Assembly (NCBI GenBank): GCA_034520365.1
Contig: JAXHNP010000007.1
Location: 744,001 to 808,000 of the forward strand
Source: Desulfobacterales bacterium
GTDB lineage: Bacteria > Desulfobacterota > Desulfobacteria > Desulfobacterales > Desulfosalsimonadaceae
Reading direction: 5' to 3'
Length of the DNA stretch: 64,000 nt
Each line of letters begins with the position of its first letter. The stretch's first letter is position 1. The position numbers were made by a program, and so were the translations under genes. Shown here piece after piece: positions 1 to 64,000 of this stretch. The notes below the pieces were generated by a model. That model did no database searches. It was not told the origin of the DNA and saw nothing but the letters and a program-made list of their open reading frames with translations.

Positions 1-1
1 C

Positions 2-649
2 CGGGACCGCCTGGCGGTCAATTATGCCCTGGCAAACGTGGTGGATGCGCTGTTAAAAGGCACGCCGGCAACCCCGGAGCTAAGAATCCGCCATGACGAC
101 GGGCGGGTGGAGACCCGGGCCGGTGAGGGGCCGGCCGAACCGACGGGAATGGGGAAGGTGCCGGATTATGCGCCGTCCAAGGACCGGCCCCTGCGTATTT
201 TTACCTACGGCGTGAGCCGCAAACGCCTGGAGCAGGCGATTCAAAAGTTTCGCGTGCCGGTTCAGCTGGTTGCCGATCTGGAGCGGGCGGACATGGTGCT
301 TACCCTGAAATCCCAGGAAAAGCGAAAACCCCGGCAGCTGCTTGAGATTCAGAAAAAGGGGGTGCCCCTTCACGTGATCAAAAGCAATACCGTGACCCAG
401 ATTGAAAAATTCATGCAGAGCGTTTTCGGCGAAAACAACGGCGATACCGAGCCCGGGGAAAAACCGCAGGCGCTGTTTGAGGCCGAGGAAGCGGTCAGCC
501 GGGTTTTTGAAAAAGGCCTTCCCATCGAATTAACCCCCCGCTCCCCCTATGTACGCCGCCTTCAGCACGAGATGATTGTCCGCTACGGGCTGATCACCGA
601 AAGCCGGGGCCAGAAGAACAACCGACGCGTGGTGATATATCCGTTCTAA
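2..649 (+). CDS. R3H-domain nucleic-acid-binding protein (C-terminal part)
   Basis: The reading frame is open from the first base of the window, so the start lies upstream and only about 215 residues are visible. Near the C-terminus there is an Arg-x3-His motif (RRLQH, about base 550), followed by a Tyr/Gly/Ser-rich tail; this is the signature of an R3H single-stranded nucleic-acid-binding domain. The preceding segment resembles the region linking an AAA ATPase domain (SpoIIIAA/Ycf45 type) to R3H in deltaproteobacterial proteins, but the ATPase itself is outside the window. The assignment is inferred from the R3H motif and the overall layout. No partner gene is visible downstream; the next 500 bases are repeats and leader. 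Confidence 0.7.
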   Translation, partial: RDRLAVNYALANVVDALLKGTPATPELRIRHDDGRVETRAGEGPAEPTGMGKVPDYAPSKDRPLRIFTYGVSRKRLEQAIQKFRVPVQLVADLERADMVLTLKSQEKRKPRQLLEIQKKGVPLHVIKSNTVTQIEKFMQSVFGENNGDTEPGEKPQALFEAEEAVSRVFEKGLPIELTPRSPYVRRLQHEMIVRYGLITESRGQKNNRRVVIYPF

Positions 650-684
650 CCGAACAGAGGTATTAAAGGGCATTGGTTTTCTGC

Positions 685-935
685 ATATTGGTCGGCACGG
701 TGGCCGACCCTACGTAATTTCTGCGTCATATTGGTCGGCACGGTGGCCGACCCTACGCAATTTCTGCATTAACCCTCGTAGAAGGGCAGGCTAACGTACC
801 TGCCTGAAGCCGACCCTACGTAATTTCTGCGTCATATTGGTCGGCACGGTGGCCGACCCTACGCAATTTCTGCGTTAACCCTCGTAGGGCAGGCCACCGT
901 GCCTGCCTGAAGACAGATAAAACAAATTTACCGTG
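685..935. repeat. Expanded array of family A hairpins
   Basis: Three copies of a unit containing the hairpin GGTCGGCACGGTGGCCGACC, each followed by a near-identical spacer (TACG[T/C]AATTTCTGCG), alternate with two copies of a second hairpin unit. The array ends at 935 with AACAAATTTACCGTG, which is the right terminus of family A elements found elsewhere. The left terminus is absent, so this looks like a tandemly expanded, decayed family A copy. The rest of the 650-1165 gap holds only the leader of the downstream S1 gene. Confidence 0.8.
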
Positions 936-1165
936 GCCTGTCCCATTGCAAACCGGTTTTTTATTGTTATTTTATTATGTAATCCCGGAATAATCGGTAA
1001 TCGGTTCATTGCTTAGGGGCAAGGCGGTATGCGTTGATTCATTGCTTCAGTCGCTGGTGAAAATGGATGTCGCTTGGATGATGCGAGGCATCTTGTCCCT
1101 TATTGGATAGGATGCTTTTTTTGTTGGTCGATTGGCGGGATAAGTCAATTTGGAGGTGCATACAT

Positions 1166-2626
1166 ATGTATACGGAACATACGGAATATAGCAGGCAGGC
1201 GGACGGTTTTTCCCCAAATGAATCAGCGGAGCCGGGGATGGATGAATTTTCGGAAATGAGCGGCGAAGACCTGATGGCCGTTTATGAGCAGACATTCAAG
1301 GAATTTAAGACCGGTGAAATCGTCGAGGGGGAAGTGGTTGATATGGATAATGAGCGGGTGCTCATCGATATCGGCTACAAGACAGAGGGCGAAGTGCCGA
1401 AGGCGGAGTTCCTTGATAATAACAGAGAGTTTCATCTGAATATCGGTGATCGGGTCCAGGTGGTGCTGGTCCACAAAGATGAGGACGGCTATCCGGTGCT
1501 CTCCCGGCATGGGGTGGCACAGGTCCGGCGCCTGGATGAGCTGCAGAAGAAGTATGATTCCGGGGAAACCGTAACCGGTAAAATCGTTTCCCGGAAAAAG
1601 GGCGGTTTTATCGTGGATGTGGGCATATCCGCGTTTCTGCCGGCCTCCCAGCTGGATGTGAAGCGAATCAATGATTTTGATGCCTGGCTGGATACGGAGC
1701 AGGAGTTTAAGGTGCTGCAGTTTGACCGGAAAAGTGAAAATGTGGTGCTATCCCGGCGCGTGCTTTTGGAAGAGGCCTATCAGCGCGAAAAGGAAGCGGC
1801 CATCAAGCGTATCCACAAGGGCGATGTGATTGAAGGCACCATCAACAACATTACCGATTACGGCCTGTTTGTGGAGTTAGGCAGTATTGTCGGGCTGGTG
1901 CATGTCAGCAATTTGGGCTGGACAACCATGAAGCACCCGGCCAAATTATATGACGTGGGTGAGAAGGTTTCCGTTAAGGTCCTGGATGTGGATGAGAGCA
2001 GCATGAAGGTGACTTTAGGCACGAAGCAGCTGATGCCCAATCCCTGGGATACCCTTCATGAGCGCTATCCCGTGGGCTCGGTGATCGAGGGCAATGTCAA
2101 AAAGGTGACCGATTTCGGCATCTTTGTGGCCATTGAGGAAGGCATCAACGGCCTGGTTCATGTTTCCGACTTGTCCTGGACCGAGGAGATCAAGTCGGCG
2201 GCCCAGCATTATAAGCGGGGCGATACGGTGACCGCTAAAATCCTGGATATTGACCGGGAGAACCAGCGGGTCCGCCTGGGCGTTAAGCAGCTGTATCCGC
2301 ATCCCTGGGAGGAAGTGGCCCGAACCTATCTGCCGGGTACCCCGGTAACCGGAAAAATCATTAACATCACCAGTTTCGGGCTTTTCACGGAAATAGATGA
2401 GGGCGTCCAGGGCCTGGTCCATGTTTCCGAAATTCCGGCTAAAAAGGGGGGGAACCCCCTTGAGCAGTTTGAGGTGGGACAAACCATCGAGGCCCGCGTT
2501 ATCGAGGTGCTGCCAGAAGAAAAAAAGATAAGGCTCAGCTTAAAGCCGGAGCCGAAAGAAAAAAGCGAACTGGGCCAGATGCTGCGCGAGAAGTTTGCGG
2601 AAAAGGGAGCAGGCAGCTCGGAGTAG
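1166..2626 (+). CDS. S1-domain RNA-binding protein (30S ribosomal protein S1-like)
   Basis: This 486-residue protein contains five consecutive S1 (OB-fold) repeats, starting near residues 46, 129, 216, 300 and 387. Repeats 3-5 carry the canonical GLVHVS core. Classical ribosomal S1 has six repeats and about 560 residues, so this is a five-repeat form: either a divergent RpsA or a paralogue that binds mRNA during translation initiation. The start was set at ATG 1166 because a GGAGG sits nine bases upstream; a longer in-frame ATG at 1103 has no comparable site. The first 45 residues are acidic and not S1-like. It is monocistronic as far as can be seen, between repeat-rich gaps. Confidence 0.85.
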   Translation: MYTEHTEYSRQADGFSPNESAEPGMDEFSEMSGEDLMAVYEQTFKEFKTGEIVEGEVVDMDNERVLIDIGYKTEGEVPKAEFLDNNREFHLNIGDRVQVVLVHKDEDGYPVLSRHGVAQVRRLDELQKKYDSGETVTGKIVSRKKGGFIVDVGISAFLPASQLDVKRINDFDAWLDTEQEFKVLQFDRKSENVVLSRRVLLEEAYQREKEAAIKRIHKGDVIEGTINNITDYGLFVELGSIVGLVHVSNLGWTTMKHPAKLYDVGEKVSVKVLDVDESSMKVTLGTKQLMPNPWDTLHERYPVGSVIEGNVKKVTDFGIFVAIEEGINGLVHVSDLSWTEEIKSAAQHYKRGDTVTAKILDIDRENQRVRLGVKQLYPHPWEEVARTYLPGTPVTGKIINITSFGLFTEIDEGVQGLVHVSEIPAKKGGNPLEQFEVGQTIEARVIEVLPEEKKIRLSLKPEPKEKSELGQMLREKFAEKGAGSSE

Positions 2627-2660
2627 TCTGTTCCGCACTGGACTGCTCTGTGCTCCCCTG

Positions 2661-2880
2661 GTGGCTTTTTAATAAGCGGTTTATAGCGCCGCCAAGGCAT
2701 TTTTGCCGAAAGTAACTAAAAAAGGCCCCCATAATCCGTCCATACTGTCATTTCGAGCGTCAGCGAGAAATCTTTAAGATTCCTTCGATACTGTCATTTC
2801 GAGCGGGAGCGAGAAATCTTTAAGATTCCTCGTCGCTGGCGCTCCTCGGAATGACAGAGGCGGAACGTTTTGGAATAACA
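2661..2880. repeat. Composite palindromic repeat (copy 1)
   Basis: This gap holds a two-part repeat. First comes a segment containing GCATTTTTGCCGAAAGTAAC; then a hairpin built from CTGTCATTTCGAGC and its complement, with the left arm duplicated (2746 and 2791). The same two parts in the same order recur at 47305-47485. The hairpin core is shared with family B elements, but the family B outer ends are missing. Confidence 0.8.
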
Positions 2881-2932
2881 ACAAATATTTTTTGCTTTGC
2901 TGTTATCCCAAATCGCTTTTTTCCCTATGCCC

Positions 2933-3343
2933 TTAATCAGCAAACCTAAATGCCGGCCGGGCGGCCGGGCCGTCCGAATATTTGTCCCCGGGAAAAATCC
3001 GGGTCCCCATCTGGACGGGCCTGCCGATCAGATCCAGGGAAGCCCGGGACGGGTCCAGATCATAGAGATTGCCCATAATCCAGGGCCCTTCCTCAAGTTC
3101 CACCAGTACGATGATATAGGGGGCTTCACTTTCCCGCCCCTCGGCCGCCACGTAGACCGTGGTATAGGTTGTGATTTTTCCCTTGCCGCTTAATTCCGTC
3201 ACGTCCAGATCAAAGCCCGTGCAGCTGCTGCAGCTCATCTGCGGCGGGCAGGTCACTGTGCCGCATTCTTTGCATTTCAAGCCCATGAGTTTATTCTTCA
3301 TGAGCGCCTTATGATATTCTTTAAATGAAAGTTTGTATTCCAT
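2933..3343 (-). CDS. DUF35 Zn-ribbon/OB-fold protein, thiolase partner
   Basis: This 136-residue protein has a rubredoxin-like zinc ribbon formed by Cys24-x2-Cys27 and Cys38-x2-Cys41, followed by an OB-fold of the DUF35 family. DUF35 proteins associate with thiolase-fold enzymes and are thought to bind acyl-CoA. Consistent with this, the gene is last in a leftward operon directly after a thiolase (20-base gap). The three genes probably act together on beta-ketoacyl-CoA substrates. The start is preceded by AGGAGG. Confidence 0.88.
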   Translation of the reverse strand: MEYKLSFKEYHKALMKNKLMGLKCKECGTVTCPPQMSCSSCTGFDLDVTELSGKGKITTYTTVYVAAEGRESEAPYIIVLVELEEGPWIMGNLYDLDPSRASLDLIGRPVQMGTRIFPGDKYSDGPAARPAFRFAD

Positions 3344-3363
3344 TTTTGCCCTCCTATGTTTCG

Positions 3364-4545
3364 TTAGACGCCTGTCTGCAGGATCAAGTTGCTGATAATG
3401 CCGTCGCCGCCCAGGGTGTCCACCAGCCCGGTTTTGGCGCCTTCCACCTGGCGCCCTTCGGCCGCCATATCCCCTCTTAACTGACGGACCACCTCACAGG
3501 TCTGGGAGGCGCCGGTGGCGCCGATGGGGTGTCCCTTGGCCTTTAATCCGCCGGAAATGTTGATGGGGATTTTCCCGTCGATCTTGGTCTCGCCCTTTTC
3601 CCAGAGTTCGCCGCCTTTGCCGTTTTCCGCAAAACCCATGTTTTCCGCCGCGATAATGCTGGCAATGCTGAAGCAGTCGTGGAGTTCGCAGAGGTCGATG
3701 TCCTCCGGGCCGATGCCGGCCATATCATAGGCCTGTTTGACTGAGAGCTCCCGGGCCCGAATCCGCGGCAGGAAAGGCGCCTGGGCACTCATTTTAGGGG
3801 AGGAGGCCTGGCCGATGCCGGTGATGTAGACCGGTTTGTCGGTAAGCTGTTTGGCTTTTTCTTCAGAGGCCAGCACCAGGACGGCCGCGCCGTCGGAGAA
3901 GGGACAGCAGTCTAAGAGCCTTAAGGGGGAGGCCACCACAAAGCCCTTGGACACCTGATCCATAGTGATTTCCTTGTGCTTGAACTGCGCGTGCGGGTTT
4001 TTGGTGCCGTAGAAATGGGACTGCACGGATATCATGGACATCTGCTCCCGGAGCCGTTCCATGGCAACCTCGTATTTGTATGCATAAAGATTGGCCAGCA
4101 GGGCGAAGTAAGCGGGAAACGTAATACCTGCCGGAAACTCATATTTAGCGTCGCTGCCCATGGCAAAGGTCCGGGTGGCGAGCGGCGTGCCCATGGCGGT
4201 GGCCTTTTCCGTGCCGCCCACCAGCACCACATCATAGAAGCCCGAGGCCACCCACATGAATGCGTCCCGGATGGCCAGGGTGGCGGACGCGCAGGCCCCC
4301 TCGAACCGGGTGGCGGGCACGTGATGGCAGCCCAGTTCATTGGCGATATAGGATTGAATCATGCCCTGGCCTTCGGCAAAGTCGCCGAACACGTTGCCGC
4401 AGTAAAGGGCCTGGATATCCTTCGGGACGACCGAAGCCTCCTGCATGGCCTCGGTCCCTGCCTCGCAAAACATTTCAACCTCTGTTTTCGGCGCATCGGA
4501 CATAAAATCGGTATGCCCGGTGCCCACGATGGCAACTTTTCTCAT
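3364..4545 (-). CDS. Thiolase (SCP2-type acetyl-CoA acetyltransferase)
   Basis: This 393-residue thiolase-fold protein has its acyl-accepting cysteine at about residue 85 in the motif EGACASATLA, and a C-terminal KGHPIGATG motif carrying the catalytic histidine. It belongs to the SCP2-like thiolases that pair with DUF35 proteins and act on beta-ketoacyl-CoA thiolysis or condensation. An upstream in-frame ATG at 4575 exists, but AGGAG lies just before ATG 4545 and the protein there begins with the family-typical KVAIVGTG. The gene lies between an SDR dehydrogenase and a DUF35 gene on the same strand, forming a beta-oxidation-like operon. The exact substrate cannot be read from sequence. Confidence 0.9.
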   Translation of the reverse strand: MRKVAIVGTGHTDFMSDAPKTEVEMFCEAGTEAMQEASVVPKDIQALYCGNVFGDFAEGQGMIQSYIANELGCHHVPATRFEGACASATLAIRDAFMWVASGFYDVVLVGGTEKATAMGTPLATRTFAMGSDAKYEFPAGITFPAYFALLANLYAYKYEVAMERLREQMSMISVQSHFYGTKNPHAQFKHKEITMDQVSKGFVVASPLRLLDCCPFSDGAAVLVLASEEKAKQLTDKPVYITGIGQASSPKMSAQAPFLPRIRARELSVKQAYDMAGIGPEDIDLCELHDCFSIASIIAAENMGFAENGKGGELWEKGETKIDGKIPINISGGLKAKGHPIGATGASQTCEVVRQLRGDMAAEGRQVEGAKTGLVDTLGGDGIISNLILQTGV

Positions 4546-4604
4546 GGTAGTCTCCTTTGAAGTTATTAAAAACATCCTTTAAGTCCACAAACCCTACACC
4601 CTTT

Positions 4605-5372
4605 TTATTTCGCCGGCATCCTGAGGGCGGAGTCCAGCCGGATGGTCTCGCCGTTTAGCACCGGATTGGCGATAATGGACTGAACCATCTGCGCAAATTC
4701 CGAGGGCTTGCCGAAGCGCGACGGAAACGGGAGCTGGGCTTCCAGGGACTCCCGGACCTTATCGCCCAGGGCCGCAAACATCGGGGTGTCAAACAGCCCG
4801 GGCGCGATGGTGATCACGCGGATGCCGTGATCGGCGAATTCCCTGGCAATGGGCAGCGTCATGCCGACAATTCCGGCTTTGGAGGCGGCATAGGCCACCT
4901 GGCCCACCTGGCCTTCAAAGGCGGCGACAGAGGCGGTGTTGATGACAATGCCGCGCTCGCCCTCTTCATTCGGGGTGTTCTCGATCATGTGCGGGGCGGC
5001 CAGCCGGATGACGTTGAAGGCACCCACCAGGTTGACCTGGATGGTTTTGGTGAATTTATTGAGATCCATGGGGCCTTTTTTGCCGACCACCTTGGCCGGG
5101 ATGCCGATACCGGCGCAGTTGATGACCCCGTTGATCGCGCCGAACGCATCCATGGTTTTCTGAACGCCGGCCTGAACCGAGGTCTCATCCGAGACATCCG
5201 TGTGACAGTAGATGGCCGCATTTCCCAGTTCCTTTGCGAGCGCCTCGCCGTTTTCATCCGAGAGATCGAAAATGGCGGCATTTCCGCCGTCCGCCACCAG
5301 GCTGCGCACTGTGGCCTCGCCCAGTCCGGACGCGGCGCCGGTGACAATAAATGTGTTTCCCTTGACCTCCAT
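4605..5372 (-). CDS. 3-hydroxyacyl-CoA dehydrogenase-like SDR
   Basis: This 255-residue classical short-chain dehydrogenase has the dinucleotide motif TGAASGLG at residues 11-18, Ser148, and the catalytic pair Tyr161/Lys165 (YAASK). Overall it resembles type II 3-hydroxyacyl-CoA dehydrogenase (HSD17B10-like), which oxidises the 3-hydroxyacyl-CoA that a thiolase would then cleave. It is first of a three-gene leftward operon with that thiolase and a DUF35 protein. Start 5372 was chosen over 5393 because GGAGG is placed seven bases before it and the protein starts immediately before the Rossmann strand. Confidence 0.9.
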   Translation of the reverse strand: MEVKGNTFIVTGAASGLGEATVRSLVADGGNAAIFDLSDENGEALAKELGNAAIYCHTDVSDETSVQAGVQKTMDAFGAINGVINCAGIGIPAKVVGKKGPMDLNKFTKTIQVNLVGAFNVIRLAAPHMIENTPNEEGERGIVINTASVAAFEGQVGQVAYAASKAGIVGMTLPIAREFADHGIRVITIAPGLFDTPMFAALGDKVRESLEAQLPFPSRFGKPSEFAQMVQSIIANPVLNGETIRLDSALRMPAK

Positions 5373-5416
5373 TTTAAAGCCTCCTTTCCTCAAGTATTGC
5401 GTAATGATTCTATGCC

Positions 5417-5561
5417 TGATGCCATTAACTTAAGTTTTGAAGTGAGCGCGGCTGTCATTTCGAGCGGCAGCGAGAAATCTTTTAACTGGATAATTTTTAA
5501 GATTTCTCGTCGCTATCGCTCCTCGAAATGACATGCGGAAGGAGCTCAGTTAATGACACTT
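5417..5561. mobile_element. Family B miniature inverted-repeat element (diverged copy)
   Basis: The outer ends ATGCCATTAACTTAAG (left) and GTTAATGACA (right) are inverted copies of each other, and inside is a long hairpin CTGTCATTTCGAGC...GCTCCTCGAAATGACA. This matches the intact 147-bp copies at 25071 and 58379 but is 145 bp with weaker flanking direct repeats (about 7 of 10). It sits between the SDR operon promoter region and the 3' end of polX. Confidence 0.75.
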
Positions 5562-5564
5562 ACT

Positions 5565-7295
5565 CTATCCTCTTTTCAACGCCGTCAAAAGCTCCGTTAA
5601 CGGCCGCGTGTTGAGCACATCGTTTTTGGTCAGCCACCCGCGGCGGGCCTCGGTGACGCCGTTTCGGATGTAATTGAGGTTGTCCGTGCTGTGGGCGTCG
5701 GTTGAAATAACGATTTTAACCCCCCGCCCGGCCGCTGTTTTGCAATAATTATGCGGCAGATCCAGCCGGTCGGGCTGACTGTTTAATTCAATGGTAATGC
5801 CGCGCTGCCGGGCGGCGTCAATAATGGCCTCAAGGTCGACATCCATTGGCTCCCGCCGGTTGATGAGCCGGGCGGTGGCATGGCCCAGGATTTGAAAATA
5901 GGGGTTGTCCATGGCCCGGATGATCCGCTCGGTCTGTTTGGGCCCGGCCAGCCGCTGCTGGTAATGCACCGAACCGATGACCACGTCAAGTTCCTTTAAA
6001 ACCGCATCCGGCAGGTCAAGACGCCCGTCCGCCAGAATGTCCACCTCTATGCCTTTGAGGATCGTAATGCCGTCTGTTTTCTCATTGATTTTGTCGATTT
6101 CGGCCATGTGGTCCCGGAGCTGCTTTTCATTGAGCCCGCCGGCCATGGCCACCTGCCTGGAATGCTCGGTAACGGCAAAATATTCGTAGCCGCGTTTTAC
6201 GGCTGCCTCGGCCATCTCGGAAATGGTGTTTCGGCCGTCGCTTCTGAGGGTGTGCAGATGCAGATCCCCGCGGATGTCTGCGACGGTGATCAAATCCGGC
6301 AGGGCACCGGCTTGGGCCGCCTCGATTTCGCCCATGTTTTCCCGGAGTTCGGGCTCGATATAGGAAAGCCCCACGGTTTCATACACGGCTTCTTCGGTCT
6401 CGCCGGCGATTCGCTCCTCATTTCTGTACACGCCGTATTCGTTTATTTTTAAATCCCTTTCAACGGCCAGCTTGCGCACGGCCACGTTATGGGCTTTGGA
6501 GCCGGTAAAGTAATGGAGCGCCGCGCCGTAGCTCACCTGCGGTACAATCCGCAGATCCACCTGCAGCCCGGAGCGCAGGTGCACCGAGCTTTTGGTCTGC
6601 CCGTGGGCGTCGATCCGGGCGACGTCTTCGAACTCCACGAACGCCTTCATGATGTCGTCTTCATGGCCCCGCTTGCAGGTTACCAGCATGTCAAGGTCCC
6701 CCACGGTCTCCCTGCCGCGGCGGAAACTGCCGGCAATGGTGACCTGCTTGGCGCCTGCCTGGTTTCTGATGTGCTCGGCCAGAGCGGCGGCCACGGGTTC
6801 CGCATCGCTGTACAGGATCCGCTTGCCGGCATCTTTTTTCAGCTTGCCGATGGAGTTTAAGATTTTTTCCTGGCTTTTTCTGCCAAAACCCTCAAGTTCG
6901 GCGATTTTACCGGTTTGGGCGGCGGTTTTGAGCTCCTCCACGGTGGAAACGCCAAGTTTATGGTAGATGGCCGCCACTTTTTTGGGGCCCAGGGCCGGAA
7001 TCGCCAGCAGATCGAGCAATGTGGGCGGGAGTTCGGTTTTTAGTTCCTGAAGGTCCTCAAGCTGGCCGGTCGCCACAATTTCTTTTATTTTTTCGGCAAG
7101 ATCCTTGCCGATGCCCCGGAACCGGGTCAGATCGGCTTCGTCCTGCACCAGTTTGTGCATCTGTTCGCTCATGCCGTCTATGAACCGGGCGGCCTCCCGG
7201 TAGGCACGGACCCGGAACGGATTGACCCCCTTGACTTCCATGAGATCGGCCACCTGGTTGAAAATATCCCGGATTTCCTTGTTTTGGACGCTCAT
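5565..7295 (-). CDS. polX: DNA polymerase/3'-5' exonuclease PolX
   Basis: This 576-residue protein has the full bacterial PolX layout. Helix-hairpin-helix motifs occur in residues 1-150. A nucleotidyltransferase core follows, with GS189-190, Asp200, Asp202 and Asp247. A C-terminal PHP domain begins with DLHLH at about 344-348. Bacterial PolX fills short gaps in base-excision repair, and its PHP domain provides manganese-dependent 3'-5' exonuclease activity. All three polymerase aspartates and the PHP histidines are present. The gene is monocistronic. Its 5' end faces the flavodoxin remnant and the inserted element at 7.4 kb, and a family B element abuts its 3' end. Confidence 0.95.
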   Translation of the reverse strand: MSVQNKEIRDIFNQVADLMEVKGVNPFRVRAYREAARFIDGMSEQMHKLVQDEADLTRFRGIGKDLAEKIKEIVATGQLEDLQELKTELPPTLLDLLAIPALGPKKVAAIYHKLGVSTVEELKTAAQTGKIAELEGFGRKSQEKILNSIGKLKKDAGKRILYSDAEPVAAALAEHIRNQAGAKQVTIAGSFRRGRETVGDLDMLVTCKRGHEDDIMKAFVEFEDVARIDAHGQTKSSVHLRSGLQVDLRIVPQVSYGAALHYFTGSKAHNVAVRKLAVERDLKINEYGVYRNEERIAGETEEAVYETVGLSYIEPELRENMGEIEAAQAGALPDLITVADIRGDLHLHTLRSDGRNTISEMAEAAVKRGYEYFAVTEHSRQVAMAGGLNEKQLRDHMAEIDKINEKTDGITILKGIEVDILADGRLDLPDAVLKELDVVIGSVHYQQRLAGPKQTERIIRAMDNPYFQILGHATARLINRREPMDVDLEAIIDAARQRGITIELNSQPDRLDLPHNYCKTAAGRGVKIVISTDAHSTDNLNYIRNGVTEARRGWLTKNDVLNTRPLTELLTALKRG

Positions 7296-7318
7296 CTGCC
7301 AGCCCTTTGGGGTTCGAT

Positions 7319-7408
7319 CAAAATTTTAATCTAATATATTATACCTCCACCGGCAACACGAAAAAGGTAGCGGAAACCATAGGGGGTTATCTATTGCACC
7401 TATGGCGT
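7319..7408 (+). pseudogene. Flavodoxin N-terminal remnant
   Basis: Translated on the plus strand this stretch gives NLIYYTSTGNTKKVAETIGG, the strand-loop-helix of a flavodoxin with the FMN-phosphate-binding TSTGNT motif. No ATG or ribosome site precedes it, and the similarity stops within about 30 codons, where the inserted element at 7409 begins. Rejoining the sequence across the element does not restore recognisable flavodoxin, so the gene was already truncated or lost its 3' part at the same event. Confidence 0.6.
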
Positions 7409-7459
7409 GACGGTAAATTTGTTCTAACCGCAAAATCCATACCCCCGGTCCTGTTAACG

Positions 7460-7912
7460 CTAAGGTTGGGATTCGTTTTCTTCGCTATCGGGATCGAAAT
7501 CCAAATCGAAATCGCTATCGGGATCGGGATCGATGCTGTAGACTTCCTGATCCTCTCGAACTTGGTATCCTCTTCCGCCGAGACGGCTGAGCATCGCGGC
7601 CATACGGTCGAGTTCATCCTTGCGGTTCCGGCTTTCCATCTTGTCCAGCGCCTTGCCGACAACCAGCACATCTTGAATCGCCGCGCACTCAAGCGCGGAG
7701 CCACGAGCGATTTCGAAATAACGCCTTCGGTCGGCTTCCGCGGTCTTGCCATTACCTTCGGCGATATTGAGCGGTATCGACTGGCTGGCCCGAAGCCATT
7801 GATCCCGGGCGGGCCGATGGACTCCGTTCAGGCTGTCGGCCTTCTCGTAAACCCATGCAACGTAGCCTATTGAAAGGCGATAGACGTCCAGTTTTTCGTG
7901 TCCAAGGTTCAT
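7460..7912 (-). CDS. Four-helix-bundle protein (23S rRNA intervening-sequence type)
   Basis: This is a roughly 150-residue protein of the S23/IVP family (PF05635-like). Recognisable family features are LDVYRLS near the start, RASQSIPLNIAEGNG in the middle, and RRRYFEIARGSALE in the third helix. The family forms small four-helix-bundle oligomers first found inside intervening sequences of 23S rRNA; molecular function is unknown. The tail after the bundle is an acidic run of Asp-Pro/Asp-Ser/Asp-Phe repeats created by one arm of an inverted repeat reading through the gene. Start 7912 (MNLGHEK) was chosen because homology begins there; there is no good ribosome site, and an in-frame extension to 7999 would cross the element boundary. 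Confidence 0.82.
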   Translation of the reverse strand: MNLGHEKLDVYRLSIGYVAWVYEKADSLNGVHRPARDQWLRASQSIPLNIAEGNGKTAEADRRRYFEIARGSALECAAIQDVLVVGKALDKMESRNRKDELDRMAAMLSRLGGRGYQVREDQEVYSIDPDPDSDFDLDFDPDSEENESQP

Positions 7913-7954
7913 ATTTTTTTCGATCCCGATCCCGATTTCGATTTCGATTTGGAT
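7499..7954. repeat. 35-bp inverted repeat around the four-helix-bundle gene
   Basis: Arms at 7499-7533 and 7920-7954 are complementary at 33 of 35 positions. Each is made of degenerate GATCGG and AAATCG hexamer-like units. The arms enclose 386 bp that include the start codon and most of the gene; the 7499 arm is translated as the acidic C-terminal tail. An RNA from this unit could fold into a long stem closing a coding loop, the same architecture as 23S rRNA intervening sequences. Confidence 0.85.
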
Positions 7955-7992
7955 ACAGAACAAATTAGCCCTGCCTATGGCGCGACCGGGTA

Positions 7993-8020
7993 TTGACATT
8001 TATTTTACATTCGTTATTTT
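7993..8020 (+). promoter_or_regulatory. Putative sigma-70-type promoter for amylosucrase
   Basis: TTGACA at 7993-7998 is followed after 16 bases by TATTTT at 8015-8020. Transcription would start about 8027, almost at the ATG at 8030, so the mRNA may be nearly leaderless; this agrees with the lack of a ribosome-binding site. The promoter lies just outside the right end of the inserted element. Confidence 0.4.
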
Positions 8021-8029
8021 TGACTACTT

Positions 8030-9985
8030 ATGAATGGCGACTGGATACAACGACAGGCGGAAAAATCTCTTGAGCGGCTGATACCGCGGATACGGCCGGT
8101 AATGGGCCCGGAGGATGAGATCCATCAGCAGCTGTGGGAGGCTTTTGAAACCAGGCTGCGCCGGGAATGGGAACGTCTGTTCCGGCTTTTGGTGAATCTC
8201 TATGGGTGGCAGTATGATTTTTTCTATCATCTGGAGCAGATTCTCGCCACAGCCTTGCGGAGCTGGTCAGAGCGGCCGGATTATCTCAAGCGGCTGGACG
8301 CGGCCCGGGAAGAAAATCCCTTCTGGTTTCAATCCGAAGAGATGGTCGGCGGCGTGCTGTATGTGGATCTGTTCAGTGACAAGCTGGCCAGCTTGCCTGA
8401 GCATATCACCTATTTCAAGCAGACCGGGCTGACATACCTGCATCTGATGCCCCTTTTTGCCGTGCCGCACGGGTACAACGACGGCGGCTATGCGGTGAGC
8501 GACTACCGGGCGATCAATCCGGATATCGGGACCATGGAGGAATTGTCCGCGCTGGCCCGGATTCTTCATGACGAGGGGGTCAGCCTGGTGCTCGATTTTG
8601 TCATGAATCACACATCGGATGAGCACATCTGGGCCCAGCGGGCGAAATCCGGTGATTCGGATTTTCAGGAGTATTATTACACCTTTCCGGACAGAACGCT
8701 TCCGGATCAATACCAGCGGCATCTGCGGGATATCTTTCCGGATAGCCGGCGCGGCAGTTTTACCTGGAATCCGGACATGGGCCGGTGGGTATGGACCACC
8801 TTCCAGAGCTTTCAGTGGGATTTAAACTATGCCAATCCGGCCGTGTTCCGGGCAATGGCCGAGGAAATGCTGTTTCTGGCCAATGTGGGCGTACAAGTGC
8901 TTCGGCTGGACGCGGTGGCCTTTATCTGGAAGCGGCTGGGCACGGACTGCGAAAACCAGCCGGAAGCCCACATGATTATCCAGGCGTTCAACGCCCTGGC
9001 CCGGATCGCCGCGCCGTCTCTTTTGTTTAAATCCGAGGCCATCGTGCATCCGGATGAGGTGATCCGCTATATCGGTCCGGAGGAATGCCAGTTGTCCTAT
9101 AATCCGCTTTTGATGGCGCTTCTCTGGGAAGCCCTGGCCACCCGGGAGGTCAAGCTTTTAAATAATGCCATGAAGAAGCGGATTCGGATCCACCCGGAAT
9201 GCGCCTGGGTCAATTATCTGCGCTGCCATGATGATATCGGATGGACCTTTGATGATGCGGATGCCCGGGAGGTGGGCATTGACCCGAAAGGCCACCGGCA
9301 GTTTCTAAATGAGTTCTATACCGGCCGGTTTCCCGACTCCTTTGCCCGGGGCATGCCGTTTCAATACAATCCGGATACGGGGGATCTGCGGATTTCCGGC
9401 ACCCTGGCCTCCCTGGCGGGGCTTGAAGCCGCACTGGATGCCGGGGATGATGGGCTGATTGAGGCTACCGTGCGGCGGATCAACCTGCTGCGCAGTATCA
9501 TGCTGAGCGCCGGCGGTATTCCCCTGATCTATCTGGGTGATGAATGGGGTATGTTAAACGATTATACGTTTCTGTCCGACCCGGCCAAAGCCGCAGACAG
9601 CCGGTGGGTGCACCGTTCGCGCCAGCGGTGGGCATCCGGAAAGGATTTGAACAATGCGGAAGCCCTGGAATGGCGGTTTTACAATGAACTGTGCCACCTG
9701 ATCGGGATTCGCAAAAAACTGCCGGCGCTTAGAAATGGCTATATGGAGGTGTTTGACACCGGAAACGTCCATTTGTTCGGTTTCATCCGGGAGTATGTCG
9801 GCCAGCGGCTGGTGGTGATCAATAATTTTTCGGAATTTGAGCAGCCCCTGCCGCAGTCTCAGCTAAATACCGCCACTGCAGCTACGCAGTTCGTGGATCG
9901 GGTGACCGGCCATTCCTTCCCAAACGGCGAGGGGCTTACACTGTCGCCCTATCAGTTTTTGTGGCTGGAGTGCCTGCCCGCCTGA
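8030..9985 (+). CDS. Amylosucrase (GH13 alpha-glucan-forming sucrose glucosyltransferase)
   Basis: This 651-residue protein is collinear with Neisseria amylosucrase. The four GH13 regions are present: DFVMNH (about 189), RLDAVAFIWK with nucleophile Asp294, LLFKSEAIV with acid/base Glu336, and HDD with transition-state Asp401. The family-typical helical N-terminus (about 1-95) precedes the barrel. The enzyme polymerises glucose from sucrose into alpha-1,4-glucan and releases fructose; trehalulose/turanose side products are known in the family. No signal peptide is seen, so it is cytoplasmic. There is no clear ribosome site at ATG 8030, and the gene starts only 57 bases past an inserted element that may have altered its expression. 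It is followed by an MscS gene 140 bases on. Confidence 0.93.
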   Translation: MNGDWIQRQAEKSLERLIPRIRPVMGPEDEIHQQLWEAFETRLRREWERLFRLLVNLYGWQYDFFYHLEQILATALRSWSERPDYLKRLDAAREENPFWFQSEEMVGGVLYVDLFSDKLASLPEHITYFKQTGLTYLHLMPLFAVPHGYNDGGYAVSDYRAINPDIGTMEELSALARILHDEGVSLVLDFVMNHTSDEHIWAQRAKSGDSDFQEYYYTFPDRTLPDQYQRHLRDIFPDSRRGSFTWNPDMGRWVWTTFQSFQWDLNYANPAVFRAMAEEMLFLANVGVQVLRLDAVAFIWKRLGTDCENQPEAHMIIQAFNALARIAAPSLLFKSEAIVHPDEVIRYIGPEECQLSYNPLLMALLWEALATREVKLLNNAMKKRIRIHPECAWVNYLRCHDDIGWTFDDADAREVGIDPKGHRQFLNEFYTGRFPDSFARGMPFQYNPDTGDLRISGTLASLAGLEAALDAGDDGLIEATVRRINLLRSIMLSAGGIPLIYLGDEWGMLNDYTFLSDPAKAADSRWVHRSRQRWASGKDLNNAEALEWRFYNELCHLIGIRKKLPALRNGYMEVFDTGNVHLFGFIREYVGQRLVVINNFSEFEQPLPQSQLNTATAATQFVDRVTGHSFPNGEGLTLSPYQFLWLECLPA

Positions 9986-10126
9986 CCTTCCTTGCTTGTT
10001 ATATAGTTTTTTTGCAATGCGAATCAGCAGGGGTTAGATTTTGATTGATTTTACTGTCAATTTAGGTTTTTGATCCGGAACGGATTTTCAAACACCGGAG
10101 GCTTTTAGATTGAAGGGAGGTGGGGC

Positions 10127-11203
10127 ATGATGGAATTTCTGGAATTTTCGGTTTTGGGCAATTCAATAACCCTGTGGGCTGCAGCCCTGGCCACCCTGCT
10201 CGTTTTGAACCTCGTGTTTAACGTGCTGAAGCGATGGATAGTCAAACGCTTCGAGGCCGGCCGGATGTTTATCAGAACCAATATTTCCGGGGTGCTGGCG
10301 GAGATCTTCCAGCGGACCAAGCGGATTGTGCTGTTTCTGCTGGCCCTGCTTCTGGCCTCCCTTTGGCTGGAGCTGCCTGCTCAGGCCATGGTGCTTATTG
10401 AATCCGTGGCCTTTGCGGCCGTGCTCCTTCAAATCGGTCTTTGGGGCCATTATCTCGTTTACGCCGGGCTTAAGGAGTATGTGGGCCGAAGGGTGGAGGA
10501 TCCTTTGACCAGTTCCGGGGTCACGGTGATGACCCTGTTCGGCCGGTTTGTGCTGTGGTCGGCGGTTTTGCTGGTGATTATGGAAAATATCGGGGTCAAT
10601 GTCACCACCCTGATCGCCGGTCTGGGCGTCGGCGGTATTGCCATCGGCCTGGCCACCCAGAATATTTTAAGCGACCTGTTCGCCAGCCTCTCCATTCTTT
10701 TGGATAAGCCGTTTGAAGTCGGGAACTTCATTATTGTCGGGGATCATCTGGGAACGGTGGAGAAAATCGGTCTGAAAACCACCCGGCTGCGCAGCCTGGG
10801 CGGGGAGCTGCTGGTTTTCGGCAACAGTGATCTCCTTTCCAGCCGAATCCGCAATTATGCGAATTTCTGGGAGCGGCGCGTGGTTTTTTCATTCGGGGTA
10901 CTCTATGATACCCCGTCGGAGAAGCTTAAAAAAATACCGGAAACAGTTCGACGGATTATCGAGAATGTTGAGCAAACCCGGTTTGATCGGGCCCATTTCA
11001 AGGAGTTCGGGGATTTTTCATTGAATTTTGAGGTGGTCTACTACGTGCTGAGCCCGGATTACGCGGTTTATATGGATATCCAGGAAAAGATCAACCTGGG
11101 GATTTTTGAGGCGTTTGAAACCGAAGGTATCGGGTTTGCCTTCCCCACCCGGACGATTCATATTGCCAGCGAGCCGTCCCGGAATGTGGCCGAACCCAGT
11201 TGA
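10127..11203 (+). CDS. MscS-family mechanosensitive channel
   Basis: This 358-residue protein has hydrophobic N-terminal membrane helices, then the MscS pore helix and beta-domain boundary with the typical Gly/Ala-rich segment GLGVGGIAIGLATQNI, continuing into SILLDKPFEVGN. A soluble C-terminal vestibule domain follows. Such channels open under membrane tension to release solutes during hypo-osmotic shock. A GGGAGG stands just before ATG 10127 (a second ATG follows immediately). It lies downstream of amylosucrase in the same direction, without an obvious terminator between them. Confidence 0.92.
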   Translation: MMEFLEFSVLGNSITLWAAALATLLVLNLVFNVLKRWIVKRFEAGRMFIRTNISGVLAEIFQRTKRIVLFLLALLLASLWLELPAQAMVLIESVAFAAVLLQIGLWGHYLVYAGLKEYVGRRVEDPLTSSGVTVMTLFGRFVLWSAVLLVIMENIGVNVTTLIAGLGVGGIAIGLATQNILSDLFASLSILLDKPFEVGNFIIVGDHLGTVEKIGLKTTRLRSLGGELLVFGNSDLLSSRIRNYANFWERRVVFSFGVLYDTPSEKLKKIPETVRRIIENVEQTRFDRAHFKEFGDFSLNFEVVYYVLSPDYAVYMDIQEKINLGIFEAFETEGIGFAFPTRTIHIASEPSRNVAEPS

Positions 11204-11226
11204 AAAGGATGAGGAAGAGGAAGCAT

Positions 11227-11407
11227 ATGCCGGATAATAAATCCATCCCGCCGATACTGGCTCATGAAGTCCGAGCCGTCTGCATTTTCGATTAAGGACC
11301 TGAAAAATTCCCCGGACGGCACCGCCTGCGGGGAACGGGGTGCGGTTGCCGAATCCGAATGGCAGACCGTTTTAAAGATGGCCGGTATTTTTGACCCGTT
11401 GGCCTGA
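11227..11407 (+). pseudogene. Possible frameshifted nucleoside phosphorylase remnant
   Basis: ATG 11227 opens a 22-codon frame reading SIPPILAHE, and a frame shifted by one base continues as SEPSAFSIKDL before ending at 11407. Joined, this resembles the N-terminus of nucleoside-phosphorylase-like proteins (a PPIL..H....PSAF pattern). The remainder of such a protein is missing. The call rests on a short pattern recalled from the family; it could also be a small gene of its own (47 codons from 11264). Confidence 0.3.
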
Positions 11408-11510
11408 CATGTCATTTGGTTCTTTTTTTGTCAAGCCGTCTCAATCCAATGAAAAGGTTGGGTTGAGCTTGCGAAACCCAGCATTTTGGCTAATTCTATA
11501 AAGCAATAAA

Positions 11511-11540
11511 AAAGGGTGCCGGAAAGGGCACCCTTTGAAT
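11511..11540 (-). terminator. Intrinsic terminator of the met-hdr operon
   Basis: AAAGGGTGCC (11511-11520) and GGCACCCTTT (11527-11536) form a ten-base-pair stem with a six-base loop. On the minus strand the stem is followed by a T-rich run. It lies 34 bases beyond the stop codon of the last operon gene. Confidence 0.8.
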
Positions 11541-11569
11541 TTAATAAGAGTATAATAAGAATTTTACAT

Positions 11570-12895
11570 CTACATCTCTGCCTGTTCCGGGTGGAACATG
11601 TTGACATCCTTCAAGTCATCGCCCAAGTACTCCCGTTCATTCGGCCCGAGGATGCCCATGGCCAGGCACAGGATGGTCCAGAGGTGGACGGCGTGGTATT
11701 TGCCCTCAAAATGCTCGGTCAAGTCGTGGATCTGCGCATGGCAGTTATGGCAGGCTGTGATGCAGTAGTCCGCGTCCGTAGCCACGATCTGATCGTGTTT
11801 GACTTTGCCGAATGACCGGCGCTGCTCGGTATAGCCGGCCTGAAGCGTCCCGCCGCCGCCGCCGCAGCAGAAGTTGTTGGATTTATTCGGGGTCATGTCG
11901 ATGAAGTTTTCCTCGCCGACCGCCGTCTTGAGCACAAAGCGGATGTCGTCGGCCGCCGCGTCCCCGTAAGTTTTGCGGATGATCTGGCAGGGGTCCTGCA
12001 CGGTGAATTTGACCTGGAGATCCTTGTTCCAGTCCGAGTTGACTTCAAGCCGGCCCTCCCGGATCCATTTGGCGTAATATTGATAGATGGTGGCAATTTC
12101 CATGTCGCCCTTGTCGATGTTGTATTTTCTCAGTCCTTCCAGGACTGCAAAGGTGACGTGCCCTCATTCGGTGTTGAGGTACGTTTTGCACCCCAACTCC
12201 TTTGCCTGATTGATGGATGTTTGCACAATATGTTTCCAGCCCTCGTCATCGGCAAGGAACATGCAGTAGTTTTCACCGCCCCAGCCCTTGCTGCCGTAAG
12301 TCCAGTCAACCCCGGCCTTGTGAAGAATCTTCCACAGGGGAAGCAGTTCATCCGGCTCTGTGACCGGTTCCCGGGAATTCTGGTTCAGGAAGAATTCTGC
12401 GCCCTGCTTGTCAATGGGTGCTTGCATATCCTTGAACTCGGGCTGCGCTTCCCGGTATTCTTCGAGCAGGTCTCCCACAACAAACTCAAAATCTTCGGGT
12501 GATGCGCCCATGGCGCTGCATGAGTCGTTTCTTAAGGCCATGTCGCAGGAACCCAGAATTCCCTTGGGCCGCTTTTCCCGGGGCCAGCTTTGCCGGGCAA
12601 AAAAGACCAGCCGCGGAATGTCGATTTTCATCGGGCAGACATAGATGCAGCGCTGGCACATGGTGCAGTGCCAGACCCAGTCTGTGGTGGTGACCTCTTC
12701 GTCAAGCCCTAAGGCCGCCATCCGAAGAAATTTCCGGGGATCCATGCCGTCTAAGCCGGTGGCCGGGCATCCCGAAGAGCATGCCCCGCAGGTCAGGCAA
12801 AGGTTTAGATTGCCTCCTTCCGGTAGGACTTCCTTTACCTTATCAATAAAGGTGCTTTGTTTTTTCCCGCCTAATTTGATTGCCGCCTCTCCCAT
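11570..12895 (-). CDS. HdrC-HdrB-type iron-sulfur selenoprotein (UGA = Sec244)
   Basis: This 441-residue protein reads through one in-frame TGA at 12164-12166. The N-terminal HdrC-like part has two 4Fe-4S motifs: Cys33/36/39/43 and Cys77/80/83/87. The C-terminal HdrB-like CCG domain has Cys303, Cys343-Cys344 and Cys382-x2-Cys385. In Cys-containing relatives the sequence at the UGA is NTECGH, so the UGA replaces the first cluster-ligand cysteine and is best read as selenocysteine. Both sides of the UGA are in the same frame with no other stop. A perfect hairpin with a GGA loop lies downstream of the UGA. It is last in the metV-metF-hdrA operon and would handle the disulfide- or ferredoxin-linked electron transfer. 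Start 12895 has GGAGG seven bases upstream. Confidence 0.85.
12131..12147 (-). promoter_or_regulatory. Bacterial SECIS hairpin
   Basis: On the mRNA (minus) strand CAGUCCU and AGGACUG form a seven-base-pair stem closed by a GGA loop. The loop starts 23 bases after the UGA, within the 16-37-base distance known for bacterial SECIS elements, and contains the conserved guanines. It lies inside the coding sequence, as is normal in bacteria. Confidence 0.75.
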
Positions 12896-13021
12896 ATGGT
12901 TTTCCTCCAATTATTCTGTAGATCCGTCTGTCGATCCGGCTGATAAGTTCCGAAAAACAGTAACTTTCAGCATAAGGTGTTATAAATTTAATCTCATTGA
13001 ACAAAAAGGTCAATGGCCTTT

Positions 13022-14677
13022 TTATCCGATTCGGCGCTCCATTTCAACAGCGATTTTTGCAAAATCCGGGGCCATGTTTGATGCCAGGGTCACAAATTCG
13101 AGCCGGTTTTTATCAATACCCGTCTCCTCAAGCATCCGGTAGGCATTGGCGATCCGCCACCGGGCAAATGTGGTGCCGGTCTCGGATTTGCAGTTGCCCG
13201 GGTGGCAGGCCATCACCAGAACCCCGTCAGCCCCCTCGATCAGCGCGGTCAATACGTAGTGGATATCGACCTTTCCGGCACATGGCACGCGGATCATGCG
13301 AAGCCCGTCCGGCACCTGGTATTGAAAAAGCGCGGCGGTTTTGCCGGCTTCAAGGGATGAGTTCTCGCAGCAGAAGGCGATGATCTTCGGCGCCCCGTTT
13401 TTCACCGCCGATACCGCGGTCCGGATTTGCTCCGTGATTTCATCATCCGCATATCCGGTGACCTGAATGGCCTCCTGCGGGCATTCGCTGGCGCATATGC
13501 CGCAGGCCTGGCAGGCGACCGGCGAAATCACCGCCTTGTCATCCCAATAGATGGCCCCGTGCGGGCAGCAGCGGAAGCAGGTAAGGCAGGTGACGCACTT
13601 CTCCCGGTCCACCACGGCCCGGAATCTGGGAACTTCCCGGGTGCCGTCGCCCAGAAGCTGTTTGAGCTGCATCACGGTGTTTTCCACATCCGTCCAGGCA
13701 TCGGAGAGGTTTTGGATGTCCCGGCTGGAGCCCACCACATAGATGCCCTCCCGGTTTGAGTTGACCGGGAAGCGGTGAATATTGTCGGTTTGCAGAAACC
13801 CCATAGGGCCCAGGTCGATCCGCAGGATCTCCGCCAGTTCGGGATTTATCTGGTTGGCGGTCATGGCCTCTTCGACCACCACAAAATCCGGGTCAAGTTC
13901 AATATCCGAGCGGACCACCGGATCATGGAATCCGATCACCGGTGCATCCCCCTGCTGCACAATGGACGGGGCCGCGTTTAATTTGAAATAAATGGCCCCT
14001 TTGTCCCGGCCCTCTTTGTAAAGGCGCTCCAGGTTATCGCCGGCCACTTTGATGTCGTTGATGTATACATAGGGGGTGGCGCCGGAGCCGGAGGCTTCAG
14101 CAACAGCCAGGACCCCGTCAAGGATCCGCTTCATGAGCAGGGGGTTGCCCTCCTGGGCAAACCCCGCCAAAAATGCCACGGCCGCCTGGTCGCCTTTCAG
14201 TTTGTTTTGAAATTCCGCATCAGTAAGTTTTTCTTCAAAATCGGACAGGGTGAGCACTTTATCGGACAGCTCAAGGCCGTAAATATGGTTCAGCGGGGCG
14301 GAGACGATATCCGTGGCCACGACCACCGCGCCGACCGTTTTCTCCAGTGCTTCGCCTTGGCTGGTGAGCCGGATGGTAAAATCCCCGGTCACCCCGGCGG
14401 CCTCATTGATATCCGCCTCGGGCAGAAATTCGATCCGCTCATCTGCAGCAACCGCGTCCTTTAATTCCTTGAGCTGGTTTTCCATGGGGGCGGCAATCCC
14501 CAGCAGCGAGAACCGGTTTAGGTTATCGGCCTCCTCCTGATCGGCCAGGATGACATGAAAGCCGTTTTCTGCAATGGCCCGGGCCGCTTTAAGCCCCGTA
14601 TAACCTCCGCCGATGACCATTACATCCGTTGCAATCTCAATTTTTTCAGTTTCTTGGGTGTTTTTTGCGGTTGTCAT
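13022..14677 (-). CDS. HdrA/QmoB-like flavoprotein with MvhD domain
   Basis: This 551-residue protein has an N-terminal FAD-binding GGGYTG motif (about 23-28). Two 4Fe-4S ferredoxin motifs occur near residues 358-370 and 385-397 (CVTCLTCFRCCP and CQACGICASECP). A C-terminal MvhD/FrhD domain has the motifs CCEN, CAGK and CHPGNC. The combination is that of QmoB, but shorter than the usual roughly 750 residues. It overlaps the upstream hdrA gene by ATGA, indicating translational coupling. With MetVF and the HdrCB-like selenoprotein it probably builds a multi-enzyme electron-transfer complex; flavin-based bifurcation is inferred by analogy with the Moorella metVF-hdrCBA-mvhD cluster. Confidence 0.88.
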   Translation of the reverse strand: MTTAKNTQETEKIEIATDVMVIGGGYTGLKAARAIAENGFHVILADQEEADNLNRFSLLGIAAPMENQLKELKDAVAADERIEFLPEADINEAAGVTGDFTIRLTSQGEALEKTVGAVVVATDIVSAPLNHIYGLELSDKVLTLSDFEEKLTDAEFQNKLKGDQAAVAFLAGFAQEGNPLLMKRILDGVLAVAEASGSGATPYVYINDIKVAGDNLERLYKEGRDKGAIYFKLNAAPSIVQQGDAPVIGFHDPVVRSDIELDPDFVVVEEAMTANQINPELAEILRIDLGPMGFLQTDNIHRFPVNSNREGIYVVGSSRDIQNLSDAWTDVENTVMQLKQLLGDGTREVPRFRAVVDREKCVTCLTCFRCCPHGAIYWDDKAVISPVACQACGICASECPQEAIQVTGYADDEITEQIRTAVSAVKNGAPKIIAFCCENSSLEAGKTAALFQYQVPDGLRMIRVPCAGKVDIHYVLTALIEGADGVLVMACHPGNCKSETGTTFARWRIANAYRMLEETGIDKNRLEFVTLASNMAPDFAKIAVEMERRIG

Positions 14678-15912
14678 TTGGTCACCCCCAGGTATTTCAG
14701 CACTTCCCCCGCCGCCTGGCCGGCATGGGCCATTGAACCGGCAATGGTATTCGGGCCGCTGGCGGTGCCGGCAACAAAAATGCCGTTTTGTGAAGTGATT
14801 GATTGGTTGAGCGCCTCCGCATGGGCGAAGAATCCATCTGTGTCCAGTTCAATGCCTAAGAGGTCTGAGAGGCTTTGATTGTCCGAATTCGGCATAATTC
14901 CGGTAGACAGCACCACCAGGTCAAAGGTTTCCATGGCTGGTGCGCCCTGGGCTTCATCAAAAATCCGAAGCGTCATGCGGTCGTTTTCTTCCGGAAAGAT
15001 ATCCACCGGAATGCTGCGGATGAACCGGAAGTCCGACTTACAGACCTGGTAGAAGGCCGGGAAGTTTTTACCAATATTCTGAATGTCCATGTAGAAGATG
15101 GTGATGTCCATATCCGGTGATTTGTGTTTAGCCGATCGCGCGGAGCGCAAAGCATAGGGGCAGCAGACCCGGGAGCACCACAAGTGCCCCAGCCGTTCAT
15201 CGCGGCTGCCCACGCATTGGATAAAGGCCACTTTTTCGGGGACCTGCTTGTCCGTGGGGCGGAGAATCATTCCGTGTTCGCGTTTGATCTGCTCCATCTC
15301 CAGGCCGCTGACCACATTCGGGTAATCCGCATACCGGTAGGTGGGTTTCTCGTTCGGATCAAAAGGCTCAAATCCGGTGGCCACGATTACGGCATCCACG
15401 CTAAGGGATGCCGATTGCGCCGCGGCATCCACTGAAATCGCCCCTTCGGGGCATACGGAGGCAAAGAAATCGCGGTGCTGCTGAACGCCTTCTTCCGTAA
15501 TCACGTATAACGGGTGATTGTTTTTGCTGTATCCCCGCAGCACCAGTCCTTCCGCCGGCGCCTGGGTGAAGCAGAGGCCGCAATTGGTGCATTTTTTTGG
15601 GTCGATATAGCGGGGGGCCGTTTTAAGGGTGGCCGAGAACTTGTGGTTGTCCGAATTGATCGCTTCAACCGTGGTTTTGGGGTGCAGTTGAATGGTCGGT
15701 GTTTCAGTGACGGCCTTCAGGGTTTTCTCAACGGCACAGGCACCGCACTGGAGGCATTCATCCGTGGCTTTACAGGTGTAACCGATGGCATAGCCGCCCA
15801 TAAAGCCGGTTTTTTCGACCAAATGGACGTTCACACCGAATTCGGCCAGCTCTGTGGCGGCCGTCAGGCCGGCGATGCCTCCGCCCATGATCATGACTTG
15901 TTTGGGTTCCAT
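14674..15912 (-). CDS. HdrA/QmoA-like FAD iron-sulfur protein
   Basis: This 412-residue protein starts with a dinucleotide-binding GGGIAG motif at residues 10-15. Cys47, 53, 56 and 59 are typical of the HdrA N-terminal cluster, and a second ferredoxin-like set begins at Cys108/111/114; its fourth ligand is displaced, the nearest candidate being the VCPEGA cysteine near 153. Length and layout match QmoA. QmoA normally belongs to the APS-reductase-linked membrane complex, but no aprAB or qmoC is nearby; here the gene follows metF, pointing to a role in methylene-tetrahydrofolate redox chemistry. An AGGAG lies 13 bases before the ATG, somewhat far. Confidence 0.87.
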   Translation of the reverse strand: MEPKQVMIMGGGIAGLTAATELAEFGVNVHLVEKTGFMGGYAIGYTCKATDECLQCGACAVEKTLKAVTETPTIQLHPKTTVEAINSDNHKFSATLKTAPRYIDPKKCTNCGLCFTQAPAEGLVLRGYSKNNHPLYVITEEGVQQHRDFFASVCPEGAISVDAAAQSASLSVDAVIVATGFEPFDPNEKPTYRYADYPNVVSGLEMEQIKREHGMILRPTDKQVPEKVAFIQCVGSRDERLGHLWCSRVCCPYALRSARSAKHKSPDMDITIFYMDIQNIGKNFPAFYQVCKSDFRFIRSIPVDIFPEENDRMTLRIFDEAQGAPAMETFDLVVLSTGIMPNSDNQSLSDLLGIELDTDGFFAHAEALNQSITSQNGIFVAGTASGPNTIAGSMAHAGQAAGEVLKYLGVTK

Positions 15913-16001
15913 TTTCTATTGAATTCTCCTTTTTGTCCTTGGCGGCGGCAGTATGGACGGATCTTGCCATTCATGCGTCGCAGATATCATGGGTTGCCGG
16001 G

Positions 16002-16925
16002 TTAAACCTCGGGTCTTGGCAGCATGCCCGCCATCTCGGCGATTTCGGGCACGCGGTGCTCCCACTCGATGGCCATCAGGTGGATGCCGGAGATCCCTTC
16101 CATCTCCTTAAATTCCTGGATCTGCTCGCAGGCGATGGCAATGCCTTCTTTGCCCTGTTTTTTCTTTTCCACGCCTTTGAGCCGGTTGATGATTTCATCC
16201 GGCACATCCATGCCCGGCACCTTGCTCTTCATGTATCGGGCCATACCAAGGCTTTTCATGGGCGTAATCCCGGCCAGGATGTAGACCTTTTCGGTCAGTC
16301 CCATATCCCTCGCCCGTTTGACCCATTCGCGCATCTTCTCCATATTATAGATGCACTGGGTCTGGATGAAATCCGCGCCCGCGTTGATTTTTTTGGCCAG
16401 CCGGTAGACGCGCCACTCAAAGGGCTCGGCAAACGGGTTGGCGGCTGCGCCGATAAACATCCGCGGCGGGTCATCGATCTCCTGGCCGTTTAAGAACTTT
16501 CCCTCCTCCCGCATGGTGGAGACGGTTTGAATGAGCTGCATGGAGTCAATGTCGAAAACGCCCTTGCACTGGGGGTGATCCCCGAACTGCTGGTGGTCGC
16601 CGGACAGGCAGAGCATATTACGGATGCCCATGGCGTAGGCGCCGAGAATATCGGCCTGCATGGCCAGGCGGTTTCGGTCCCGGCAGACCATCTGGTAGTT
16701 GGGTTCCAGGCCTTCCTGAAGGGCCAGGAGGCTCGCCGCCCAGCTTGACATCCGGACCACGGCGGTCTGGTTGTCCGTGATATTGACGGAATCCACCACG
16801 CCTTTCAGCGGTTCGGCCTTTTTGCGAATGGTCTCGATATTGGCCCCGCGCGGGGGGCCCAGCTCTCCGGTAAACGCAAAGTGACCGGCTTCCAGTATTT
16901 TTTCAAGTTTACTTCCAGATTTCAT
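16002..16925 (-). CDS. metF: Methylenetetrahydrofolate reductase, MetF
   Basis: This 307-residue TIM-barrel flavoprotein of the MetF family has GELGPPRG near the N-terminus, the folate-site segment SVNITDN, and CLSGDH in the FAD region. It interconverts methylene- and methyl-tetrahydrofolate. In an acetyl-CoA-pathway organism it may run in the oxidative direction. It is directly downstream of metV (43 bases) and upstream of hdrA, the gene order expected for a MetVF enzyme whose electrons pass to Hdr-type partners rather than to NAD(P)H alone. AAGGA precedes the start. Confidence 0.93.
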   Translation of the reverse strand: MKSGSKLEKILEAGHFAFTGELGPPRGANIETIRKKAEPLKGVVDSVNITDNQTAVVRMSSWAASLLALQEGLEPNYQMVCRDRNRLAMQADILGAYAMGIRNMLCLSGDHQQFGDHPQCKGVFDIDSMQLIQTVSTMREEGKFLNGQEIDDPPRMFIGAAANPFAEPFEWRVYRLAKKINAGADFIQTQCIYNMEKMREWVKRARDMGLTEKVYILAGITPMKSLGMARYMKSKVPGMDVPDEIINRLKGVEKKKQGKEGIAIACEQIQEFKEMEGISGIHLMAIEWEHRVPEIAEMAGMLPRPEV

Positions 16926-16968
16926 GGCTATATCCTTTTTCTTTATCGAATCTGTCTGGTGTTGGGTG

Positions 16969-17646
16969 CTATTTTGTTGATTCGTGGCGCTCCTCGTAAC
17001 CGGGCTGAATCAGCGTCTGGGGTTTTTGATTCCGCCAGTCGTTGGCCGGACAGATTTCGATGATTTTATCAAGTCGTCCCTGTCTGGCCAGCCGTTCATA
17101 AATCATCTGCCAGGCACAGGGCTGGTCATTATGGATCTCGCAGCTGCCGTCGTTGGTGCCGCCGCAGGGACCGTTAAAAAGGCTTTTGGCGCACATGGTG
17201 ACCGGGCAGATGCCGGCGGTCATGCCGAGCACACAGCTGCCGCAGGCTTTACACCGTTCTTCGTACCATCCCACATCCTGGTTGACGCCGATAAAGGTGG
17301 TGTCCACTGCGGGGAAAACCGGCGTGTCCGGAAATCGCTCGGCCAGAAACTGGATGCCGGCGCCGCAGGCCATGGACAGGAGGGCGTCATATTCCGGCAC
17401 GAGATTGTCGAGTTCATCCAGAAATTCCCGGTCGCACTGGCGCTGGACAGTGGCCTCACCGAATTCAGCGGAATCGGGTTCGGATTTCTGGCTGAGTTTC
17501 AGTTCAGCCGCCAGCACGCCGACTTCCTTTTCACCGCCGGTCAGGCATACCGCCACACATGTGCCGCATCCCACGACAAGGATTTTTTTGTAGCCCTGGA
17601 TCAGGCTTTTAATTTCATCAAATGGTTTACGCTTGGCCACGATCAT
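16969..17646 (-). CDS. metV: MetV, zinc/iron-sulfur partner of MetF
   Basis: This 225-residue protein matches the methylenetetrahydrofolate reductase C-terminal-domain family (MetV). It has an N-terminal GCGTC motif and a cysteine-rich C-terminal stretch, CKACGSCVLG through ICPVTMCAK to GPCGG. MetV is required for activity of the acetogen-type MetF and shuttles electrons to it. It is the first gene of the leftward met-hdr operon, with GGAGG eight bases before ATG 17646. The upstream region carries a short palindrome (TTGAC-TTT-GTCAA at 17826-17838) and AT-rich sequence where the promoter should lie, but no convincing -35/-10 pair was found. Confidence 0.9.
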   Translation of the reverse strand: MIVAKRKPFDEIKSLIQGYKKILVVGCGTCVAVCLTGGEKEVGVLAAELKLSQKSEPDSAEFGEATVQRQCDREFLDELDNLVPEYDALLSMACGAGIQFLAERFPDTPVFPAVDTTFIGVNQDVGWYEERCKACGSCVLGMTAGICPVTMCAKSLFNGPCGGTNDGSCEIHNDQPCAWQMIYERLARQGRLDKIIEICPANDWRNQKPQTLIQPGYEERHESTK

Positions 17647-17972
17647 GAGGTCGTCCTCCTCAATACACTTTTTCAGCGGTTTGCCGGAAAAATTTTGCCC
17701 GCCGGTAAGCCGCGTTCACAGGTGGTTTGGCAGGCCCTTTTGAAAAGGGCCGCCAAGTTTGCTAACTTATAAAAATCATAATAAAAATTCAAAAATAAAA
17801 GATTAAATATATGACACGATTGTTTTGACAAAGTCAAGCAAAGTTCATGGCAAAATATTCATAATATGTGCCGGATAAACGGGATCTTGTTTAAGTTGCG
17901 GCAGTTATGGGTATATACCCACAAATAAAAAACATCCATTTCAGCGGGCATGGTTTTATGCAATTGACAGTC

Positions 17973-18124
17973 CACGATAAATTTGTTCTATCTATTTTTC
18001 AGGCGGGCACGGTGGCGCGCCCTACGCGACAATGCCGACATTTTGTAGGGTCGGCCACCGTGCCGACCTTACATGCGATAAGCCCCATGGTTATGGGGTT
18101 TCTCGCCAGAACAAATTCGCCGTG
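17973..18124. mobile_element. Family A miniature element, 152 bp (copy 1)
   Basis: Terminal inverted repeats CACGATAAATTTGTTCT and CACGGCGAATTTGTTCT (right end complement) match at 14 of 17 positions. Between them are three hairpins: GGCGGGCACGGTGGCGCGCC, its partner with GGTCGGC..., and a CCCCAT/ATGGGG stem. The exact ten-base direct repeat ATTGACAGTC flanks it at 17963-17972 and 18125-18134. The rest of the 17647-18488 gap contains the met operon upstream region and the direct repeats listed separately. Confidence 0.9.
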
Positions 18125-18284
18125 ATTGACAGTCGGGTCATGCTGACATAGATTATGACAATTTTTATGGCTTCGTAAAAAGAAATTAATAGCGTCGCGG
18201 CGGCGGAAACCGATTTTTGGGAGACGCCCAATTTAGGTCAGATTAAGTGATCTAAAAGTAACCCACCCGGAGCCGCCCGGTACC

Positions 18285-18465
18285 GAGCTATAAATAACTT
18301 TAAAGGCACTGAGGCTGAGGCACTGAGGCACTCAGGCACTAAGGCACTAAGTTTGTATAACATTGAGCTGTGAACCGTGAACTGTGAACCGTGAACGACT
18401 TAAAGCATAAAGTTTTGATTTCCTTAACCTTAAACCGTATACCTTACACCTTAAACCGTTAAGTT
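18285..18465. repeat. Short direct repeats upstream of the GerMN gene
   Basis: Several tandem motifs follow each other: AGGCACTGAGG/AGGCACTAAGG units (about 18303-18350), GTGAACCGTGAACT units (about 18368-18394), and CTTAAACCGTATACC-like units (about 18423-18462). The leading AAATAACTTTAAAGGCAC also borders the repeats near 50.8, 59.8 and 61.1 kb, so this is debris of a larger dispersed repeat. Confidence 0.65.
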
Positions 18466-18488
18466 ACTATTGGTCCCGAGAAACAGAT

Positions 18489-19079
18489 ATGATAACAAGT
18501 ATGGCCGCATACATAAAAATTGGCCCGGCCAGGATGGTGCGGATGTTTTTTTTGACCGCTCTGATCGTTTTCTGGCTATGCGCTGTCGGGGTATGCCAGG
18601 CGGCCGGGCCGCCGCTTGAGGGCGGTGTTGAGCAGATTCTGCCTGAGCCCGAGGATGCGGACTATCCGGTTTATCTGTATTTTGTTGACAAGGGCAATGC
18701 GCATCTGGTCAGTGAGGCCAGAAATATACGTAACAATACCGATCCGCAGGCTTACTGCCGCCGGATCGTCCAAGCGCTTATAAACGGACCGGACGCTGAA
18801 CTGGTGCGCACCATCCCGTCGGATACCCGGCTGCGTGCGGTTTATATAACATCCGATCATACCGCTTATGTGGACTTGGGCGCAGGGGTGGCAAACAGCC
18901 ATTCTGGCGGGGTCCGCACGGAGCTGATGACGGTCTATTCGATTGTTAATACGCTGATATTGAATGTTTCTGCCGTGGACCGCGTGAAGCTGCTCATTGA
19001 CGGGCAGGAAGCCGATACCCTGGCCGGGCATATCGATATCCGATTTCCATTAAACGCAGATATGTTGTTGGTACGATGA
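18489..19079 (+). CDS. GerMN-domain exported protein
   Basis: This 196-residue protein has an N-terminal hydrophobic helix (about residues 17-38) that is a probable signal peptide or anchor, then a single GerMN domain recognisable by [16 protein letters not shown] and TVYSIVNTL. GerMN domains occur in spore germination GerM and in envelope proteins; the biochemical role is unknown. The gene overlaps fusA by ATGA and is therefore probably co-translated with an elongation factor. No strong ribosome site precedes ATG 18489, and internal ATGs at 18501 and 18534 are alternatives that keep the hydrophobic segment. Confidence 0.8.
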
Positions 19080-21109
19080 AACCAAGCAGAAAAATTGATA
19101 AAATTCGAAACATTGGCATTGTCGCCCATATTGATGCGGGCAAGACAACCGTGACCGAGCGGGTGCTTTTCTACAGCGGCCGTTCGCACAAAATCGGCGA
19201 GGTCCACAACGGGGAAGCGGTTATGGACTGGATGCCGGATGAGCAGGAACGGGGCATCACCATCACGTCCGCGGTGACCGCCTGCCGCTGGAAGGACTGG
19301 GAGATTCAGATTATTGATACGCCCGGGCATGTCGACTTTACCATTGAGGTGGAGCGCTCCCTGCGGGTCCTTGACGGCGCGGTCGGCGTGTTCTGCGCGG
19401 TCGGCGGGGTGGAGCCCCAGTCCGAAACCGTGTGGCACCAGGCGGATAAGTATCTGGTGCCGAAAATCGCCTTTATTAACAAGATGGACCGGGTGGGTGC
19501 GGATTTTTTCAATGTGGTGGAGATGATAACGGAGCGGTTAAATGCCAGCCCGCTACTGATCCAGCTGCCGGTGGGCAGTGAGGACCATTTCCGGGGGGTA
19601 ATCGATCTGTTGAAGATGCAGCAGATGACCTGGGAGACCAGTGACCCCAGGACCCCGATTCATACCACGGATATTGACCCGGAGTTCATGGAGTCGGCCG
19701 CGGCGTACCGGGAAAAATTGGTCGAGCAGGTGGCTGAAACCGATGACGCCATTATGGAGGCATTTCTCGAGGAGCGGGAAATTCCCGTGCAGGAGCTTGT
19801 TGCCGCCATCCGCCGCGCCACCCTGAATCTTTCCCTGGTCCCGGTGTTGTGCGGGGCCGCGTTGCGCAACAAGGGCATTCAGCCGCTTTTGGATGCGGTC
19901 ATCGACTTTTTGCCAAGCCCGGTGGAGGCGCCTCCCATCGAGGGCATCCATCCGGACACCGAGGAACCCCTCTCGTTTTCCGCCAAAGAGAAGGGACCGC
20001 TGGTGGCGCTTATTTTCAAGGTCTCGATGTTTGAGGGCCGCAAACTTTCCTTTGTCCGGGTCTACAGCGGTTATCTGAAGGCGGGCAGCGAGGTTTACAA
20101 CCCCACCCTTAAACGCAAAGAGAAAATCTCCCGAATTTTAAAGATGCATGCCAACAAGCGGGAGCGGCTGGATGAAGCCGGTCCGGGCAGTATCGTCGGC
20201 GTGGTGGGCCTGAAAGATTCCGGCACCGGCCAGACCCTCTGCCAGGCGGATGAGCCGGCGCTGCTGGAGGCCATCGAGTATTACAAGCCGGTGATCTCCG
20301 TCTCCGTGGAACCCAAGACCCACGATGACCAGGAGAAGCTCGATCACACGCTTTCCAAGTTAATGGATGAGGACCCCACCCTTCATGTCAAGCAGGACGA
20401 GGATACCGGCCAGACCATATTGTCCGGCATGGGCGAACTCCACCTGGATATTGTCATCAGCCGGATGAAGCGGGAGTACAACACCAATGTGAATGTGGGC
20501 AAACCCCAGGTGGTATACCGGGAAACCATGGCGCGGGAGGCGGCCGGATCCGCGGAGTTCGACCGGGAAATCGCCGGCGCCCGGCATTATGCCCAAGTGC
20601 AGCTCACCGTAAAACCCCTTTCCCGGGGCAGCGGGACGGCGTTTCGCTCCAAGGTCTCAGATGCGCAAATACCGGATATCTACATTCCCGCGGTTTCCCA
20701 GGGCGTCCACGATGCCATGGAATACGGTGAGCTGATGGGGTATCCGGTGGTTGACGTGGAGGTGGTCTTAACCGGCGGGAGTTTCAAGGAACATTTGTCG
20801 TCGGAATTGGCGTATAAGGTGTGCGCGACCATGGCCTGCCGGGAGGCCTTCAGCAATGGAGAGCCCTATCTGCTGGAGCCCATCATGGACACCGAAGTAT
20901 TCGTGCCGGAGGATTTTATGGGCGAGGTGATCGGGGATTTAAACGCCCGGGGCGGCAAAATTGACTCGATTTCCGCCAAAGGCGAGATTCAGGTCATCTC
21001 CGCCAGTGTGCCGCTTTCCAGGATGTTCGGCTACTCCACCGCCCTCCGATCCGCCTCCCAGGGCCGCGGCAATTTTACCATGAAGTTCTCGCATTTTGAT
21101 AAGGTGTAA
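19076..21109 (+). CDS. fusA: Elongation factor G
   Basis: This 677-residue translational GTPase has G1 AHIDAGKTT (about 17-25), a switch region ending in RGITITSA, G3 DTPGH and G4 NKMD. The C-terminal EF-G domains IV-V follow, with [12 protein letters not shown]. It catalyses ribosome translocation. The gene overlaps the preceding GerMN gene by four bases and is not in an str operon (no rpsL, rpsG or tuf nearby), so it may be one of two EF-G genes in this genome. It ends three bases from the end of a convergent protease gene. Confidence 0.93.
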
Positions 21110-21111
21110 GG

Positions 21112-22488
21112 TTACAATTTATCCAATAAGCCTTTGATCTTTTTGACTTTCTCCGGATCGGTGATGGTTTTCAGCGCCTGTTTGAAATGGAAGGCGGCAT
21201 TTTTCGGGTCCTTTTTGCCCATATGGTAGAGGCCTAAATAATAATGGGCATTGCCCGGATCATCCTGTTCCGAGTAGCTTTTGCCCAAGTAATAGAGCGC
21301 CGGCAGATAATCCGGGTGCGCGTCGGCCAGGCGGGAAAAGGTGTCCGTGGCAGCTTCCGTCCGGCCCATGGCCAGCTGGGTCCGGCCGAGATACAGCCGG
21401 CTGTCCGGCCCGTTTTTTACCTCTTGGGCGGCTTTTTTAAGAAATTCCAGCGCCTTTTCATAGTCACCGTTTAAAAAGTAAACCCTGCCCAAGTCTTCCG
21501 TCATATAGGGGTCACTGGCATAGGCATGGTAGGCAGTTTCCAGATGCTCCGCCGCCGCCCTGGGGTTGCCGTTTCGCTCAAGGGCCAGGCCGTAGCCGTA
21601 ATGGGCCATGGGATCCTCCGGCTGGGTTTTGACCGAATGCTGGAATTGCCGCAGGGACTCCCGCGGATTGCCGTAAAGGGCGGAGACCCGGATGCGGGCG
21701 CGTTTGAATTCATAAGTGTTCTTTGGCGGCGGGGCCGGCTTGTTTGACAAAGTGTTGTTCAGATAGGTCAGCCGGTCCTCCGTGGCCGGGTGGGTCCGCA
21801 GGTAGGTGGGGATCTGATCCGTGCCGAACCATTCCTGGGAGCGGATGGTTTTCAGCAGGGAGAGCATGCTGTGCAGATCATAGCCCGCTTTTTGAAGATA
21901 CTCGCGGCCGATTTGGTCCGCCTGCATTTCTTTTTCCCGGGTGTAGGCAAGGGCGGCGGATTCGCCGGCTGCCATGGAGCCGATGGTGATGGCGCTGCCC
22001 ACGGCGGAAGCCCCCCCAAGCCCCACCAGGATGCCTGCCACAACGCCCGCCAGCGTACCCAGGCTGGTCTTTTTGGAGGATTCGATCATCTCCGAAATAT
22101 GCCGGCAGGAAGCATGGGCAATTTCATGGGCCAGGAGCGCGGCAAGCTCGCCCTCGTGGTCCAGGGCTTCAAACAGGCCGCTGAATACGAAGATATGCCC
22201 GGCCGGGCCGGCAAAGGCGTTATAGGTGTCCTGCTCGATCACATAGAAGTGATAGGTAAACGGCTGCTGCGGAAGCTCGGCCACCACGCGCCGGCCGATC
22301 TTGTTGATATAGTCGGCAATGGCCGGGTCTTTGATGATTTTATACTGCTGGTTAACCGCCTGAAGGAATTCCCTGGCCAGTTCATTTTCCTCCTGCACGG
22401 TGATGGCGGAAACTCCGGCGGGCATTGAAACGGTGATGAAAAACGCGATGGCAATGCCAATCGCAATCGGTTGGCGAAATTTTATCAT
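21112..22488 (-). CDS. M48 metalloprotease with TPR repeats (BepA-like)
   Basis: This 458-residue protein has a signal peptide (1-28), a zinc-binding HEIAH at 121-125 and a downstream Glu in the REKEMQAD segment. Four to five TPRs occupy about residues 270-450. This is the layout of BepA/YfgC, a periplasmic chaperone-protease that assists outer-membrane protein assembly. A Gly/Ala-rich loop between the HExxH motif and the third ligand is typical of the family. The gene is convergent with fusA and divergent from parA. Confidence 0.92.
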   Translation of the reverse strand: MIKFRQPIAIGIAIAFFITVSMPAGVSAITVQEENELAREFLQAVNQQYKIIKDPAIADYINKIGRRVVAELPQQPFTYHFYVIEQDTYNAFAGPAGHIFVFSGLFEALDHEGELAALLAHEIAHASCRHISEMIESSKKTSLGTLAGVVAGILVGLGGASAVGSAITIGSMAAGESAALAYTREKEMQADQIGREYLQKAGYDLHSMLSLLKTIRSQEWFGTDQIPTYLRTHPATEDRLTYLNNTLSNKPAPPPKNTYEFKRARIRVSALYGNPRESLRQFQHSVKTQPEDPMAHYGYGLALERNGNPRAAAEHLETAYHAYASDPYMTEDLGRVYFLNGDYEKALEFLKKAAQEVKNGPDSRLYLGRTQLAMGRTEAATDTFSRLADAHPDYLPALYYLGKSYSEQDDPGNAHYYLGLYHMGKKDPKNAAFHFKQALKTITDPEKVKKIKGLLDKL

Positions 22489-22602
22489 TTAATTCCTGTA
22501 TGGTTGTCATGTTCGGCAAATTTGCCGGATTTCTTACAACTATAATATATGTCAGCTCTATCAGCTTTTCAAATGGCATTTTTTATGCTAAAAGGCACTA
22601 TT

Positions 22603-23376
22603 ATGACACATATTATCTGTATCGCAAATCAAAAAGGGGGGGTCGGTAAAACCACCACGGCGATCAACCTCTCCGCCGCACTGGCTGTAGCCGGGGCCAG
22701 GACCCTGCTTGTGGACTGTGATCCCCAGGCCAATGCCACCACCGGTATGGGCATCGACAAGGCCTCCATCGACCGGAACCTCTACCAAGGGGTGATCGGT
22801 CAGTCCGAGGTCTCAGACATTATTGTCGATACCGATGTAAAGGGCCTTTCCATGATTCCCTCCCGGGTGGAGTTGATCGGGTTTGAGGTTGAAATGATGG
22901 CGGATGACCATCGGGAAAAGGTGCTGCGTTCCCTTTTGTCGCGCTGTGCCGACGGATATGATTATATCATTCTGGATTGTCCGCCCTCCTTGAGCCTTTT
23001 GACCCTGAACGCCATGGTTGCCTCAGATTCGGTGCTCATTCCGCTGCAGAGCGAGTTCTATGCACTGGAAGGGCTTGGCCAGCTGCTCCAGACCATCAAG
23101 CGGATCAAACAGGGAATGAACCCAGCCTTGAAAATCGAAGGCATCCTTCTGACCATGTTTGACCGACGGACCAATCTGGCCAGACAGGTGGCGGAGAACG
23201 CGGAAACCTATTTCAAGGACATGGTGTTTAAAACCCGCATTCCGCGAACGGTTCGGCTGGGGGAGGCGCCCAGCTACGGTAAACCGATTATTTTTTATGA
23301 TCCCGCATCACCCGGATCTGAAAGCTATAAAGCGCTGGCCGCAGAGATCATGAACGGCCATAAAAGCGGCAAATAA
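22603..23376 (+). CDS. parA: Chromosome-partitioning ATPase ParA
   Basis: This 257-residue ParA/Soj protein has the deviant Walker A KGGVGKTT at residues 11-18, the ParA-specific DCDPQAN segment, and ILDCPPSL as Walker B. It binds DNA non-specifically in an ATP-dependent manner and moves ParB-parS complexes. Start 22603 was chosen because the Rossmann strand begins directly after it and AAAGG precedes it; an upstream in-frame ATG at 22549 would add 18 residues. parB follows 20 bases downstream. No gidA/gidB or palindromic parS site was noticed in the window. Confidence 0.94.
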   Translation: MTHIICIANQKGGVGKTTTAINLSAALAVAGARTLLVDCDPQANATTGMGIDKASIDRNLYQGVIGQSEVSDIIVDTDVKGLSMIPSRVELIGFEVEMMADDHREKVLRSLLSRCADGYDYIILDCPPSLSLLTLNAMVASDSVLIPLQSEFYALEGLGQLLQTIKRIKQGMNPALKIEGILLTMFDRRTNLARQVAENAETYFKDMVFKTRIPRTVRLGEAPSYGKPIIFYDPASPGSESYKALAAEIMNGHKSGK

Positions 23377-23396
23377 CCACGATTTTTGGGGATGGA

Positions 23397-24311
23397 ATGA
23401 TCATGCCGAAGGGAAAAACAGAGGCGGAGGATAACGCCGGAAAGCGCAAAAAAAGCCGCCAGAGCGGACTGGGCAAAGGATTGGATGCCCTTTTTCCGGA
23501 TATTGGCGATGCAGATGACCAGGCACCGGTCAGTTATTTTGAATGCGATATCGACAGCATTCATCCGAATCCCTATCAGCCGCGCCGGGAATTTGCGGAA
23601 AAGGAAATGGCGGATCTGGCTGAATCCATCGGGACCCAAGGCGTTCTGCAGCCGCTTTTGGTCAGGGAATCAAAAGGGGGCTATGAGTTGATCGCCGGCG
23701 AACGCCGGCTGCGGGCGGCGCGCATGGCGGGCGTATACAAGGTGCCCGTTGTTTTAAAAGACATCAGCAACGCCGGATTGATCGAGATTTCCATCATTGA
23801 AAATATCCAGCGGGAAAACCTAAACCCCATGGAAGAGGCTGAGGCATATCAGCGGCTGATGACCGAATTTGAGCTTACCCAGGAAAATATCGCGGAGCGG
23901 GTGGGCAAAAGCCGGTCAGCAATCGCCAACTTTCTGCGCATCAACCATCTGCCGGATGAAATCAAGGCGGCGATCCGCGGGGGAAAGCTCTCCATGGGCC
24001 ATGCCCGGACGCTTCTGGGGGCGGAAAATGCCGCCATCCAGCGCAAGGCCTTTAAGCTGGTGCTGTCCAGGGATCTTTCGGTCCGGGAGACCGAAAAGCT
24101 GATTCACCGGTTAAACGCCCAGGCCCAGCCCAAGCCGGAGCCCTCCAAGCGCCCCGAGGATATCTATTTTTCAAGTCTTGAAGAGGACTTGTCGCACCGC
24201 TTCGGCACCAAGGTCCAGATCCGCCGGCGGGGCCAGAAGGGCCGGGTGGAGATTGAATTCTACAGTAATGAAGACCTGGACCGGCTTCTGAATCTGCTTA
24301 AAACCGAGTAA
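23397..24311 (+). CDS. parB: Chromosome-partitioning protein ParB
   Basis: This 304-residue ParB/Spo0J protein has a basic N-terminus (a ParA-contact peptide of the form SGLGKGLDALF at about 22-32). The ParB/Srx-type CTP-binding domain carries GERRLRAARMAG and ENIQRENLN. A helix-turn-helix for parS recognition follows, then a short C-terminal dimerisation domain. It forms an operon with parA. An ATG two codons in (23403) is an equally possible start. Its stop codon falls inside the left flanking repeat of the element inserted at 24318. Confidence 0.94.
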   Translation: MIMPKGKTEAEDNAGKRKKSRQSGLGKGLDALFPDIGDADDQAPVSYFECDIDSIHPNPYQPRREFAEKEMADLAESIGTQGVLQPLLVRESKGGYELIAGERRLRAARMAGVYKVPVVLKDISNAGLIEISIIENIQRENLNPMEEAEAYQRLMTEFELTQENIAERVGKSRSAIANFLRINHLPDEIKAAIRGGKLSMGHARTLLGAENAAIQRKAFKLVLSRDLSVRETEKLIHRLNAQAQPKPEPSKRPEDIYFSSLEEDLSHRFGTKVQIRRRGQKGRVEIEFYSNEDLDRLLNLLKTE

Positions 24312-24317
24312 CTTATG

Positions 24318-24467
24318 ACGGCTTCGCAAAAAGTCCAATATCTTTGTTGCGCTGCATCCCTCGGAATTTCACGTACGAGTCAGTACGCTGCATTCCTCGG
24401 GATTTGCGCGCCGCGATCTTGAACTTTTTTCTTTGCCGTCCCGGAATCGATTTTTTACGAGTCCATC
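24318..24467. mobile_element. 150-bp miniature element between parB and the NYN gene
   Basis: The left end ACGGCTTCGCAAAAAGTCC and right end GATTTTTTACGAGTCCATC are imperfect inverted repeats. The eight-base direct repeat AACTTATG flanks the element at 24310-24317 and 24468-24475. The right repeat supplies the ATG of the following gene. Removing the element would leave parB stop and the next start two bases apart. Fragments of the same end sequence recur at 18167, 28993 and 47306. Confidence 0.75.
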
Positions 24468-24472
24468 AACTT

Positions 24473-25000
24473 ATGGCACTTCATATCATCGTCGACGGTT
24501 ATAATCTGATTCGGCAATCCCGCGCGATGGGCCCGATGGATCAAGAGGATCTGGAACTCGGCCGCCAGACGCTTTTGGAACGGCTGGCGGCGTATAAACG
24601 GATGAAGGGGCATCAGATCACCGTGGTGTTTGACGGGGCGGCCCAGTATTCGGTATTTGATCGGACGGACCGGGAAAAGGGCATTAATGTTAGATTCTCC
24701 CGGCACGGGGAGTCAGCGGATGCCGTGATCAAGCGCATGGCAAAGCGGGAGGGACAAAAAGCCCTGGTGGTGAGCTCGGACCGGGAAGTCACCGGGTTCT
24801 CCGAATCCAACGGGGCAGCCGTTATTGACTCTCTGGAGTTTGAACAGAAGCTGGAGATGGCGGAATATATGAACGTAAAGGGGCTTTCCCCGGAAGCGGA
24901 AGAGGATGCCGGAGGCAGGCTGGATACCCGCAAAAAGGGGCCGGGCAAGAAGCCGCCCAAGCAGAAGCGGAAGCATCAGCGTAAGATCCGCAAATTATGA
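24473..25000 (+). CDS. NYN-domain RNA nuclease-like protein (YacP/DUF901)
   Basis: This 175-residue protein begins with IIVDGYNL, the first catalytic-aspartate strand of NYN/PIN-like nucleases, and continues with VVFDGA and VVSSDREV, giving the conserved acidic cluster. The last 40 residues are lysine-rich and probably bind RNA. YacP-like proteins are RNA endonucleases (Rae1 in Bacillus). The start at 24473 is within the flanking repeat of an inserted element; a longer in-frame ORF from 24344 is only repeat sequence. It was probably co-transcribed with parAB before the insertion. Confidence 0.85.
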   Translation: MALHIIVDGYNLIRQSRAMGPMDQEDLELGRQTLLERLAAYKRMKGHQITVVFDGAAQYSVFDRTDREKGINVRFSRHGESADAVIKRMAKREGQKALVVSSDREVTGFSESNGAAVIDSLEFEQKLEMAEYMNVKGLSPEAEEDAGGRLDTRKKGPGKKPPKQKRKHQRKIRKL

Positions 25001-25070
25001 CAGAGTGTTAAGCGATTTATACCGCCGCTGTTGTATGAGTAACTTTTTCCGCGTGGAATAATCTATGACT

Positions 25071-25217
25071 CAATGTCATTTACTTTAGCCTTCCGCCGCT
25101 GTCATTTCGAGGAACGACAGTGACGAGAAATCTTAAAAAGCCATGCAAATAAAAGATTCCTCGCTGTCGCTCGGAATGACAACCGAGCCGACTTTCAGTC
25201 TTAAGTTAATGGCATTG
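25071..25217. mobile_element. Family B miniature element, 147 bp (copy 2)
   Basis: The left end CAATGTCATTTACTTTAG and complement of the right end CAATGCCATTAACTTAAG match at 15 of 18 positions. The centre is a hairpin of CTGTCATTTCGAGG type. ATCTATGACT (25061-25070) and ATCCATGACT (25218-25227) flank it as a 9/10 direct repeat. It lies between the NYN gene and the DUF3842 gene. Confidence 0.88.
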
Positions 25218-25296
25218 ATCCATGACTTGCATTCGATAGAATTATTCCTATTTTTAAAAATTAAGCATTTTTAAAGAAAAGCCAGAGCAGGGGGCT

Positions 25297-25716
25297 ATGG
25301 TTAAAATCTGCATTATTGACGGTCAGGGCGGGGGCATCGGGGCAACGGTCATCAAGCGCCTGCGGGATTTTTTTGAGGAGCAGGTCGATATCATTGCGTT
25401 AGGCACCAATGCCATTGCCACGGCCCAGATGCTCAAAGCCCGTGCCAACCGGGGGGCATCCGGGGAAAACGCGATTGTCCAGACGGTCTCCCGGGTGGAT
25501 ATGATCATCGGGCCGGTGGGCATTATCATGGCCAATGCCATGATGGGCGAGGTGACACCCCGGATGGCTGAGGCGGTGGCCTCAAGTGCGGCCAAAAAAT
25601 ATCTGATCCCCTTGTCCCAGGAAAATGCGGAGATCATCGGAACCGCATCGATTCCGCTGCCCCACCTGATCGAGGAACTGATTGAAATTTATTTAAAACC
25701 GGCATTAGCCCGGTAG
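25297..25716 (+). CDS. DUF3842 family protein
   Basis: This 139-residue protein opens with IIDGQGGGIG, a glycine-rich nucleotide-binding-like loop, and contains VGIIMANAMMGEVTP, both features of the DUF3842 family. The fold looks Rossmann-like and the function is unknown. In many anaerobes the family sits beside CooT-like genes, as here (25-base gap), which suggests a shared role in nickel or cofactor handling; this is inference only. Confidence 0.85.
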   Translation: MVKICIIDGQGGGIGATVIKRLRDFFEEQVDIIALGTNAIATAQMLKARANRGASGENAIVQTVSRVDMIIGPVGIIMANAMMGEVTPRMAEAVASSAAKKYLIPLSQENAEIIGTASIPLPHLIEELIEIYLKPALAR

Positions 25717-25741
25717 CAATCAAATATATAAGGATAGAACT

Positions 25742-25936
25742 ATGTGCGAAGCCAGTGCATACATGATCGATGGCGACCAGCAGGAGCTGATCATGGAAGC
25801 CGTAGATACCGTTGAACCCGAAGAGGGCGGTTACCGGTTAATCAATATTTTCGGTGAACAAAAATTCGTCAGGGCCGCAATTTACTCTCTGGCCCTGGTG
25901 GATCATAAGATTTTTTTCAAAAAAACGCCCCAGTAG
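25742..25936 (+). CDS. CooT-family nickel-binding protein
   Basis: This 64-residue protein starts with MCEASAY, the conserved N-terminal cysteine motif of the CooT family. CooT of Rhodospirillum binds one nickel ion per dimer through that cysteine and supports carbon monoxide dehydrogenase maturation. Here it lies between DUF3842 and ispH genes rather than in a cooCTJ cluster. It is preceded by AGGA and its stop is directly followed by the next ATG, so translation is coupled. Confidence 0.85.
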   Translation: MCEASAYMIDGDQQELIMEAVDTVEPEEGGYRLINIFGEQKFVRAAIYSLALVDHKIFFKKTPQ

Positions 25937-27670
25937 ATGAAAATCACGATTGCCAGGACCGCTGGTTTCTGCATGGGTGTGCGGCGGGCGGTGGAAATGG
26001 CCCTGGACGCCTCAAACAAATCCCGGGCGCCCATATATACTTATGGCCCGCTGATTCATAATCCCCAGGTGCTTTCCATTCTGGCACAGAAGGGGATTAC
26101 GGTCATTGACGAAATCCCCGAATCCGGCGACGGCATTGTGCTTGTTCGCGCCCACGGCATCCCGCCGACGCAGCGGCAGGCCCTCTCAGATGCCGGATTT
26201 CAGGTGATTGACGCCACCTGCCCCCGGGTGATCAAGGTTCAGTCCATTATCGCCAAGCACGCCAAGCAGGGATATGCGTCCATCATTATCGGCGACCGCG
26301 AGCATCCGGAGGTCAAAGGCCTGCTGGGCTATGCCGGCGGCGAGGGGTATACCGCGGACAGCATCGAGGCCCTGGATCAGCTGCCGGATTTTGATAAAGC
26401 GATCATCGTCGCCCAAACCACCCAGAATACCAAATTTTTCGAACAGGTCCGCGAGTGGGTCAGGCAGAGCCATCCCCATTACAAGGTTTTTAATACCATC
26501 TGCGACTCCACGGAGAACCGTCAGGCCGAAGTCCATTCGATGACGGCATCGGTGGATGCGGTGGTGGTGGTGGGCGGCCGGGACTCCGGCAACACCCGGC
26601 GGCTTTATGACATTGCCGCCTCAACCGGAAAACCCGCCCAGCATATTGAAACCGAAGCGGAACTCGATATCCGGCAGCTGGAAAACTGCCGGCATGTGGG
26701 TATTACCGCCGGGGCTTCCACGCCGAACTGGATCATCAAGCGGGTTTACCGGGCCCTTGAAAACCAGTTGATGCGAAAGGGGCAGCGCTTTCGGCGATGG
26801 GCCTTTCAGGTACAGCGTTATCTGCTGCTCTCCAATATTTATCTTGCGCTTGGCGCCGGCTGCCTGACCTATGCGGCAGTGGCCCTGCTGAAAATCACCC
26901 CCGCGCTTTCGGATTTCCTGATCGCCATGCTCTATCTATTGTGCATGCATACCTTCAACAACCTGATCGATATCTCCACGGACCGCTACAGTGATCCGGA
27001 CCGGGCCACATTTTATCAGGCCAATCGGATGTGGCTGTCCGCACTGACCTTTGCCGCAGGTGCAGGCGTGCTTTTGCTGGCCTATGCCAGAGGGCCGTTT
27101 CTTTTTATTCTGCTTTTTTTTATGGGATGCCTGGGCATTGTTTACAACGTCAGCCTGGTGCCCCAGGGCGTGGGCGCCCGGCGGAAGAGCAAAATTCGGG
27201 ACATACCCGGTTCAAAAACCGTGTTGGTGGGCCTGGCCTGGGGAATTGTGACCACGCTGCTGCCGGCCCTGCATCACGGAAGCGGTATTCAGCTGTCGAC
27301 CACGGCCGTGTTTTTCTGGATTTTCTGCCTGGTCTTTGTGCAGACCGCTTTCTTTGACATCATGGATATGCAGGGAAGCCGGATTGTGGGTAAGGAGACC
27401 ATACCGATTCTGCTGGGCGAAAAACGGACCATGCGGCTGTTAAAGATTCTGTCCGGCGCCATGGCGGTTTTTATCTGGGCCGCCAGTGCCGCGGGATTGG
27501 TCGCTTTGCCCGGGCTGCTGATCGGCTGGAGCCCGCTCATGATGATGATTTTTCTCTATATCCATGAACACGGCGAGTTTTCGCCGGGATTTCGCCAGAG
27601 TTTTTTAATGGAGAGCCATTTCATTCTGGCCGGCCTCCTGGCCGTGATCGGCTCGCTCATCTTTATCTGA
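25937..27670 (+). CDS. ispH: IspH fused to a UbiA-type membrane prenyltransferase domain
   Basis: This 577-residue fusion has two parts. Residues 1-280 are IspH (4-hydroxy-3-methylbut-2-enyl diphosphate reductase) with the three cluster cysteines Cys12, Cys95 and Cys189, substrate histidines 41 and 73, and the REHPEV motif; it makes IPP and DMAPP in the last MEP-pathway step. Residues about 285-577 have eight or so hydrophobic segments and two UbiA-like acidic motifs, NNLIDISTDRYSD and FDIMDMQGSR, so this half probably prenylates an acceptor or acts in isoprenoid lipid synthesis. The first acidic motif is less canonical than NDxxDxxxD. The fusion would tether precursor synthesis to the membrane. 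The gene starts at the stop of cooT. Confidence 0.88.
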   Translation: MKITIARTAGFCMGVRRAVEMALDASNKSRAPIYTYGPLIHNPQVLSILAQKGITVIDEIPESGDGIVLVRAHGIPPTQRQALSDAGFQVIDATCPRVIKVQSIIAKHAKQGYASIIIGDREHPEVKGLLGYAGGEGYTADSIEALDQLPDFDKAIIVAQTTQNTKFFEQVREWVRQSHPHYKVFNTICDSTENRQAEVHSMTASVDAVVVVGGRDSGNTRRLYDIAASTGKPAQHIETEAELDIRQLENCRHVGITAGASTPNWIIKRVYRALENQLMRKGQRFRRWAFQVQRYLLLSNIYLALGAGCLTYAAVALLKITPALSDFLIAMLYLLCMHTFNNLIDISTDRYSDPDRATFYQANRMWLSALTFAAGAGVLLLAYARGPFLFILLFFMGCLGIVYNVSLVPQGVGARRKSKIRDIPGSKTVLVGLAWGIVTTLLPALHHGSGIQLSTTAVFFWIFCLVFVQTAFFDIMDMQGSRIVGKETIPILLGEKRTMRLLKILSGAMAVFIWAASAAGLVALPGLLIGWSPLMMMIFLYIHEHGEFSPGFRQSFLMESHFILAGLLAVIGSLIFI

Positions 27671-27692
27671 TATCTAAATTGAGCGTTCCAAT

Positions 27693-28304
27693 TCAGGTGA
27701 TGGTGGGTTCCGTGCCGGTCCGGAGTCTTTGGATGTTGTCTTTGTGCCGGATAATGATGAGCAGCGCGATAACTCCCGCGCATCCCGCAAGCCCCCATGC
27801 GTTTTCAACCAGCATCACGGCGATGGGCAGGGAAACCGCCGCGGCCATGGAGCCCACGGAAACCCGGTTTGAGAGAAGGGCCAGGAACATAAACACGGCG
27901 AAAGCAATTAAAAGGGATATGGGCGAAATAACCGAAAAACAGCCGGCCGCGGTGGCCACACCCTTGCCGCCGGTTTTAAATTTAAGATATACCGGAAACA
28001 GGTGCCCGCAGCAGGCGCCTATGGCGGTCAATCCCATCGCCGGCAGAACTTGGGGTGTGGAAAATACCGCGCCAGCCAGATATACCGGCAGCGCGCCTTT
28101 TAAAACATCCAGGCACAGGGTGGCCAGCCCCAGCGGCCAGCCGCCGGCCCGGCGGGCATTGGTGGCGCCGATGTTGCCGCTGCCGATTCGGCGCAGATCC
28201 ATTCCCTTCAGCGTTTTTACCAGAATCAGGCCAAACGGGACGGCGCCCAGCAGATAGGCGATGCCGACAATGCCGGCCAATTTTGTCAAAAAGATAAAAT
28301 CCAT
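27693..28304 (-). CDS. plsY: Glycerol-3-phosphate acyltransferase PlsY
   Basis: This 203-residue integral membrane protein has the three PlsY motifs: GSGNIGATNARR (about 42-53), the KFKTGGKGVAT region (about 108-118), and the C-terminal region with a further conserved basic loop. It transfers acyl from acyl-phosphate to glycerol-3-phosphate in the first step of phospholipid synthesis. It is convergent with ispH. No good ribosome site precedes ATG 28304. Confidence 0.93.
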   Translation of the reverse strand: MDFIFLTKLAGIVGIAYLLGAVPFGLILVKTLKGMDLRRIGSGNIGATNARRAGGWPLGLATLCLDVLKGALPVYLAGAVFSTPQVLPAMGLTAIGACCGHLFPVYLKFKTGGKGVATAAGCFSVISPISLLIAFAVFMFLALLSNRVSVGSMAAAVSLPIAVMLVENAWGLAGCAGVIALLIIIRHKDNIQRLRTGTEPTIT

Positions 28305-28362
28305 AGTATATATATATCATAATTTATTCTCCGGCATAATACAAATGAACAGCACATAAAGG

Positions 28363-28514
28363 CACGGTGAATTTGTTCTGGCGAACAACCCCATAACCAT
28401 GGGGTTGTTCGCATTTAAGGTCGGCACGGTGGCCGACCCTACAAAATGTCGGCATTGTCGCGTAGGGCGGGCCACCGTGCCCGCCTGAAAAATTGATAGA
28501 ACAAATTCACCGTG
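28363..28514. mobile_element. Family A miniature element, 152 bp (copy 2, inverted)
   Basis: The ends CACGGTGAATTTGTTCT and AGAACAAATTCACCGTG are perfectly complementary over 17 bases. The internal order of hairpins is the reverse of the copy at 17973. CACATAAAGG (28353-28362) and CATATAAAGG (28515-28524) form a 9/10 flanking direct repeat. This element fills most of the 28305-28661 gap. Confidence 0.92.
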
Positions 28515-28661
28515 CATATAAAGGCCGCCCCTACATTGGGTGATGCCAATATTATAGAAATACCAATGAGTTATCTTAACAGCAGAGACAATGTAGCGGA
28601 AGCCTTTAGGCTTCCATAATGCATGGCAAAATCAAATTTGAAGAAGTCTGTAGGAAAGATC

Positions 28662-28931
28662 ATGGAGCCTATCGAAATCCCCATTGACGGCACGCTTGAC
28701 TTGCATACGTTCCGGCCGGCGGAAGTTAAAGACCTGTTGGATGACTATATCGCCGCCTGCCTGGAAAAAGAGATCTATTCCCTTCGCATCATCCACGGCA
28801 AAGGCCAGGGGGTGTTGAAAAAGCGGGTGCACAGTATACTGAAAAAAGATAACCGGGTCGCCCGGTTTGCCGATGCGGAAGCGACGGGCGGGGGCTGGGG
28901 GGCAACGATTGTTGAGCTAAAAAAGCCTTAA
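28662..28931 (+). CDS. Smr-domain protein
   Basis: This 89-residue stand-alone Smr domain has the LDLHTF motif at residues 12-17 and HGKG about 35 residues later. Smr domains (from MutS2 C-termini) have nicking-nuclease activity on branched DNA or RNA. ATG 28662 was chosen because AGGAAA lies seven bases upstream; an in-frame ATG at 28623 would add 13 residues without a ribosome site. It is monocistronic, just downstream of a family A element. Confidence 0.85.
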   Translation: MEPIEIPIDGTLDLHTFRPAEVKDLLDDYIAACLEKEIYSLRIIHGKGQGVLKKRVHSILKKDNRVARFADAEATGGGWGATIVELKKP

Positions 28932-29030
28932 TTGATTTTCTTAAGCGGCGCCCGGGTTTCAGGATGGCGCGTGGCATGCCCATCCTGAAACCTTGACGGC
29001 TTCGCAAAAAGTCCTTTGATGCGACGGGCG

Positions 29031-29456
29031 CTAATGCCCCGCTGCCAGCAAACCGCTTGCGGCCAGGAGCAGGACGGCGGCTTCAATGCCTGCCAGCGTG
29101 GCATAGACATAGTCGTTCTTTTTTACCAATGTGGGGATGATCGCGATGTAGCAGATAATGGTCACCGCGGCCAGAAAGGCGATACCCAGGAAGTTCAGAA
29201 AATCCCCGTATCCCAGCAGTTTTGCCCATCCCCAGCCGGACTCAATGCCGGCGATTTGCAGATAGTCGCTGGAGCTCATCTGCCAGTATTTCGGCAGCTC
29301 CTCCATCGGGATGCGAAGCGGCATAATTCCGGTGACATAGATGACAAAGGTGATAAGAAGGGCGAGCAGCCCGAGGTACATGCCTTTCTCGAGCACATTG
29401 GCATAAAGGAGCTGTTCTTTACTGGCTTTTTCCAGATCGATTTCAACTTGAGCCAT
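29031..29456 (-). CDS. DUF1634 membrane protein
   Basis: This 141-residue protein has a polar N-terminal helix and about four membrane helices, matching DUF1634 proteins that accompany TauE/SafE permeases in sulfate reducers. It lies 30 bases downstream of such a permease gene. It is presumably an accessory subunit in sulfur-oxyanion or organosulfonate transport; this is inferred from context. GGAGG precedes the start at good spacing. Confidence 0.8.
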   Translation of the reverse strand: MAQVEIDLEKASKEQLLYANVLEKGMYLGLLALLITFVIYVTGIMPLRIPMEELPKYWQMSSSDYLQIAGIESGWGWAKLLGYGDFLNFLGIAFLAAVTIICYIAIIPTLVKKNDYVYATLAGIEAAVLLLAASGLLAAGH

Positions 29457-29486
29457 TTGATGCCTCCTGTAATTTATTCTTGATCG

Positions 29487-30455
29487 CTATCCGATTCCGA
29501 GTCCTTTAAGAAGTGCCTTGATGCCGGCAAACGCCAGAATCGCGATGACCATCCAGCGGATCATATTCGGCTTGGCGATTTTTAGCAACCGAACGCCGAC
29601 GAATGATCCCAGCATAATGCCCACCACCGAGGGGACCACCATCAGCGGGATGACGCAGCCTTTGTTCAAATAAACCCAGGCAGCGGAGGTGTCGGTAATT
29701 GAGAGCAGGAATTTGCTGGTGGCCACACTGATTTTAAGCGGCGCCCCCATGACGAGGTTTAAAACCGGCACATTGGCCCAGCCGGCACCTAAGCCGAACA
29801 TGCCCGCCATGAGGCCGACACCGATAAAAAGCAGCAGGCCAATCGGCGTTCTGTGAATCTTCCAGTCAATGTCCTTGCCCAGACTGTCTTCGTAATAGAC
29901 GCCGTAAATCCTTAAAACCGAAGACAGCTTGTCAGATTGCTGGATATCAGGAAAAGTGGATTTTTTGGCGGTCAGCATCAAAATACAGATAAAAATGATG
30001 ACCACGCCGAGAAAGATCTGGACGAGATTGGTGGGCAGCGCCAGGCCGACCATGGCCCCCACGATCGCGCATGAAGAGGCGATGAGCGCCACCGGAATGG
30101 CCAGGCGAAGACTGGCCAGGCTGGATTTTAAAAGCCCGGGGCCGGCAGCCAGGGCGCCGGTCAGTGCCACGAGCAGGCCCGCGCCCCTGACAAAATCCAG
30201 ATGAAACGGGAAAAAACCGCTGATAATGGGGACATACAGCACCCCGCCGCCAACGCCGCCCAAAACCGCGAATATGCCCATTATAAACGTCACAACGAAC
30301 AGCACCACCGGCCAGAACCACCAGGCATGTTCAGCTATGGGGTCAGCGGCGGCAGTGCCCTCCGCGGCCTCCGTGGCAAGCGCCGGGTCGTTAAAGATTA
30401 GGAATAACAAAGCCGTGCAGAGAAGTACGAATAGGATTCCGCCCCATTTTTTCAT
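29487..30455 (-). CDS. TauE/SafE-family permease (sulfite-exporter type)
   Basis: This roughly 322-residue protein has an N-terminal hydrophobic leader, then eight or so membrane helices with the TauE/SafE glycine-rich repeats (GGVGGGVLYVP and GLGAGWANVP). Family members export sulfite or sulfoacetate, or act on other sulfur compounds. Start 30455 is supported by GAGGAGG seven bases upstream; the longer in-frame start at 30494 is not. It is followed by DUF1634, its usual partner. The upstream gap holds a family A element. Confidence 0.87.
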   Translation of the reverse strand: MKKWGGILFVLLCTALLFLIFNDPALATEAAEGTAAADPIAEHAWWFWPVVLFVVTFIMGIFAVLGGVGGGVLYVPIISGFFPFHLDFVRGAGLLVALTGALAAGPGLLKSSLASLRLAIPVALIASSCAIVGAMVGLALPTNLVQIFLGVVIIFICILMLTAKKSTFPDIQQSDKLSSVLRIYGVYYEDSLGKDIDWKIHRTPIGLLLFIGVGLMAGMFGLGAGWANVPVLNLVMGAPLKISVATSKFLLSITDTSAAWVYLNKGCVIPLMVVPSVVGIMLGSFVGVRLLKIAKPNMIRWMVIAILAFAGIKALLKGLGIG

Positions 30456-30628
30456 CGACACCTCCTCAAATAAAACCGTATTTTCCTGAAGCACCGGTTT
30501 CTCCCGGCACTGCGATCTGCAACCATTCTGAACTTATACTTCAAGTTAAATCGGTTACATGAGATTTGGTGATGTGTCAAACATAAATAAGCCCCATAAA
30601 TAAGCCCCATGACAAAATCGGAACCCGG

Positions 30629-30780
30629 CACGGTAAATTTGTTCTATCTATTTTTCAGGCGGGCACGGTGGCCCGCCCTACGCGACAATGCCGACATTTT
30701 GTAGGGTCGGCCACCGTGCCGACCTCACATGCGAGAAACCCCATGGTTATGGGGTTTCTCGCCAGAATAAATTCACCGTG
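30629..30780. mobile_element. Family A miniature element, 152 bp (copy 3)
   Basis: The ends CACGGTAAATTTGTTCT and AGAATAAATTCACCGTG are complementary at 15 of 17 positions. The inside is nearly identical to the 17973 copy and in the same orientation. The nine-base direct repeat GGAACCCGG flanks it (30620-30628 and 30781-30789). It occupies the divergent gap between the TauE and MFS genes, 57 bases before the latter. Confidence 0.92.
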
Positions 30781-30837
30781 GGAACCCGGCCGAATTCCGT
30801 TGTGCATAATAAATATGGGTGTTATGGGGTAGCCCGT

Positions 30838-32007
30838 ATGGAACGTATGGACCCGAAAATATTTTCAACCCTGTTTTTTTCGATTTTTGCCACCCTTACC
30901 GGGGTGGGCATTGTTGTACCGCTTTTGCCGGTGTATGCCCATGACCTGGGTGCGAGCGGCCTATACATCGCCCTTATCTTCGGCGGTTTTTCCCTGACCC
31001 GGACCTTTTTTCTGCCCTGGTTCGGCCGCTGGTCGGACCGAAAGGGACGGAAGCCGTTTATCACGCTCGGATTGTTCGGATATTTCCTGGTGGCCGCTGC
31101 ATTTATCATGGCCACCCGCATTGAAACCCTGATTACGATCCGTATCATCCAGGGGATTGCCTCGGCCATGATTATGCCGGTCGCCCAAGCCTATGTGGGC
31201 GATATCACGCCTACCGGCAAAGAAGGGCTGTCCATGGGGATGTTTAATATGTCCGTGTTCCTGGGCTTAAGCCTGGGCCCGCTTTTGGGCGGGGTGATCA
31301 AGGATTTTTTCAGCCTCCAGGTGGCCTTTGCCTGCATGGGCGGACTGGCCTTGACGGCCTTTTTTCTGACGTTTTTCTGCTTGCCGCCGCGAGCCGGGGA
31401 GTATATCGTGGTCAGTGGCTATCAGCCCCGCCCCTGGCGCCAGCTGCTGGTTGACCGGATGATTCTGAGCCTCTTTGTTTTCCGGCTCGTTTATGCCACG
31501 TGTATCGGCATCATCTGGGGGTTTCTGCCGGTTTACGGGGATATCCGCTTTTCCCTTTCCGGCTCTGCCATTGGCATCCTGGTCATGCTGGGCGTTTTTG
31601 TAAGCGGCCTGCTCCATATTCCCATGGGCTGGATTGCCGATCGGATGGATAAACGGCGGCTGGTGATGCTCGGCGGTTTGATTGCGGCGGGCGGCACGCT
31701 GCTTTTGGCTTTGGCCCAGGGGTTCTGGGATCTTTTTGCCGCCAATATGATATTCGGCGTGGGCGGGGGGATATCAATGCCGGCGCTCATGGCGCTGGCG
31801 GTCATTGCCGGCAACCGTCGGCAGGCCATGGGCTCGGTGATGTCTCTGGTCACCGTGGCCCACAGCCTGGGCATGCTTTTCGGCTCGCTTTGCGGCGGTA
31901 TTATAATGGATACGATTGAGCTGCAGTTTGCCTTTTCCGTTGGGGCGGTAATCATGCTGATCGGGGTGTGTTTTTTCCTGGTCAGCACCCGGACAAATAG
32001 TGGTTGA
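30838..32007 (+). CDS. MFS transporter
   Basis: This 389-residue protein has 12 predicted membrane helices and the MFS loop 2-3 signature as GRWSDRKGRKP (about residues 62-72), repeated in weaker form as GWIADRMDKRR in the second half. This layout fits a drug/H+ antiporter-like or sugar-efflux-like permease; the substrate cannot be told. ATG 30838 or 30847 could be the start, and neither has a strong ribosome site. Frame continues upstream into the family A element, which was not counted as coding. A SatD-like gene follows 13 bases downstream. Confidence 0.87.
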   Translation: MERMDPKIFSTLFFSIFATLTGVGIVVPLLPVYAHDLGASGLYIALIFGGFSLTRTFFLPWFGRWSDRKGRKPFITLGLFGYFLVAAAFIMATRIETLITIRIIQGIASAMIMPVAQAYVGDITPTGKEGLSMGMFNMSVFLGLSLGPLLGGVIKDFFSLQVAFACMGGLALTAFFLTFFCLPPRAGEYIVVSGYQPRPWRQLLVDRMILSLFVFRLVYATCIGIIWGFLPVYGDIRFSLSGSAIGILVMLGVFVSGLLHIPMGWIADRMDKRRLVMLGGLIAAGGTLLLALAQGFWDLFAANMIFGVGGGISMPALMALAVIAGNRRQAMGSVMSLVTVAHSLGMLFGSLCGGIIMDTIELQFAFSVGAVIMLIGVCFFLVSTRTNSG

Positions 32008-32020
32008 TGGAAGGTTGGGT

Positions 32021-32698
32021 ATGCAAGTCCGTTTATCTGCCGATTATGCGGTGATCTCGGGGGATTTTATCGGGTTCTCCCCCTTGTCGGCCGAAACTCG
32101 TCAAAAACTTTATCACCTGGTACTTGAGGGCGGGCGCCGGTTAAACCAGGTGTTTGGGGCGGCCATGCCCGAGCCGGTGGATGTTTTCCGGGGGGACGGC
32201 TGGCAGATGCTTGTTGCCGAACCGGCTGCGGCACTTCGGGCCGGGCTCTATTTTCGGGCATTTATCCGGGCGCATGCCCCGGTGCGCGAGACGGATGTGC
32301 GGATGGCCATAGGGGTCGGGCCGGTGGATTATGTGCCGGCGGGAAATATTTCCGGCGGGGACGGGGCGGCCTTCAGGCGATCCGGAAAACTCCTTGAATC
32401 CATGGCCGCACCGGGGTCAGGCACTCTGCGCTTTGCCATGGACGGCCAGGCCGCAACCCGCGCCATAGACGGCATGCTTTTTTTGGCCGGCGCCATTGCC
32501 GGGCGCTGGACCCCGAATCAGGCCAGGGCGGTAATGGGTGCTTTGGCCGGTATGACCCAGCAGCAGATAGCTGCCGGCTGGAACAAGCCGATTTCCTATC
32601 AGGCCGTGGGCATGCACCTCAAACGCGCCGGGTGGGGGGAAATAAGGTATGCGGTGGACGTATTCGAAAATTTGATCCGGGGAAGGCTTAAATCTTAG
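32021..32698 (+). CDS. SatD-like protein with C-terminal helix-turn-helix
   Basis: This 225-residue protein has an N-terminal part resembling SatD proteins: AVISGDFIGFSPLS, then VFRGDGWQ, which recall the nucleotidyl-cyclase-like fold. After about residue 170 comes QQQIAAGWNKPISYQAVGMHLKR, read here as a helix-turn-helix. The combination suggests a sensory or regulatory role. SatD-type proteins have no established biochemistry. ATG 32021 has GGAAGG upstream, and the gene is probably co-transcribed with the MFS transporter. Confidence 0.55.
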   Translation: MQVRLSADYAVISGDFIGFSPLSAETRQKLYHLVLEGGRRLNQVFGAAMPEPVDVFRGDGWQMLVAEPAAALRAGLYFRAFIRAHAPVRETDVRMAIGVGPVDYVPAGNISGGDGAAFRRSGKLLESMAAPGSGTLRFAMDGQAATRAIDGMLFLAGAIAGRWTPNQARAVMGALAGMTQQQIAAGWNKPISYQAVGMHLKRAGWGEIRYAVDVFENLIRGRLKS

Positions 32699-32729
32699 CG
32701 GGCTGGCCGATCAGATCGTTCAGCTCTTG

Positions 32730-34475
32730 TTATTCTAACACCATCTTCCGGCTGACCGGGGTCATGACCAGGCGGCAGCCGATATAATTGCCCTTGAAAT
32801 CCGGTGACACATTGCCCCGGTAGGCGCAGCGCACCTCATGGGCGGAGTTGGACCAGCTGCCGCCCCGGATAACCCTTCGCCCGGATTGGTTTCTGATGAC
32901 CGGGTTTTTTCGGTCATGTCTTTTATAGGCATCTTCCAGGTAGACATCCAGGCACCATTCATAAATGTTTCCGCTCATATCGTATAGTCCCAGCTGATTG
33001 GGCTGTTTTTGGCCCACCGGCTGGGTGGTCATGCTGCTGTTGCCGTAATGCCAGGCAAGTTTGTCCAGATCCTGGCCGCCGGAAAATTTATGCGCTTTGC
33101 CGCAGCTCCGGGCGGCATACTCCCATTCCGCCTCGGTGGGCAGCCGGAAATGGTATCGCCCTTTGTTTGTCGAGGCAAGTTTCTGGATGAATTCATGGGT
33201 ATCATGCCAGGATACCTGCTCAACCGGGTGCGCATCCCCTGTCTTGAACCAGGCCGGATTATTCGCCTTGACCATTTTCCAGAGGGAAGAGGACATAACC
33301 TTTTTCCACTGCATCTGGGTGACCGGATAACGGGCCATCCAGAACCCGTCGATATAAACTTCATGCACCGGGAATTCATCCCGGTTGCCCTCTGAATCCC
33401 AGTTGCCGCAGCCCATTCGGTAGGCTCCGGACGGGATCCAGACAAATTCCATTCCGGTTACCGGTTCCACCCAGATATCCCCGGCCTTATGCATGTCCGA
33501 GCGCTTGGTGTCCTTATTTTTGGATCGCCTCGATTGGGGCCTGAGTTTTTGCGTCTTTTTAGCCGGCTTGGCGGTAGATGCGTCCTCTGAGGCGGGCCTT
33601 TCCTTATTCGGGGCAGCTTTACCGTTCAGCCGGTTTAAAATGGCCTCAAAATCCGCGGGCCGGTCCTTTGGGGCGTAATTGACGCATTCCCGGATCAAGC
33701 GCTGGATGGGCTCTGGCATGTCCTTTCGGGGAAATTCCAGTCCATCGGATTTTACCCGGCGGATACGTTCGTTAAAATCCGTATTTTCATAGGGAAGTGC
33801 GCCGAACCAGATAAAGTAGGAGACAAACCCATAGGAATAGACCAGGCTGGCAATGCCCGTGCTTTCACTGCGAATGAGTATCTCCGGGGCGGACCAGTTG
33901 GGCGTAAACTGGGCATTGGGCGATGCTGAAATGCTGCTTACGCGCTGCAGACCTCCGAGATCGCCTATCAGCAGCTGGTTGGCGTTGTTTAGCAGAAGGT
34001 TGGAGGGCTTTAGATCCTTTACAATAAATGATTCCACGCGGCTGTGCGAGAGCCGCTTTAATATTTCCGCCAGATCCCGCATCAGTTTTTGGCATGTGTC
34101 CGGGGCCAGGGGGTAATGGTCGAGCACGTAATGCAGGAGGTTGTCCGGGCAGTACTCCATTAAAAGAACCAGATAGGCTTTGGCCTCCTGTTTGGATACC
34201 TGCTTGTCCACCAGGTGAAAATCATGAATTTCAACTACGCCGTCGCCTTTGATTTTGCTGTAATAGGCCTGCACGGCATGAAAATCATGGGATATTTTGG
34301 AATCCAGATCCTTGGTGGTTTTATAGTTGATGGAGCGCTCCACCATGATCGGCACCACCTTGACGGCGCGTTCCTTCAGGTTGTCGCGGACATGATAGAC
34401 AACGCCATTGACCCCTTCGCCAATGCGGCTGATAATTTCATAGGTGGGCAGGCATTTTTTGATGATATCTTCCAT
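32730..34475 (-). CDS. Ser/Thr protein kinase fused to a SUMF1-like domain
   Basis: This 581-residue protein has a kinase domain (about 10-285) with glycine loop GEGVNGVVY and ATP-binding lysine in AVKVV. The catalytic loop is VKDLKPSNLLL (HRD changed to VKD, catalytic Asp and Asn kept) and the metal motif is DLG rather than DFG, then SAPE. A basic linker (about 290-335) joins a C-terminal SUMF1/FGE-fold domain with RLPTEAEWEYAAR, GLYDMSGNIYEWC and RVIRGGSW. The two-cysteine active site of true formylglycine-generating enzymes is absent, so this domain is probably a sensor or binding module. Next upstream is a PP2C phosphatase, a likely antagonist. Confidence 0.88.
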   Translation of the reverse strand: MEDIIKKCLPTYEIISRIGEGVNGVVYHVRDNLKERAVKVVPIMVERSINYKTTKDLDSKISHDFHAVQAYYSKIKGDGVVEIHDFHLVDKQVSKQEAKAYLVLLMEYCPDNLLHYVLDHYPLAPDTCQKLMRDLAEILKRLSHSRVESFIVKDLKPSNLLLNNANQLLIGDLGGLQRVSSISASPNAQFTPNWSAPEILIRSESTGIASLVYSYGFVSYFIWFGALPYENTDFNERIRRVKSDGLEFPRKDMPEPIQRLIRECVNYAPKDRPADFEAILNRLNGKAAPNKERPASEDASTAKPAKKTQKLRPQSRRSKNKDTKRSDMHKAGDIWVEPVTGMEFVWIPSGAYRMGCGNWDSEGNRDEFPVHEVYIDGFWMARYPVTQMQWKKVMSSSLWKMVKANNPAWFKTGDAHPVEQVSWHDTHEFIQKLASTNKGRYHFRLPTEAEWEYAARSCGKAHKFSGGQDLDKLAWHYGNSSMTTQPVGQKQPNQLGLYDMSGNIYEWCLDVYLEDAYKRHDRKNPVIRNQSGRRVIRGGSWSNSAHEVRCAYRGNVSPDFKGNYIGCRLVMTPVSRKMVLE

Positions 34476-34553
34476 TCTGTCCGCTCCGCCTATCCTGCCG
34501 CCTGAAAAATGGGCGTCAATTTGATCAAAAATTTTTCAGTTATCATCTCTGTA

Positions 34554-35303
34554 TTATAAAAACTGGACAATAATAAAGCTGGTATTATCAATCAGGCCCT
34601 TTTCAGAAACTTCAGACAACAGCTTTCTGCCGCTTTTGACAGGACTTGGCATTAAAATGTCATGCATTTCCGTCTCCATCATTTGATCGCTTAATCCGTC
34701 GCTGCAGAGCAGAAAGGTGGCGGGTGCTTGATAGGCCTCTGAGTGCACAAACACCGCATGATTTTCCCACGCGTCGACAAACAGAGGGCCGATCCCGAAA
34801 TCCACCAGGTTCCGATAGGGGTGGTGTCTGGCGGTTTGCTGGAGAATCAGGTAGTTATCAATCAGCTCCTGCACCACCGAATGATCATGCGAGATATAAT
34901 GGGCCGCACTTTTATCCAGCTTGTATACCCGGCTGTCCCCGGTGTTAAACACATGGATCATCTCATGGGTGGCAAACAGCCCGGCCAGGGTTGTGCCGGA
35001 ATTGGCCGGCAGTTGATGACTGGCGGCATTCTGGATGTTTCTCATTATCACCGGGATGTCCCGGGTTTCAAAGTCGTTTGCCTGGTATTTGGCTTTAAGC
35101 TGTTTGCAGACAAAATGGCTGGCCCGATCACCGGCCTGGTGTCCGCCAAGCCCGTCGCAAACCGCAAATATCAGGGATTGCGCTTCCGCTTCACTTTCTT
35201 TTTCAATCGCATCGGATTGAAAGATGTCCTGGACGGCCAGCAGGCAGTCTTCCTGGGTATTGCGCGGCCCCTGCCGCATGGCTGAGTATATACGGGCTTT
35301 CAT
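34554..35303 (-). CDS. PP2C-family Ser/Thr phosphatase
   Basis: This 249-residue PPM phosphatase has the metal-binding motifs RNTQEDC, CDGLGGHQAGD, NTGDSRVY, LLCSDGLSD and DNTSFIIV in order. It dephosphorylates Ser/Thr in a Mn2+/Mg2+-dependent reaction. The gene lies immediately upstream of a kinase-SUMF1 fusion (78 bases), so the two probably form a reversible phosphorylation switch. Ribosome-site support for ATG 35303 is weak, but the motif spacing leaves no room for a much later start. Confidence 0.9.
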   Translation of the reverse strand: MKARIYSAMRQGPRNTQEDCLLAVQDIFQSDAIEKESEAEAQSLIFAVCDGLGGHQAGDRASHFVCKQLKAKYQANDFETRDIPVIMRNIQNAASHQLPANSGTTLAGLFATHEMIHVFNTGDSRVYKLDKSAAHYISHDHSVVQELIDNYLILQQTARHHPYRNLVDFGIGPLFVDAWENHAVFVHSEAYQAPATFLLCSDGLSDQMMETEMHDILMPSPVKSGRKLLSEVSEKGLIDNTSFIIVQFL

Positions 35304-35429
35304 ATGGATAATCTATAAAATTTTTTTGAGTTCGATTATATTGGCAAATCCAAAAGAATTATTCAACCGGCATTTTGGCGCCTTACCAGCGCATCCCGGA
35401 CAGCCGGATATATAGAAAGGCCGTGGTTT

Positions 35430-35822
35430 TCATGCCTTGCTCTGCCAGGCTTTCTGCTTTTCCTTCTCCTTAAACGTTTTAATGGTGTAGCGTTTGGCAA
35501 ACTCCGGATGGGAAAGATAGGTGAGCGAATGGTTGAGCAAATTATCCAGCATGGCCTGAAAGATATCGTCCTTTTCGCGTTCGTCAATAAAATGCCGGAT
35601 TTTATTCTGCTCAAACACCAGGCTGTCGCCGATCAGTTCTTTGACCGCCGAGGGGGTCGGAAGCCCCGCTTCCGCATCGGTTAACGCCTCATCCACCGGG
35701 ATGTGGATGCGGGCGGTCAGTTTAACCAGCCAGCGGTCGCCAGCCAGCGGCCGCGAGGCATCATAGATTTCCAGCCGGAGGTTGTTTTCAAGCGGTATTT
35801 CTTTGATAAGCTGTTCTTCCAT
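35430..35822 (-). CDS. Conserved hypothetical protein, 130 aa
   Basis: This 130-residue soluble protein is not assigned to a family here. It starts with a beta-rich segment (LRLEIYDASRPLAGDRWLVK), followed by a charged helical C-terminus rich in Lys/Glu. AAAGGA precedes the start. It lies 13 bases downstream of the PHP-UvrD helicase gene on the same strand and is likely co-transcribed, so a link with DNA metabolism is possible but unproven. Confidence 0.6.
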   Translation of the reverse strand: MEEQLIKEIPLENNLRLEIYDASRPLAGDRWLVKLTARIHIPVDEALTDAEAGLPTPSAVKELIGDSLVFEQNKIRHFIDEREKDDIFQAMLDNLLNHSLTYLSHPEFAKRYTIKTFKEKEKQKAWQSKA

Positions 35823-35835
35823 ATAAAAAAGTCCT

Positions 35836-38800
35836 TTAAAATAGGTTCAACTGTTTCTGCGTGGCCGGTTTGGGTTTGGCCGCGCTTTCTTCCACCTGCA
35901 GCAGCCGGGCGTCAATATCGGTTAAAAAGGGCGAGGGTCGCCTTTCTTCTTTTTTCCCGTAGATCCGCCGGTTTTTGGCCCGGGATAAAAAAAGCATGGT
36001 TTTGGCCCGGGTCATGGCCACATAGAACAGGCGGCGCTCCTCTGCCGGCTCGCTCACATGGCCCCCGGCATGCCGGAGCGGTATGTAGCCGTCTTCACAC
36101 CCGGCGATAAAAACGACCGGAAATTCAAGCCCTTTGGCCGCATGCAGGGTAAGCAGCGAGACCTTCTGGCTACGGCTGTCATGGCTGTCCGGATCGGTTT
36201 GAAGCGCGGCGGATTCAATAAAAGCGGCGGTATCATCCCCGAATTGGGCGGCTGACGCAAGGAGCCGGGAAAACGCCTCTTTTGCATGGGCATCCACTCG
36301 GCATAAAGACTGAAAGCCCGGCTTCTCTTCTAAATACTGAAGTTTTTGGGAAACGGTAAGCCCCGAACTCTCCCGGGCGCAGGCCGCAAGGCGCGTAAAA
36401 AATGTGTTCAGCCGGTCCTGGCTGGCGGCAGTAAGTTCCGGGACGGGAATTCTTTCCGCTTCTGTCAGCAGACCGTTTAGCGTCAGGTGGTTGGCATATC
36501 CCCAGTTTTTGACCGCTTTGATGGCTTCTGCCGTCAAATCCGGTGCCAGCGCGCCGGCCGTCTGCTCAAAATCCGTATAGGTGGCCAGGCCTTCCAGGAG
36601 CTTCAGGCAGGCCATGAGTTCCTGGATTCCTTTGCGGCGAAACAGGTTTTCCTTGGTGGCGATTTGGACCGGAATGCCCGCCTGCGTAAGGGTCTCAGCG
36701 ATGATATCGCCCTGGGCGCGGGTTCTGAAAAGCACGGCAAAATCGGAGAAGGCATTATAATCACCATGCCGGCGGGCTTCATGGCCGCCGAAATCATCAA
36801 AATCAAACCCGGTGCCGCCCACCATCTGCTCAATGGTCTTGCCGATAAAAACCGCCTCGGCTTTCTCAGATGCGGCATTAAAAAGCCGGATGGTTTCCGG
36901 GCCGGAAATGCCGGAGGTCACCCGGCCGGTCTGATCGTTTAAACTGTGATTTTGGATCACCTGATGCGAAGCCTCAAGGATTGTCTCCGCCGAGCGGTAG
37001 TTCCGGGTTAAGCGGATTTGGGCGGCCCCTGGAAAGTCGGTCGTAAAGTGGGTAAAGAATTTAACGTCCGAACCCCGGAATCCGTATATGGACTGGTCCG
37101 GATCGCCGATGACGCAGATATTTCCCTCCGCCCGGGTAAGCGCCCCGATGATGCGGTACTGGCCATGGTTTAAATCCTGGTATTCATCCACAAACACATA
37201 GGGAAACCGCTGCTGGTAAGCCTCCCGGACAGTCCTGTCGCTTTCCAGAATCCCCACGGTTTTAAAAATCAGGTCCTCATAGTCGCAGACCTGCTGGGTG
37301 GCCAGCAGGTCTTGATAGGCCTGGTAGACCCTGGCCAGTTGATCGGCATCAAGAATGCCGGCAGTAGCGGACAGGTCATCCCAGGGGCTTAAGATCTGCT
37401 GCTTGGCGCAGACAATCTGGTCACTGACGGCAATGGCCCGGCCCTTTATATCAGCGTCCGTCTGTTTGACCTGCGCCATGGCCTCCCGGACCAGCTGCAG
37501 CCGGTCGTAATCATCAATAATGGAGAATTCACCGGAAATCCCGGTTTCTTTTAAAAACCGATGGCAGAAGGCGTGAAAGGTGGCAGCCAGCGGCTGCTTC
37601 GCATCTTTTCCGAGAAACGCGGCGAGCCGCTCGCTCATTTCCGCAGCCGCCTTGTGGGTAAACGTCACCGCCAGGATCTGGTGCGGCCGGGCGGTTTCGG
37701 TTTGAATCAAGCGGGCGATACGGCAGGTGATTGTGCGGGTTTTTCCCGTGCCGGGGCCGGCCACGATCATCAGCGGCCCCGTGCCATGGTTGACCGCCTT
37801 CATCTGTTCTGGATTCAAGCCGGCCAGAAAATCTGTATCCGCAGCGTTTTCGAGGTTTTTCGCCGCCGGCGGGGCATTTAATGACGCACCTGCCGGCTCA
37901 TTTTTTTCTGTTTTTTTTTTGCCTGGCGTCCGGCCGGCGGTTGTTTTTTTGGAAGGCGCCTTGGGCACCTGAAAAAGCGCCTGCTGACCGATGAGCCGGT
38001 CGCGCTCTTCCGGGGTAAAGACTTTGATCTCCCCGTACTGGCCGTCAAATCCGGGGAAGATATGCACGCTGCCGGCCCGCATCCGCCGGATCCCTTCGGT
38101 TAAAAGCGGAATCCCGGCTTCGTCAACCGCATCCACCGGCAGGGTATGCAGCACCGCGAGTTCCGGACCCAGGGCTTCAAGCACAGTTTGATAATAGGAG
38201 AGGACCTTTTTGGTTTTCGGCCCTGTGCCCACGATTTCAGAGAGGATTTCCGCCAGCGGGATCACGCTGTAATAGGGATGCGTCTTTTCCGGCTTTTCGC
38301 CCTCCGGCCGGGTGGCCAGCGCCTCGACGCGGTGGAGCACCCCCAGGGTCAGCGGGTGGCCGCATACCGGGCAGATGCCGTTTAAGGCGATCGCCTCTTT
38401 GGGGGGGAGGTTGAGATGACATTTGCGGTGGCCGTCCTGGTGGTATTTGCCCTCCTGGGGGAAAAATTCGATGGTGCCGCCGAAAGCCTCCAAATCCCCG
38501 GTTTCAATGGCCGCTTTAATTGCCGGATAGCTGAGCTCCGAGTTGAACAGGTTGGCCTCCCGGCCGAGATTGGCCGGAGAATGGGCGTCTGAATTGGAAA
38601 CCAGGGTCAGCCCGTCAATATTTCCCACCCGCCAGTTCATGGGCGGATCTGATGAAAGGCCGGTTTCAACCGCATGGATATGCGGGGTTAAATCCTCAAA
38701 GCACTCCCCGACCGTGTCAAAGCCTGATTTTGAGCCGAACATGGAAAACCACGGGGTCCAGATATGGGCGGGGATCAGGAAGCCCTCGTCTGATGTTTCA

Positions 38801-39255
38801 AGGAGAATTTCAAGGAGATCCCGGCTGTCCAGGCCCAAAATGGGCCGGCCGTCTGAGCGGATATTGCCGATTTGTTCGAGCCGGCTGTTAAACCGGGCGG
38901 CCCCGGTCAAATCCGGCAGGAAAATCAGGTTGTGGGTTTTACGGGTCACCCCGTTTTTTTTGTAGATGTTGCTGATCTCGCAGGAAAGCATGAACCGTAC
39001 AGGAAACCGGTCTTTTACCATGACCTGGTTTTCGCATGCCGCTTCCAGATCCTCACGGAGCTTGAAAAGTCCGGGTTCCGCCGGAACAAGGCGTTCCTGG
39101 ATTTCTTCAAACCATCCGGGGTGCGTAAAATCCCCGGTGCCCACCACGGTGATCCCCTTTTCCCTGGCGGCGATATAGAGGTTTTCAAAATTTAAGTTTT
39201 TGGCGGTGGCCCGGGAAAACCGGGAGTGGATATGCAGATCAGCGATGAAATACAT
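35836..39255 (-). CDS. PHP-domain/UvrD-family helicase fusion
   Basis: This 1139-residue protein has an N-terminal PHP-type metallohydrolase region (about 1-430), opening with DLHIHSRFS and containing a CPVCGHPL zinc-like motif. After a Lys/Ala-rich linker comes a complete superfamily 1A helicase of UvrD/PcrA type: Walker A GPGTGKTRT (about 498-506), DEYQD, DQSIYGFRGS, LTLHAAKGLEFP and VAMTRAK. PHP domains act as phosphoesterases, so the fusion could couple unwinding with end processing in DNA repair. Such fusions occur in deltaproteobacteria. AGGAAG precedes the start. Confidence 0.92.
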   Translation of the reverse strand: MYFIADLHIHSRFSRATAKNLNFENLYIAAREKGITVVGTGDFTHPGWFEEIQERLVPAEPGLFKLREDLEAACENQVMVKDRFPVRFMLSCEISNIYKKNGVTRKTHNLIFLPDLTGAARFNSRLEQIGNIRSDGRPILGLDSRDLLEILLETSDEGFLIPAHIWTPWFSMFGSKSGFDTVGECFEDLTPHIHAVETGLSSDPPMNWRVGNIDGLTLVSNSDAHSPANLGREANLFNSELSYPAIKAAIETGDLEAFGGTIEFFPQEGKYHQDGHRKCHLNLPPKEAIALNGICPVCGHPLTLGVLHRVEALATRPEGEKPEKTHPYYSVIPLAEILSEIVGTGPKTKKVLSYYQTVLEALGPELAVLHTLPVDAVDEAGIPLLTEGIRRMRAGSVHIFPGFDGQYGEIKVFTPEERDRLIGQQALFQVPKAPSKKTTAGRTPGKKKTEKNEPAGASLNAPPAAKNLENAADTDFLAGLNPEQMKAVNHGTGPLMIVAGPGTGKTRTITCRIARLIQTETARPHQILAVTFTHKAAAEMSERLAAFLGKDAKQPLAATFHAFCHRFLKETGISGEFSIIDDYDRLQLVREAMAQVKQTDADIKGRAIAVSDQIVCAKQQILSPWDDLSATAGILDADQLARVYQAYQDLLATQQVCDYEDLIFKTVGILESDRTVREAYQQRFPYVFVDEYQDLNHGQYRIIGALTRAEGNICVIGDPDQSIYGFRGSDVKFFTHFTTDFPGAAQIRLTRNYRSAETILEASHQVIQNHSLNDQTGRVTSGISGPETIRLFNAASEKAEAVFIGKTIEQMVGGTGFDFDDFGGHEARRHGDYNAFSDFAVLFRTRAQGDIIAETLTQAGIPVQIATKENLFRRKGIQELMACLKLLEGLATYTDFEQTAGALAPDLTAEAIKAVKNWGYANHLTLNGLLTEAERIPVPELTAASQDRLNTFFTRLAACARESSGLTVSQKLQYLEEKPGFQSLCRVDAHAKEAFSRLLASAAQFGDDTAAFIESAALQTDPDSHDSRSQKVSLLTLHAAKGLEFPVVFIAGCEDGYIPLRHAGGHVSEPAEERRLFYVAMTRAKTMLFLSRAKNRRIYGKKEERRPSPFLTDIDARLLQVEESAAKPKPATQKQLNLF

Positions 39256-39522
39256 GGTGACGCTTCCTGATTTTCATTTAATTTCAAATATCTGAATAGA
39301 CATCAGGTTCCATTCATATCAATTCCGGCCGATTTTTTACAGGAAAAAATACTTGCCTGGACAGCGGCTCGCGGTTTATGAGAAGGGGATATTTTATTTC
39401 GAAAAACTTGCTTCTTTGGGCTATCTCAGAGATAAAAATGGGTGTGCCTTGGCATTTTGTATGTAAAATTTCAAATTCCAGGCACCAAATCTCAAAAAAA
39501 TTTATTTTAAAGGTTTATCTTT

Positions 39523-40149
39523 ATGGGTTTATTGTCCGCTACCATGTCTCTCGCCCGCTACCGGGTGGAGGGCCGTATTCCGGACCCGTTTCTTGAAACG
39601 GTGCGGGATCGGCTGAAAAATCACGCCATCCGCGAAATTGACAATGATCCGGCCGAGAAAAGCGTCGGCTGGACCTGCTTTGAGAATCCGTTTCAGCCGG
39701 ATTTTGACAATGTCAACCTGGTATTCGGCACCTATCTGGTCTTCTCTTTGCGCATCGATAAAAAACAGATTCCCGCCAAGGTGCTTAAAAAACATTTGGA
39801 CATGGCGGTGATAAAGCGGCTTAAGCAGTCCGAGCGCAGCAGTTTGACCAAAAACGAAAAGCAGGAACTCCGCGACGAGGTGGCCCGGCGTCTTTATGTC
39901 AGAATCCCGGCCACCCCTAACGTCTACGAGGTGATCTGGAACTATGAGGGGCAGGCGCTCTGGTTTTTTTCCACGCAGAAGGCAGCCAACGAGGAGCTGG
40001 AATCAATTTTTGCAAAGACCTTTAAGCTCTCCATTATCCGGATGTTTCCCTTCACCGAGGCGGAGATAACCTGCGGATTGACGGATGAACAGAAGGACCT
40101 GCTCTATAAGGCGGCACCGACGTTTTTCCAGGGAGGTTCAAATGCTTGA
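39523..40149 (+). CDS. rdgC: RdgC-like recombination-associated protein (short form)
   Basis: This 208-residue protein resembles RdgC in its YRVEG start, the GWTCFENPF motif and a C-terminal TGxAEITCGLTDEQ-like segment. RdgC forms a ring around double-stranded DNA and restrains RecA. E. coli RdgC has 303 residues, so the gate or tip regions are reduced here. Its end overlaps the next gene by eight bases, giving translational coupling. Ribosome-site support is modest (AAAGG at 11 bases). Confidence 0.75.
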   Translation: MGLLSATMSLARYRVEGRIPDPFLETVRDRLKNHAIREIDNDPAEKSVGWTCFENPFQPDFDNVNLVFGTYLVFSLRIDKKQIPAKVLKKHLDMAVIKRLKQSERSSLTKNEKQELRDEVARRLYVRIPATPNVYEVIWNYEGQALWFFSTQKAANEELESIFAKTFKLSIIRMFPFTEAEITCGLTDEQKDLLYKAAPTFFQGGSNA

Positions 40150-40675
40150 TGTGGCCGTGGCATACAATCGGTATAAATACCTGGGCAATGAGTTTCTGAC
40201 CTGGCTATGGTTCATGATGGAAACAGACCGCTCCGGTCTGGCATTTCCGGAGACGGAAAGCACAGCCCTTGAGATCGGCAACCGGATTGTGCTGGAAAAC
40301 CACCGGCAGAACCGTGATGAAACCATTACCATCAAAGGGGACGGGGCCGGGCTTGAGGAAGGGGTGCTCGCCCTTAAAAAGGGGGCGCTGGTTACCGAGA
40401 TCAGTTTGATCATGAAGGCCCCCGAGGCGGAGTGGCGGTTCCAGCTCAAAGGCGAAAGCTTAAATATCACCGGGCTAAAGCCGCCGGAGAAGAATCCGGC
40501 CGAGAAAAGCGAGGATATCGAAGAGCGGGTGCTTGAGCAGATCGCGCATGTGGAGCGGGCCGCGGATCTGGTGCATCAATTGTATCAGCAGTTCATTCAA
40601 AAGCGGCTCTCAGAGGACTGGGCGGAAACGACTGTGCCGGGTATTACGCGGTGGATTGATCAGTCGGCCTCATAG
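40142..40675 (+). CDS. Conserved hypothetical protein coupled to rdgC
   Basis: This 177-residue protein is of unknown family. It contains WLWFMMETDRSG near the N-terminus and otherwise an alternating helix/strand pattern without cysteine or membrane segments. GGGAGG inside the end of rdgC precedes ATG 40142, so both proteins are made from one message and may work together in recombination control. A longer in-frame ORF from 40085 lies within rdgC and lacks a site. The 3' end overlaps convergent mntP by six bases. Confidence 0.7.
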   Translation: MLDVAVAYNRYKYLGNEFLTWLWFMMETDRSGLAFPETESTALEIGNRIVLENHRQNRDETITIKGDGAGLEEGVLALKKGALVTEISLIMKAPEAEWRFQLKGESLNITGLKPPEKNPAEKSEDIEERVLEQIAHVERAADLVHQLYQQFIQKRLSEDWAETTVPGITRWIDQSAS

Positions 40676-41236
40676 CTCCTGGATCAGGTGGGAGATAAGA
40701 ATCCGGCAGCCGATAAGTATCAGAATTACGCCGCCCGCGAGTTCCATGCGGGAGCCAAGCTTTCGGCCGAAAAATTTGCCGGCCTGGATGCCGAGGACAG
40801 AGAGTCCGGCGGTGATGACGCCGATAATGACGCACGGATACCAGATGTTGACCTCCAGCATGGCAAGACTTAAGCCCACGGCCAGGGCGTCGATGCTGGT
40901 GGCTACAGAGAGGATCACGAGGCTTGCGCCCCGGGAGGGATCGTCTTTAAATGCGTCCGTGTCGGTCTCAAATGCGCCTTTGATCATCCGGATGCCCACG
41001 AACAGCAGCAGGCCAAAAGCCACCCAATGGTCGACGGCGGAAATCAGCGCGGCGATGTAAACGCCCGCATACCAGCCGATTACCGGCATCATGGCCTGAA
41101 ACAGGCCGAAGTGAAAGGACAGGCGGAATATGGCGCGTTTGCCGCCGAGCCTGCCGGATGTGCCGGCGGCAATGGAGACGGCAAAGGCATCCATGGCGAG
41201 ACCGACGGCGATTAAAATAATTTCAATAAGACCCAT
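40670..41236 (-). CDS. mntP: Manganese efflux pump MntP
   Basis: This 188-residue protein has six hydrophobic helices and the MntP motif GLAMDAFAVSIAAG in helix 1, mirrored by SVATSIDALAVGLSLA in helix 4, each carrying a conserved Asp. MntP exports excess Mn2+. No yybP-ykoY manganese riboswitch could be recognised in the 79-base gap upstream, which is shared with a divergent thiolase gene. Confidence 0.92.
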   Translation of the reverse strand: MGLIEIILIAVGLAMDAFAVSIAAGTSGRLGGKRAIFRLSFHFGLFQAMMPVIGWYAGVYIAALISAVDHWVAFGLLLFVGIRMIKGAFETDTDAFKDDPSRGASLVILSVATSIDALAVGLSLAMLEVNIWYPCVIIGVITAGLSVLGIQAGKFFGRKLGSRMELAGGVILILIGCRILISHLIQEL

Positions 41237-41315
41237 AAACGTTTTTTACGCTATCGCGTTTTTCAGTTCAATCGCAAAAAACAAAGGTTAAAAGAAGGTT
41301 AAAAGGAGGACGACC

Positions 41316-42566
41316 ATGAAGGAAGTTGTCATTGTATCCGCCTGCCGGACGGCCATCGGGGCTTTCGGCGGCACCCTGAAGGATATGAACGGGGCGCATC
41401 TCGGCAGTATCGCCATGAAAGAGGCGGTTGACCGGGCGGGCATTGAATCGGGCATTATTGATGATATCCGCTTCGGCTGCTGTATGGAGCCGGTTGACAC
41501 CTTAAATGTGACCCGGGTTTCGGCGCTTCTGGCGGGCATCCCGGATACTGTTCCGGCGGTAACCATCAACCGGGTGTGCATCTCCGGCATGGAGTCCGTG
41601 CTCTCCGGCATGGCCATGATCCAGGCGGGGATGGCGGATGTGATTCTGGCCGGCGGGATGGAGCACATGTCCGGCGCCCCCTATGTACTGCCCAATGCCC
41701 GCTGGGGCTGCCGGCTGCAGGATGACGTGATGGTGGATGCGCTGATCCGCGGGCTGCACTGCGGTTCCCACGTCATCCCGCATCCGGAGGACGGGCCGGT
41801 GGATGAGACCCAGCCGCCGCTTTCCTATTTTGTGGGAAAACCCTACATCATGGGCCACACAGCGGAATTCATCGCCCAGAAACACGATATCTCAAGGGAG
41901 GAAATGGATGAGGTGGCATTGCGGAGTCACAACAATGCGGAGCGGGCCAACAAGGAAGGCGATTTTGCCGATGAGGTGGTGCCGGTATCCGTGCCGCGGA
42001 AGAAAAAGGACCCGCTTGTCTTTGACAAGGACGAGCATTTCCGTCCCGGTCTGACCATGGAGGATCTCAAGAAGCTGCCGCCCGCATTTGTGCCCAAAAT
42101 CGGCAAGGTGACCGCCGGCAATTCCAGCGGGATTAATGACGGGGCCGCCGCCATGGTGATCATGTCCGCGGAAAAGGCAAAGGAGCTTGGCCTTAAGCCC
42201 CTGGCACGCATCAAGGCCACCGGCAAAGGCGCCTGCCATCCTTCGGTGATGGGACTTTCCCCGGTGCCCGCGGTGAAGGACCTGCTGACAAAAAGCGATT
42301 ACAAGCTGGACGACTTTGAGCTGATCGAACTTAACGAAGCCTTTGCCGCCCAGTATCTGGGCTGTGAAAAGGAGCTGGGGTTAAACCGCGAAGTCGTGAA
42401 CGTGAACGGCTCCGGCATCGGCCTGGGCCATCCGGTGGGCTGCACCGGCGCCCGGATTATGGTGTCCTTGATGTATGCCATGAAAAAACAGGGAAAATCC
42501 CTGGGCATGGCCACGCTTTGCGGCGGGGGTGGTGTGTCCATGGCGTCAGTAATTGAAATGATGTAA
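41316..42566 (+). CDS. Acetyl-CoA acetyltransferase (thiolase)
   Basis: This 416-residue thiolase has nucleophile Cys88 in VCISGMES, the NEAFAAQ motif, GHPVGCTGAR with the catalytic histidine, and the second cysteine in LCGGGG. It catalyses acetoacetyl-CoA formation or cleavage. It differs in type from the SCP2-like thiolase at 3.4-4.5 kb, indicating several acyl-CoA routes. AGGAGG precedes the ATG. The gene is monocistronic and ends at a strong terminator. Confidence 0.93.
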   Translation: MKEVVIVSACRTAIGAFGGTLKDMNGAHLGSIAMKEAVDRAGIESGIIDDIRFGCCMEPVDTLNVTRVSALLAGIPDTVPAVTINRVCISGMESVLSGMAMIQAGMADVILAGGMEHMSGAPYVLPNARWGCRLQDDVMVDALIRGLHCGSHVIPHPEDGPVDETQPPLSYFVGKPYIMGHTAEFIAQKHDISREEMDEVALRSHNNAERANKEGDFADEVVPVSVPRKKKDPLVFDKDEHFRPGLTMEDLKKLPPAFVPKIGKVTAGNSSGINDGAAAMVIMSAEKAKELGLKPLARIKATGKGACHPSVMGLSPVPAVKDLLTKSDYKLDDFELIELNEAFAAQYLGCEKELGLNREVVNVNGSGIGLGHPVGCTGARIMVSLMYAMKKQGKSLGMATLCGGGGVSMASVIEMM

Positions 42567-42576
42567 TAGGTATTTG

Positions 42577-42617
42577 CTGCCGCCGCAGGCCGTATGGGCT
42601 TGCGGCGGCAGATTTTT
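42577..42617 (+). terminator. Intrinsic terminator of the thiolase gene
   Basis: CTGCCGCCGCA (42577-42587) pairs perfectly with TGCGGCGGCAG (42601-42611) over 11 bases around a 13-base loop, followed by ATTTTTA. It is placed ten bases after the stop codon. Confidence 0.88.
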
Positions 42618-42629
42618 ACAAAGGCGCGT

Positions 42630-45206
42630 TTACCTTGGCCGGATGACATCGATAAAGCAGGTGTCATCATCGTCATCCCCGGAGTCAAAGGTCGGGAAAT
42701 CCCGGTGGGCGAATGTGTAAAAGACCTCGATCATGGAAAGGAAATTCCCATCAAGCTGGGGCTCCCCATTCGGACCGGCCAGAATACTGCCGGACTGGCC
42801 CAGCGGGAACATGCTTTCAATCCGTCGCGGGCCGGATCCGCCCATTTCAACGCAGTGCGCGTAGGTGGAGCGGGAGGCAAACGGGATGGTGTGAACGACC
42901 TCGCCCAGCAGTTCATGCTTGAATTCAATCACCCCGCGCTTATTTACGCCCCATGAACGTCCGCCGAGTTTATCCAGGGCTCTATCCAGAGCGGTGACGA
43001 TAATCCCTTCCGCGGTTTCAACGTTATCCGGGGTCCCCACATTATCGAACCAGCTGTGGTTGTTTGAAATCGCGCTGTCCGGATTCAGGCCGTGGAGGAT
43101 GACGTTAAACAGCACCGTGGGGTTTTTCCATTTCTCCGGGTTTTCCGTATCCGCATCATATACGTTGTTGTCGTTTTCCGCCGCCTCCGGATCATAGACC
43201 CCGGAGTTTTCGTTACCCAGCTCATCCGTAAATGTGAGATCAATTACCTCCTGGATCCAGATGTTGGCGAGCATCCAGGCGTCTGATCGGTCTTTGCCGT
43301 CCATCCATTTGTCTTTTCCGCCTTTCACAAAATGGCCGTCAAATCCGTCCATGATCGCCAAAGCCCGGGTTCTTTCAGATGTTTGGTTTTTGTTGACCGC
43401 ATCCCGGAAATAGGTTTCAACAAAGGCCCAGGGATTGCCGCCGTCCCGGATGGAGTCCGTGGTGGCGATATTCAATGCCAGATCCCGGATTTCTTCAAAT
43501 GTCAGATTGTCGTGGCTTTCCAGGTACTCCTCGATCACGTGGGCCCGGTGAAAGGGGCCGAAGAAATAGCTCATGTTGTTTAGCGAATTGGGGTAATCCG
43601 GGCTCGACTTGTTGTTCCAGCCGCAGTAGAAGCCCTGTTCTGTATTTCTGTCCGTGGAAAGCGGCTTAAGCTCGTCCGCGTTCCATTCCGCCTGGGGCCC
43701 CAGCATGCCCTGCGGAAAGCGGTAGTCGAATCCATCGGGCCGCTCCGGATCCATGCCGGACATCCAGTAGGCGATGTTGCCGTCTTGGTCCGCATAGCAG
43801 AAATGCTGGCTGACCGCGACGTTTCTCAAGGCCGCCCCGAATTCGTCCATGCTCTGGGCCCGCGCCAGGTTGAGGAAGGCCTTGATGGTTTCAAACTCCT
43901 TGCCCCAGTGCGAATAGCGCCAGGCAATCAGGGGATCATCTTCTGCGGGATTATAGCCTGCCGGATCATAGGGCCGCGGGGAGATAATCGGCCCGTGGTC
44001 GGAGCGGAAAACCGGGTATTCAACATTTTCCTGGCCGGCCACTTTTATGGTTTCCGTGCGATGAAAGGTAACTTCCGCCGGCGTCTCAAAATAATAGTCC
44101 ACGGTATGGGCATGTCCCACCTGCATGGACCAGGCATGATGCGGGGTGCGGCCGATGACGATGCCCGGCAGGCCGGGTATGGCCATGCCGGAAATGTTTA
44201 AGCCGGCCGCCTCTATGGAGCCCTCCATGACGATGGAAGGAACGGAGAATCCCATCTGCGGGCCGGAATAAATAATCGGCCGGCCGGAGGCGGTTTTGTC
44301 TTTGTCGACCACCCAGGCATAGGAGCCCATCTTAACATAGGCGTTTATTTGTTTGAGCGTCTCCACCCGGTTCGCCCAAAGATTATCCATGGGCTCGCTG
44401 ATTTTCTGAACATTGGCGATTGCCTTTTCCTTTTCAGCCGGAGTTGAAGGAGCGTTGGCAACCTTGCGGGTTTCGGCGGCTTTTGGGCCGGCTGCCGCGG
44501 TTGTATTGGTATTGGCCTTGGATTCCGGGATATAGGTCTGGGCATCCGGATCATTTTTCCAGCGCAGATCATTAAACATCTGCATTCCCAAATTTTCTCC
44601 GAATGCGGTCTGCAGATACTGGATTAACCGGGCATTATCAAGCTGCCCCCTCGACTGGGCGCCCGGATCGAACTGACGCAGCAATGCGGCCTCCCAGGCC
44701 AGGATATCTTCCGGGGTCCACTGGTCCGGCACCAGGGGGCCGCCCAATCCAAGCTTTTGACCCAGCCCATGAAATTCAATGGGCAGCTGGGTCAGGTCGG
44801 CTGAGACCTCGTTAATCCGCTGGTTAACCCCGTCCACATAGCCCTGGATCATCTCCCGGGTTTCCGCATCCAGGGCATCAAAGCCCTCGCTCAGCTCCGT
44901 GTCGCTGTAGCCGGTGACCCGAACCAGAATATCCTGGTTGAGAAATTTATTGTTTTCACCAGCCCCGAGAATTTCAGCCAGTGTCCCATTAGCGGACCGC
45001 CGGTATTTCTCCATCTGCCAGAGCCGGTCCGTGGCCACGGCATAGCCCATCTCTTTGAATACATCATAGATGCTGTCCGACTCATGGCCCTTGATAAACC
45101 AGACCCCTTTGTCATCCCGGGCGGTCGTGACCTCGGCCACAGACGTCGCGGGCAGAGCGATAACCGCTGCCAGTAAAATTACCAGTAACCAATGAATGCG
45201 TTTCAT
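42630..45206 (-). CDS. Penicillin acylase-family Ntn hydrolase, exported
   Basis: This 858-residue precursor has a signal peptide (1-24), an alpha-chain region, and the beta-chain start at a serine near residue 293 in GSYAWVV, the N-terminal nucleophile exposed by self-cleavage. Downstream beta-chain motifs follow, such as IPGLPGIVIGRTPHHAW. Family members hydrolyse amide bonds of beta-lactams or acyl-homoserine lactones, and the true substrate is unknown. The C-terminus carries an acidic DDDDD run and a cysteine, perhaps calcium-binding. AGGAGG precedes the start. Confidence 0.9.
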   Translation of the reverse strand: MKRIHWLLVILLAAVIALPATSVAEVTTARDDKGVWFIKGHESDSIYDVFKEMGYAVATDRLWQMEKYRRSANGTLAEILGAGENNKFLNQDILVRVTGYSDTELSEGFDALDAETREMIQGYVDGVNQRINEVSADLTQLPIEFHGLGQKLGLGGPLVPDQWTPEDILAWEAALLRQFDPGAQSRGQLDNARLIQYLQTAFGENLGMQMFNDLRWKNDPDAQTYIPESKANTNTTAAAGPKAAETRKVANAPSTPAEKEKAIANVQKISEPMDNLWANRVETLKQINAYVKMGSYAWVVDKDKTASGRPIIYSGPQMGFSVPSIVMEGSIEAAGLNISGMAIPGLPGIVIGRTPHHAWSMQVGHAHTVDYYFETPAEVTFHRTETIKVAGQENVEYPVFRSDHGPIISPRPYDPAGYNPAEDDPLIAWRYSHWGKEFETIKAFLNLARAQSMDEFGAALRNVAVSQHFCYADQDGNIAYWMSGMDPERPDGFDYRFPQGMLGPQAEWNADELKPLSTDRNTEQGFYCGWNNKSSPDYPNSLNNMSYFFGPFHRAHVIEEYLESHDNLTFEEIRDLALNIATTDSIRDGGNPWAFVETYFRDAVNKNQTSERTRALAIMDGFDGHFVKGGKDKWMDGKDRSDAWMLANIWIQEVIDLTFTDELGNENSGVYDPEAAENDNNVYDADTENPEKWKNPTVLFNVILHGLNPDSAISNNHSWFDNVGTPDNVETAEGIIVTALDRALDKLGGRSWGVNKRGVIEFKHELLGEVVHTIPFASRSTYAHCVEMGGSGPRRIESMFPLGQSGSILAGPNGEPQLDGNFLSMIEVFYTFAHRDFPTFDSGDDDDDTCFIDVIRPR

Positions 45207-45600
45207 TGTACCTCCTATGTGTTTAATTGTGAATTTGAAACGACCAATAAAACCCGGATTTTTCGGTTTTTATTCGGATTTTGTGTCTGATGGGAAAATA
45301 ATCTGTTAGCATAAGAAGCGATGGCTTGATATTTGCGGGTTAAATAGCCGCATAAATGAGGCAATGGCATGGCGTCGATAAATCCGAAATTGTGTTTATA
45401 CATATAAACTGAGTTTAATTGTAACACGAAATCTTTATCCGCAACAACCATCAAAATCTATGGGGAAACCCAAAGATGATTATTTTTTTGCCTTTTTGCG
45501 ATTGCGCGGCATAATTTAAAGGATACGCAGATCTACTGAATTATTTTGGGGCCGGTGCCGGCGGGACGCTGAAAGGCGGTCCGGTTATTTTAACAGGGTT
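45207..45600. other. Gap of 394 bases without a gene
   Basis: This is the divergent region between penicillin acylase and the lipase-like gene. It contains an imperfect palindrome (AATAAAACCCGG with its complement, 45246-45274) and AT-rich sequence. No repeat family member and no convincing small gene were seen. Confidence 0.5.
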
Positions 45601-46416
45601 ATGAATTTGTTGTGTCATTCCAATCATATGCGGCTTGGGGGCTTTGTTTGCTGTCTTTGTTTTCGCGGCGTACTGGTCCTTGGACTGTTTGCCGTTCTGC
45701 TGACGGGCTGCTCGCGGGTTAAACCCACGGCTTCGGAAAACAGGGCGGCATACGTGGTTTTGCTTCATGGCCTGGGGCGGGGACCGTCTTCCATGGATTC
45801 GATTGCCGCTTGCTTGGCCGAAGCCGGATATACGGTGGTAAACGCTAAATACCCCTCCACCCGGTATCCGGTTAAACAAATCGCTGAAACGCATATACCC
45901 GAGATAATGGGGCGATGCCGGGAGAACGAACATAAAAAAATCCATTTTGTCACCCATTCAATGGGAGGTATTGTCCTCCGCCAATATTTACAGGCCCATC
46001 AATTGCCCCCGGGCAGCCGTATCGTAATGATCAGTCCGCCCAACCAGGGAAGCGAACTGGTGGATGTCTTCGGCGGCTGGTTCTTTTTTGAATGGATTTA
46101 CGGGCCGGCGGGCAAAACCCTCGGCACCGGCCCGCAAAGCCTGCCCAAGCGGCTTGCGCCAGTAGATGCCGAAATCGGGATTATTGCGGGCAGCCGGAGT
46201 TTTAATCCGATCGGTTCATGGATTATTCCTGGAAAAGATGACGGCCGGGTGGCTGTCGAAAGCACAATACTGCCGGGGATGAATGATTTTCTGGTGCTGC
46301 CGCGCACCCATAACTTTATTGCGGAAAGTGCTGAGGTATGCCGCCAGGTGGCCGCATTTCTTGAAACGGGTCGATTTAAACGCAGCCGGCAGGCATCTGA
46401 AAGGGAGGGGCAGTAA
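45601..46416 (+). CDS. Alpha/beta-hydrolase lipoprotein (lipase-like)
   Basis: This 271-residue protein has a lipoprotein signal ending in LLTGC (Cys37), the oxyanion motif LLHGLGRG, nucleophile Ser120 in THSMGG, a likely Asp in GKDDGRV (about 213) and His in RTHNF (about 238). It is therefore probably an outer-membrane- or periplasm-anchored lipase or esterase. It is followed closely by a barrel protein, suggesting an envelope unit. ATG 45628 is an alternative start; neither has a strong ribosome site. Confidence 0.83.
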   Translation: MNLLCHSNHMRLGGFVCCLCFRGVLVLGLFAVLLTGCSRVKPTASENRAAYVVLLHGLGRGPSSMDSIAACLAEAGYTVVNAKYPSTRYPVKQIAETHIPEIMGRCRENEHKKIHFVTHSMGGIVLRQYLQAHQLPPGSRIVMISPPNQGSELVDVFGGWFFFEWIYGPAGKTLGTGPQSLPKRLAPVDAEIGIIAGSRSFNPIGSWIIPGKDDGRVAVESTILPGMNDFLVLPRTHNFIAESAEVCRQVAAFLETGRFKRSRQASEREGQ

Positions 46417-46419
46417 TTG

Positions 46420-47304
46420 ATGGTACGGGGGGCAGGAGAAGGCAGCCTTTGCCCGACGGGGCGATTGCTGTTCGGGCGATCCATATTGTCTTATTTGGTT
46501 TGGCTGGGGCTGTTCCTATTCAGTTTACTGATGCCGGCCCCGGGTGTTGCTGAATCCAATCCGGAATCCGGGCCTTATCAGCTGGACCTGGGGGTTCGGC
46601 TCCAGCATTTTAAGTGGTCTGAATACGGTGCCGGCGGCATTCAGCTGGTTGAGGAAACCGGGCTTCTGTATGGGCTGAAGCAGGAACTGGCCTATCGCAA
46701 GGGGATGTTCGGCTGGCGGCAGGGGGCTTCGCTTTTTTACGGGGAGGTGGATTATGAGGGCTATACCTGGACGCTTCTGCCGATTCAAACCGATGTGACT
46801 TATATCGGGGGCGCTGCGTTTTTTGATCTTGAGCCGGGATATCAGTGGCCGTCCGGCCTTCTGATAAAAGGCATTGCCGGGTTGGGCGGCCGGCTGTGGC
46901 TGCGGGATCTGGATGATACCCGGACTGAGCTGGGCACCCGGGTGGGCGGCGTGGAGGAATGGTGGTGGACAATCTGCGGACGCATCGGCGCCGGCGCGGT
47001 TTATCCAGTGCAACGATTCGGCCGGTTTTTTCTGACCGCGGGCATCAAATGGCCGATTTATACGCGAAACGAGGCCATCTTTTTTGTGCAGGGAAGCCCG
47101 GATATCGATCTGGAACCGGAACCGGACATTTCGCCGTTTGCCCACATCGGATGGCGGTGGCGGCAGCTTAAATTTCGGATTTTTTATGAATCCCTTCGGT
47201 TTAAGGCCTCTGACCGGGTGGAAAGCGGCGGGTATGATCTCTATCAGCCCGAATCCGAGGCGGATATGATCGGCGCGGATCTGTCCTGGATATTTAGTTT
47301 CTGA
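46420..47304 (+). CDS. Outer-membrane beta-barrel protein
   Basis: This 294-residue protein has a signal peptide (about 1-45, long N-region) followed by alternating hydrophobic/aromatic strands throughout and a C-terminal Phe (SWIFSF), the signature of a barrel inserted by BamA. The number of strands cannot be fixed by eye; ten to twelve fit. The function is unknown. GGGAGGGG nine bases before ATG 46420 supports the start. It lies three bases after the lipase-like gene and is surely co-transcribed. Confidence 0.78.
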   Translation: MVRGAGEGSLCPTGRLLFGRSILSYLVWLGLFLFSLLMPAPGVAESNPESGPYQLDLGVRLQHFKWSEYGAGGIQLVEETGLLYGLKQELAYRKGMFGWRQGASLFYGEVDYEGYTWTLLPIQTDVTYIGGAAFFDLEPGYQWPSGLLIKGIAGLGGRLWLRDLDDTRTELGTRVGGVEEWWWTICGRIGAGAVYPVQRFGRFFLTAGIKWPIYTRNEAIFFVQGSPDIDLEPEPDISPFAHIGWRWRQLKFRIFYESLRFKASDRVESGGYDLYQPESEADMIGADLSWIFSF

Positions 47305-47485
47305 TGGCTTCGTAAAAACGGCTTATTCCGCCGCTACGGCATTTTTGCAGAAAGTAACTAAAAAAGGCCTTCAAAATTCGTCCATACTGTCATTTCGAGC
47401 GACAGCGAGAAATCTTTAAATAAAGATTCCTCGTCACTTTCGTTCCTCGGAATGACAGTGGCAAAACTATTTGGAATAAAAACAT
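47305..47485. repeat. Composite palindromic repeat (copy 2)
   Basis: It begins with GATGGCTTCGTAAAAACGGC, continues with GCATTTTTGCAGAAAGTAAC, then a CTGTCATTTCGAGC hairpin ending in GGAATGACAG, and closes with TTTGGAATAA. Order and spacing match the repeat at 2661-2880. The hairpin could act as a transcription barrier between the barrel and photolyase genes. Confidence 0.8.
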
Positions 47486-47521
47486 ATTTTGTTGAGTTCC
47501 TTGAAAGAAAGGCAGGGAAAC

Positions 47522-48877
47522 ATGATTCATGAGGCCCGAATACGCCACTTGATCGGGGTCCCGCCCCGGGACGGATCCTATGTTTTGTACTGGATGCAGC
47601 AGGCCCAGCGCACGGAATACAATCACGCCCTGGCCTTTGCCGCTCAAACCGCGGATGAACTGGACCTTCCGCTTGTTGTCGGATTTGTGCTGACCCCGGA
47701 TTTTCCGGAGGCCAATCTGCGCCACTACCAGTTTATGCTGGAAGGCATCCGGGATGTCCAGGCAGGCCTTGACAGGGCGGATATCCCCTTTGTCCTTCGG
47801 ATGGGCGAAATGGTCGCCTCTGTTGTCAAGCTGGCCGAAAAGGCGGCCTGGGTGGTAACGGATGTCGGGTATTTAAGAATTCAACGCGAGTGGCGGGATA
47901 AAGTGGCCAAAGCGATCACCTGTCCGTTTACCGCGGTGGAGACGGATGTGATCGTCCCGGTGGCCGTGGCCTCGGAAAAAGAGGAAACCGCCGCCCGCAC
48001 ATTGCGGCCCAAAGTTTTAAAGCGGAAAGATGAATTTTTTGATCCGGTTCCCGCTCCCCGCGGCCGCGGCCTTCCGGCGGCGCTGCCGGATGGCATTTCC
48101 GAGGCGGTTGATCCGGCCCGGCTGCTTTCCGAAATATCGGTAGATGCCGGTGTTTCCCCGGTATCTGCATTTAAGGGCGGCCAGCAGGCGGCAAAGGTCC
48201 TTTTGAACCGGTTTATCGGGGAAAAACTGACGGATTATGAAACCCTGGCCCGGGATCCGGTGGCCCAATGCCAGTCGGATTTGAGTCCCTATCTTCATTT
48301 CGGGCAGATTTCGCCGATAGCCGTATACCAGGAAGTGAGCCGTGCGGATGCGCCGGATACCGCTAAATGGGCATTTCTTGAACAGCTCCTGGTCCGGCGG
48401 GAGCTTGGCATCAATTTTGTTTACCACAATCCGGGCTATGACAGCTATGAATCCGCCGTGCCGCAGTGGGCACAGAAAAGCCTGAAAGCCCATCAGTCAG
48501 ATCCCCGCCCCTATGTCTATACCCGGGATCAGTTTGAGGCGGCTGAAACCCATGACCCTTACTGGAATGCCGCGCAGATGGAGATGATGGTAACCGGGAA
48601 GATGCACAATTACATGCGCATGTACTGGGGAAAAAAAATTATCGAATGGACCAAAGATCCGGCCGAGGCCTTTGACATCATGCTCTATTTAAACAACAAA
48701 TACGAACTGGACGGCCGGGATGCGAACAGCTTCACCGGTGTGGCCTGGTGTTTCGGCAAACACGACCGGCCGTGGCAGGAGCGGGAAATTTTCGGCAAGG
48801 TCCGCTACATGAATGCCAGGGGGCTTGAGCGAAAGTTTAAAATCGCACAGTATGTAGACCGGGTGAATTCGCTTTGA
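47522..48877 (+). CDS. Class II DNA photolyase
   Basis: This 451-residue protein of the cryptochrome/photolyase family is class II by its LGINFVYH and MYWGKKIIEW motifs in the FAD domain, and NNKYELDGRDANSF with GVAWCFGKHDRPW at the C-terminus. It repairs cyclobutane pyrimidine dimers using blue light. Presence in an apparent strict anaerobe implies exposure to light at sediment surfaces or in shallow habitats. AGGGAAAC precedes ATG 47522; an in-frame ATG at 47489 is less supported. Confidence 0.93.
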   Translation: MIHEARIRHLIGVPPRDGSYVLYWMQQAQRTEYNHALAFAAQTADELDLPLVVGFVLTPDFPEANLRHYQFMLEGIRDVQAGLDRADIPFVLRMGEMVASVVKLAEKAAWVVTDVGYLRIQREWRDKVAKAITCPFTAVETDVIVPVAVASEKEETAARTLRPKVLKRKDEFFDPVPAPRGRGLPAALPDGISEAVDPARLLSEISVDAGVSPVSAFKGGQQAAKVLLNRFIGEKLTDYETLARDPVAQCQSDLSPYLHFGQISPIAVYQEVSRADAPDTAKWAFLEQLLVRRELGINFVYHNPGYDSYESAVPQWAQKSLKAHQSDPRPYVYTRDQFEAAETHDPYWNAAQMEMMVTGKMHNYMRMYWGKKIIEWTKDPAEAFDIMLYLNNKYELDGRDANSFTGVAWCFGKHDRPWQEREIFGKVRYMNARGLERKFKIAQYVDRVNSL

Positions 48878-48887
48878 TTGTTAAAAT

Positions 48888-50603
48888 TTACCCGGACTGC
48901 CGCATTTTGAGCGACCGCATCCGGTTGATGGCGGCGGCCAGATCCAGAGCCCGGAATTCGGCGATCTCGCCGGTGATGTAGGGGGTTAAGGCGTCCAGCC
49001 CCTGGGCATTGATATCCGCAAGAACCTGTTCGACCAGCTCTTTTAAGGATCGGCGGCCGTCAATATGTCCTGCGGCATAATGGATGGCATGCCCCAGGGC
49101 GGTAATCTGGGAGATATCCACCAGCTGTTCCAGATCGGAAATGTCAATATTGTCGCTGCCGAACTGGATTTCATTAATCCCGCGGGCGGCGATTTTTAGT
49201 TTGTTATTGCCTTTGTATGGATTAAAGCTTTCCGGAAGCGGCGTGCGGTGCCGGATGTCGCCGAATTGTCCGCCCCCCTCATTCCAGCGGTCCGTGCCGG
49301 TTTCCATGGCGATGGCCCGGGCCGCGGCGGTGACATCATAGGGCTGGTACTCGGTCATCTGGATCACATGATCGGCCATAGTGAAATAATCGCCTGAGCC
49401 GCCCATGACCAGGACCGTGGATATGTTTTTATCCGAAAAAAGCTGCCGCACTTTGTCGATAAACGGGGTGATGGGCTCCTGCGCTTTTTTGACCAGCTGC
49501 TGCATGCGATGGTCCCGGATCATGAAATTGGTGGCAGACGTGTCCTCATCCAAAAGGATGGCCTCGGCGCCCGCCTCAATGGCCTCGGCAATATTTGCCG
49601 CCTGGGAGGTGCTGCCGCTGGCGTTTTCGGTGGAAAATGCGGCGGTTTCCTTTTGAAAGGGCAGATTGTTGATAAACGGCGAAATATCGGTTTTTTCGAT
49701 ATTCCGGCCGTCACAGGCCCTGATTTTTTGCGTATTTTCTATGGTTACGGCAAGTTCCCGGCCGTCGCCCGGGATATGGTTGTAAATGCCCAGTTCAATG
49801 GCGGCCAAAAGCGTTGATTTGCCGTGATAGCCGCCGCCCACGATCAGGGTGACGCCGGCCGGGATGCCCATGCCGGATACGCTGCCGGCGTTGGGAAGCT
49901 CAAGCGTAACCCGGTAAGTCTCAGGCGATTGAAAGGCGATGGCCTCCTTGGCCGGCATGGGGCGGGAATCAATGCCGCTTCGCCGGGGGAGCAGGCTGCC
50001 GTCTGCCACAAAGGCGATCAGGCCGTGCCCGGGCAAGAGGGATCTGGCCGTATCCGCATCTTCGGCGGTTTGGATATGCCGGTCGAGCGCCTCCATGTCC
50101 AGGTTTCTGCTGAAAAGCGACTGATTAACGATTCGGGGCAGCTCGTCAAAGAACATGGCCTCCGCGTCATTTCCGGCGATTTTTCGGCCATGGGCCGGAA
50201 GCCCGATCCGGAACCGGGCCTCCACATAGGTGTCGGTGATCACCATGGCGGTGCGCTCAAGGATTTCCTGGCCCGGTCCGTCAATGGTGATCAAGCCGCC
50301 CTTGCCGGTGCCCCGGCGGCCTTTGGAAATTTTTCGGCAGGAGGCAAAAAACCGGCGGGTCAAAAAATCACAGGCCGCCACCTGCCGGCTTTTATTTTGG
50401 GTGACAGCCGGCGCAAAGCCCGCGGATTGGCGATCCACGCGCACCCGGGCGCGGCTTGGCGAAGCAAAAGGGTCGCCCTGAATGTGGTCAAGCATTAATT
50501 GGTAATTCGGGAATTGATAGCTGCCTTTGATGTCCTTGTAGGCCTTGTAGCCTTTGCCGTTAATTCGCCGGAGCTGGGATTTTAACTCGTTTTCCGGTAA
50601 CAT
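48888..50603 (-). CDS. P-loop ATPase of the PF09818 (ABC-ATPase) family
   Basis: This 571-residue protein has Walker A GGGYHGKST (about 255-263), an ABC-like GSTSQAANIAEAIE signature, and AILLDEDTSATNF as Walker B. This layout matches the uncharacterised ABC-ATPase family PF09818, found in bacteria and plants, whose role is unclear; an RNA- or DNA-related function is often suggested. It is convergent with photolyase (ten bases). Confidence 0.88.
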   Translation of the reverse strand: MLPENELKSQLRRINGKGYKAYKDIKGSYQFPNYQLMLDHIQGDPFASPSRARVRVDRQSAGFAPAVTQNKSRQVAACDFLTRRFFASCRKISKGRRGTGKGGLITIDGPGQEILERTAMVITDTYVEARFRIGLPAHGRKIAGNDAEAMFFDELPRIVNQSLFSRNLDMEALDRHIQTAEDADTARSLLPGHGLIAFVADGSLLPRRSGIDSRPMPAKEAIAFQSPETYRVTLELPNAGSVSGMGIPAGVTLIVGGGYHGKSTLLAAIELGIYNHIPGDGRELAVTIENTQKIRACDGRNIEKTDISPFINNLPFQKETAAFSTENASGSTSQAANIAEAIEAGAEAILLDEDTSATNFMIRDHRMQQLVKKAQEPITPFIDKVRQLFSDKNISTVLVMGGSGDYFTMADHVIQMTEYQPYDVTAAARAIAMETGTDRWNEGGGQFGDIRHRTPLPESFNPYKGNNKLKIAARGINEIQFGSDNIDISDLEQLVDISQITALGHAIHYAAGHIDGRRSLKELVEQVLADINAQGLDALTPYITGEIAEFRALDLAAAINRMRSLKMRQSG

Positions 50604-50664
50604 GCTTCTTCACGGTTTAAGGTATCGGGTATAAGGTGTAAGGTCAATGAAATCAAGAATTTAT

Positions 50665-50765
50665 GGTCGGCACGGTAGCCGGCCCTACGATGGATCGGGT
50701 TTTTCCCCATTCGTAGGGCGGGCCACCGTGCCCGCCTGAAAAATAGATAGAACAAATTTATCGTG
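50665..50765. mobile_element. Family A derivative, 101 bp
   Basis: It starts at GGTCGGCACGGTAGCC and ends with AGAACAAATTTATCGTG, the family A terminus; the opposite terminus is missing. The same 101-bp form occurs twice around galE. The outer flanks AATGAAATCAAGAATTTAT and GCCTCAGTGCCTTTAAAGTT are shared with those copies, so it belongs to a larger dispersed repeat. It fills the 50604-50814 gap. Confidence 0.85.
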
Positions 50766-50814
50766 CCTCAGTGCCTTTAAAGTTATTTCTAAGCAAATTA
50801 AATAATTATCAATA

Positions 50815-51264
50815 TTAAGTACTTGCTTGATGTATTGTTTCGGTATTTTCAACCAGGGATTTAACAATATCTAAAAGCGGCGGCTTTAGCTGCCGCCATT
50901 TGGGATTTAAGGCTCTGGATTCATACCAGGTGAAATCAACCGCCACATACTGTTCGGGAATGGTGTGCTGGTTGTTGGACCCGTAGGTGACCTCCGGGTA
51001 ATACTCCACATAGAGCATCCGGTGCGGGTCGATATCAAATTCGCGGGTCACGTTGGTGGCAATGTGGCCGGCGCAGCTCCGGATGGACATTTTGCTCTCC
51101 GCCACGTCAGTGACAATAATCACATAGGGGCGGAGAAACGGAACCGAATGCCCCTCGCCGCGCGAGCGGTCGTAAATGCGCAGCCAGCATTTGCCGCTGG
51201 CCAGCTTCAATTTGCCGCCCCAGCCCTGCCAGGAGTATATGTCGTTATAAATGAGCGCTGCCAT
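50815..51264 (-). CDS. Conserved hypothetical protein, 149 aa
   Basis: This 149-residue soluble protein has many aromatic residues (YSWQGWGGKLKLASGKCWLRIYD near the start, VDFTWYESRALNPKW near the end). No family was recognised. The pattern is mainly beta, without signal peptide or membrane helix. It stands alone, between repeat DNA and the divergent traB-like gene. Confidence 0.6.
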   Translation of the reverse strand: MAALIYNDIYSWQGWGGKLKLASGKCWLRIYDRSRGEGHSVPFLRPYVIIVTDVAESKMSIRSCAGHIATNVTREFDIDPHRMLYVEYYPEVTYGSNNQHTIPEQYVAVDFTWYESRALNPKWRQLKPPLLDIVKSLVENTETIHQAST

Positions 51265-51403
51265 AACAACAATAAACTAATCAGCAATGGGTGCCAACGC
51301 AACAGGAATCAGTCTTTTCTTGACATCCGCACTAAAATGTGTGCATCCCAAATTGATTTGCAGGGGGATTTATCGGACTCAATCTAACAAGGAATACAAA
51401 TAG

Positions 51404-52579
51404 ATGACGGAATCAGGCGGGGACGCCGCGACCTATCGGCTGACTGTTGATGAGAAGGAAATTGTACTTCTGGGCACCGCGCATGTATCCCGGGAAAGCG
51501 CGGAGGCCGCGGAGGCTTTGATTGAAGCGGAACAGCCGGATTCCGTGTGTGTGGAGTTATGCCCCTCCCGGTATCAGGCCATTACTCAGCAGAAGCAGTG
51601 GCAGGAGATGGATATCGTCAAGGTAATCAAGGAGAAAAAGGCCTTTCTCTTGTTTGCCAACTTTCTGCTGGCCTCGTTTCAGAAACGGATCGGGGATAAA
51701 TTGGGCATCAAGCCGGGCGAGGAGATGATCCGGGCCATCAATGCCGGGGAAGCGGCCGGATCGGAGATTTGCCTCGCGGACCGCGATATTCGCGTGACGC
51801 TTTCCCGCACCTGGCGAAGTACCGGGGCGTGGAGCAAGCTGAAATTGCTCTTCCAGCTTCTGCTTTCCATGGGCGGCGTGGATGAGATTGACGAGGCGGA
51901 TATCGAGAAGATGAAGCAGAGGGATATGCTGGAGTCCATCCTGTCAGAACTGGAAAAGAGCCATCCTTCGCTTCGGAAAATCTTGATCGATGAGCGGGAC
52001 CGGTATCTGGCCCATAAGATCCGCCATGCGCCGGGCAAAAAGACCGTGGCCGTGATGGGCGCCGGCCATGTGCCCGGGATTCAGAAATATATCGCAGAAG
52101 ATATTGATATCGCCCCGCTTGAGACGGTGCCCCCTAAGGGACGGGGCGCGGGTGTTTTCAAATGGCTGATTCCCGCGGCTATTCTGCTGCTGATTGTCAC
52201 GGGGTTTTTTTTCGGCGGTGCGGAAAAGGGGAAAGACATGATTTCCTGGTGGGTGGCGGTCAACGGCATTTTTGCCGGTCTGGGCGCCATTATTGCCCTG
52301 GCCCACCCCCTCACCATATTGGCGACCATTGTGGCCGCGCCGCTTACTTCTTTAAACCCCATGATTGCCGCCGGCTGGGTGGCCGGTCTGGTGGAGGCGT
52401 TTGTCAGAAAGCCCAAAGTCAAGGATTTTGAAAATCTGTCCGATGATATCCTGTCTGTGCGGGGATTCTGGAAAAATAACGTCACCCGCATCCTGCTTAT
52501 CGTTGTCCTCGCCAACCTGGGCAGCGGCATCGGCACCTTTCTGGCGCTGCCTTTGATGCTCAAAGTGCTCGGCACTTGA
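51404..52579 (+). CDS. TraB/GumN-family membrane protein
   Basis: This 391-residue protein has an N-terminal TraB domain with LLGTAHVSRES (about 24-34), VCVELCPSRY and the GAGHVPGI motif near residue 222. Three to five membrane helices follow after residue 250. TraB was first described in pheromone shutdown in Enterococcus; the domain resembles metal-dependent EreA/ChaN-type folds and bacterial roles are uncertain. It is convergent with purN (five bases between). Confidence 0.88.
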   Translation: MTESGGDAATYRLTVDEKEIVLLGTAHVSRESAEAAEALIEAEQPDSVCVELCPSRYQAITQQKQWQEMDIVKVIKEKKAFLLFANFLLASFQKRIGDKLGIKPGEEMIRAINAGEAAGSEICLADRDIRVTLSRTWRSTGAWSKLKLLFQLLLSMGGVDEIDEADIEKMKQRDMLESILSELEKSHPSLRKILIDERDRYLAHKIRHAPGKKTVAVMGAGHVPGIQKYIAEDIDIAPLETVPPKGRGAGVFKWLIPAAILLLIVTGFFFGGAEKGKDMISWWVAVNGIFAGLGAIIALAHPLTILATIVAAPLTSLNPMIAAGWVAGLVEAFVRKPKVKDFENLSDDILSVRGFWKNNVTRILLIVVLANLGSGIGTFLALPLMLKVLGT

Positions 52580-52583
52580 GAGA

Positions 52584-53399
52584 TTATTTGAAAACATCAT
52601 TTTCTATAACTTTTACCACCGTCCGTTGCCGGGTCTCGCCGTTTTTTAAGGTGTAAGTCATTTTGACCGGCACCAGGCGGTTTTCGGCAAAAAGCGCGAT
52701 GCATGCCGGATAGAGTTCCCATTCCAGGGTCAGCCCCTTTTTCTTGATGCTCTCGATGGTGTCGGTCGCATCGATCGGAAATGCCCGCTGTCCGATGATC
52801 GGGCCGGTATCCTCGCCGTAATCGATGAAATGCACCGTACAGCCCCCCACCTTGCAGCCATAGCGGAACGTATCCCCGTAGCCGTCAGTGCCGGGAAATG
52901 CCGGGAGAAGGGCGGGGTGGATGTTCATGATTTTGGGCCGCATATGATCGGTGTTGACCCGGTCGATGAAATAGGGGCTTAAATTCCGCATGAAGCCCGC
53001 CAGCACCAGCAGATCAAACGGGTGGTCGGCCATTTGCGAAAGCAGTTCAGCCTCTGCCAGGGCCCGGGTGGCAAAATAGGTGGCCACTCTCTCGGGCTTC
53101 GCCTCCTTTGGAAACAGTGACTGGCGGGAAATGATCTCGCCGCCGTCATAGTCATCCGGCAGCCGCATGGGATCCGGATTCTGCTTGAAATCCCGGATAA
53201 TTTTTGAATAATCGACCACAAATGCGGGGATGCCCCGCTTTTCGGCCTTTTCCAGCCCTTTGGCCCCGGGGTTGTCTGTGCCCACAAATACCACTTTCCC
53301 CTTTATTTGGCCGGTTTCACAGGCCATTAAAATGGCTTCCAGGTTGGAGCCGGTGCCGGAAATCAGCGCGCCGATGCGAATGGGGGAGGTTGGGGTCAT
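52584..53399 (-). CDS. purN: Phosphoribosylglycinamide formyltransferase-like (PurN)
   Basis: This 271-residue formyltransferase has SGTGSNLEAI near the N-terminus, NIHPALLPAFPG with the catalytic Asn-x-His, and HFIDYGEDTGPII with the catalytic Asp. It transfers formyl from 10-formyl-tetrahydrofolate to GAR in purine synthesis. It is about 55 residues longer than typical PurN, due to an insertion around residues 70-115. It is last in the Gld-type ABC operon (three bases after DUF4340), an unusual position for a purine gene. Confidence 0.87.
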   Translation of the reverse strand: MTPTSPIRIGALISGTGSNLEAILMACETGQIKGKVVFVGTDNPGAKGLEKAEKRGIPAFVVDYSKIIRDFKQNPDPMRLPDDYDGGEIISRQSLFPKEAKPERVATYFATRALAEAELLSQMADHPFDLLVLAGFMRNLSPYFIDRVNTDHMRPKIMNIHPALLPAFPGTDGYGDTFRYGCKVGGCTVHFIDYGEDTGPIIGQRAFPIDATDTIESIKKKGLTLEWELYPACIALFAENRLVPVKMTYTLKNGETRQRTVVKVIENDVFK

Positions 53400-53402
53400 G
53401 GG

Positions 53403-54365
53403 CTATTCCTCATCAATGGCTTCCATAATGCTCTCCGCCTTTTGGGCGGAGAGGTTAAACGGGTGTTGGCTGCCGGATGAGACCGCCGGATAGGTATTAT
53501 CTTCCTCTGCCGCCTTCTCAAAAATGGACAGTGTATGGGTTTCCGGCCCGGTCAAAGTGACTTCATATATCGGATCGGTAAAATCGGATTTTTCCCGGTC
53601 ATTGATGAAGCTTTTGCATTTGAGCCCCGAGAGGCTGTTTAAGAGATCCTCCACTTGGGATGCTTCCACTTCATTGCCTTTGGTATCCTGCCAGACCGGT
53701 TTTTCCGGTGTATCTTCCTTTGTTTTTTCCGTTTTTTCGGATGCGTTAGAAGAAACGTCGACCTCGGCTTCGGTCTGCGTGCGGGCGATTTTCAGCTGCC
53801 TGTCCGTATCGTTTATTTCAACGGCCTGAATTTCATCGGCTTTTAATGCCAGCACGGTTTTGTCCCGCAGGTCGGCCAATCGCTGGTCAAAATTGCGGCG
53901 GAAATTGTTTCGGGCATGGTAGACGTTCGGGTTATCCGGGAGTTTGACGAACGTATGCCGGTTCGACGGGGCGGCTTTGCCGACGGCAAAGGTCCGGACC
54001 GTCTCACCCCCCGCCCAGGCCTTGACCATTATTTTTTTATCAGGAGACAGCTCGTAGCGGGTATAGCTTTTTGATTCCGACACCAGGGCGGTTAACTGGA
54101 AATCCTTTAAGGTATCGATCATTTTATCAATTTTCTTGCCCGCCGCCTTGTAGCCCTGCGGCTTGATAACCCATTGGCCGGCCTCTTTTTTGAGCTCAAT
54201 GGTCTCATCCGGGGTTTTAATTTCCAGCCGGCTGATTTCCTTTTCCGAAAGATCCGGCATCTCCGGCAGCTGATAAAGGGTCCGGTCGGACTGATGGAGC
54301 AGCAGGTACATTATCAGGACAATCGCAACCGCAATCAGAATGATATATTCTTTTTTGGACTTCAT
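53403..54365 (-). CDS. DUF4340 protein of a Gld-type ABC system
   Basis: This 320-residue protein has one N-terminal membrane helix (about 8-25) and an extracytoplasmic DUF4340 region with several beta strands and an acidic Lys/Glu/Thr linker around 200-230. DUF4340 proteins accompany GldG-like proteins in ABC export systems. It is fourth of five genes, 22 bases after gldG-like. The transported substrate is not known. Confidence 0.82.
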   Translation of the reverse strand: MKSKKEYIILIAVAIVLIMYLLLHQSDRTLYQLPEMPDLSEKEISRLEIKTPDETIELKKEAGQWVIKPQGYKAAGKKIDKMIDTLKDFQLTALVSESKSYTRYELSPDKKIMVKAWAGGETVRTFAVGKAAPSNRHTFVKLPDNPNVYHARNNFRRNFDQRLADLRDKTVLALKADEIQAVEINDTDRQLKIARTQTEAEVDVSSNASEKTEKTKEDTPEKPVWQDTKGNEVEASQVEDLLNSLSGLKCKSFINDREKSDFTDPIYEVTLTGPETHTLSIFEKAAEEDNTYPAVSSGSQHPFNLSAQKAESIMEAIDEE

Positions 54366-54387
54366 GGTTTGCCTCTCCTATTTTTCT

Positions 54388-56595
54388 TCAGCCTTGAAAC
54401 ATCATCTGGATTCGTTTTCTGCGGACCCGGCGGCGCCGCCAGGCAATCAGCCCGAAGAGCACCACCAGCACCGGGAGGCCGGCGATGTTTATGATTTTAA
54501 CGCCGGTTTTGGTCACTGCCGGGGTTTCATCCAGCGGATTGAACCGCTGGGTTTTGCCGCGCATGGCGGCGATATCGCTGCGGTGGTTTAATACATCGAT
54601 GACATTTAAGAGAAACGTGGTGTTCGGGCTCTGGGCCTCCTGATCCACAAGGTTGTCCTTTAAAAGGGCGGATGAGCCGATGATGGCCAGCTTGGCCGGC
54701 CGGCCGGCGGCCTCGAACTCCTGGGCGCTTTCGATTTTGGAAAGGTCAATTTCCGGATCGCCCGGACCTTCTTTTGCTTCAGAGGGCTTGTCAGCGTTTT
54801 CATCGCCTGCGGATGCCTCTTTTTCAGATTCATCCGCATCCCTGGCCGGAATCGGTTTTCCTTCAAAATAGCTCTTGAATTCGCCTTCAACCAGGTAGGC
54901 CAGGGGATAGGACTTGAATTCTTCATTTGCCTGGGGCGGCTGCATGAAAATCGGGTTTAAATTGGTCTTGCCGGATTTTAGCCAGGACTGCTTGGATGAG
55001 GCGAACAGTTCATGCGCCTGTAAGCCCTGGTTTTTGATCTGCTCGTCCACCAACTCCAGCGGCGAATTCTGCAGGGTGATCATCCCCTTGATGCTTTTCA
55101 TGAAATCAAGCTCGCTATTGATGTTCTGGTGCTGAATCACCGGCGCGTAGTAGATGGGCCGCTCGCCGCCGCCGGCCTGGGCGGGCAGGGTCTGCTTGTA
55201 GCAGTTTTTGTCCATGACAAAGGCATCGCGCAGCCTGACCCCGTAATGGGCCAGAAGCTTTTTTAATCCCGAATCAAAGGGCTCATACCCCGGCTGGTTG
55301 AAATTGAACTGCTGCTGTTGCTGCGGCTGTTCGCTCTCTTTGTAGGCATCCGTAAAAATCGCCAGGTTGGTGCCCCGCATCAGGGCCTGATCGAGCTTAA
55401 AGAGCTCGTAATCGGAAAATTTTTTCGTGGGCTGGGCGATGACCAGGCAGTTTAAACTTTCCGGAATCGGCTCCTCGGACAGGTTGATCGGCTTGACCGC
55501 ATAGCTCTCCGATAAATGCATGTTAAAGTTGCGGAGGCTCTCGCCCTGCTGCTGATTCATCCCCATCCCCCCCGCAAGGGAAGGCGCCCCGTGACTGGCC
55601 AGGTAGCCGATATTTTCATTGATGCCGATCAGGGTTTCAATGTTTTCATTGATGATTTCATTTAAATTCTCCGTATCAATAAGCTCATAGCGGGTGCCGA
55701 TGATGGGCATCCGGACCACATCCATGAGCCGGACTTGCTTGACCCTGTCTTTGTGTTCCATAACAAGCCCGATGGCGCCGCGGCCGGCACGGATATTTTC
55801 TTCAGGAATATCCGGCCATTTAAGGCTCATCACATTGTACTTATCAAGGGTTTGATCCAGTTCATCGCCCTGGCCCGGATCCACGTAGTCATAGGCCAGC
55901 TGGTTGTAGTTTTTGTCATTTAACGCCGCCACGGCTTCCTTGATCTTTTCCGGCAGCTGCGGCAGCTGCTTGAGGCCCATATACGGGGCGACCGTCTCAA
56001 GGGAGGAGGACATGATGAGTTTGATGTTCACCTTCTCCTCCAGGCCTGCCAGCTTGCTGATTTTGTTGTTTAACTTGTTGATCGCGGTGGTCAGTTCATA
56101 CTCGATCTGCTCGGTTGAGGTGAGCGCGGGAATTTTTTCAATCAGATCCCCGTGGATCAGTACAAGGCCCATGTAGGCTTTTTTAAATTTGATTTCATCC
56201 TGCTCCACGGTTCGGATTTCAACCGGCCGGATGCCGTAGTTTTCAGCCAGCTCCTGATTCTCCCGGGCCTCCTGGGTGACGCCTTCCTCCCTGGGGCTCA
56301 CGTTATAGAAGCGGTAATTAAAGTACTCATTGGCATGAATGGCGTATTCCTCCAGAAGATCCCGGAGGTAGCGCTGGGTGTTGTTGTGCGGGGCCGGGAG
56401 GTTTTCGGTGAAAAACACCTTGATGGTCATGGGTTCGGAAATCGTTGCCACCGCCTGCTTGCTCGCCCTGGACAGGGAGTAGATGTTGTTTTCCGTGAGA
56501 TCAATCCGAAAAAACAGGGTGATCCCAACCACATTGATCAGGATGATCACCGCCGCGTAGATGAGAAACTTGATATATTTTTCCGCCCGGTTCAT
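54388..56595 (-). CDS. GldG-like ABC accessory protein
   Basis: This 735-residue protein has a membrane helix at about 10-30 and another at the C-terminus followed by a basic RRRRVRRKR end. The large extracytoplasmic portion carries the GldG/IFT52-like ABC-transport domain (KVFFTENLPAPHNNTQRYLRDL). A glutamine-rich run occurs near residue 430. GldG partners GldA and GldF in gliding Bacteroidetes; in deltaproteobacteria the equivalent operon has no established gliding role. It lies between the permease and DUF4340 genes. Confidence 0.86.
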   Translation of the reverse strand: MNRAEKYIKFLIYAAVIILINVVGITLFFRIDLTENNIYSLSRASKQAVATISEPMTIKVFFTENLPAPHNNTQRYLRDLLEEYAIHANEYFNYRFYNVSPREEGVTQEARENQELAENYGIRPVEIRTVEQDEIKFKKAYMGLVLIHGDLIEKIPALTSTEQIEYELTTAINKLNNKISKLAGLEEKVNIKLIMSSSLETVAPYMGLKQLPQLPEKIKEAVAALNDKNYNQLAYDYVDPGQGDELDQTLDKYNVMSLKWPDIPEENIRAGRGAIGLVMEHKDRVKQVRLMDVVRMPIIGTRYELIDTENLNEIINENIETLIGINENIGYLASHGAPSLAGGMGMNQQQGESLRNFNMHLSESYAVKPINLSEEPIPESLNCLVIAQPTKKFSDYELFKLDQALMRGTNLAIFTDAYKESEQPQQQQQFNFNQPGYEPFDSGLKKLLAHYGVRLRDAFVMDKNCYKQTLPAQAGGGERPIYYAPVIQHQNINSELDFMKSIKGMITLQNSPLELVDEQIKNQGLQAHELFASSKQSWLKSGKTNLNPIFMQPPQANEEFKSYPLAYLVEGEFKSYFEGKPIPARDADESEKEASAGDENADKPSEAKEGPGDPEIDLSKIESAQEFEAAGRPAKLAIIGSSALLKDNLVDQEAQSPNTTFLLNVIDVLNHRSDIAAMRGKTQRFNPLDETPAVTKTGVKIINIAGLPVLVVLFGLIAWRRRRVRRKRIQMMFQG

Positions 56596-56609
56596 AGATC
56601 ACTCCTATA

Positions 56610-57314
56610 CTATTCTTTTTGCATCAGCACCAGATAGGTGGCGTAGAGGCCGATAAAGATGACGCTTAGAAAATAAATCAGATCCCGGGAGTCGATGATC
56701 CCTTTGGAAATGTTTGAGAAATGAAAATCCGCCCCCAGATACTCCACGACGCTTAAAATCGCTTCCGGAAAGAAAAACAGCATCTTGTCAACCAGCGTGA
56801 GGGCAAAGCAGATGGCGGCGCCCACGATAAAGGCGACAATCTGGTTGTGGGTGACCGCCGAGGCAAACAGGCCGATGGCGGAAAACGCCCCGCCTAAGAG
56901 AATCGCGCCTATGTAGCCGCCGATTACCGGTCCCCAGTCAAGCTCGCCCAGAAACGAAATCGAGATGGGGTAGGCGATGGTGGGCAGCAGCATGGCAGCG
57001 GCCATAACCACCCCGGCCAGGAATTTACCGACAATTATGTCCCCGAATGTAATGGGCATGGTCCTTAGCAGCTCGTATGAGCCTTTGCTCAGCTCCTCGG
57101 CAAAGAGCCGCATGGTTACCGCCGGAATCACAAACGAGAAGATCAGGGGCAGCAGGTTGAAAAAATTCCGAAGACTGGCCTGGTTGTAGAGAAAGAAGGT
57201 GGAAAAGAAAAACCAGCCCGTCACCACGAGAAAAATGGTGATCACGATGTAGGCGATCGGCGTGACAAAGTAATCCTTTAATTCTTTTTGCAGGATGTAT
57301 GTAGCTTGCCGCAT
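56610..57314 (-). CDS. ABC-2-type permease (GldF-like)
   Basis: This 234-residue protein has six membrane helices and the ABC-2 permease pattern, starting LQKELKDYFVTPIAYIV and containing EELSKGSYELLRTMPI. It forms the transmembrane part of the exporter energised by the preceding ATPase gene (55 bases upstream) and works with the GldG-like protein. Confidence 0.88.
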   Translation of the reverse strand: MRQATYILQKELKDYFVTPIAYIVITIFLVVTGWFFFSTFFLYNQASLRNFFNLLPLIFSFVIPAVTMRLFAEELSKGSYELLRTMPITFGDIIVGKFLAGVVMAAAMLLPTIAYPISISFLGELDWGPVIGGYIGAILLGGAFSAIGLFASAVTHNQIVAFIVGAAICFALTLVDKMLFFFPEAILSVVEYLGADFHFSNISKGIIDSRDLIYFLSVIFIGLYATYLVLMQKE

Positions 57315-57369
57315 TTCAGTTCTCCCTAAAAAGAGTATTAAAATTTCCCTTTTTTAAAATTTGGAACGC

Positions 57370-58323
57370 TCAAGTTAGGTCCTTGTTGATTTGCCGGGTC
57401 AGATCGCTGAAGATGGTTTCAAGCGTTCGGGTCTCCTGGTAAAATTCAAGCAGCACCCAGTCCGTGTTCTTGATGGCTTTATAAATGTCTTCGCGCCGGT
57501 CGGATTCAGACCGGCAGGCGATTTTAACAGACAGGCGCCCGTCATCGGTCTGCTCGATTTTTTCCACCGAATCCACGCCCTCTATCGGCTTTAAGGTCTG
57601 GCTGACCGTATCAAATCCGGCGTTTTCCAGGGTTATCTGGATGGTGGATTCCCGGCCGGCGGACTGCTTGAGGGTTTCCGTCTCTCCGTCTGCCACGATT
57701 TTACCCTGATTGATAATCACGATCCGGTCGCAGGTGGCTTCCGCCTCGCTTAAGATATGGGTGGAAAAAATAATGGTTTTTTCTTCGCCGATTTTGCGGA
57801 TGATTTTTCGGATCTCAACGATCTGGTTGGGGTCTAAGCCCTGGGTGGGCTCATCCAGGATAAGAATCTCGGGATCGCGCATCATGGCATGGGCCAGCCC
57901 CACCCGCTGATTGAGCCCCTTGGAGAGCTCGCCGATGGACTTGTGCATCACATGGTTTAAGCCGCAGAGATCAGCCAGGTATTTAATCCGGGTGTGGCGT
58001 TCAGTGTTTGGAATGCCGCGGATTTTGGCCACATAGTCCAGATAGTCATAGACCAGGAGATCCTTGTAAAAAGGGGAGGATTCCGGCAGGTAGCCGATCA
58101 TCTGCTTGATTTCCAGCAGGTGATCGCTGATGTTTAGATCATTTATCGCGATGGTGCCGGAGGTGGGCGGAAAATAGCCGGTGAGCATTTTAAGCGTGGT
58201 GGTTTTTCCCGCGCCGTTTGGGCCCAGGAGCCCGAGGATTTCACCCTTTTGGATATCTATGGAGATTCCGTCCACCGCACAGAAGCCATCGTAGAATTTG
58301 GTCAGGTTGTCGACATGAATCAT
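57370..58323 (-). CDS. ABC transporter ATPase (GldA-like)
   Basis: This 317-residue protein has Walker A GPNGAGKTT (about 34-42), a signature read as LSKGLNQRVGLA, and ILDEPTQGLDPNQ. A C-terminal extension of about 90 residues may bind the permease. It is the first gene of the five-gene leftward operon ending in purN. A family B element sits 55 bases upstream of the start, in the promoter region. Confidence 0.92.
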   Translation of the reverse strand: MIHVDNLTKFYDGFCAVDGISIDIQKGEILGLLGPNGAGKTTTLKMLTGYFPPTSGTIAINDLNISDHLLEIKQMIGYLPESSPFYKDLLVYDYLDYVAKIRGIPNTERHTRIKYLADLCGLNHVMHKSIGELSKGLNQRVGLAHAMMRDPEILILDEPTQGLDPNQIVEIRKIIRKIGEEKTIIFSTHILSEAEATCDRIVIINQGKIVADGETETLKQSAGRESTIQITLENAGFDTVSQTLKPIEGVDSVEKIEQTDDGRLSVKIACRSESDRREDIYKAIKNTDWVLLEFYQETRTLETIFSDLTRQINKDLT

Positions 58324-58378
58324 GCCCCTCTCCTTTGCTCATACCGTTATGCTTGGAACGTAGTGTTGAGTTTTATAT

Positions 58379-58525
58379 CAATGTCATTAACTTTAGCCTT
58401 CAGCCGCTGTCATTTCGAGGAACGACAGTGACGAGAAATCTTATAAAATCATCCAATTATAAGATTTCTCGCTGGCGCTCGAAATGACAACCGAGCCTAT
58501 TTTTAATCTTAAGTTAATAGCGTTG
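58379..58525. mobile_element. Family B miniature element, 147 bp (copy 3)
   Basis: The ends CAATGTCATTAACTTTAG and, complementary, CAACGCTATTAACTTAAG enclose a CTGTCATTTCGAGG hairpin. The exact ten-base direct repeat AGTTTTATAT flanks it (58369-58378 and 58526-58535). Same length as the copy at 25071. Confidence 0.92.
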
Positions 58526-58869
58526 AGTTTTATATAGCTTTTAAAGTCCGTCATATACCACTATTTAAAAGTCTATGGAAATGGATGCATGTTTGAATTC
58601 TCTCCTGTCGTTTACTGGCAGGGGGGAGAATTCAGAGGGAGTTCATGGCAACCGCCTCACCGTGTATGTCCAATCGGTCAAAGGATTACCAATTAACAAG
58701 TGAAAATAGATATTGAATATATATTTGTCAATATTCGATTGATTATAGGTTTTGGTGTTAGGTATTAGCTTGGCGGCTTATTAAAAATCTGTTCTGCTCA
58801 TCCGGCTTGATCTTGTTTTTGGAATGTCCTATATCCCCGGACAATAAATATAGATAAAGGATAATTTGA
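58526..58869. other. Gap of 344 bases without a gene
   Basis: Upstream region of mazG. It is AT-rich in its second half and contains a GGTTTTGGTGTTAGGTATTAG scrap of the dispersed repeat seen around galE. No gene, terminator or promoter could be supported. Confidence 0.5.
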
Positions 58870-59649
58870 ATGGAAGCATTTGACCGACTCGTAAAAATTA
58901 TGGAAACCCTGCGGGCCCCGGGTGGCTGCCCCTGGGATGCGGAGCAGACACATCAAAGCCTGGTTAAAAACCTGATTGAAGAAGCCTATGAACTGGCGGA
59001 GGCGATCGATAAGGATGACCCGGAAGCCGTTATGGAGGAGCTTGGGGATGTGCTTTTGCAGGTGGTGTTTCACAGCACCCTGGCCAAAGAGGCGGAGCGG
59101 TTTGAAGTCACGGATGTGATCAACTATTTGTGCGATAAGCTGGTTTACCGGCATCCGCATGTCTTCGGCGACACGCAGGTCAGCGGTGCAAGGGATGTGA
59201 TCCGCAACTGGGACCGGCTGAAGCGCAAAGAAAACGGCAAGCAAAAGCGCGAATCCATTCTGTCCGGCGTGCCTGAGCGCCTGCCGGCGCTTTTGTATGC
59301 GCTAAAGATTCAATCCACCGCCAGCCGGGTGGGGTTTGACTGGGAGCATCCGGCCCAGGTCCGGGAAAAAATCGATGAAGAGCTGGCTGAGCTCTCTGCG
59401 GCCATGGACGGGGAAAGCAGCCGGGATATGGCCGAGGAAATCGGGGATATCCTGTTTTCCGTCGTCAATCTGGCCAGAAAACTGGATATCGACCCGGAGG
59501 CGGCGTTGCGGCGTTCCAACCGGAAATTCGCCCACCGGTTTTATGCGATTGAAAAAACCGCGGCGCAGGCCGGCAAACGGCTGTCCGAAATGCCGATGGA
59601 TGAAAAGGAGGCGATCTGGCAGGCAGCCAAGACGGATGATGCGGATTAG
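58870..59649 (+). CDS. mazG: Nucleoside triphosphate pyrophosphohydrolase MazG
   Basis: This 259-residue protein has two MazG modules. The N-terminal one has GGCPWDAEQTH, EEAYELAEAI and EELGDVLLQVVFH; the C-terminal one has EELAELSAAM and EEIGDILFSVVN, both with the EExxE/ExxD metal-binding pattern. It hydrolyses NTPs and dNTPs to monophosphates and pyrophosphate, clearing damaged nucleotides. AAAGGA lies before the ATG. Confidence 0.93.
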   Translation: MEAFDRLVKIMETLRAPGGCPWDAEQTHQSLVKNLIEEAYELAEAIDKDDPEAVMEELGDVLLQVVFHSTLAKEAERFEVTDVINYLCDKLVYRHPHVFGDTQVSGARDVIRNWDRLKRKENGKQKRESILSGVPERLPALLYALKIQSTASRVGFDWEHPAQVREKIDEELAELSAAMDGESSRDMAEEIGDILFSVVNLARKLDIDPEAALRRSNRKFAHRFYAIEKTAAQAGKRLSEMPMDEKEAIWQAAKTDDAD

Positions 59650-59681
59650 GTTACGATATTTCCTCTAAGTAACTTCACGGG

Positions 59682-59895
59682 TATTAGGTTTTGGGTATTA
59701 GGTATTAGGTTAATGAAATCAAGAATTTATGGTCGGCACGGTGGCCGACCCTACGATGAATCGGGTTTTTCCCCATTCGTAGGGCGGGCCACCGTGCCCG
59801 CCTGAAAAATAGATAGAACAAATTTACCGTGCCTCAGTGCCTTTAAAGTTATTTATACGCTCGGTCCCGGGCGCACGGCCCGGGGGGAATACTTC
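59682..59895. repeat. Left arm of the galE-flanking inverted repeat
   Basis: A stretch of about 210 bp is nearly identical to the reverse complement of 61024-61241. It includes a GTATTAGG-rich start, a 101-bp family A derivative (59731-59831), and a GC-rich hairpin (CCCGGGC...GCCCGGG, about 59866-59884). Differences are confined to a few bases and the length of the GTATTAGG stretch. The sequence between this arm and galE (59896-60013) is AT-rich and should contain the galE promoter. Confidence 0.88.
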
Positions 59896-60013
59896 CAAAG
59901 AACTTGCGGTTCTCCTTTTCCGGGTTTTCTTGAAGGCTTAAAAGTGTTAAATTTAAAAACTGATTATTTTGGGTAAGCACAAAAATTTTTAACAGACTTT
60001 ACGCGCGAACTAA

Positions 60014-61024
60014 ATGAAAATACTTGTTACCGGCGGAGCGGGCTATATCGGAAGTCATACCTGCCTTTTGCTGCTTGAGGCAGGCTATGATGTGTGCGTG
60101 GTGGATAACTTATCCAACAGCAAGCGGGTTCCGTTAGAGCGCATCCAGGAAATCACCGGCCGCAATCTGGAATTTGCCTGCACCGACTTGACGCATAAAA
60201 AAGCGCTGGCACAAGTATTTGAGGCCCATTCGTTTGATGCGGTGATTCATTTTGCAGGGTTTAAGGCGGTCGGTGAATCGGTTTTAATGCCCTTAAAATA
60301 TTACTGGAATAACATCGCTGGCACCCTGGTATTATTGGAGTTAATGAATGCCTATGGGGTGCAAAACATTGTATTCAGTTCCTCGGCCACGGTTTACGGT
60401 GAGCCCGATAGGGTGCCCATCAAAGAAACTTTTCCGGTCTGTCCGACAAACCCCTATGGGCAAACCAAGCTCCATATTGAAAATATTCTGCGCGATCTTT
60501 ATACGGCCGATCAGAACTGGAATATCGCCATTCTCAGATATTTTAATCCGGTCGGCGCCCATCCCAGCGGAATGATCGGCGAAGACCCCAATGATATTCC
60601 CAATAATCTGATGCCGTTTATCAGCCAGGTGGCGGTGGGCAAACTGCCGGAGTTGTCCGTATACGGCAACGATTATCCGACCCCTGACGGCACAGGGGTC
60701 AGGGATTATATCCATGTAATGGATCTGGCTGCCGGCCATATCTGCGCACTGAATAAACTTAAGAAAAACCCGGGGCTGGTAACTTATAACCTGGGGACCG
60801 GCCGAGGTTATAGCGTGCTTGAAATGATTTCAGCCTTTGAAAAAATGTCCGGTCAACCGATACCTTATAAAATCACGGCCCGCCGGGAAGGCGATATTGC
60901 GACCTGCTACGCGGATCCGTCGCTTGCCGAGGCGGAGATGGGCTGGAAAGCGGAACTGGATATTAATGCCATGTGCCGGGATACCTGGCGCTGGCAGTCC
61001 AAGAATCCGGATGGGTATATTTAG
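60014..61024 (+). CDS. galE: UDP-glucose 4-epimerase GalE
   Basis: This 336-residue extended SDR has GGAGYIGSH at residues 7-15, a Ser-Ser-Ala-Thr-Val-Tyr stretch, the catalytic YGQTK (about 151-155), and DYIHVMDLA typical of GalE. It interconverts UDP-glucose and UDP-galactose for surface polysaccharides. The gene is enclosed by a roughly 210-bp inverted repeat whose right arm begins at its stop codon. Its right neighbours belong to an exopolysaccharide/exosortase-like region. Confidence 0.95.
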
Positions 61025-61241
61025 AAGTATTCCCCCCGGGCCGTGCGCCCGGGACCGAGCCTATAAATAACTTTAAAGGCACGGAGGCACGGTAAATTTG
61101 TTCTATCTATTTTTCAGGCGGGCACGGTGGCCCGCCCTACGAATGGGGAAAAACCCGATTCATCGTAGGGTCGGCCACCGTGCCGACCATAACTTTTTGA
61201 TTTCATTAACCTAATACCTAATGCCCAAAACCTAAAACCTA
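61024..61241. repeat. Right arm of the galE-flanking inverted repeat
   Basis: Reverse-complement partner of 59682-59895, starting with the last base of galE. It contains the GC-rich hairpin, AAATAACTTTAAAGGCAC, and a family A derivative at 61088-61188 beginning CACGGTAAATTTGTTCT. It continues into CCTAATACC units to about 61270. The hairpin may also terminate galE transcription. Confidence 0.88.
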
Positions 61242-61321
61242 ATACCTATTACCTAATACCCAAAACCTAGTCCCAAGTTATAATGTTAAAGATTTTGGTC
61301 AATATAGTTTAAGGAAGCAAC

Positions 61322-62530
61322 ATGTATCTCGAACATTATCGGCTCACACAGAAACCGTTTCAGATTAATACGGACCCCGAGTTTCTCTGGCTTGGCGAGA
61401 AGCACCGGGAAGCCTTGGCCACACTTCAATACGGACTTTTGGAAAATAAAAGTTTTTTGCTTTTAACCGGTGATGTAGGGGTCGGAAAAACCACTATTGT
61501 CAATGCATTTCTCCAGATGCTTGATAAGAATGACCAGGTAGCGGTGATTCACAATCCGGTTTTCGAGCCGCTTGATTTTTTTAATTACCTGGCGAAACTG
61601 TATGGATTGTCAGCGGCGTTTGAAACAAAGGGAGATTTCCTTAACGCTTTTAATGATTTTTTATCTAATGCCTACTACCAGGGTAGACGTGTGGTATTGA
61701 TCATTGATGAATGTCAATTGTTAAGCCCGGCACTAATGGAAGAGATCCGGCTTTTTTCAAATATTGAAAAAAAGGGCACAAAGCTCATCAACATATTTTT
61801 TGTCGGTCAGCTTGAGTTCAATGATATTCTCCTTCGCCCTGAAAACAGGGCCATCAGGCAGCGAATCGAGGTAAATTTTAATATTTTGCCGCTATCGCTG
61901 AAGGAGACGCAAAAATATATTGAATACCGTCTATCTTTTGCCGGGGCGACCAGAAAAATTTTTAAAGCAAGTGCGATACGAAAAATTTATCGATTCTCCA
62001 AAGGGTATCCGCGATTAATAAATATCATTGCCGATCGCGCGCTATTGACCGGCTTCATCAAGTCCGCCAGAAAAATAAAAAAGGGTATTGTCAAAGAATG
62101 TGTTAAAGAAATTGATCTTTCCAGTTCAAATAGAAAAACGCAAAATTATGACAATTCAACGTCATATAAATCAGTATCGGAAAAAAATGATAGCCCGGTT
62201 AACCAAGAAACTACTTTAAAAGATGCGAATCCAAAAACAGAGGCGGTAAAGGCCTTTGAAAAGTTTGCATCGATTGATGAAAAAAAATTCCGCGAAAAAA
62301 TGGATGATTTGAATATAAAACGGTCAAATGGTGTTCGTCTTTTATTAAACAGAATTCACCAAGGAGCTTTGGATCCCAATGAATTGATTTCATCTGGCGA
62401 TTCTGAATCGAAAAATATATTCTCAAGAGAACTCATCACTGAACTGGAGCGGATTCGACATGAGGTAAACGATGAAAGTATTAGGCCGCTTCTTGATTTG
62501 TTAGTTAATTTAAATAAATCTGAGATTTAA
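61322..62530 (+). CDS. ExeA/GspA-like AAA ATPase (exosortase-locus type)
   Basis: This 402-residue protein has the ExeA start YRLTQKPFQINTDPEFLW, Walker A GDVGVGKTT (about 48-56) and Walker B LIIDECQLL. The AAA lid has KGYPRLINIIADRALL. A Ser/Asn/Lys-rich C-terminal linker precedes a short helical end. Such ATPases occur in general secretion (ExeA) and in XrtA/PEP-CTERM exopolysaccharide loci. The neighbouring PrsT-like gene supports the latter. The gene is clearly richer in A+T than the rest of the window, suggesting acquisition or relaxed constraint. Confidence 0.85.
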   Translation: MYLEHYRLTQKPFQINTDPEFLWLGEKHREALATLQYGLLENKSFLLLTGDVGVGKTTIVNAFLQMLDKNDQVAVIHNPVFEPLDFFNYLAKLYGLSAAFETKGDFLNAFNDFLSNAYYQGRRVVLIIDECQLLSPALMEEIRLFSNIEKKGTKLINIFFVGQLEFNDILLRPENRAIRQRIEVNFNILPLSLKETQKYIEYRLSFAGATRKIFKASAIRKIYRFSKGYPRLINIIADRALLTGFIKSARKIKKGIVKECVKEIDLSSSNRKTQNYDNSTSYKSVSEKNDSPVNQETTLKDANPKTEAVKAFEKFASIDEKKFREKMDDLNIKRSNGVRLLLNRIHQGALDPNELISSGDSESKNIFSRELITELERIRHEVNDESIRPLLDLLVNLNKSEI

Positions 62531-62631
62531 TATCGGTCGACATTCTCTTTGAAAACGATTTGCTTTAGGATTGTGGTATCAGATTTCGATGTTGAAAAAA
62601 ATTTATACCTTTTAGAGCGCTTGCTCCTCTT

Positions 62632-64000
62632 TTATTTGATTTTGTTCAGCAATTTTTGCGCATCAGCGTATTCCGGGAAATCCTTTCCTAGTTCAAGGCA
62701 TTTTTTTAATTCTTCTTTTGCTCTGGCTGTCTGCCCGTCAGCATAGAGCGCCAGTGCCAGATGGTAGCGCAGGATGGGTATGTCGGGCTGTTTTTCCGTG
62801 GCCATGCTGAACTGGGTTAGCGCCAGCTTATAGGCGCCCCGCTTGTAATGCACCCATCCGAGGGTATCGATAATATAGGGATCGTCCGGTGCGTTTTCTT
62901 TGGCCGAGAGCGCCAAACGCAAAGCCTCACCAAGATCCCCCCCGGGGCTGTTGGCCATCAGCCATGCAAGATTATTGGCGGCGGCGGCGAAGTCGGGTTC
63001 CAATTCAAGCACTTTTGAGTAAGCCTTTTTGGCGCCCTCGCGGTCGCCTGCCTCTTCAAGAAGGGTTCCCAGGGCCATGTAGCCCTCGGCAAAATCGGGT
63101 TTTTTCCGGGTAACTTGTATGTATTTCTCGGTCGCCTGGTCGATTTCTCCCTTTCCAGCCAAAATTTTTGCTGCCATGGTATAGGCGCGCGGATTTTCCG
63201 GATCAATTGCTTTGGCTTTTTCAGCCAGTTTTAGCGCTTCGTCCGGAGAGTTGCCGTATGAATTCAGCAAATCTGCGAGCAGTAACATATGGTGTGGATT
63301 GTTTGGGGATTTTTGAAGCTGCTGTTGAACTGTGGCGATGGCTTGATCGGTTTTCCCCTGTTGGATGAGCAGTTTGCTGAGGGCTGCCAATGCCGGATTG
63401 AAATCCGGATCTAAATTCAGTATTTTTTCAAGCTCGTCCCGGGCTTCCGAAATATTGTTCTGCGCCAACTCGGCTTTTGCTTTAATGTGGAGTATTTCAA
63501 CATTTTCAGGTGCAAGGGAGGCCATTTTTTCGAGTAAATTTTTTGCGTTCTCAATTTCTCCAAGGGATAAAAAGGATTTCGCAAGAATCATTCCGGCACG
63601 GAGATGGCCAGGCGCCTGCTGCAAAGCCTCTGCCGCATTGCTTTTGGCCCCCTCAAAATCTTGTTTTAAAAACCTATTCTGGGCCAGCAGGGTTCGTGCA
63701 TCAGCGTCGTCCGGCGCATATTTAACTGCCTGTTTAGCTGCATCCAATGACAGCGCAATCTCTCCCTTGTTAAGATGGGCCAGGCTTTTGAGATAATAAG
63801 CCTCCGGCCACCCCGGGGATTTTTCTATAAGCCGCTCAAGGATGCTCAGCGCATCTTCGGGTTTTTTCTCGCGTATAAGGAGTTTGGCCTTGACAAGGCT
63901 TGCCATGGAATGCTGGGGGCTATCGGATAAGACCGTTTGAATGGCTTTTTGGGCCAGTTCAAAATTTCCGCTCTCATAATGAAAATCCGCCAGCATGGCT
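62632..64000 (-). CDS. TPR-repeat protein, PrsT-like (5' end outside the window)
   Basis: At least 455 residues are visible, open at the right edge, so the N-terminus is missing. The visible part consists of about twelve tandem TPR units with the typical W/L-G-Y/A-F-A/P pattern (for example YALGTLLEEAGD and LGWVHYKRGAYKLAL). The length and repeat style fit PrsT, the PEP-CTERM-system TPR lipoprotein, but the signal and lipobox lie beyond the window. It is convergent with the ExeA-like gene, consistent with an exosortase-associated polysaccharide locus. Confidence 0.72.
   Translation of the reverse strand, partial: AMLADFHYESGNFELAQKAIQTVLSDSPQHSMASLVKAKLLIREKKPEDALSILERLIEKSPGWPEAYYLKSLAHLNKGEIALSLDAAKQAVKYAPDDADARTLLAQNRFLKQDFEGAKSNAAEALQQAPGHLRAGMILAKSFLSLGEIENAKNLLEKMASLAPENVEILHIKAKAELAQNNISEARDELEKILNLDPDFNPALAALSKLLIQQGKTDQAIATVQQQLQKSPNNPHHMLLLADLLNSYGNSPDEALKLAEKAKAIDPENPRAYTMAAKILAGKGEIDQATEKYIQVTRKKPDFAEGYMALGTLLEEAGDREGAKKAYSKVLELEPDFAAAANNLAWLMANSPGGDLGEALRLALSAKENAPDDPYIIDTLGWVHYKRGAYKLALTQFSMATEKQPDIPILRYHLALALYADGQTARAKEELKKCLELGKDFPEYADAQKLLNKIK

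Follow-up and report, generated by a model that had tools for sequence, protein, structure and literature searches.

The 64-kb stretch of Desulfobacterales DNA analyzed here (the window, along which all positions are counted) carries a gene cluster on its minus strand in the order metV-metF-hdrA-hdrA/mvhD-hdrCB, with hdrCB in last place. The first gene (16969..17646) matched the Pfam family PF12225, 'Methylene-tetrahydrofolate reductase C terminal', with 124.2 bits, and the name metV was assigned to it in this analysis. It is followed by metF (16002..16925), a methylenetetrahydrofolate reductase gene with 138.6 bits to Pfam MTHFR. The next two genes encode an HdrA-type flavoprotein of 412 aa with a TGA stop (14674..15912) and a C-terminal half of HdrA fused to an MvhD (FlpD) domain (13022..14677; Pfam FlpD, 120.2 bits); their NCBIfam HdrA2 scores of 285 and 238.5 bits were below the cut-off of 1100. 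The cluster holds metV, metF, hdrA, mvhD, hdrC, and hdrB, which is the gene set of an Hdr-type methylene-tetrahydrofolate (methylene-THF) reductase. The hdrCB gene (11570..12895) is preceded by a Shine-Dalgarno-like GGAGG (12904..12908, minus strand), read from the sequence. A terminator-like 10-bp hairpin (11511..11536, minus strand) starts 34 bases past its full-length stop, which is weak evidence when taken alone, as the region has nine such sites vs. 10.9 expected by shuffling. Elsewhere in the window, a 179-aa protein of the 23S rRNA-intervening-sequence family (PF05635, 67.1 bits) was encoded at 7460-7999 on the minus strand, with low-complexity ends (IEIEIGIGI and DPDSDFDLDFD) in which no tandem repeat was called. 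Beside this gene, a short flavodoxin-like start on the plus strand from 7307, read by eye in an ORF without a Pfam match, breaks off.

The hdrCB frame runs from an ATG at 12895 to a TAG stop at 11572-11570 and comprises 441 codons, of which one, codon 244 (12166-12164), is a TGA. Past this codon, 197 more codons precede the TAG. The first-pass annotation had described this extension, together with a split into two truncated genes by an ordinary gene caller. Both descriptions held, with the frame on the minus strand: the mechanical ORF list breaks the gene into an ORF of 248 aa with a TTG start (12164-12910) and one of 177 aa (11570-12103). The 591 nt beyond the TGA stayed open in just 10 of 20,000 mononucleotide shuffles. 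A scan for additional selenoproteins in the window returned 28 TGA-interrupted frames that had 60 or more codons to either side of the TGA; hdrCB was the longest in sum (248 + 197), and the other 27 were judged by eye to be antisense or chance frames. In comparisons with nine homologues, dN/dS was 0.021-0.077 upstream of the TGA and 0.046-0.217 downstream (computable in six of nine pairs for each half), figures that are only rough because dS was high (0.9-2.4), with four of the nine pairs saturated in at least one half. The codons 3' of the TGA are under purifying selection, as are those 5' of it. The two ORF fragments are very probably one iron-sulfur electron-transfer protein, since the apparent stop is very probably read as selenocysteine (Sec).

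Homologues were collected at E ≤ 1e-60 from 395 genomes of the phylum and 60 close relatives, of which 111 and 50, respectively, encoded one, with a single internal TGA in most of the matches listed. Across 178 aligned copies, codon 244 was TGA in 139, TGC in 37, TGT in two, and nothing else, which agrees with the Cys/Sec conservation that the first-pass annotation had expected at this position. Four unnamed copies initially left out of this alignment added three TGA and one TGC. Named records gave a similar picture (80 loci, in part the same as the unnamed copies: 71 TGA and nine Cys, with G-H next in all), and the TGA forms among them included Desulfobacter latus, Desulfocicer vacuolatum DSM 3385, Desulfoprunum benzoelyticum, Desulfoluna limicola, Desulfopila aestuarii, and Desulfonema magnum. 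Repeated exchange between Sec and Cys alone is a classic mark of selenoproteins. On a FastTree phylogeny of 127 sequences (125 non-redundant copies and two outgroup paralogues, with long-branch warnings), 12 Sec/Cys changes were counted, of which at least 11 were forced by starred branches. Sec and Cys copies occurred together in at least 10 genomes (G389, G036, G254, G295, G132, G172, G070, G391, G277, and G080), as if the Cys copy were a selenium-independent spare. Distant subfamilies (L125-L187, 32-42% identity, with contexts such as PE-U-GHAYY and YTE-U-GHG) also had TGA at the same column and, in most, a bSECIS-like hairpin; several of these copies adjoin hdrA genes. Some homologues contained an extra TAA or TAG or a second TGA, and recoding of UAA/UAG was suspected and rejected: within the 178 copies, the extra in-frame stops lay at or beyond query position 416 or were unaligned at the C-terminal end. 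In the added sequences they lay at 437-438 (G423) and 417 (G420), and a second TGA in G414, at aligned position 11, precedes the conserved part.

The TGA is followed on the minus strand by the hairpin CAGTCCT-GGA-AGGACTG (12131..12147), with a 7-bp stem (12147-12141/12137-12131) and a GGA loop (12140-12138) that begins 23 nt past the UGA; the first-pass annotation had reported a GGA-loop hairpin 23 bases after this codon. To score such bSECIS-like folds we used a criterion of our own rather than the published bSECISearch, requiring a loop of 3-14 nt that starts 13-37 nt after the codon, a stem of at least 4 bp, and a G as the first or second base of the loop. The fold was found in 132 of 139 TGA copies (36.7 expected from synonymous shuffles) vs. 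four of 39 Cys copies (9.0 expected). Seven TGA copies missed the criterion; the one inspected, L044, has the stem letters, and its minimum-energy fold pairs otherwise. The loop of the longest hairpin started 23 nt past the UGA in 96 of the 139 copies, 22 nt in 26, and 21 nt in eight (130 together). In a sample of 58 TGA copies picked for diversity, 97.0% of the 406 cells of the 7-bp stem were paired, with both-side changes at three pairs; the innermost pair was G-C in 24 copies, U-A in 23, A-U in four, U-G in four, G-U in one, and other in two. When the partner strand was shifted by 1-3 columns, pairing dropped to 19-49%. The covariation score was 0.427 vs. 0.204 in shuffled alignments, and this score, the cells paired, and the cells changed on both sides were above all 500 shuffles. 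Two of the five measures were not: 480 of 500 shuffles reached the observed count of doubly changed pairs, and 471 of 500 that of pair types. The hairpin stem covaries. A search with Rfam at gathering thresholds found no family in the window.

The genome (4.33 Mb, eight contigs, 99.39% complete) encodes the four components of a Sec system, each above its family cut-off: selB (361.2 bits), selA (623.1 bits), the tRNA-Sec gene selC (78.2 bits), and selD (381.7 bits). Absence of this machinery would have counted against the Sec assignment of the first-pass annotation, which the machinery, the Cys/TGA-only column, and the hairpin now support. The selD gene itself has one in-frame TGA, as do two of the five FlpD/MvhD copies of the genome (at G000:C6:556753-557118 and C3:476507-476875). 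These three are likely further selenoproteins, and the organism therefore probably uses Sec elsewhere. Among 80 genomes tested for selA, drawn from a set of 125 (60 with a TGA copy, 10 with Cys copies only, and 10 without a match), all 80 were positive, so this test does not discriminate TGA from Cys-only genomes. Taken together, UGA 244 is very probably decoded as Sec: we infer insertion at the protein level through SelB and tRNA-Sec, which the bSECIS-like hairpin with its loop 23 nt downstream would direct.

Other readings of the codon were weighed against Sec. If the UGA were a true stop, the locus would be either a fresh pseudogene or a pair of separately translated subunits, an HdrC-plus and an HdrB-like one. 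The downstream half does have its own in-frame ATG 21 codons past the TGA (ORF 11570-12103), and the neighboring hdrA shows that UGA remains a stop in this operon, as it ends in a TGA that overlaps the ATG of the next gene. Yet a true stop would sit poorly with a TGA kept at one column across the phylum and replaced there only by Cys, with low dN/dS on both sides, and with a hairpin specific to TGA copies; split translation would also part the five CCG cysteines from the U-G-H motif described below, putting them on different chains. We regard this reading as extremely improbable. It is also very improbable that the UGA, through reassignment or suppression, is read as Trp or Cys in place of Sec. 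Non-TGA homologues all have Cys, so Cys insertion would satisfy the conservation equally, but the same hdrA stop speaks against reassignment, the Sec system is complete, and the hairpin follows TGA rather than Cys. The chance that a sequencing or assembly error turned TGC into TGA is practically nil: nothing was found in favor of an error, genomes of the same genus and family (L064-L067) carry TGA at that codon, and an error would leave the bSECIS unexplained.

Read through as Sec, the hdrCB product has an HdrC-HdrB (HdrD-like) architecture, in which a complete (second) CCG motif is joined to two ferredoxin-type cluster motifs, as Pfam domains, invariant cysteines, and fold matches to EtfD and HdrB indicate. 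The reading as an HdrC-HdrB fusion in the first-pass annotation was right, and both HdrC and HdrB were matched in sequence as well as in structure. Invariant cysteines were called from an alignment of 58 sequences (A1). The HdrC-like 4Fe-4S dicluster domain (Pfam Fer4_8; residues 30-91, 12623..12808, minus strand) has invariant Cys 33, 36, 39, 43, 77, 80, 83, and 87, and the complete CCG domain (Pfam CCG, 40.3 bits; residues 298-389, 11729..12004, minus strand) has invariant Cys 303, 343, 344, 382, and 385. Between them, in residues 88-300, position 244 is the sole invariant cysteine; Cys236 was present in 84% of sequences and Cys211 and Cys117 in 57% each. HdrB carries two complete CCG motifs, and its first consists of five Cys. 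Such a pair was not found in the hdrCB product, whose first region keeps position 244 alone, and TIGR03288 (HdrB proper) scored 28.3 bits against a cut-off of 345.15. The best NCBIfam matches were all under their cut-offs as well (HmcF 165.3 of 750, TmcB 156.8 of 735, and DsrK 113.9 of 400 bits). An AlphaFold2 model (mean pLDDT 91.1) had its best fold match in EtfD of Mycobacterium smegmatis (Z 26.8, rmsd 2.7, 373 residues). HdrB structures (PDB 5odc/8rvy/7bkb) followed with Z 21.6-22.4 and rmsd 2.5-2.7 over 244-255 residues, and the fold library also returned LutA (9a6l), 3kwl, and HdrC (5odh). The remaining VIA-align matches shown reached a Z of 7.3 at most and were set aside.

Residue 244 opens a U-G-H motif (residues 244-246, 12158..12166, minus strand), with G-H following it in 139 of 139 TGA copies and 34 of 39 Cys copies. 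In the Cys-type copies L171, L182, and L184, D-C-G-G replaces E-C-G-H, with loss of the proposed ligand His, which happens in none of the 139 TGA copies. A gapless HMMER alignment to 9ojn_A places U244-G-H246 on EtfD Cys581-Pro-His583, and hhalign results also support the pairing of His246 with His583. In EtfD, His583 is described as a ligand of the noncubane cluster in the second CCG domain and Cys581 as one of four Cys ligands of a linear [3Fe-4S] cluster (PMC13083937). Of the linear-cluster cysteines 503, 538, 581, and 584, 581 is kept as residue 244 and the place of 584 is taken by V, A, or other residues; no other Cys is invariant in this region, where the places of 503 and 538 were set by sequence alignment alone. 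Against HdrB, the position of U244 is ambiguous by one residue: HMMER puts it, with a gap, on the second Cys of the CxxC, as compared with the first in EtfD. Within the same genome, DsrK-like and HmcF-like paralogues have C-G-H at the U-G-H place, and hhalign showed D-P-H and S-P-H there in two proteins taken for EtfD/DgcB relatives.

The first CCG motif has probably been lost, which makes the normal assembly of a first noncubane cluster unlikely. As position 244 is the sole invariant Cys of that region, Sec244 is probably no ordinary first-cluster ligand. The proposal of the first-pass annotation that Sec replaces a cluster-ligand Cys was therefore upheld for the Cys/Sec-only position and not for the ligand role, given a first CCG motif otherwise without invariant Cys. 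Judging from the alignment, Sec244 is probably a selenolate adjoining the cluster of the second CCG domain. His246 would then help to hold the noncubane cluster, with Sec244 as a neighboring ligand or redox partner. A bolder version, which we put forward tentatively as one that may well be wrong, is that Sec244 is a catalytic or exchangeable residue rather than a structural ligand, in a hybrid site where the five Cys of one CCG domain plus His246 ligate a noncubane [4Fe-4S] cluster and the other, collapsed CCG domain brings a selenolate close to it. If true, methylene-THF reductase complexes and the wider DsrK/HmcF-like family would use a site with one cluster as an alternative to the heterodisulfide reductase site with two; a literature search turned up no noncubane clusters in papers on DsrK. 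The U-G-H motif could offer a concrete picture of how a single noncubane cluster and a selenolate replace that two-cluster site.

The partners of the protein were considered from gene context. In 20 larger neighborhoods of TGA copies, chosen by us and 68-84% identical by tblastn, the order metV-metF-hdrA-hdrA/mvhD-hdrCB was kept in seven, and in three more metV-metF stood directly behind hdrCB, after the hdrA/mvhD genes. The other 10 had no metVF directly beside hdrCB, although one of them (L303) has a metV-like gene ~2.5 kb off; the hdrCB family is therefore not bound to one partner, and these copies suggest that it has other partners as well. Pull-downs in Sporomusa ovata are reported to show interaction of MetF, HdrA, HdrB, and MvhD, and a complex of these with MetV was proposed as methylene-THF reductase (PMC9430772). 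A Chloroflexi single-cell genome is reported to hold an HdrC-HdrB fusion within an hdrABC-mvhD-metVF cluster (PMC5736913). Given the gene context, the S. ovata pull-downs, and the Chloroflexi fusion cluster, the hdrCB product is likely an electron-transfer subunit of an Hdr-type methylene-THF reductase of the Wood-Ljungdahl pathway, working in either direction. It is also conceivable, if rather unlikely, that the protein contains Sec and belongs to another complex, with DsrK/HmcF-like thiol or menaquinone chemistry, and that metVF is merely a genomic neighbor. The NCBIfam similarities to HmcF, TmcB, and DsrK, far below cut-off as they are, the 10 of 20 copies away from metVF, and the C-G-H of the DsrK-like and HmcF-like paralogues all lean this way. 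Against it stand the conserved order in seven neighborhoods, the metVF adjacency in 10 of 20, and the Chloroflexi fusion.

We favor the methylene-THF reductase subunit, and combine it with Sec decoding and a U-G-H motif at the cluster in an overall explanation to which we assign a probability of roughly 0.7. The last gene of the operon would yield a 441-residue HdrC-HdrB fusion, in which two ferredoxin-type [4Fe-4S] clusters would exchange electrons with the noncubane-type cluster of the C-terminal CCG domain. Sec244 and His246, a putative remnant of the degenerate first CCG domain, would face that cluster, with His246 as a probable ligand in the manner of EtfD His583 and Sec244 as either an extra exchangeable iron ligand or a redox-active selenolate beside the cluster. 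In sulfate-reducer-type bacteria, selenium supply would then be tied to C1 metabolism through a probable electron-transfer subunit.

Sec in a UGH-type iron-sulfur oxidoreductase (GlpC) and in HdrD4 is already in print, and the hdrCB case is not new in kind. Zhang et al. (2006) listed an Fe-S oxidoreductase (GlpC) selenoprotein family of five members, three of them in Syntrophobacter fumaroxidans and single ones in Desulfotalea psychrophila and Desulfovibrio vulgaris, with the S. fumaroxidans genes in operons with hdrA (PMC1794560). A 2026 review gives the family motif as UGH (PMC13188914), and the family reference is WP_174406253.1 (PTHR43551). The hdrCB product contains this motif and, judged by name, motif, domains, and taxon, is assigned as a further member of the GlpC-type family. 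The likeness includes Sec in the U-G-H of an Fe-S protein of Deltaproteobacteria, encoded beside hdrA and mvhD/frhD-type genes (PMC1794560, PMC13188914). The GlpC operons are described as glpC-hdrA-frhD-frhG-frhA, with a hydrogenase, whereas metV and metF are found here, with HdrA split and its second half fused to MvhD. The genome paper of Desulfobacterium autotrophicum HRM2 names HdrD4, an HdrC-HdrB protein, among the selenoproteins; as described there, HdrD4 resembles the hdrCB product as a soluble HdrD-type protein with predicted Sec, in a setting where Sec and Cys paralogues coexist (PMC2702500). A literature search of titles and abstract openings returned no report of Sec in a MetVF-linked HdrB or HdrD, which is not proof of absence; the Sec form linked to metVF and the reading of U-G-H against EtfD may be new.

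The gene set of metV, metF, hdrA, mvhD, and hdrC/hdrB resembles that of the Hdr-type methylene-THF reductase HdrCBA-MvhD-MetVF of S. ovata and Moorella thermoacetica (PMC9430772). That complex has HdrC and HdrB as separate proteins, and no mention of Sec in its HdrB was found, whereas here the two are fused with a predicted Sec. Like methanogen HdrB (5odc/8rvy/7bkb), the hdrCB product has the CCG fold and a complete second CCG motif, but HdrB is described as holding two noncubane clusters (PMC13083937) and only one complete CCG motif is present here. EtfD of M. smegmatis (PDB 9ojn) is the closest in fold, and its Cys-Pro-His stretch is reported to supply the His that ligates a noncubane cluster; in contrast to the hdrCB product, EtfD is membrane-bound and uses four Cys for a linear [3Fe-4S] cluster, of which, by alignment, just the counterpart of Cys581 would remain here, as Sec (PMC13083937).
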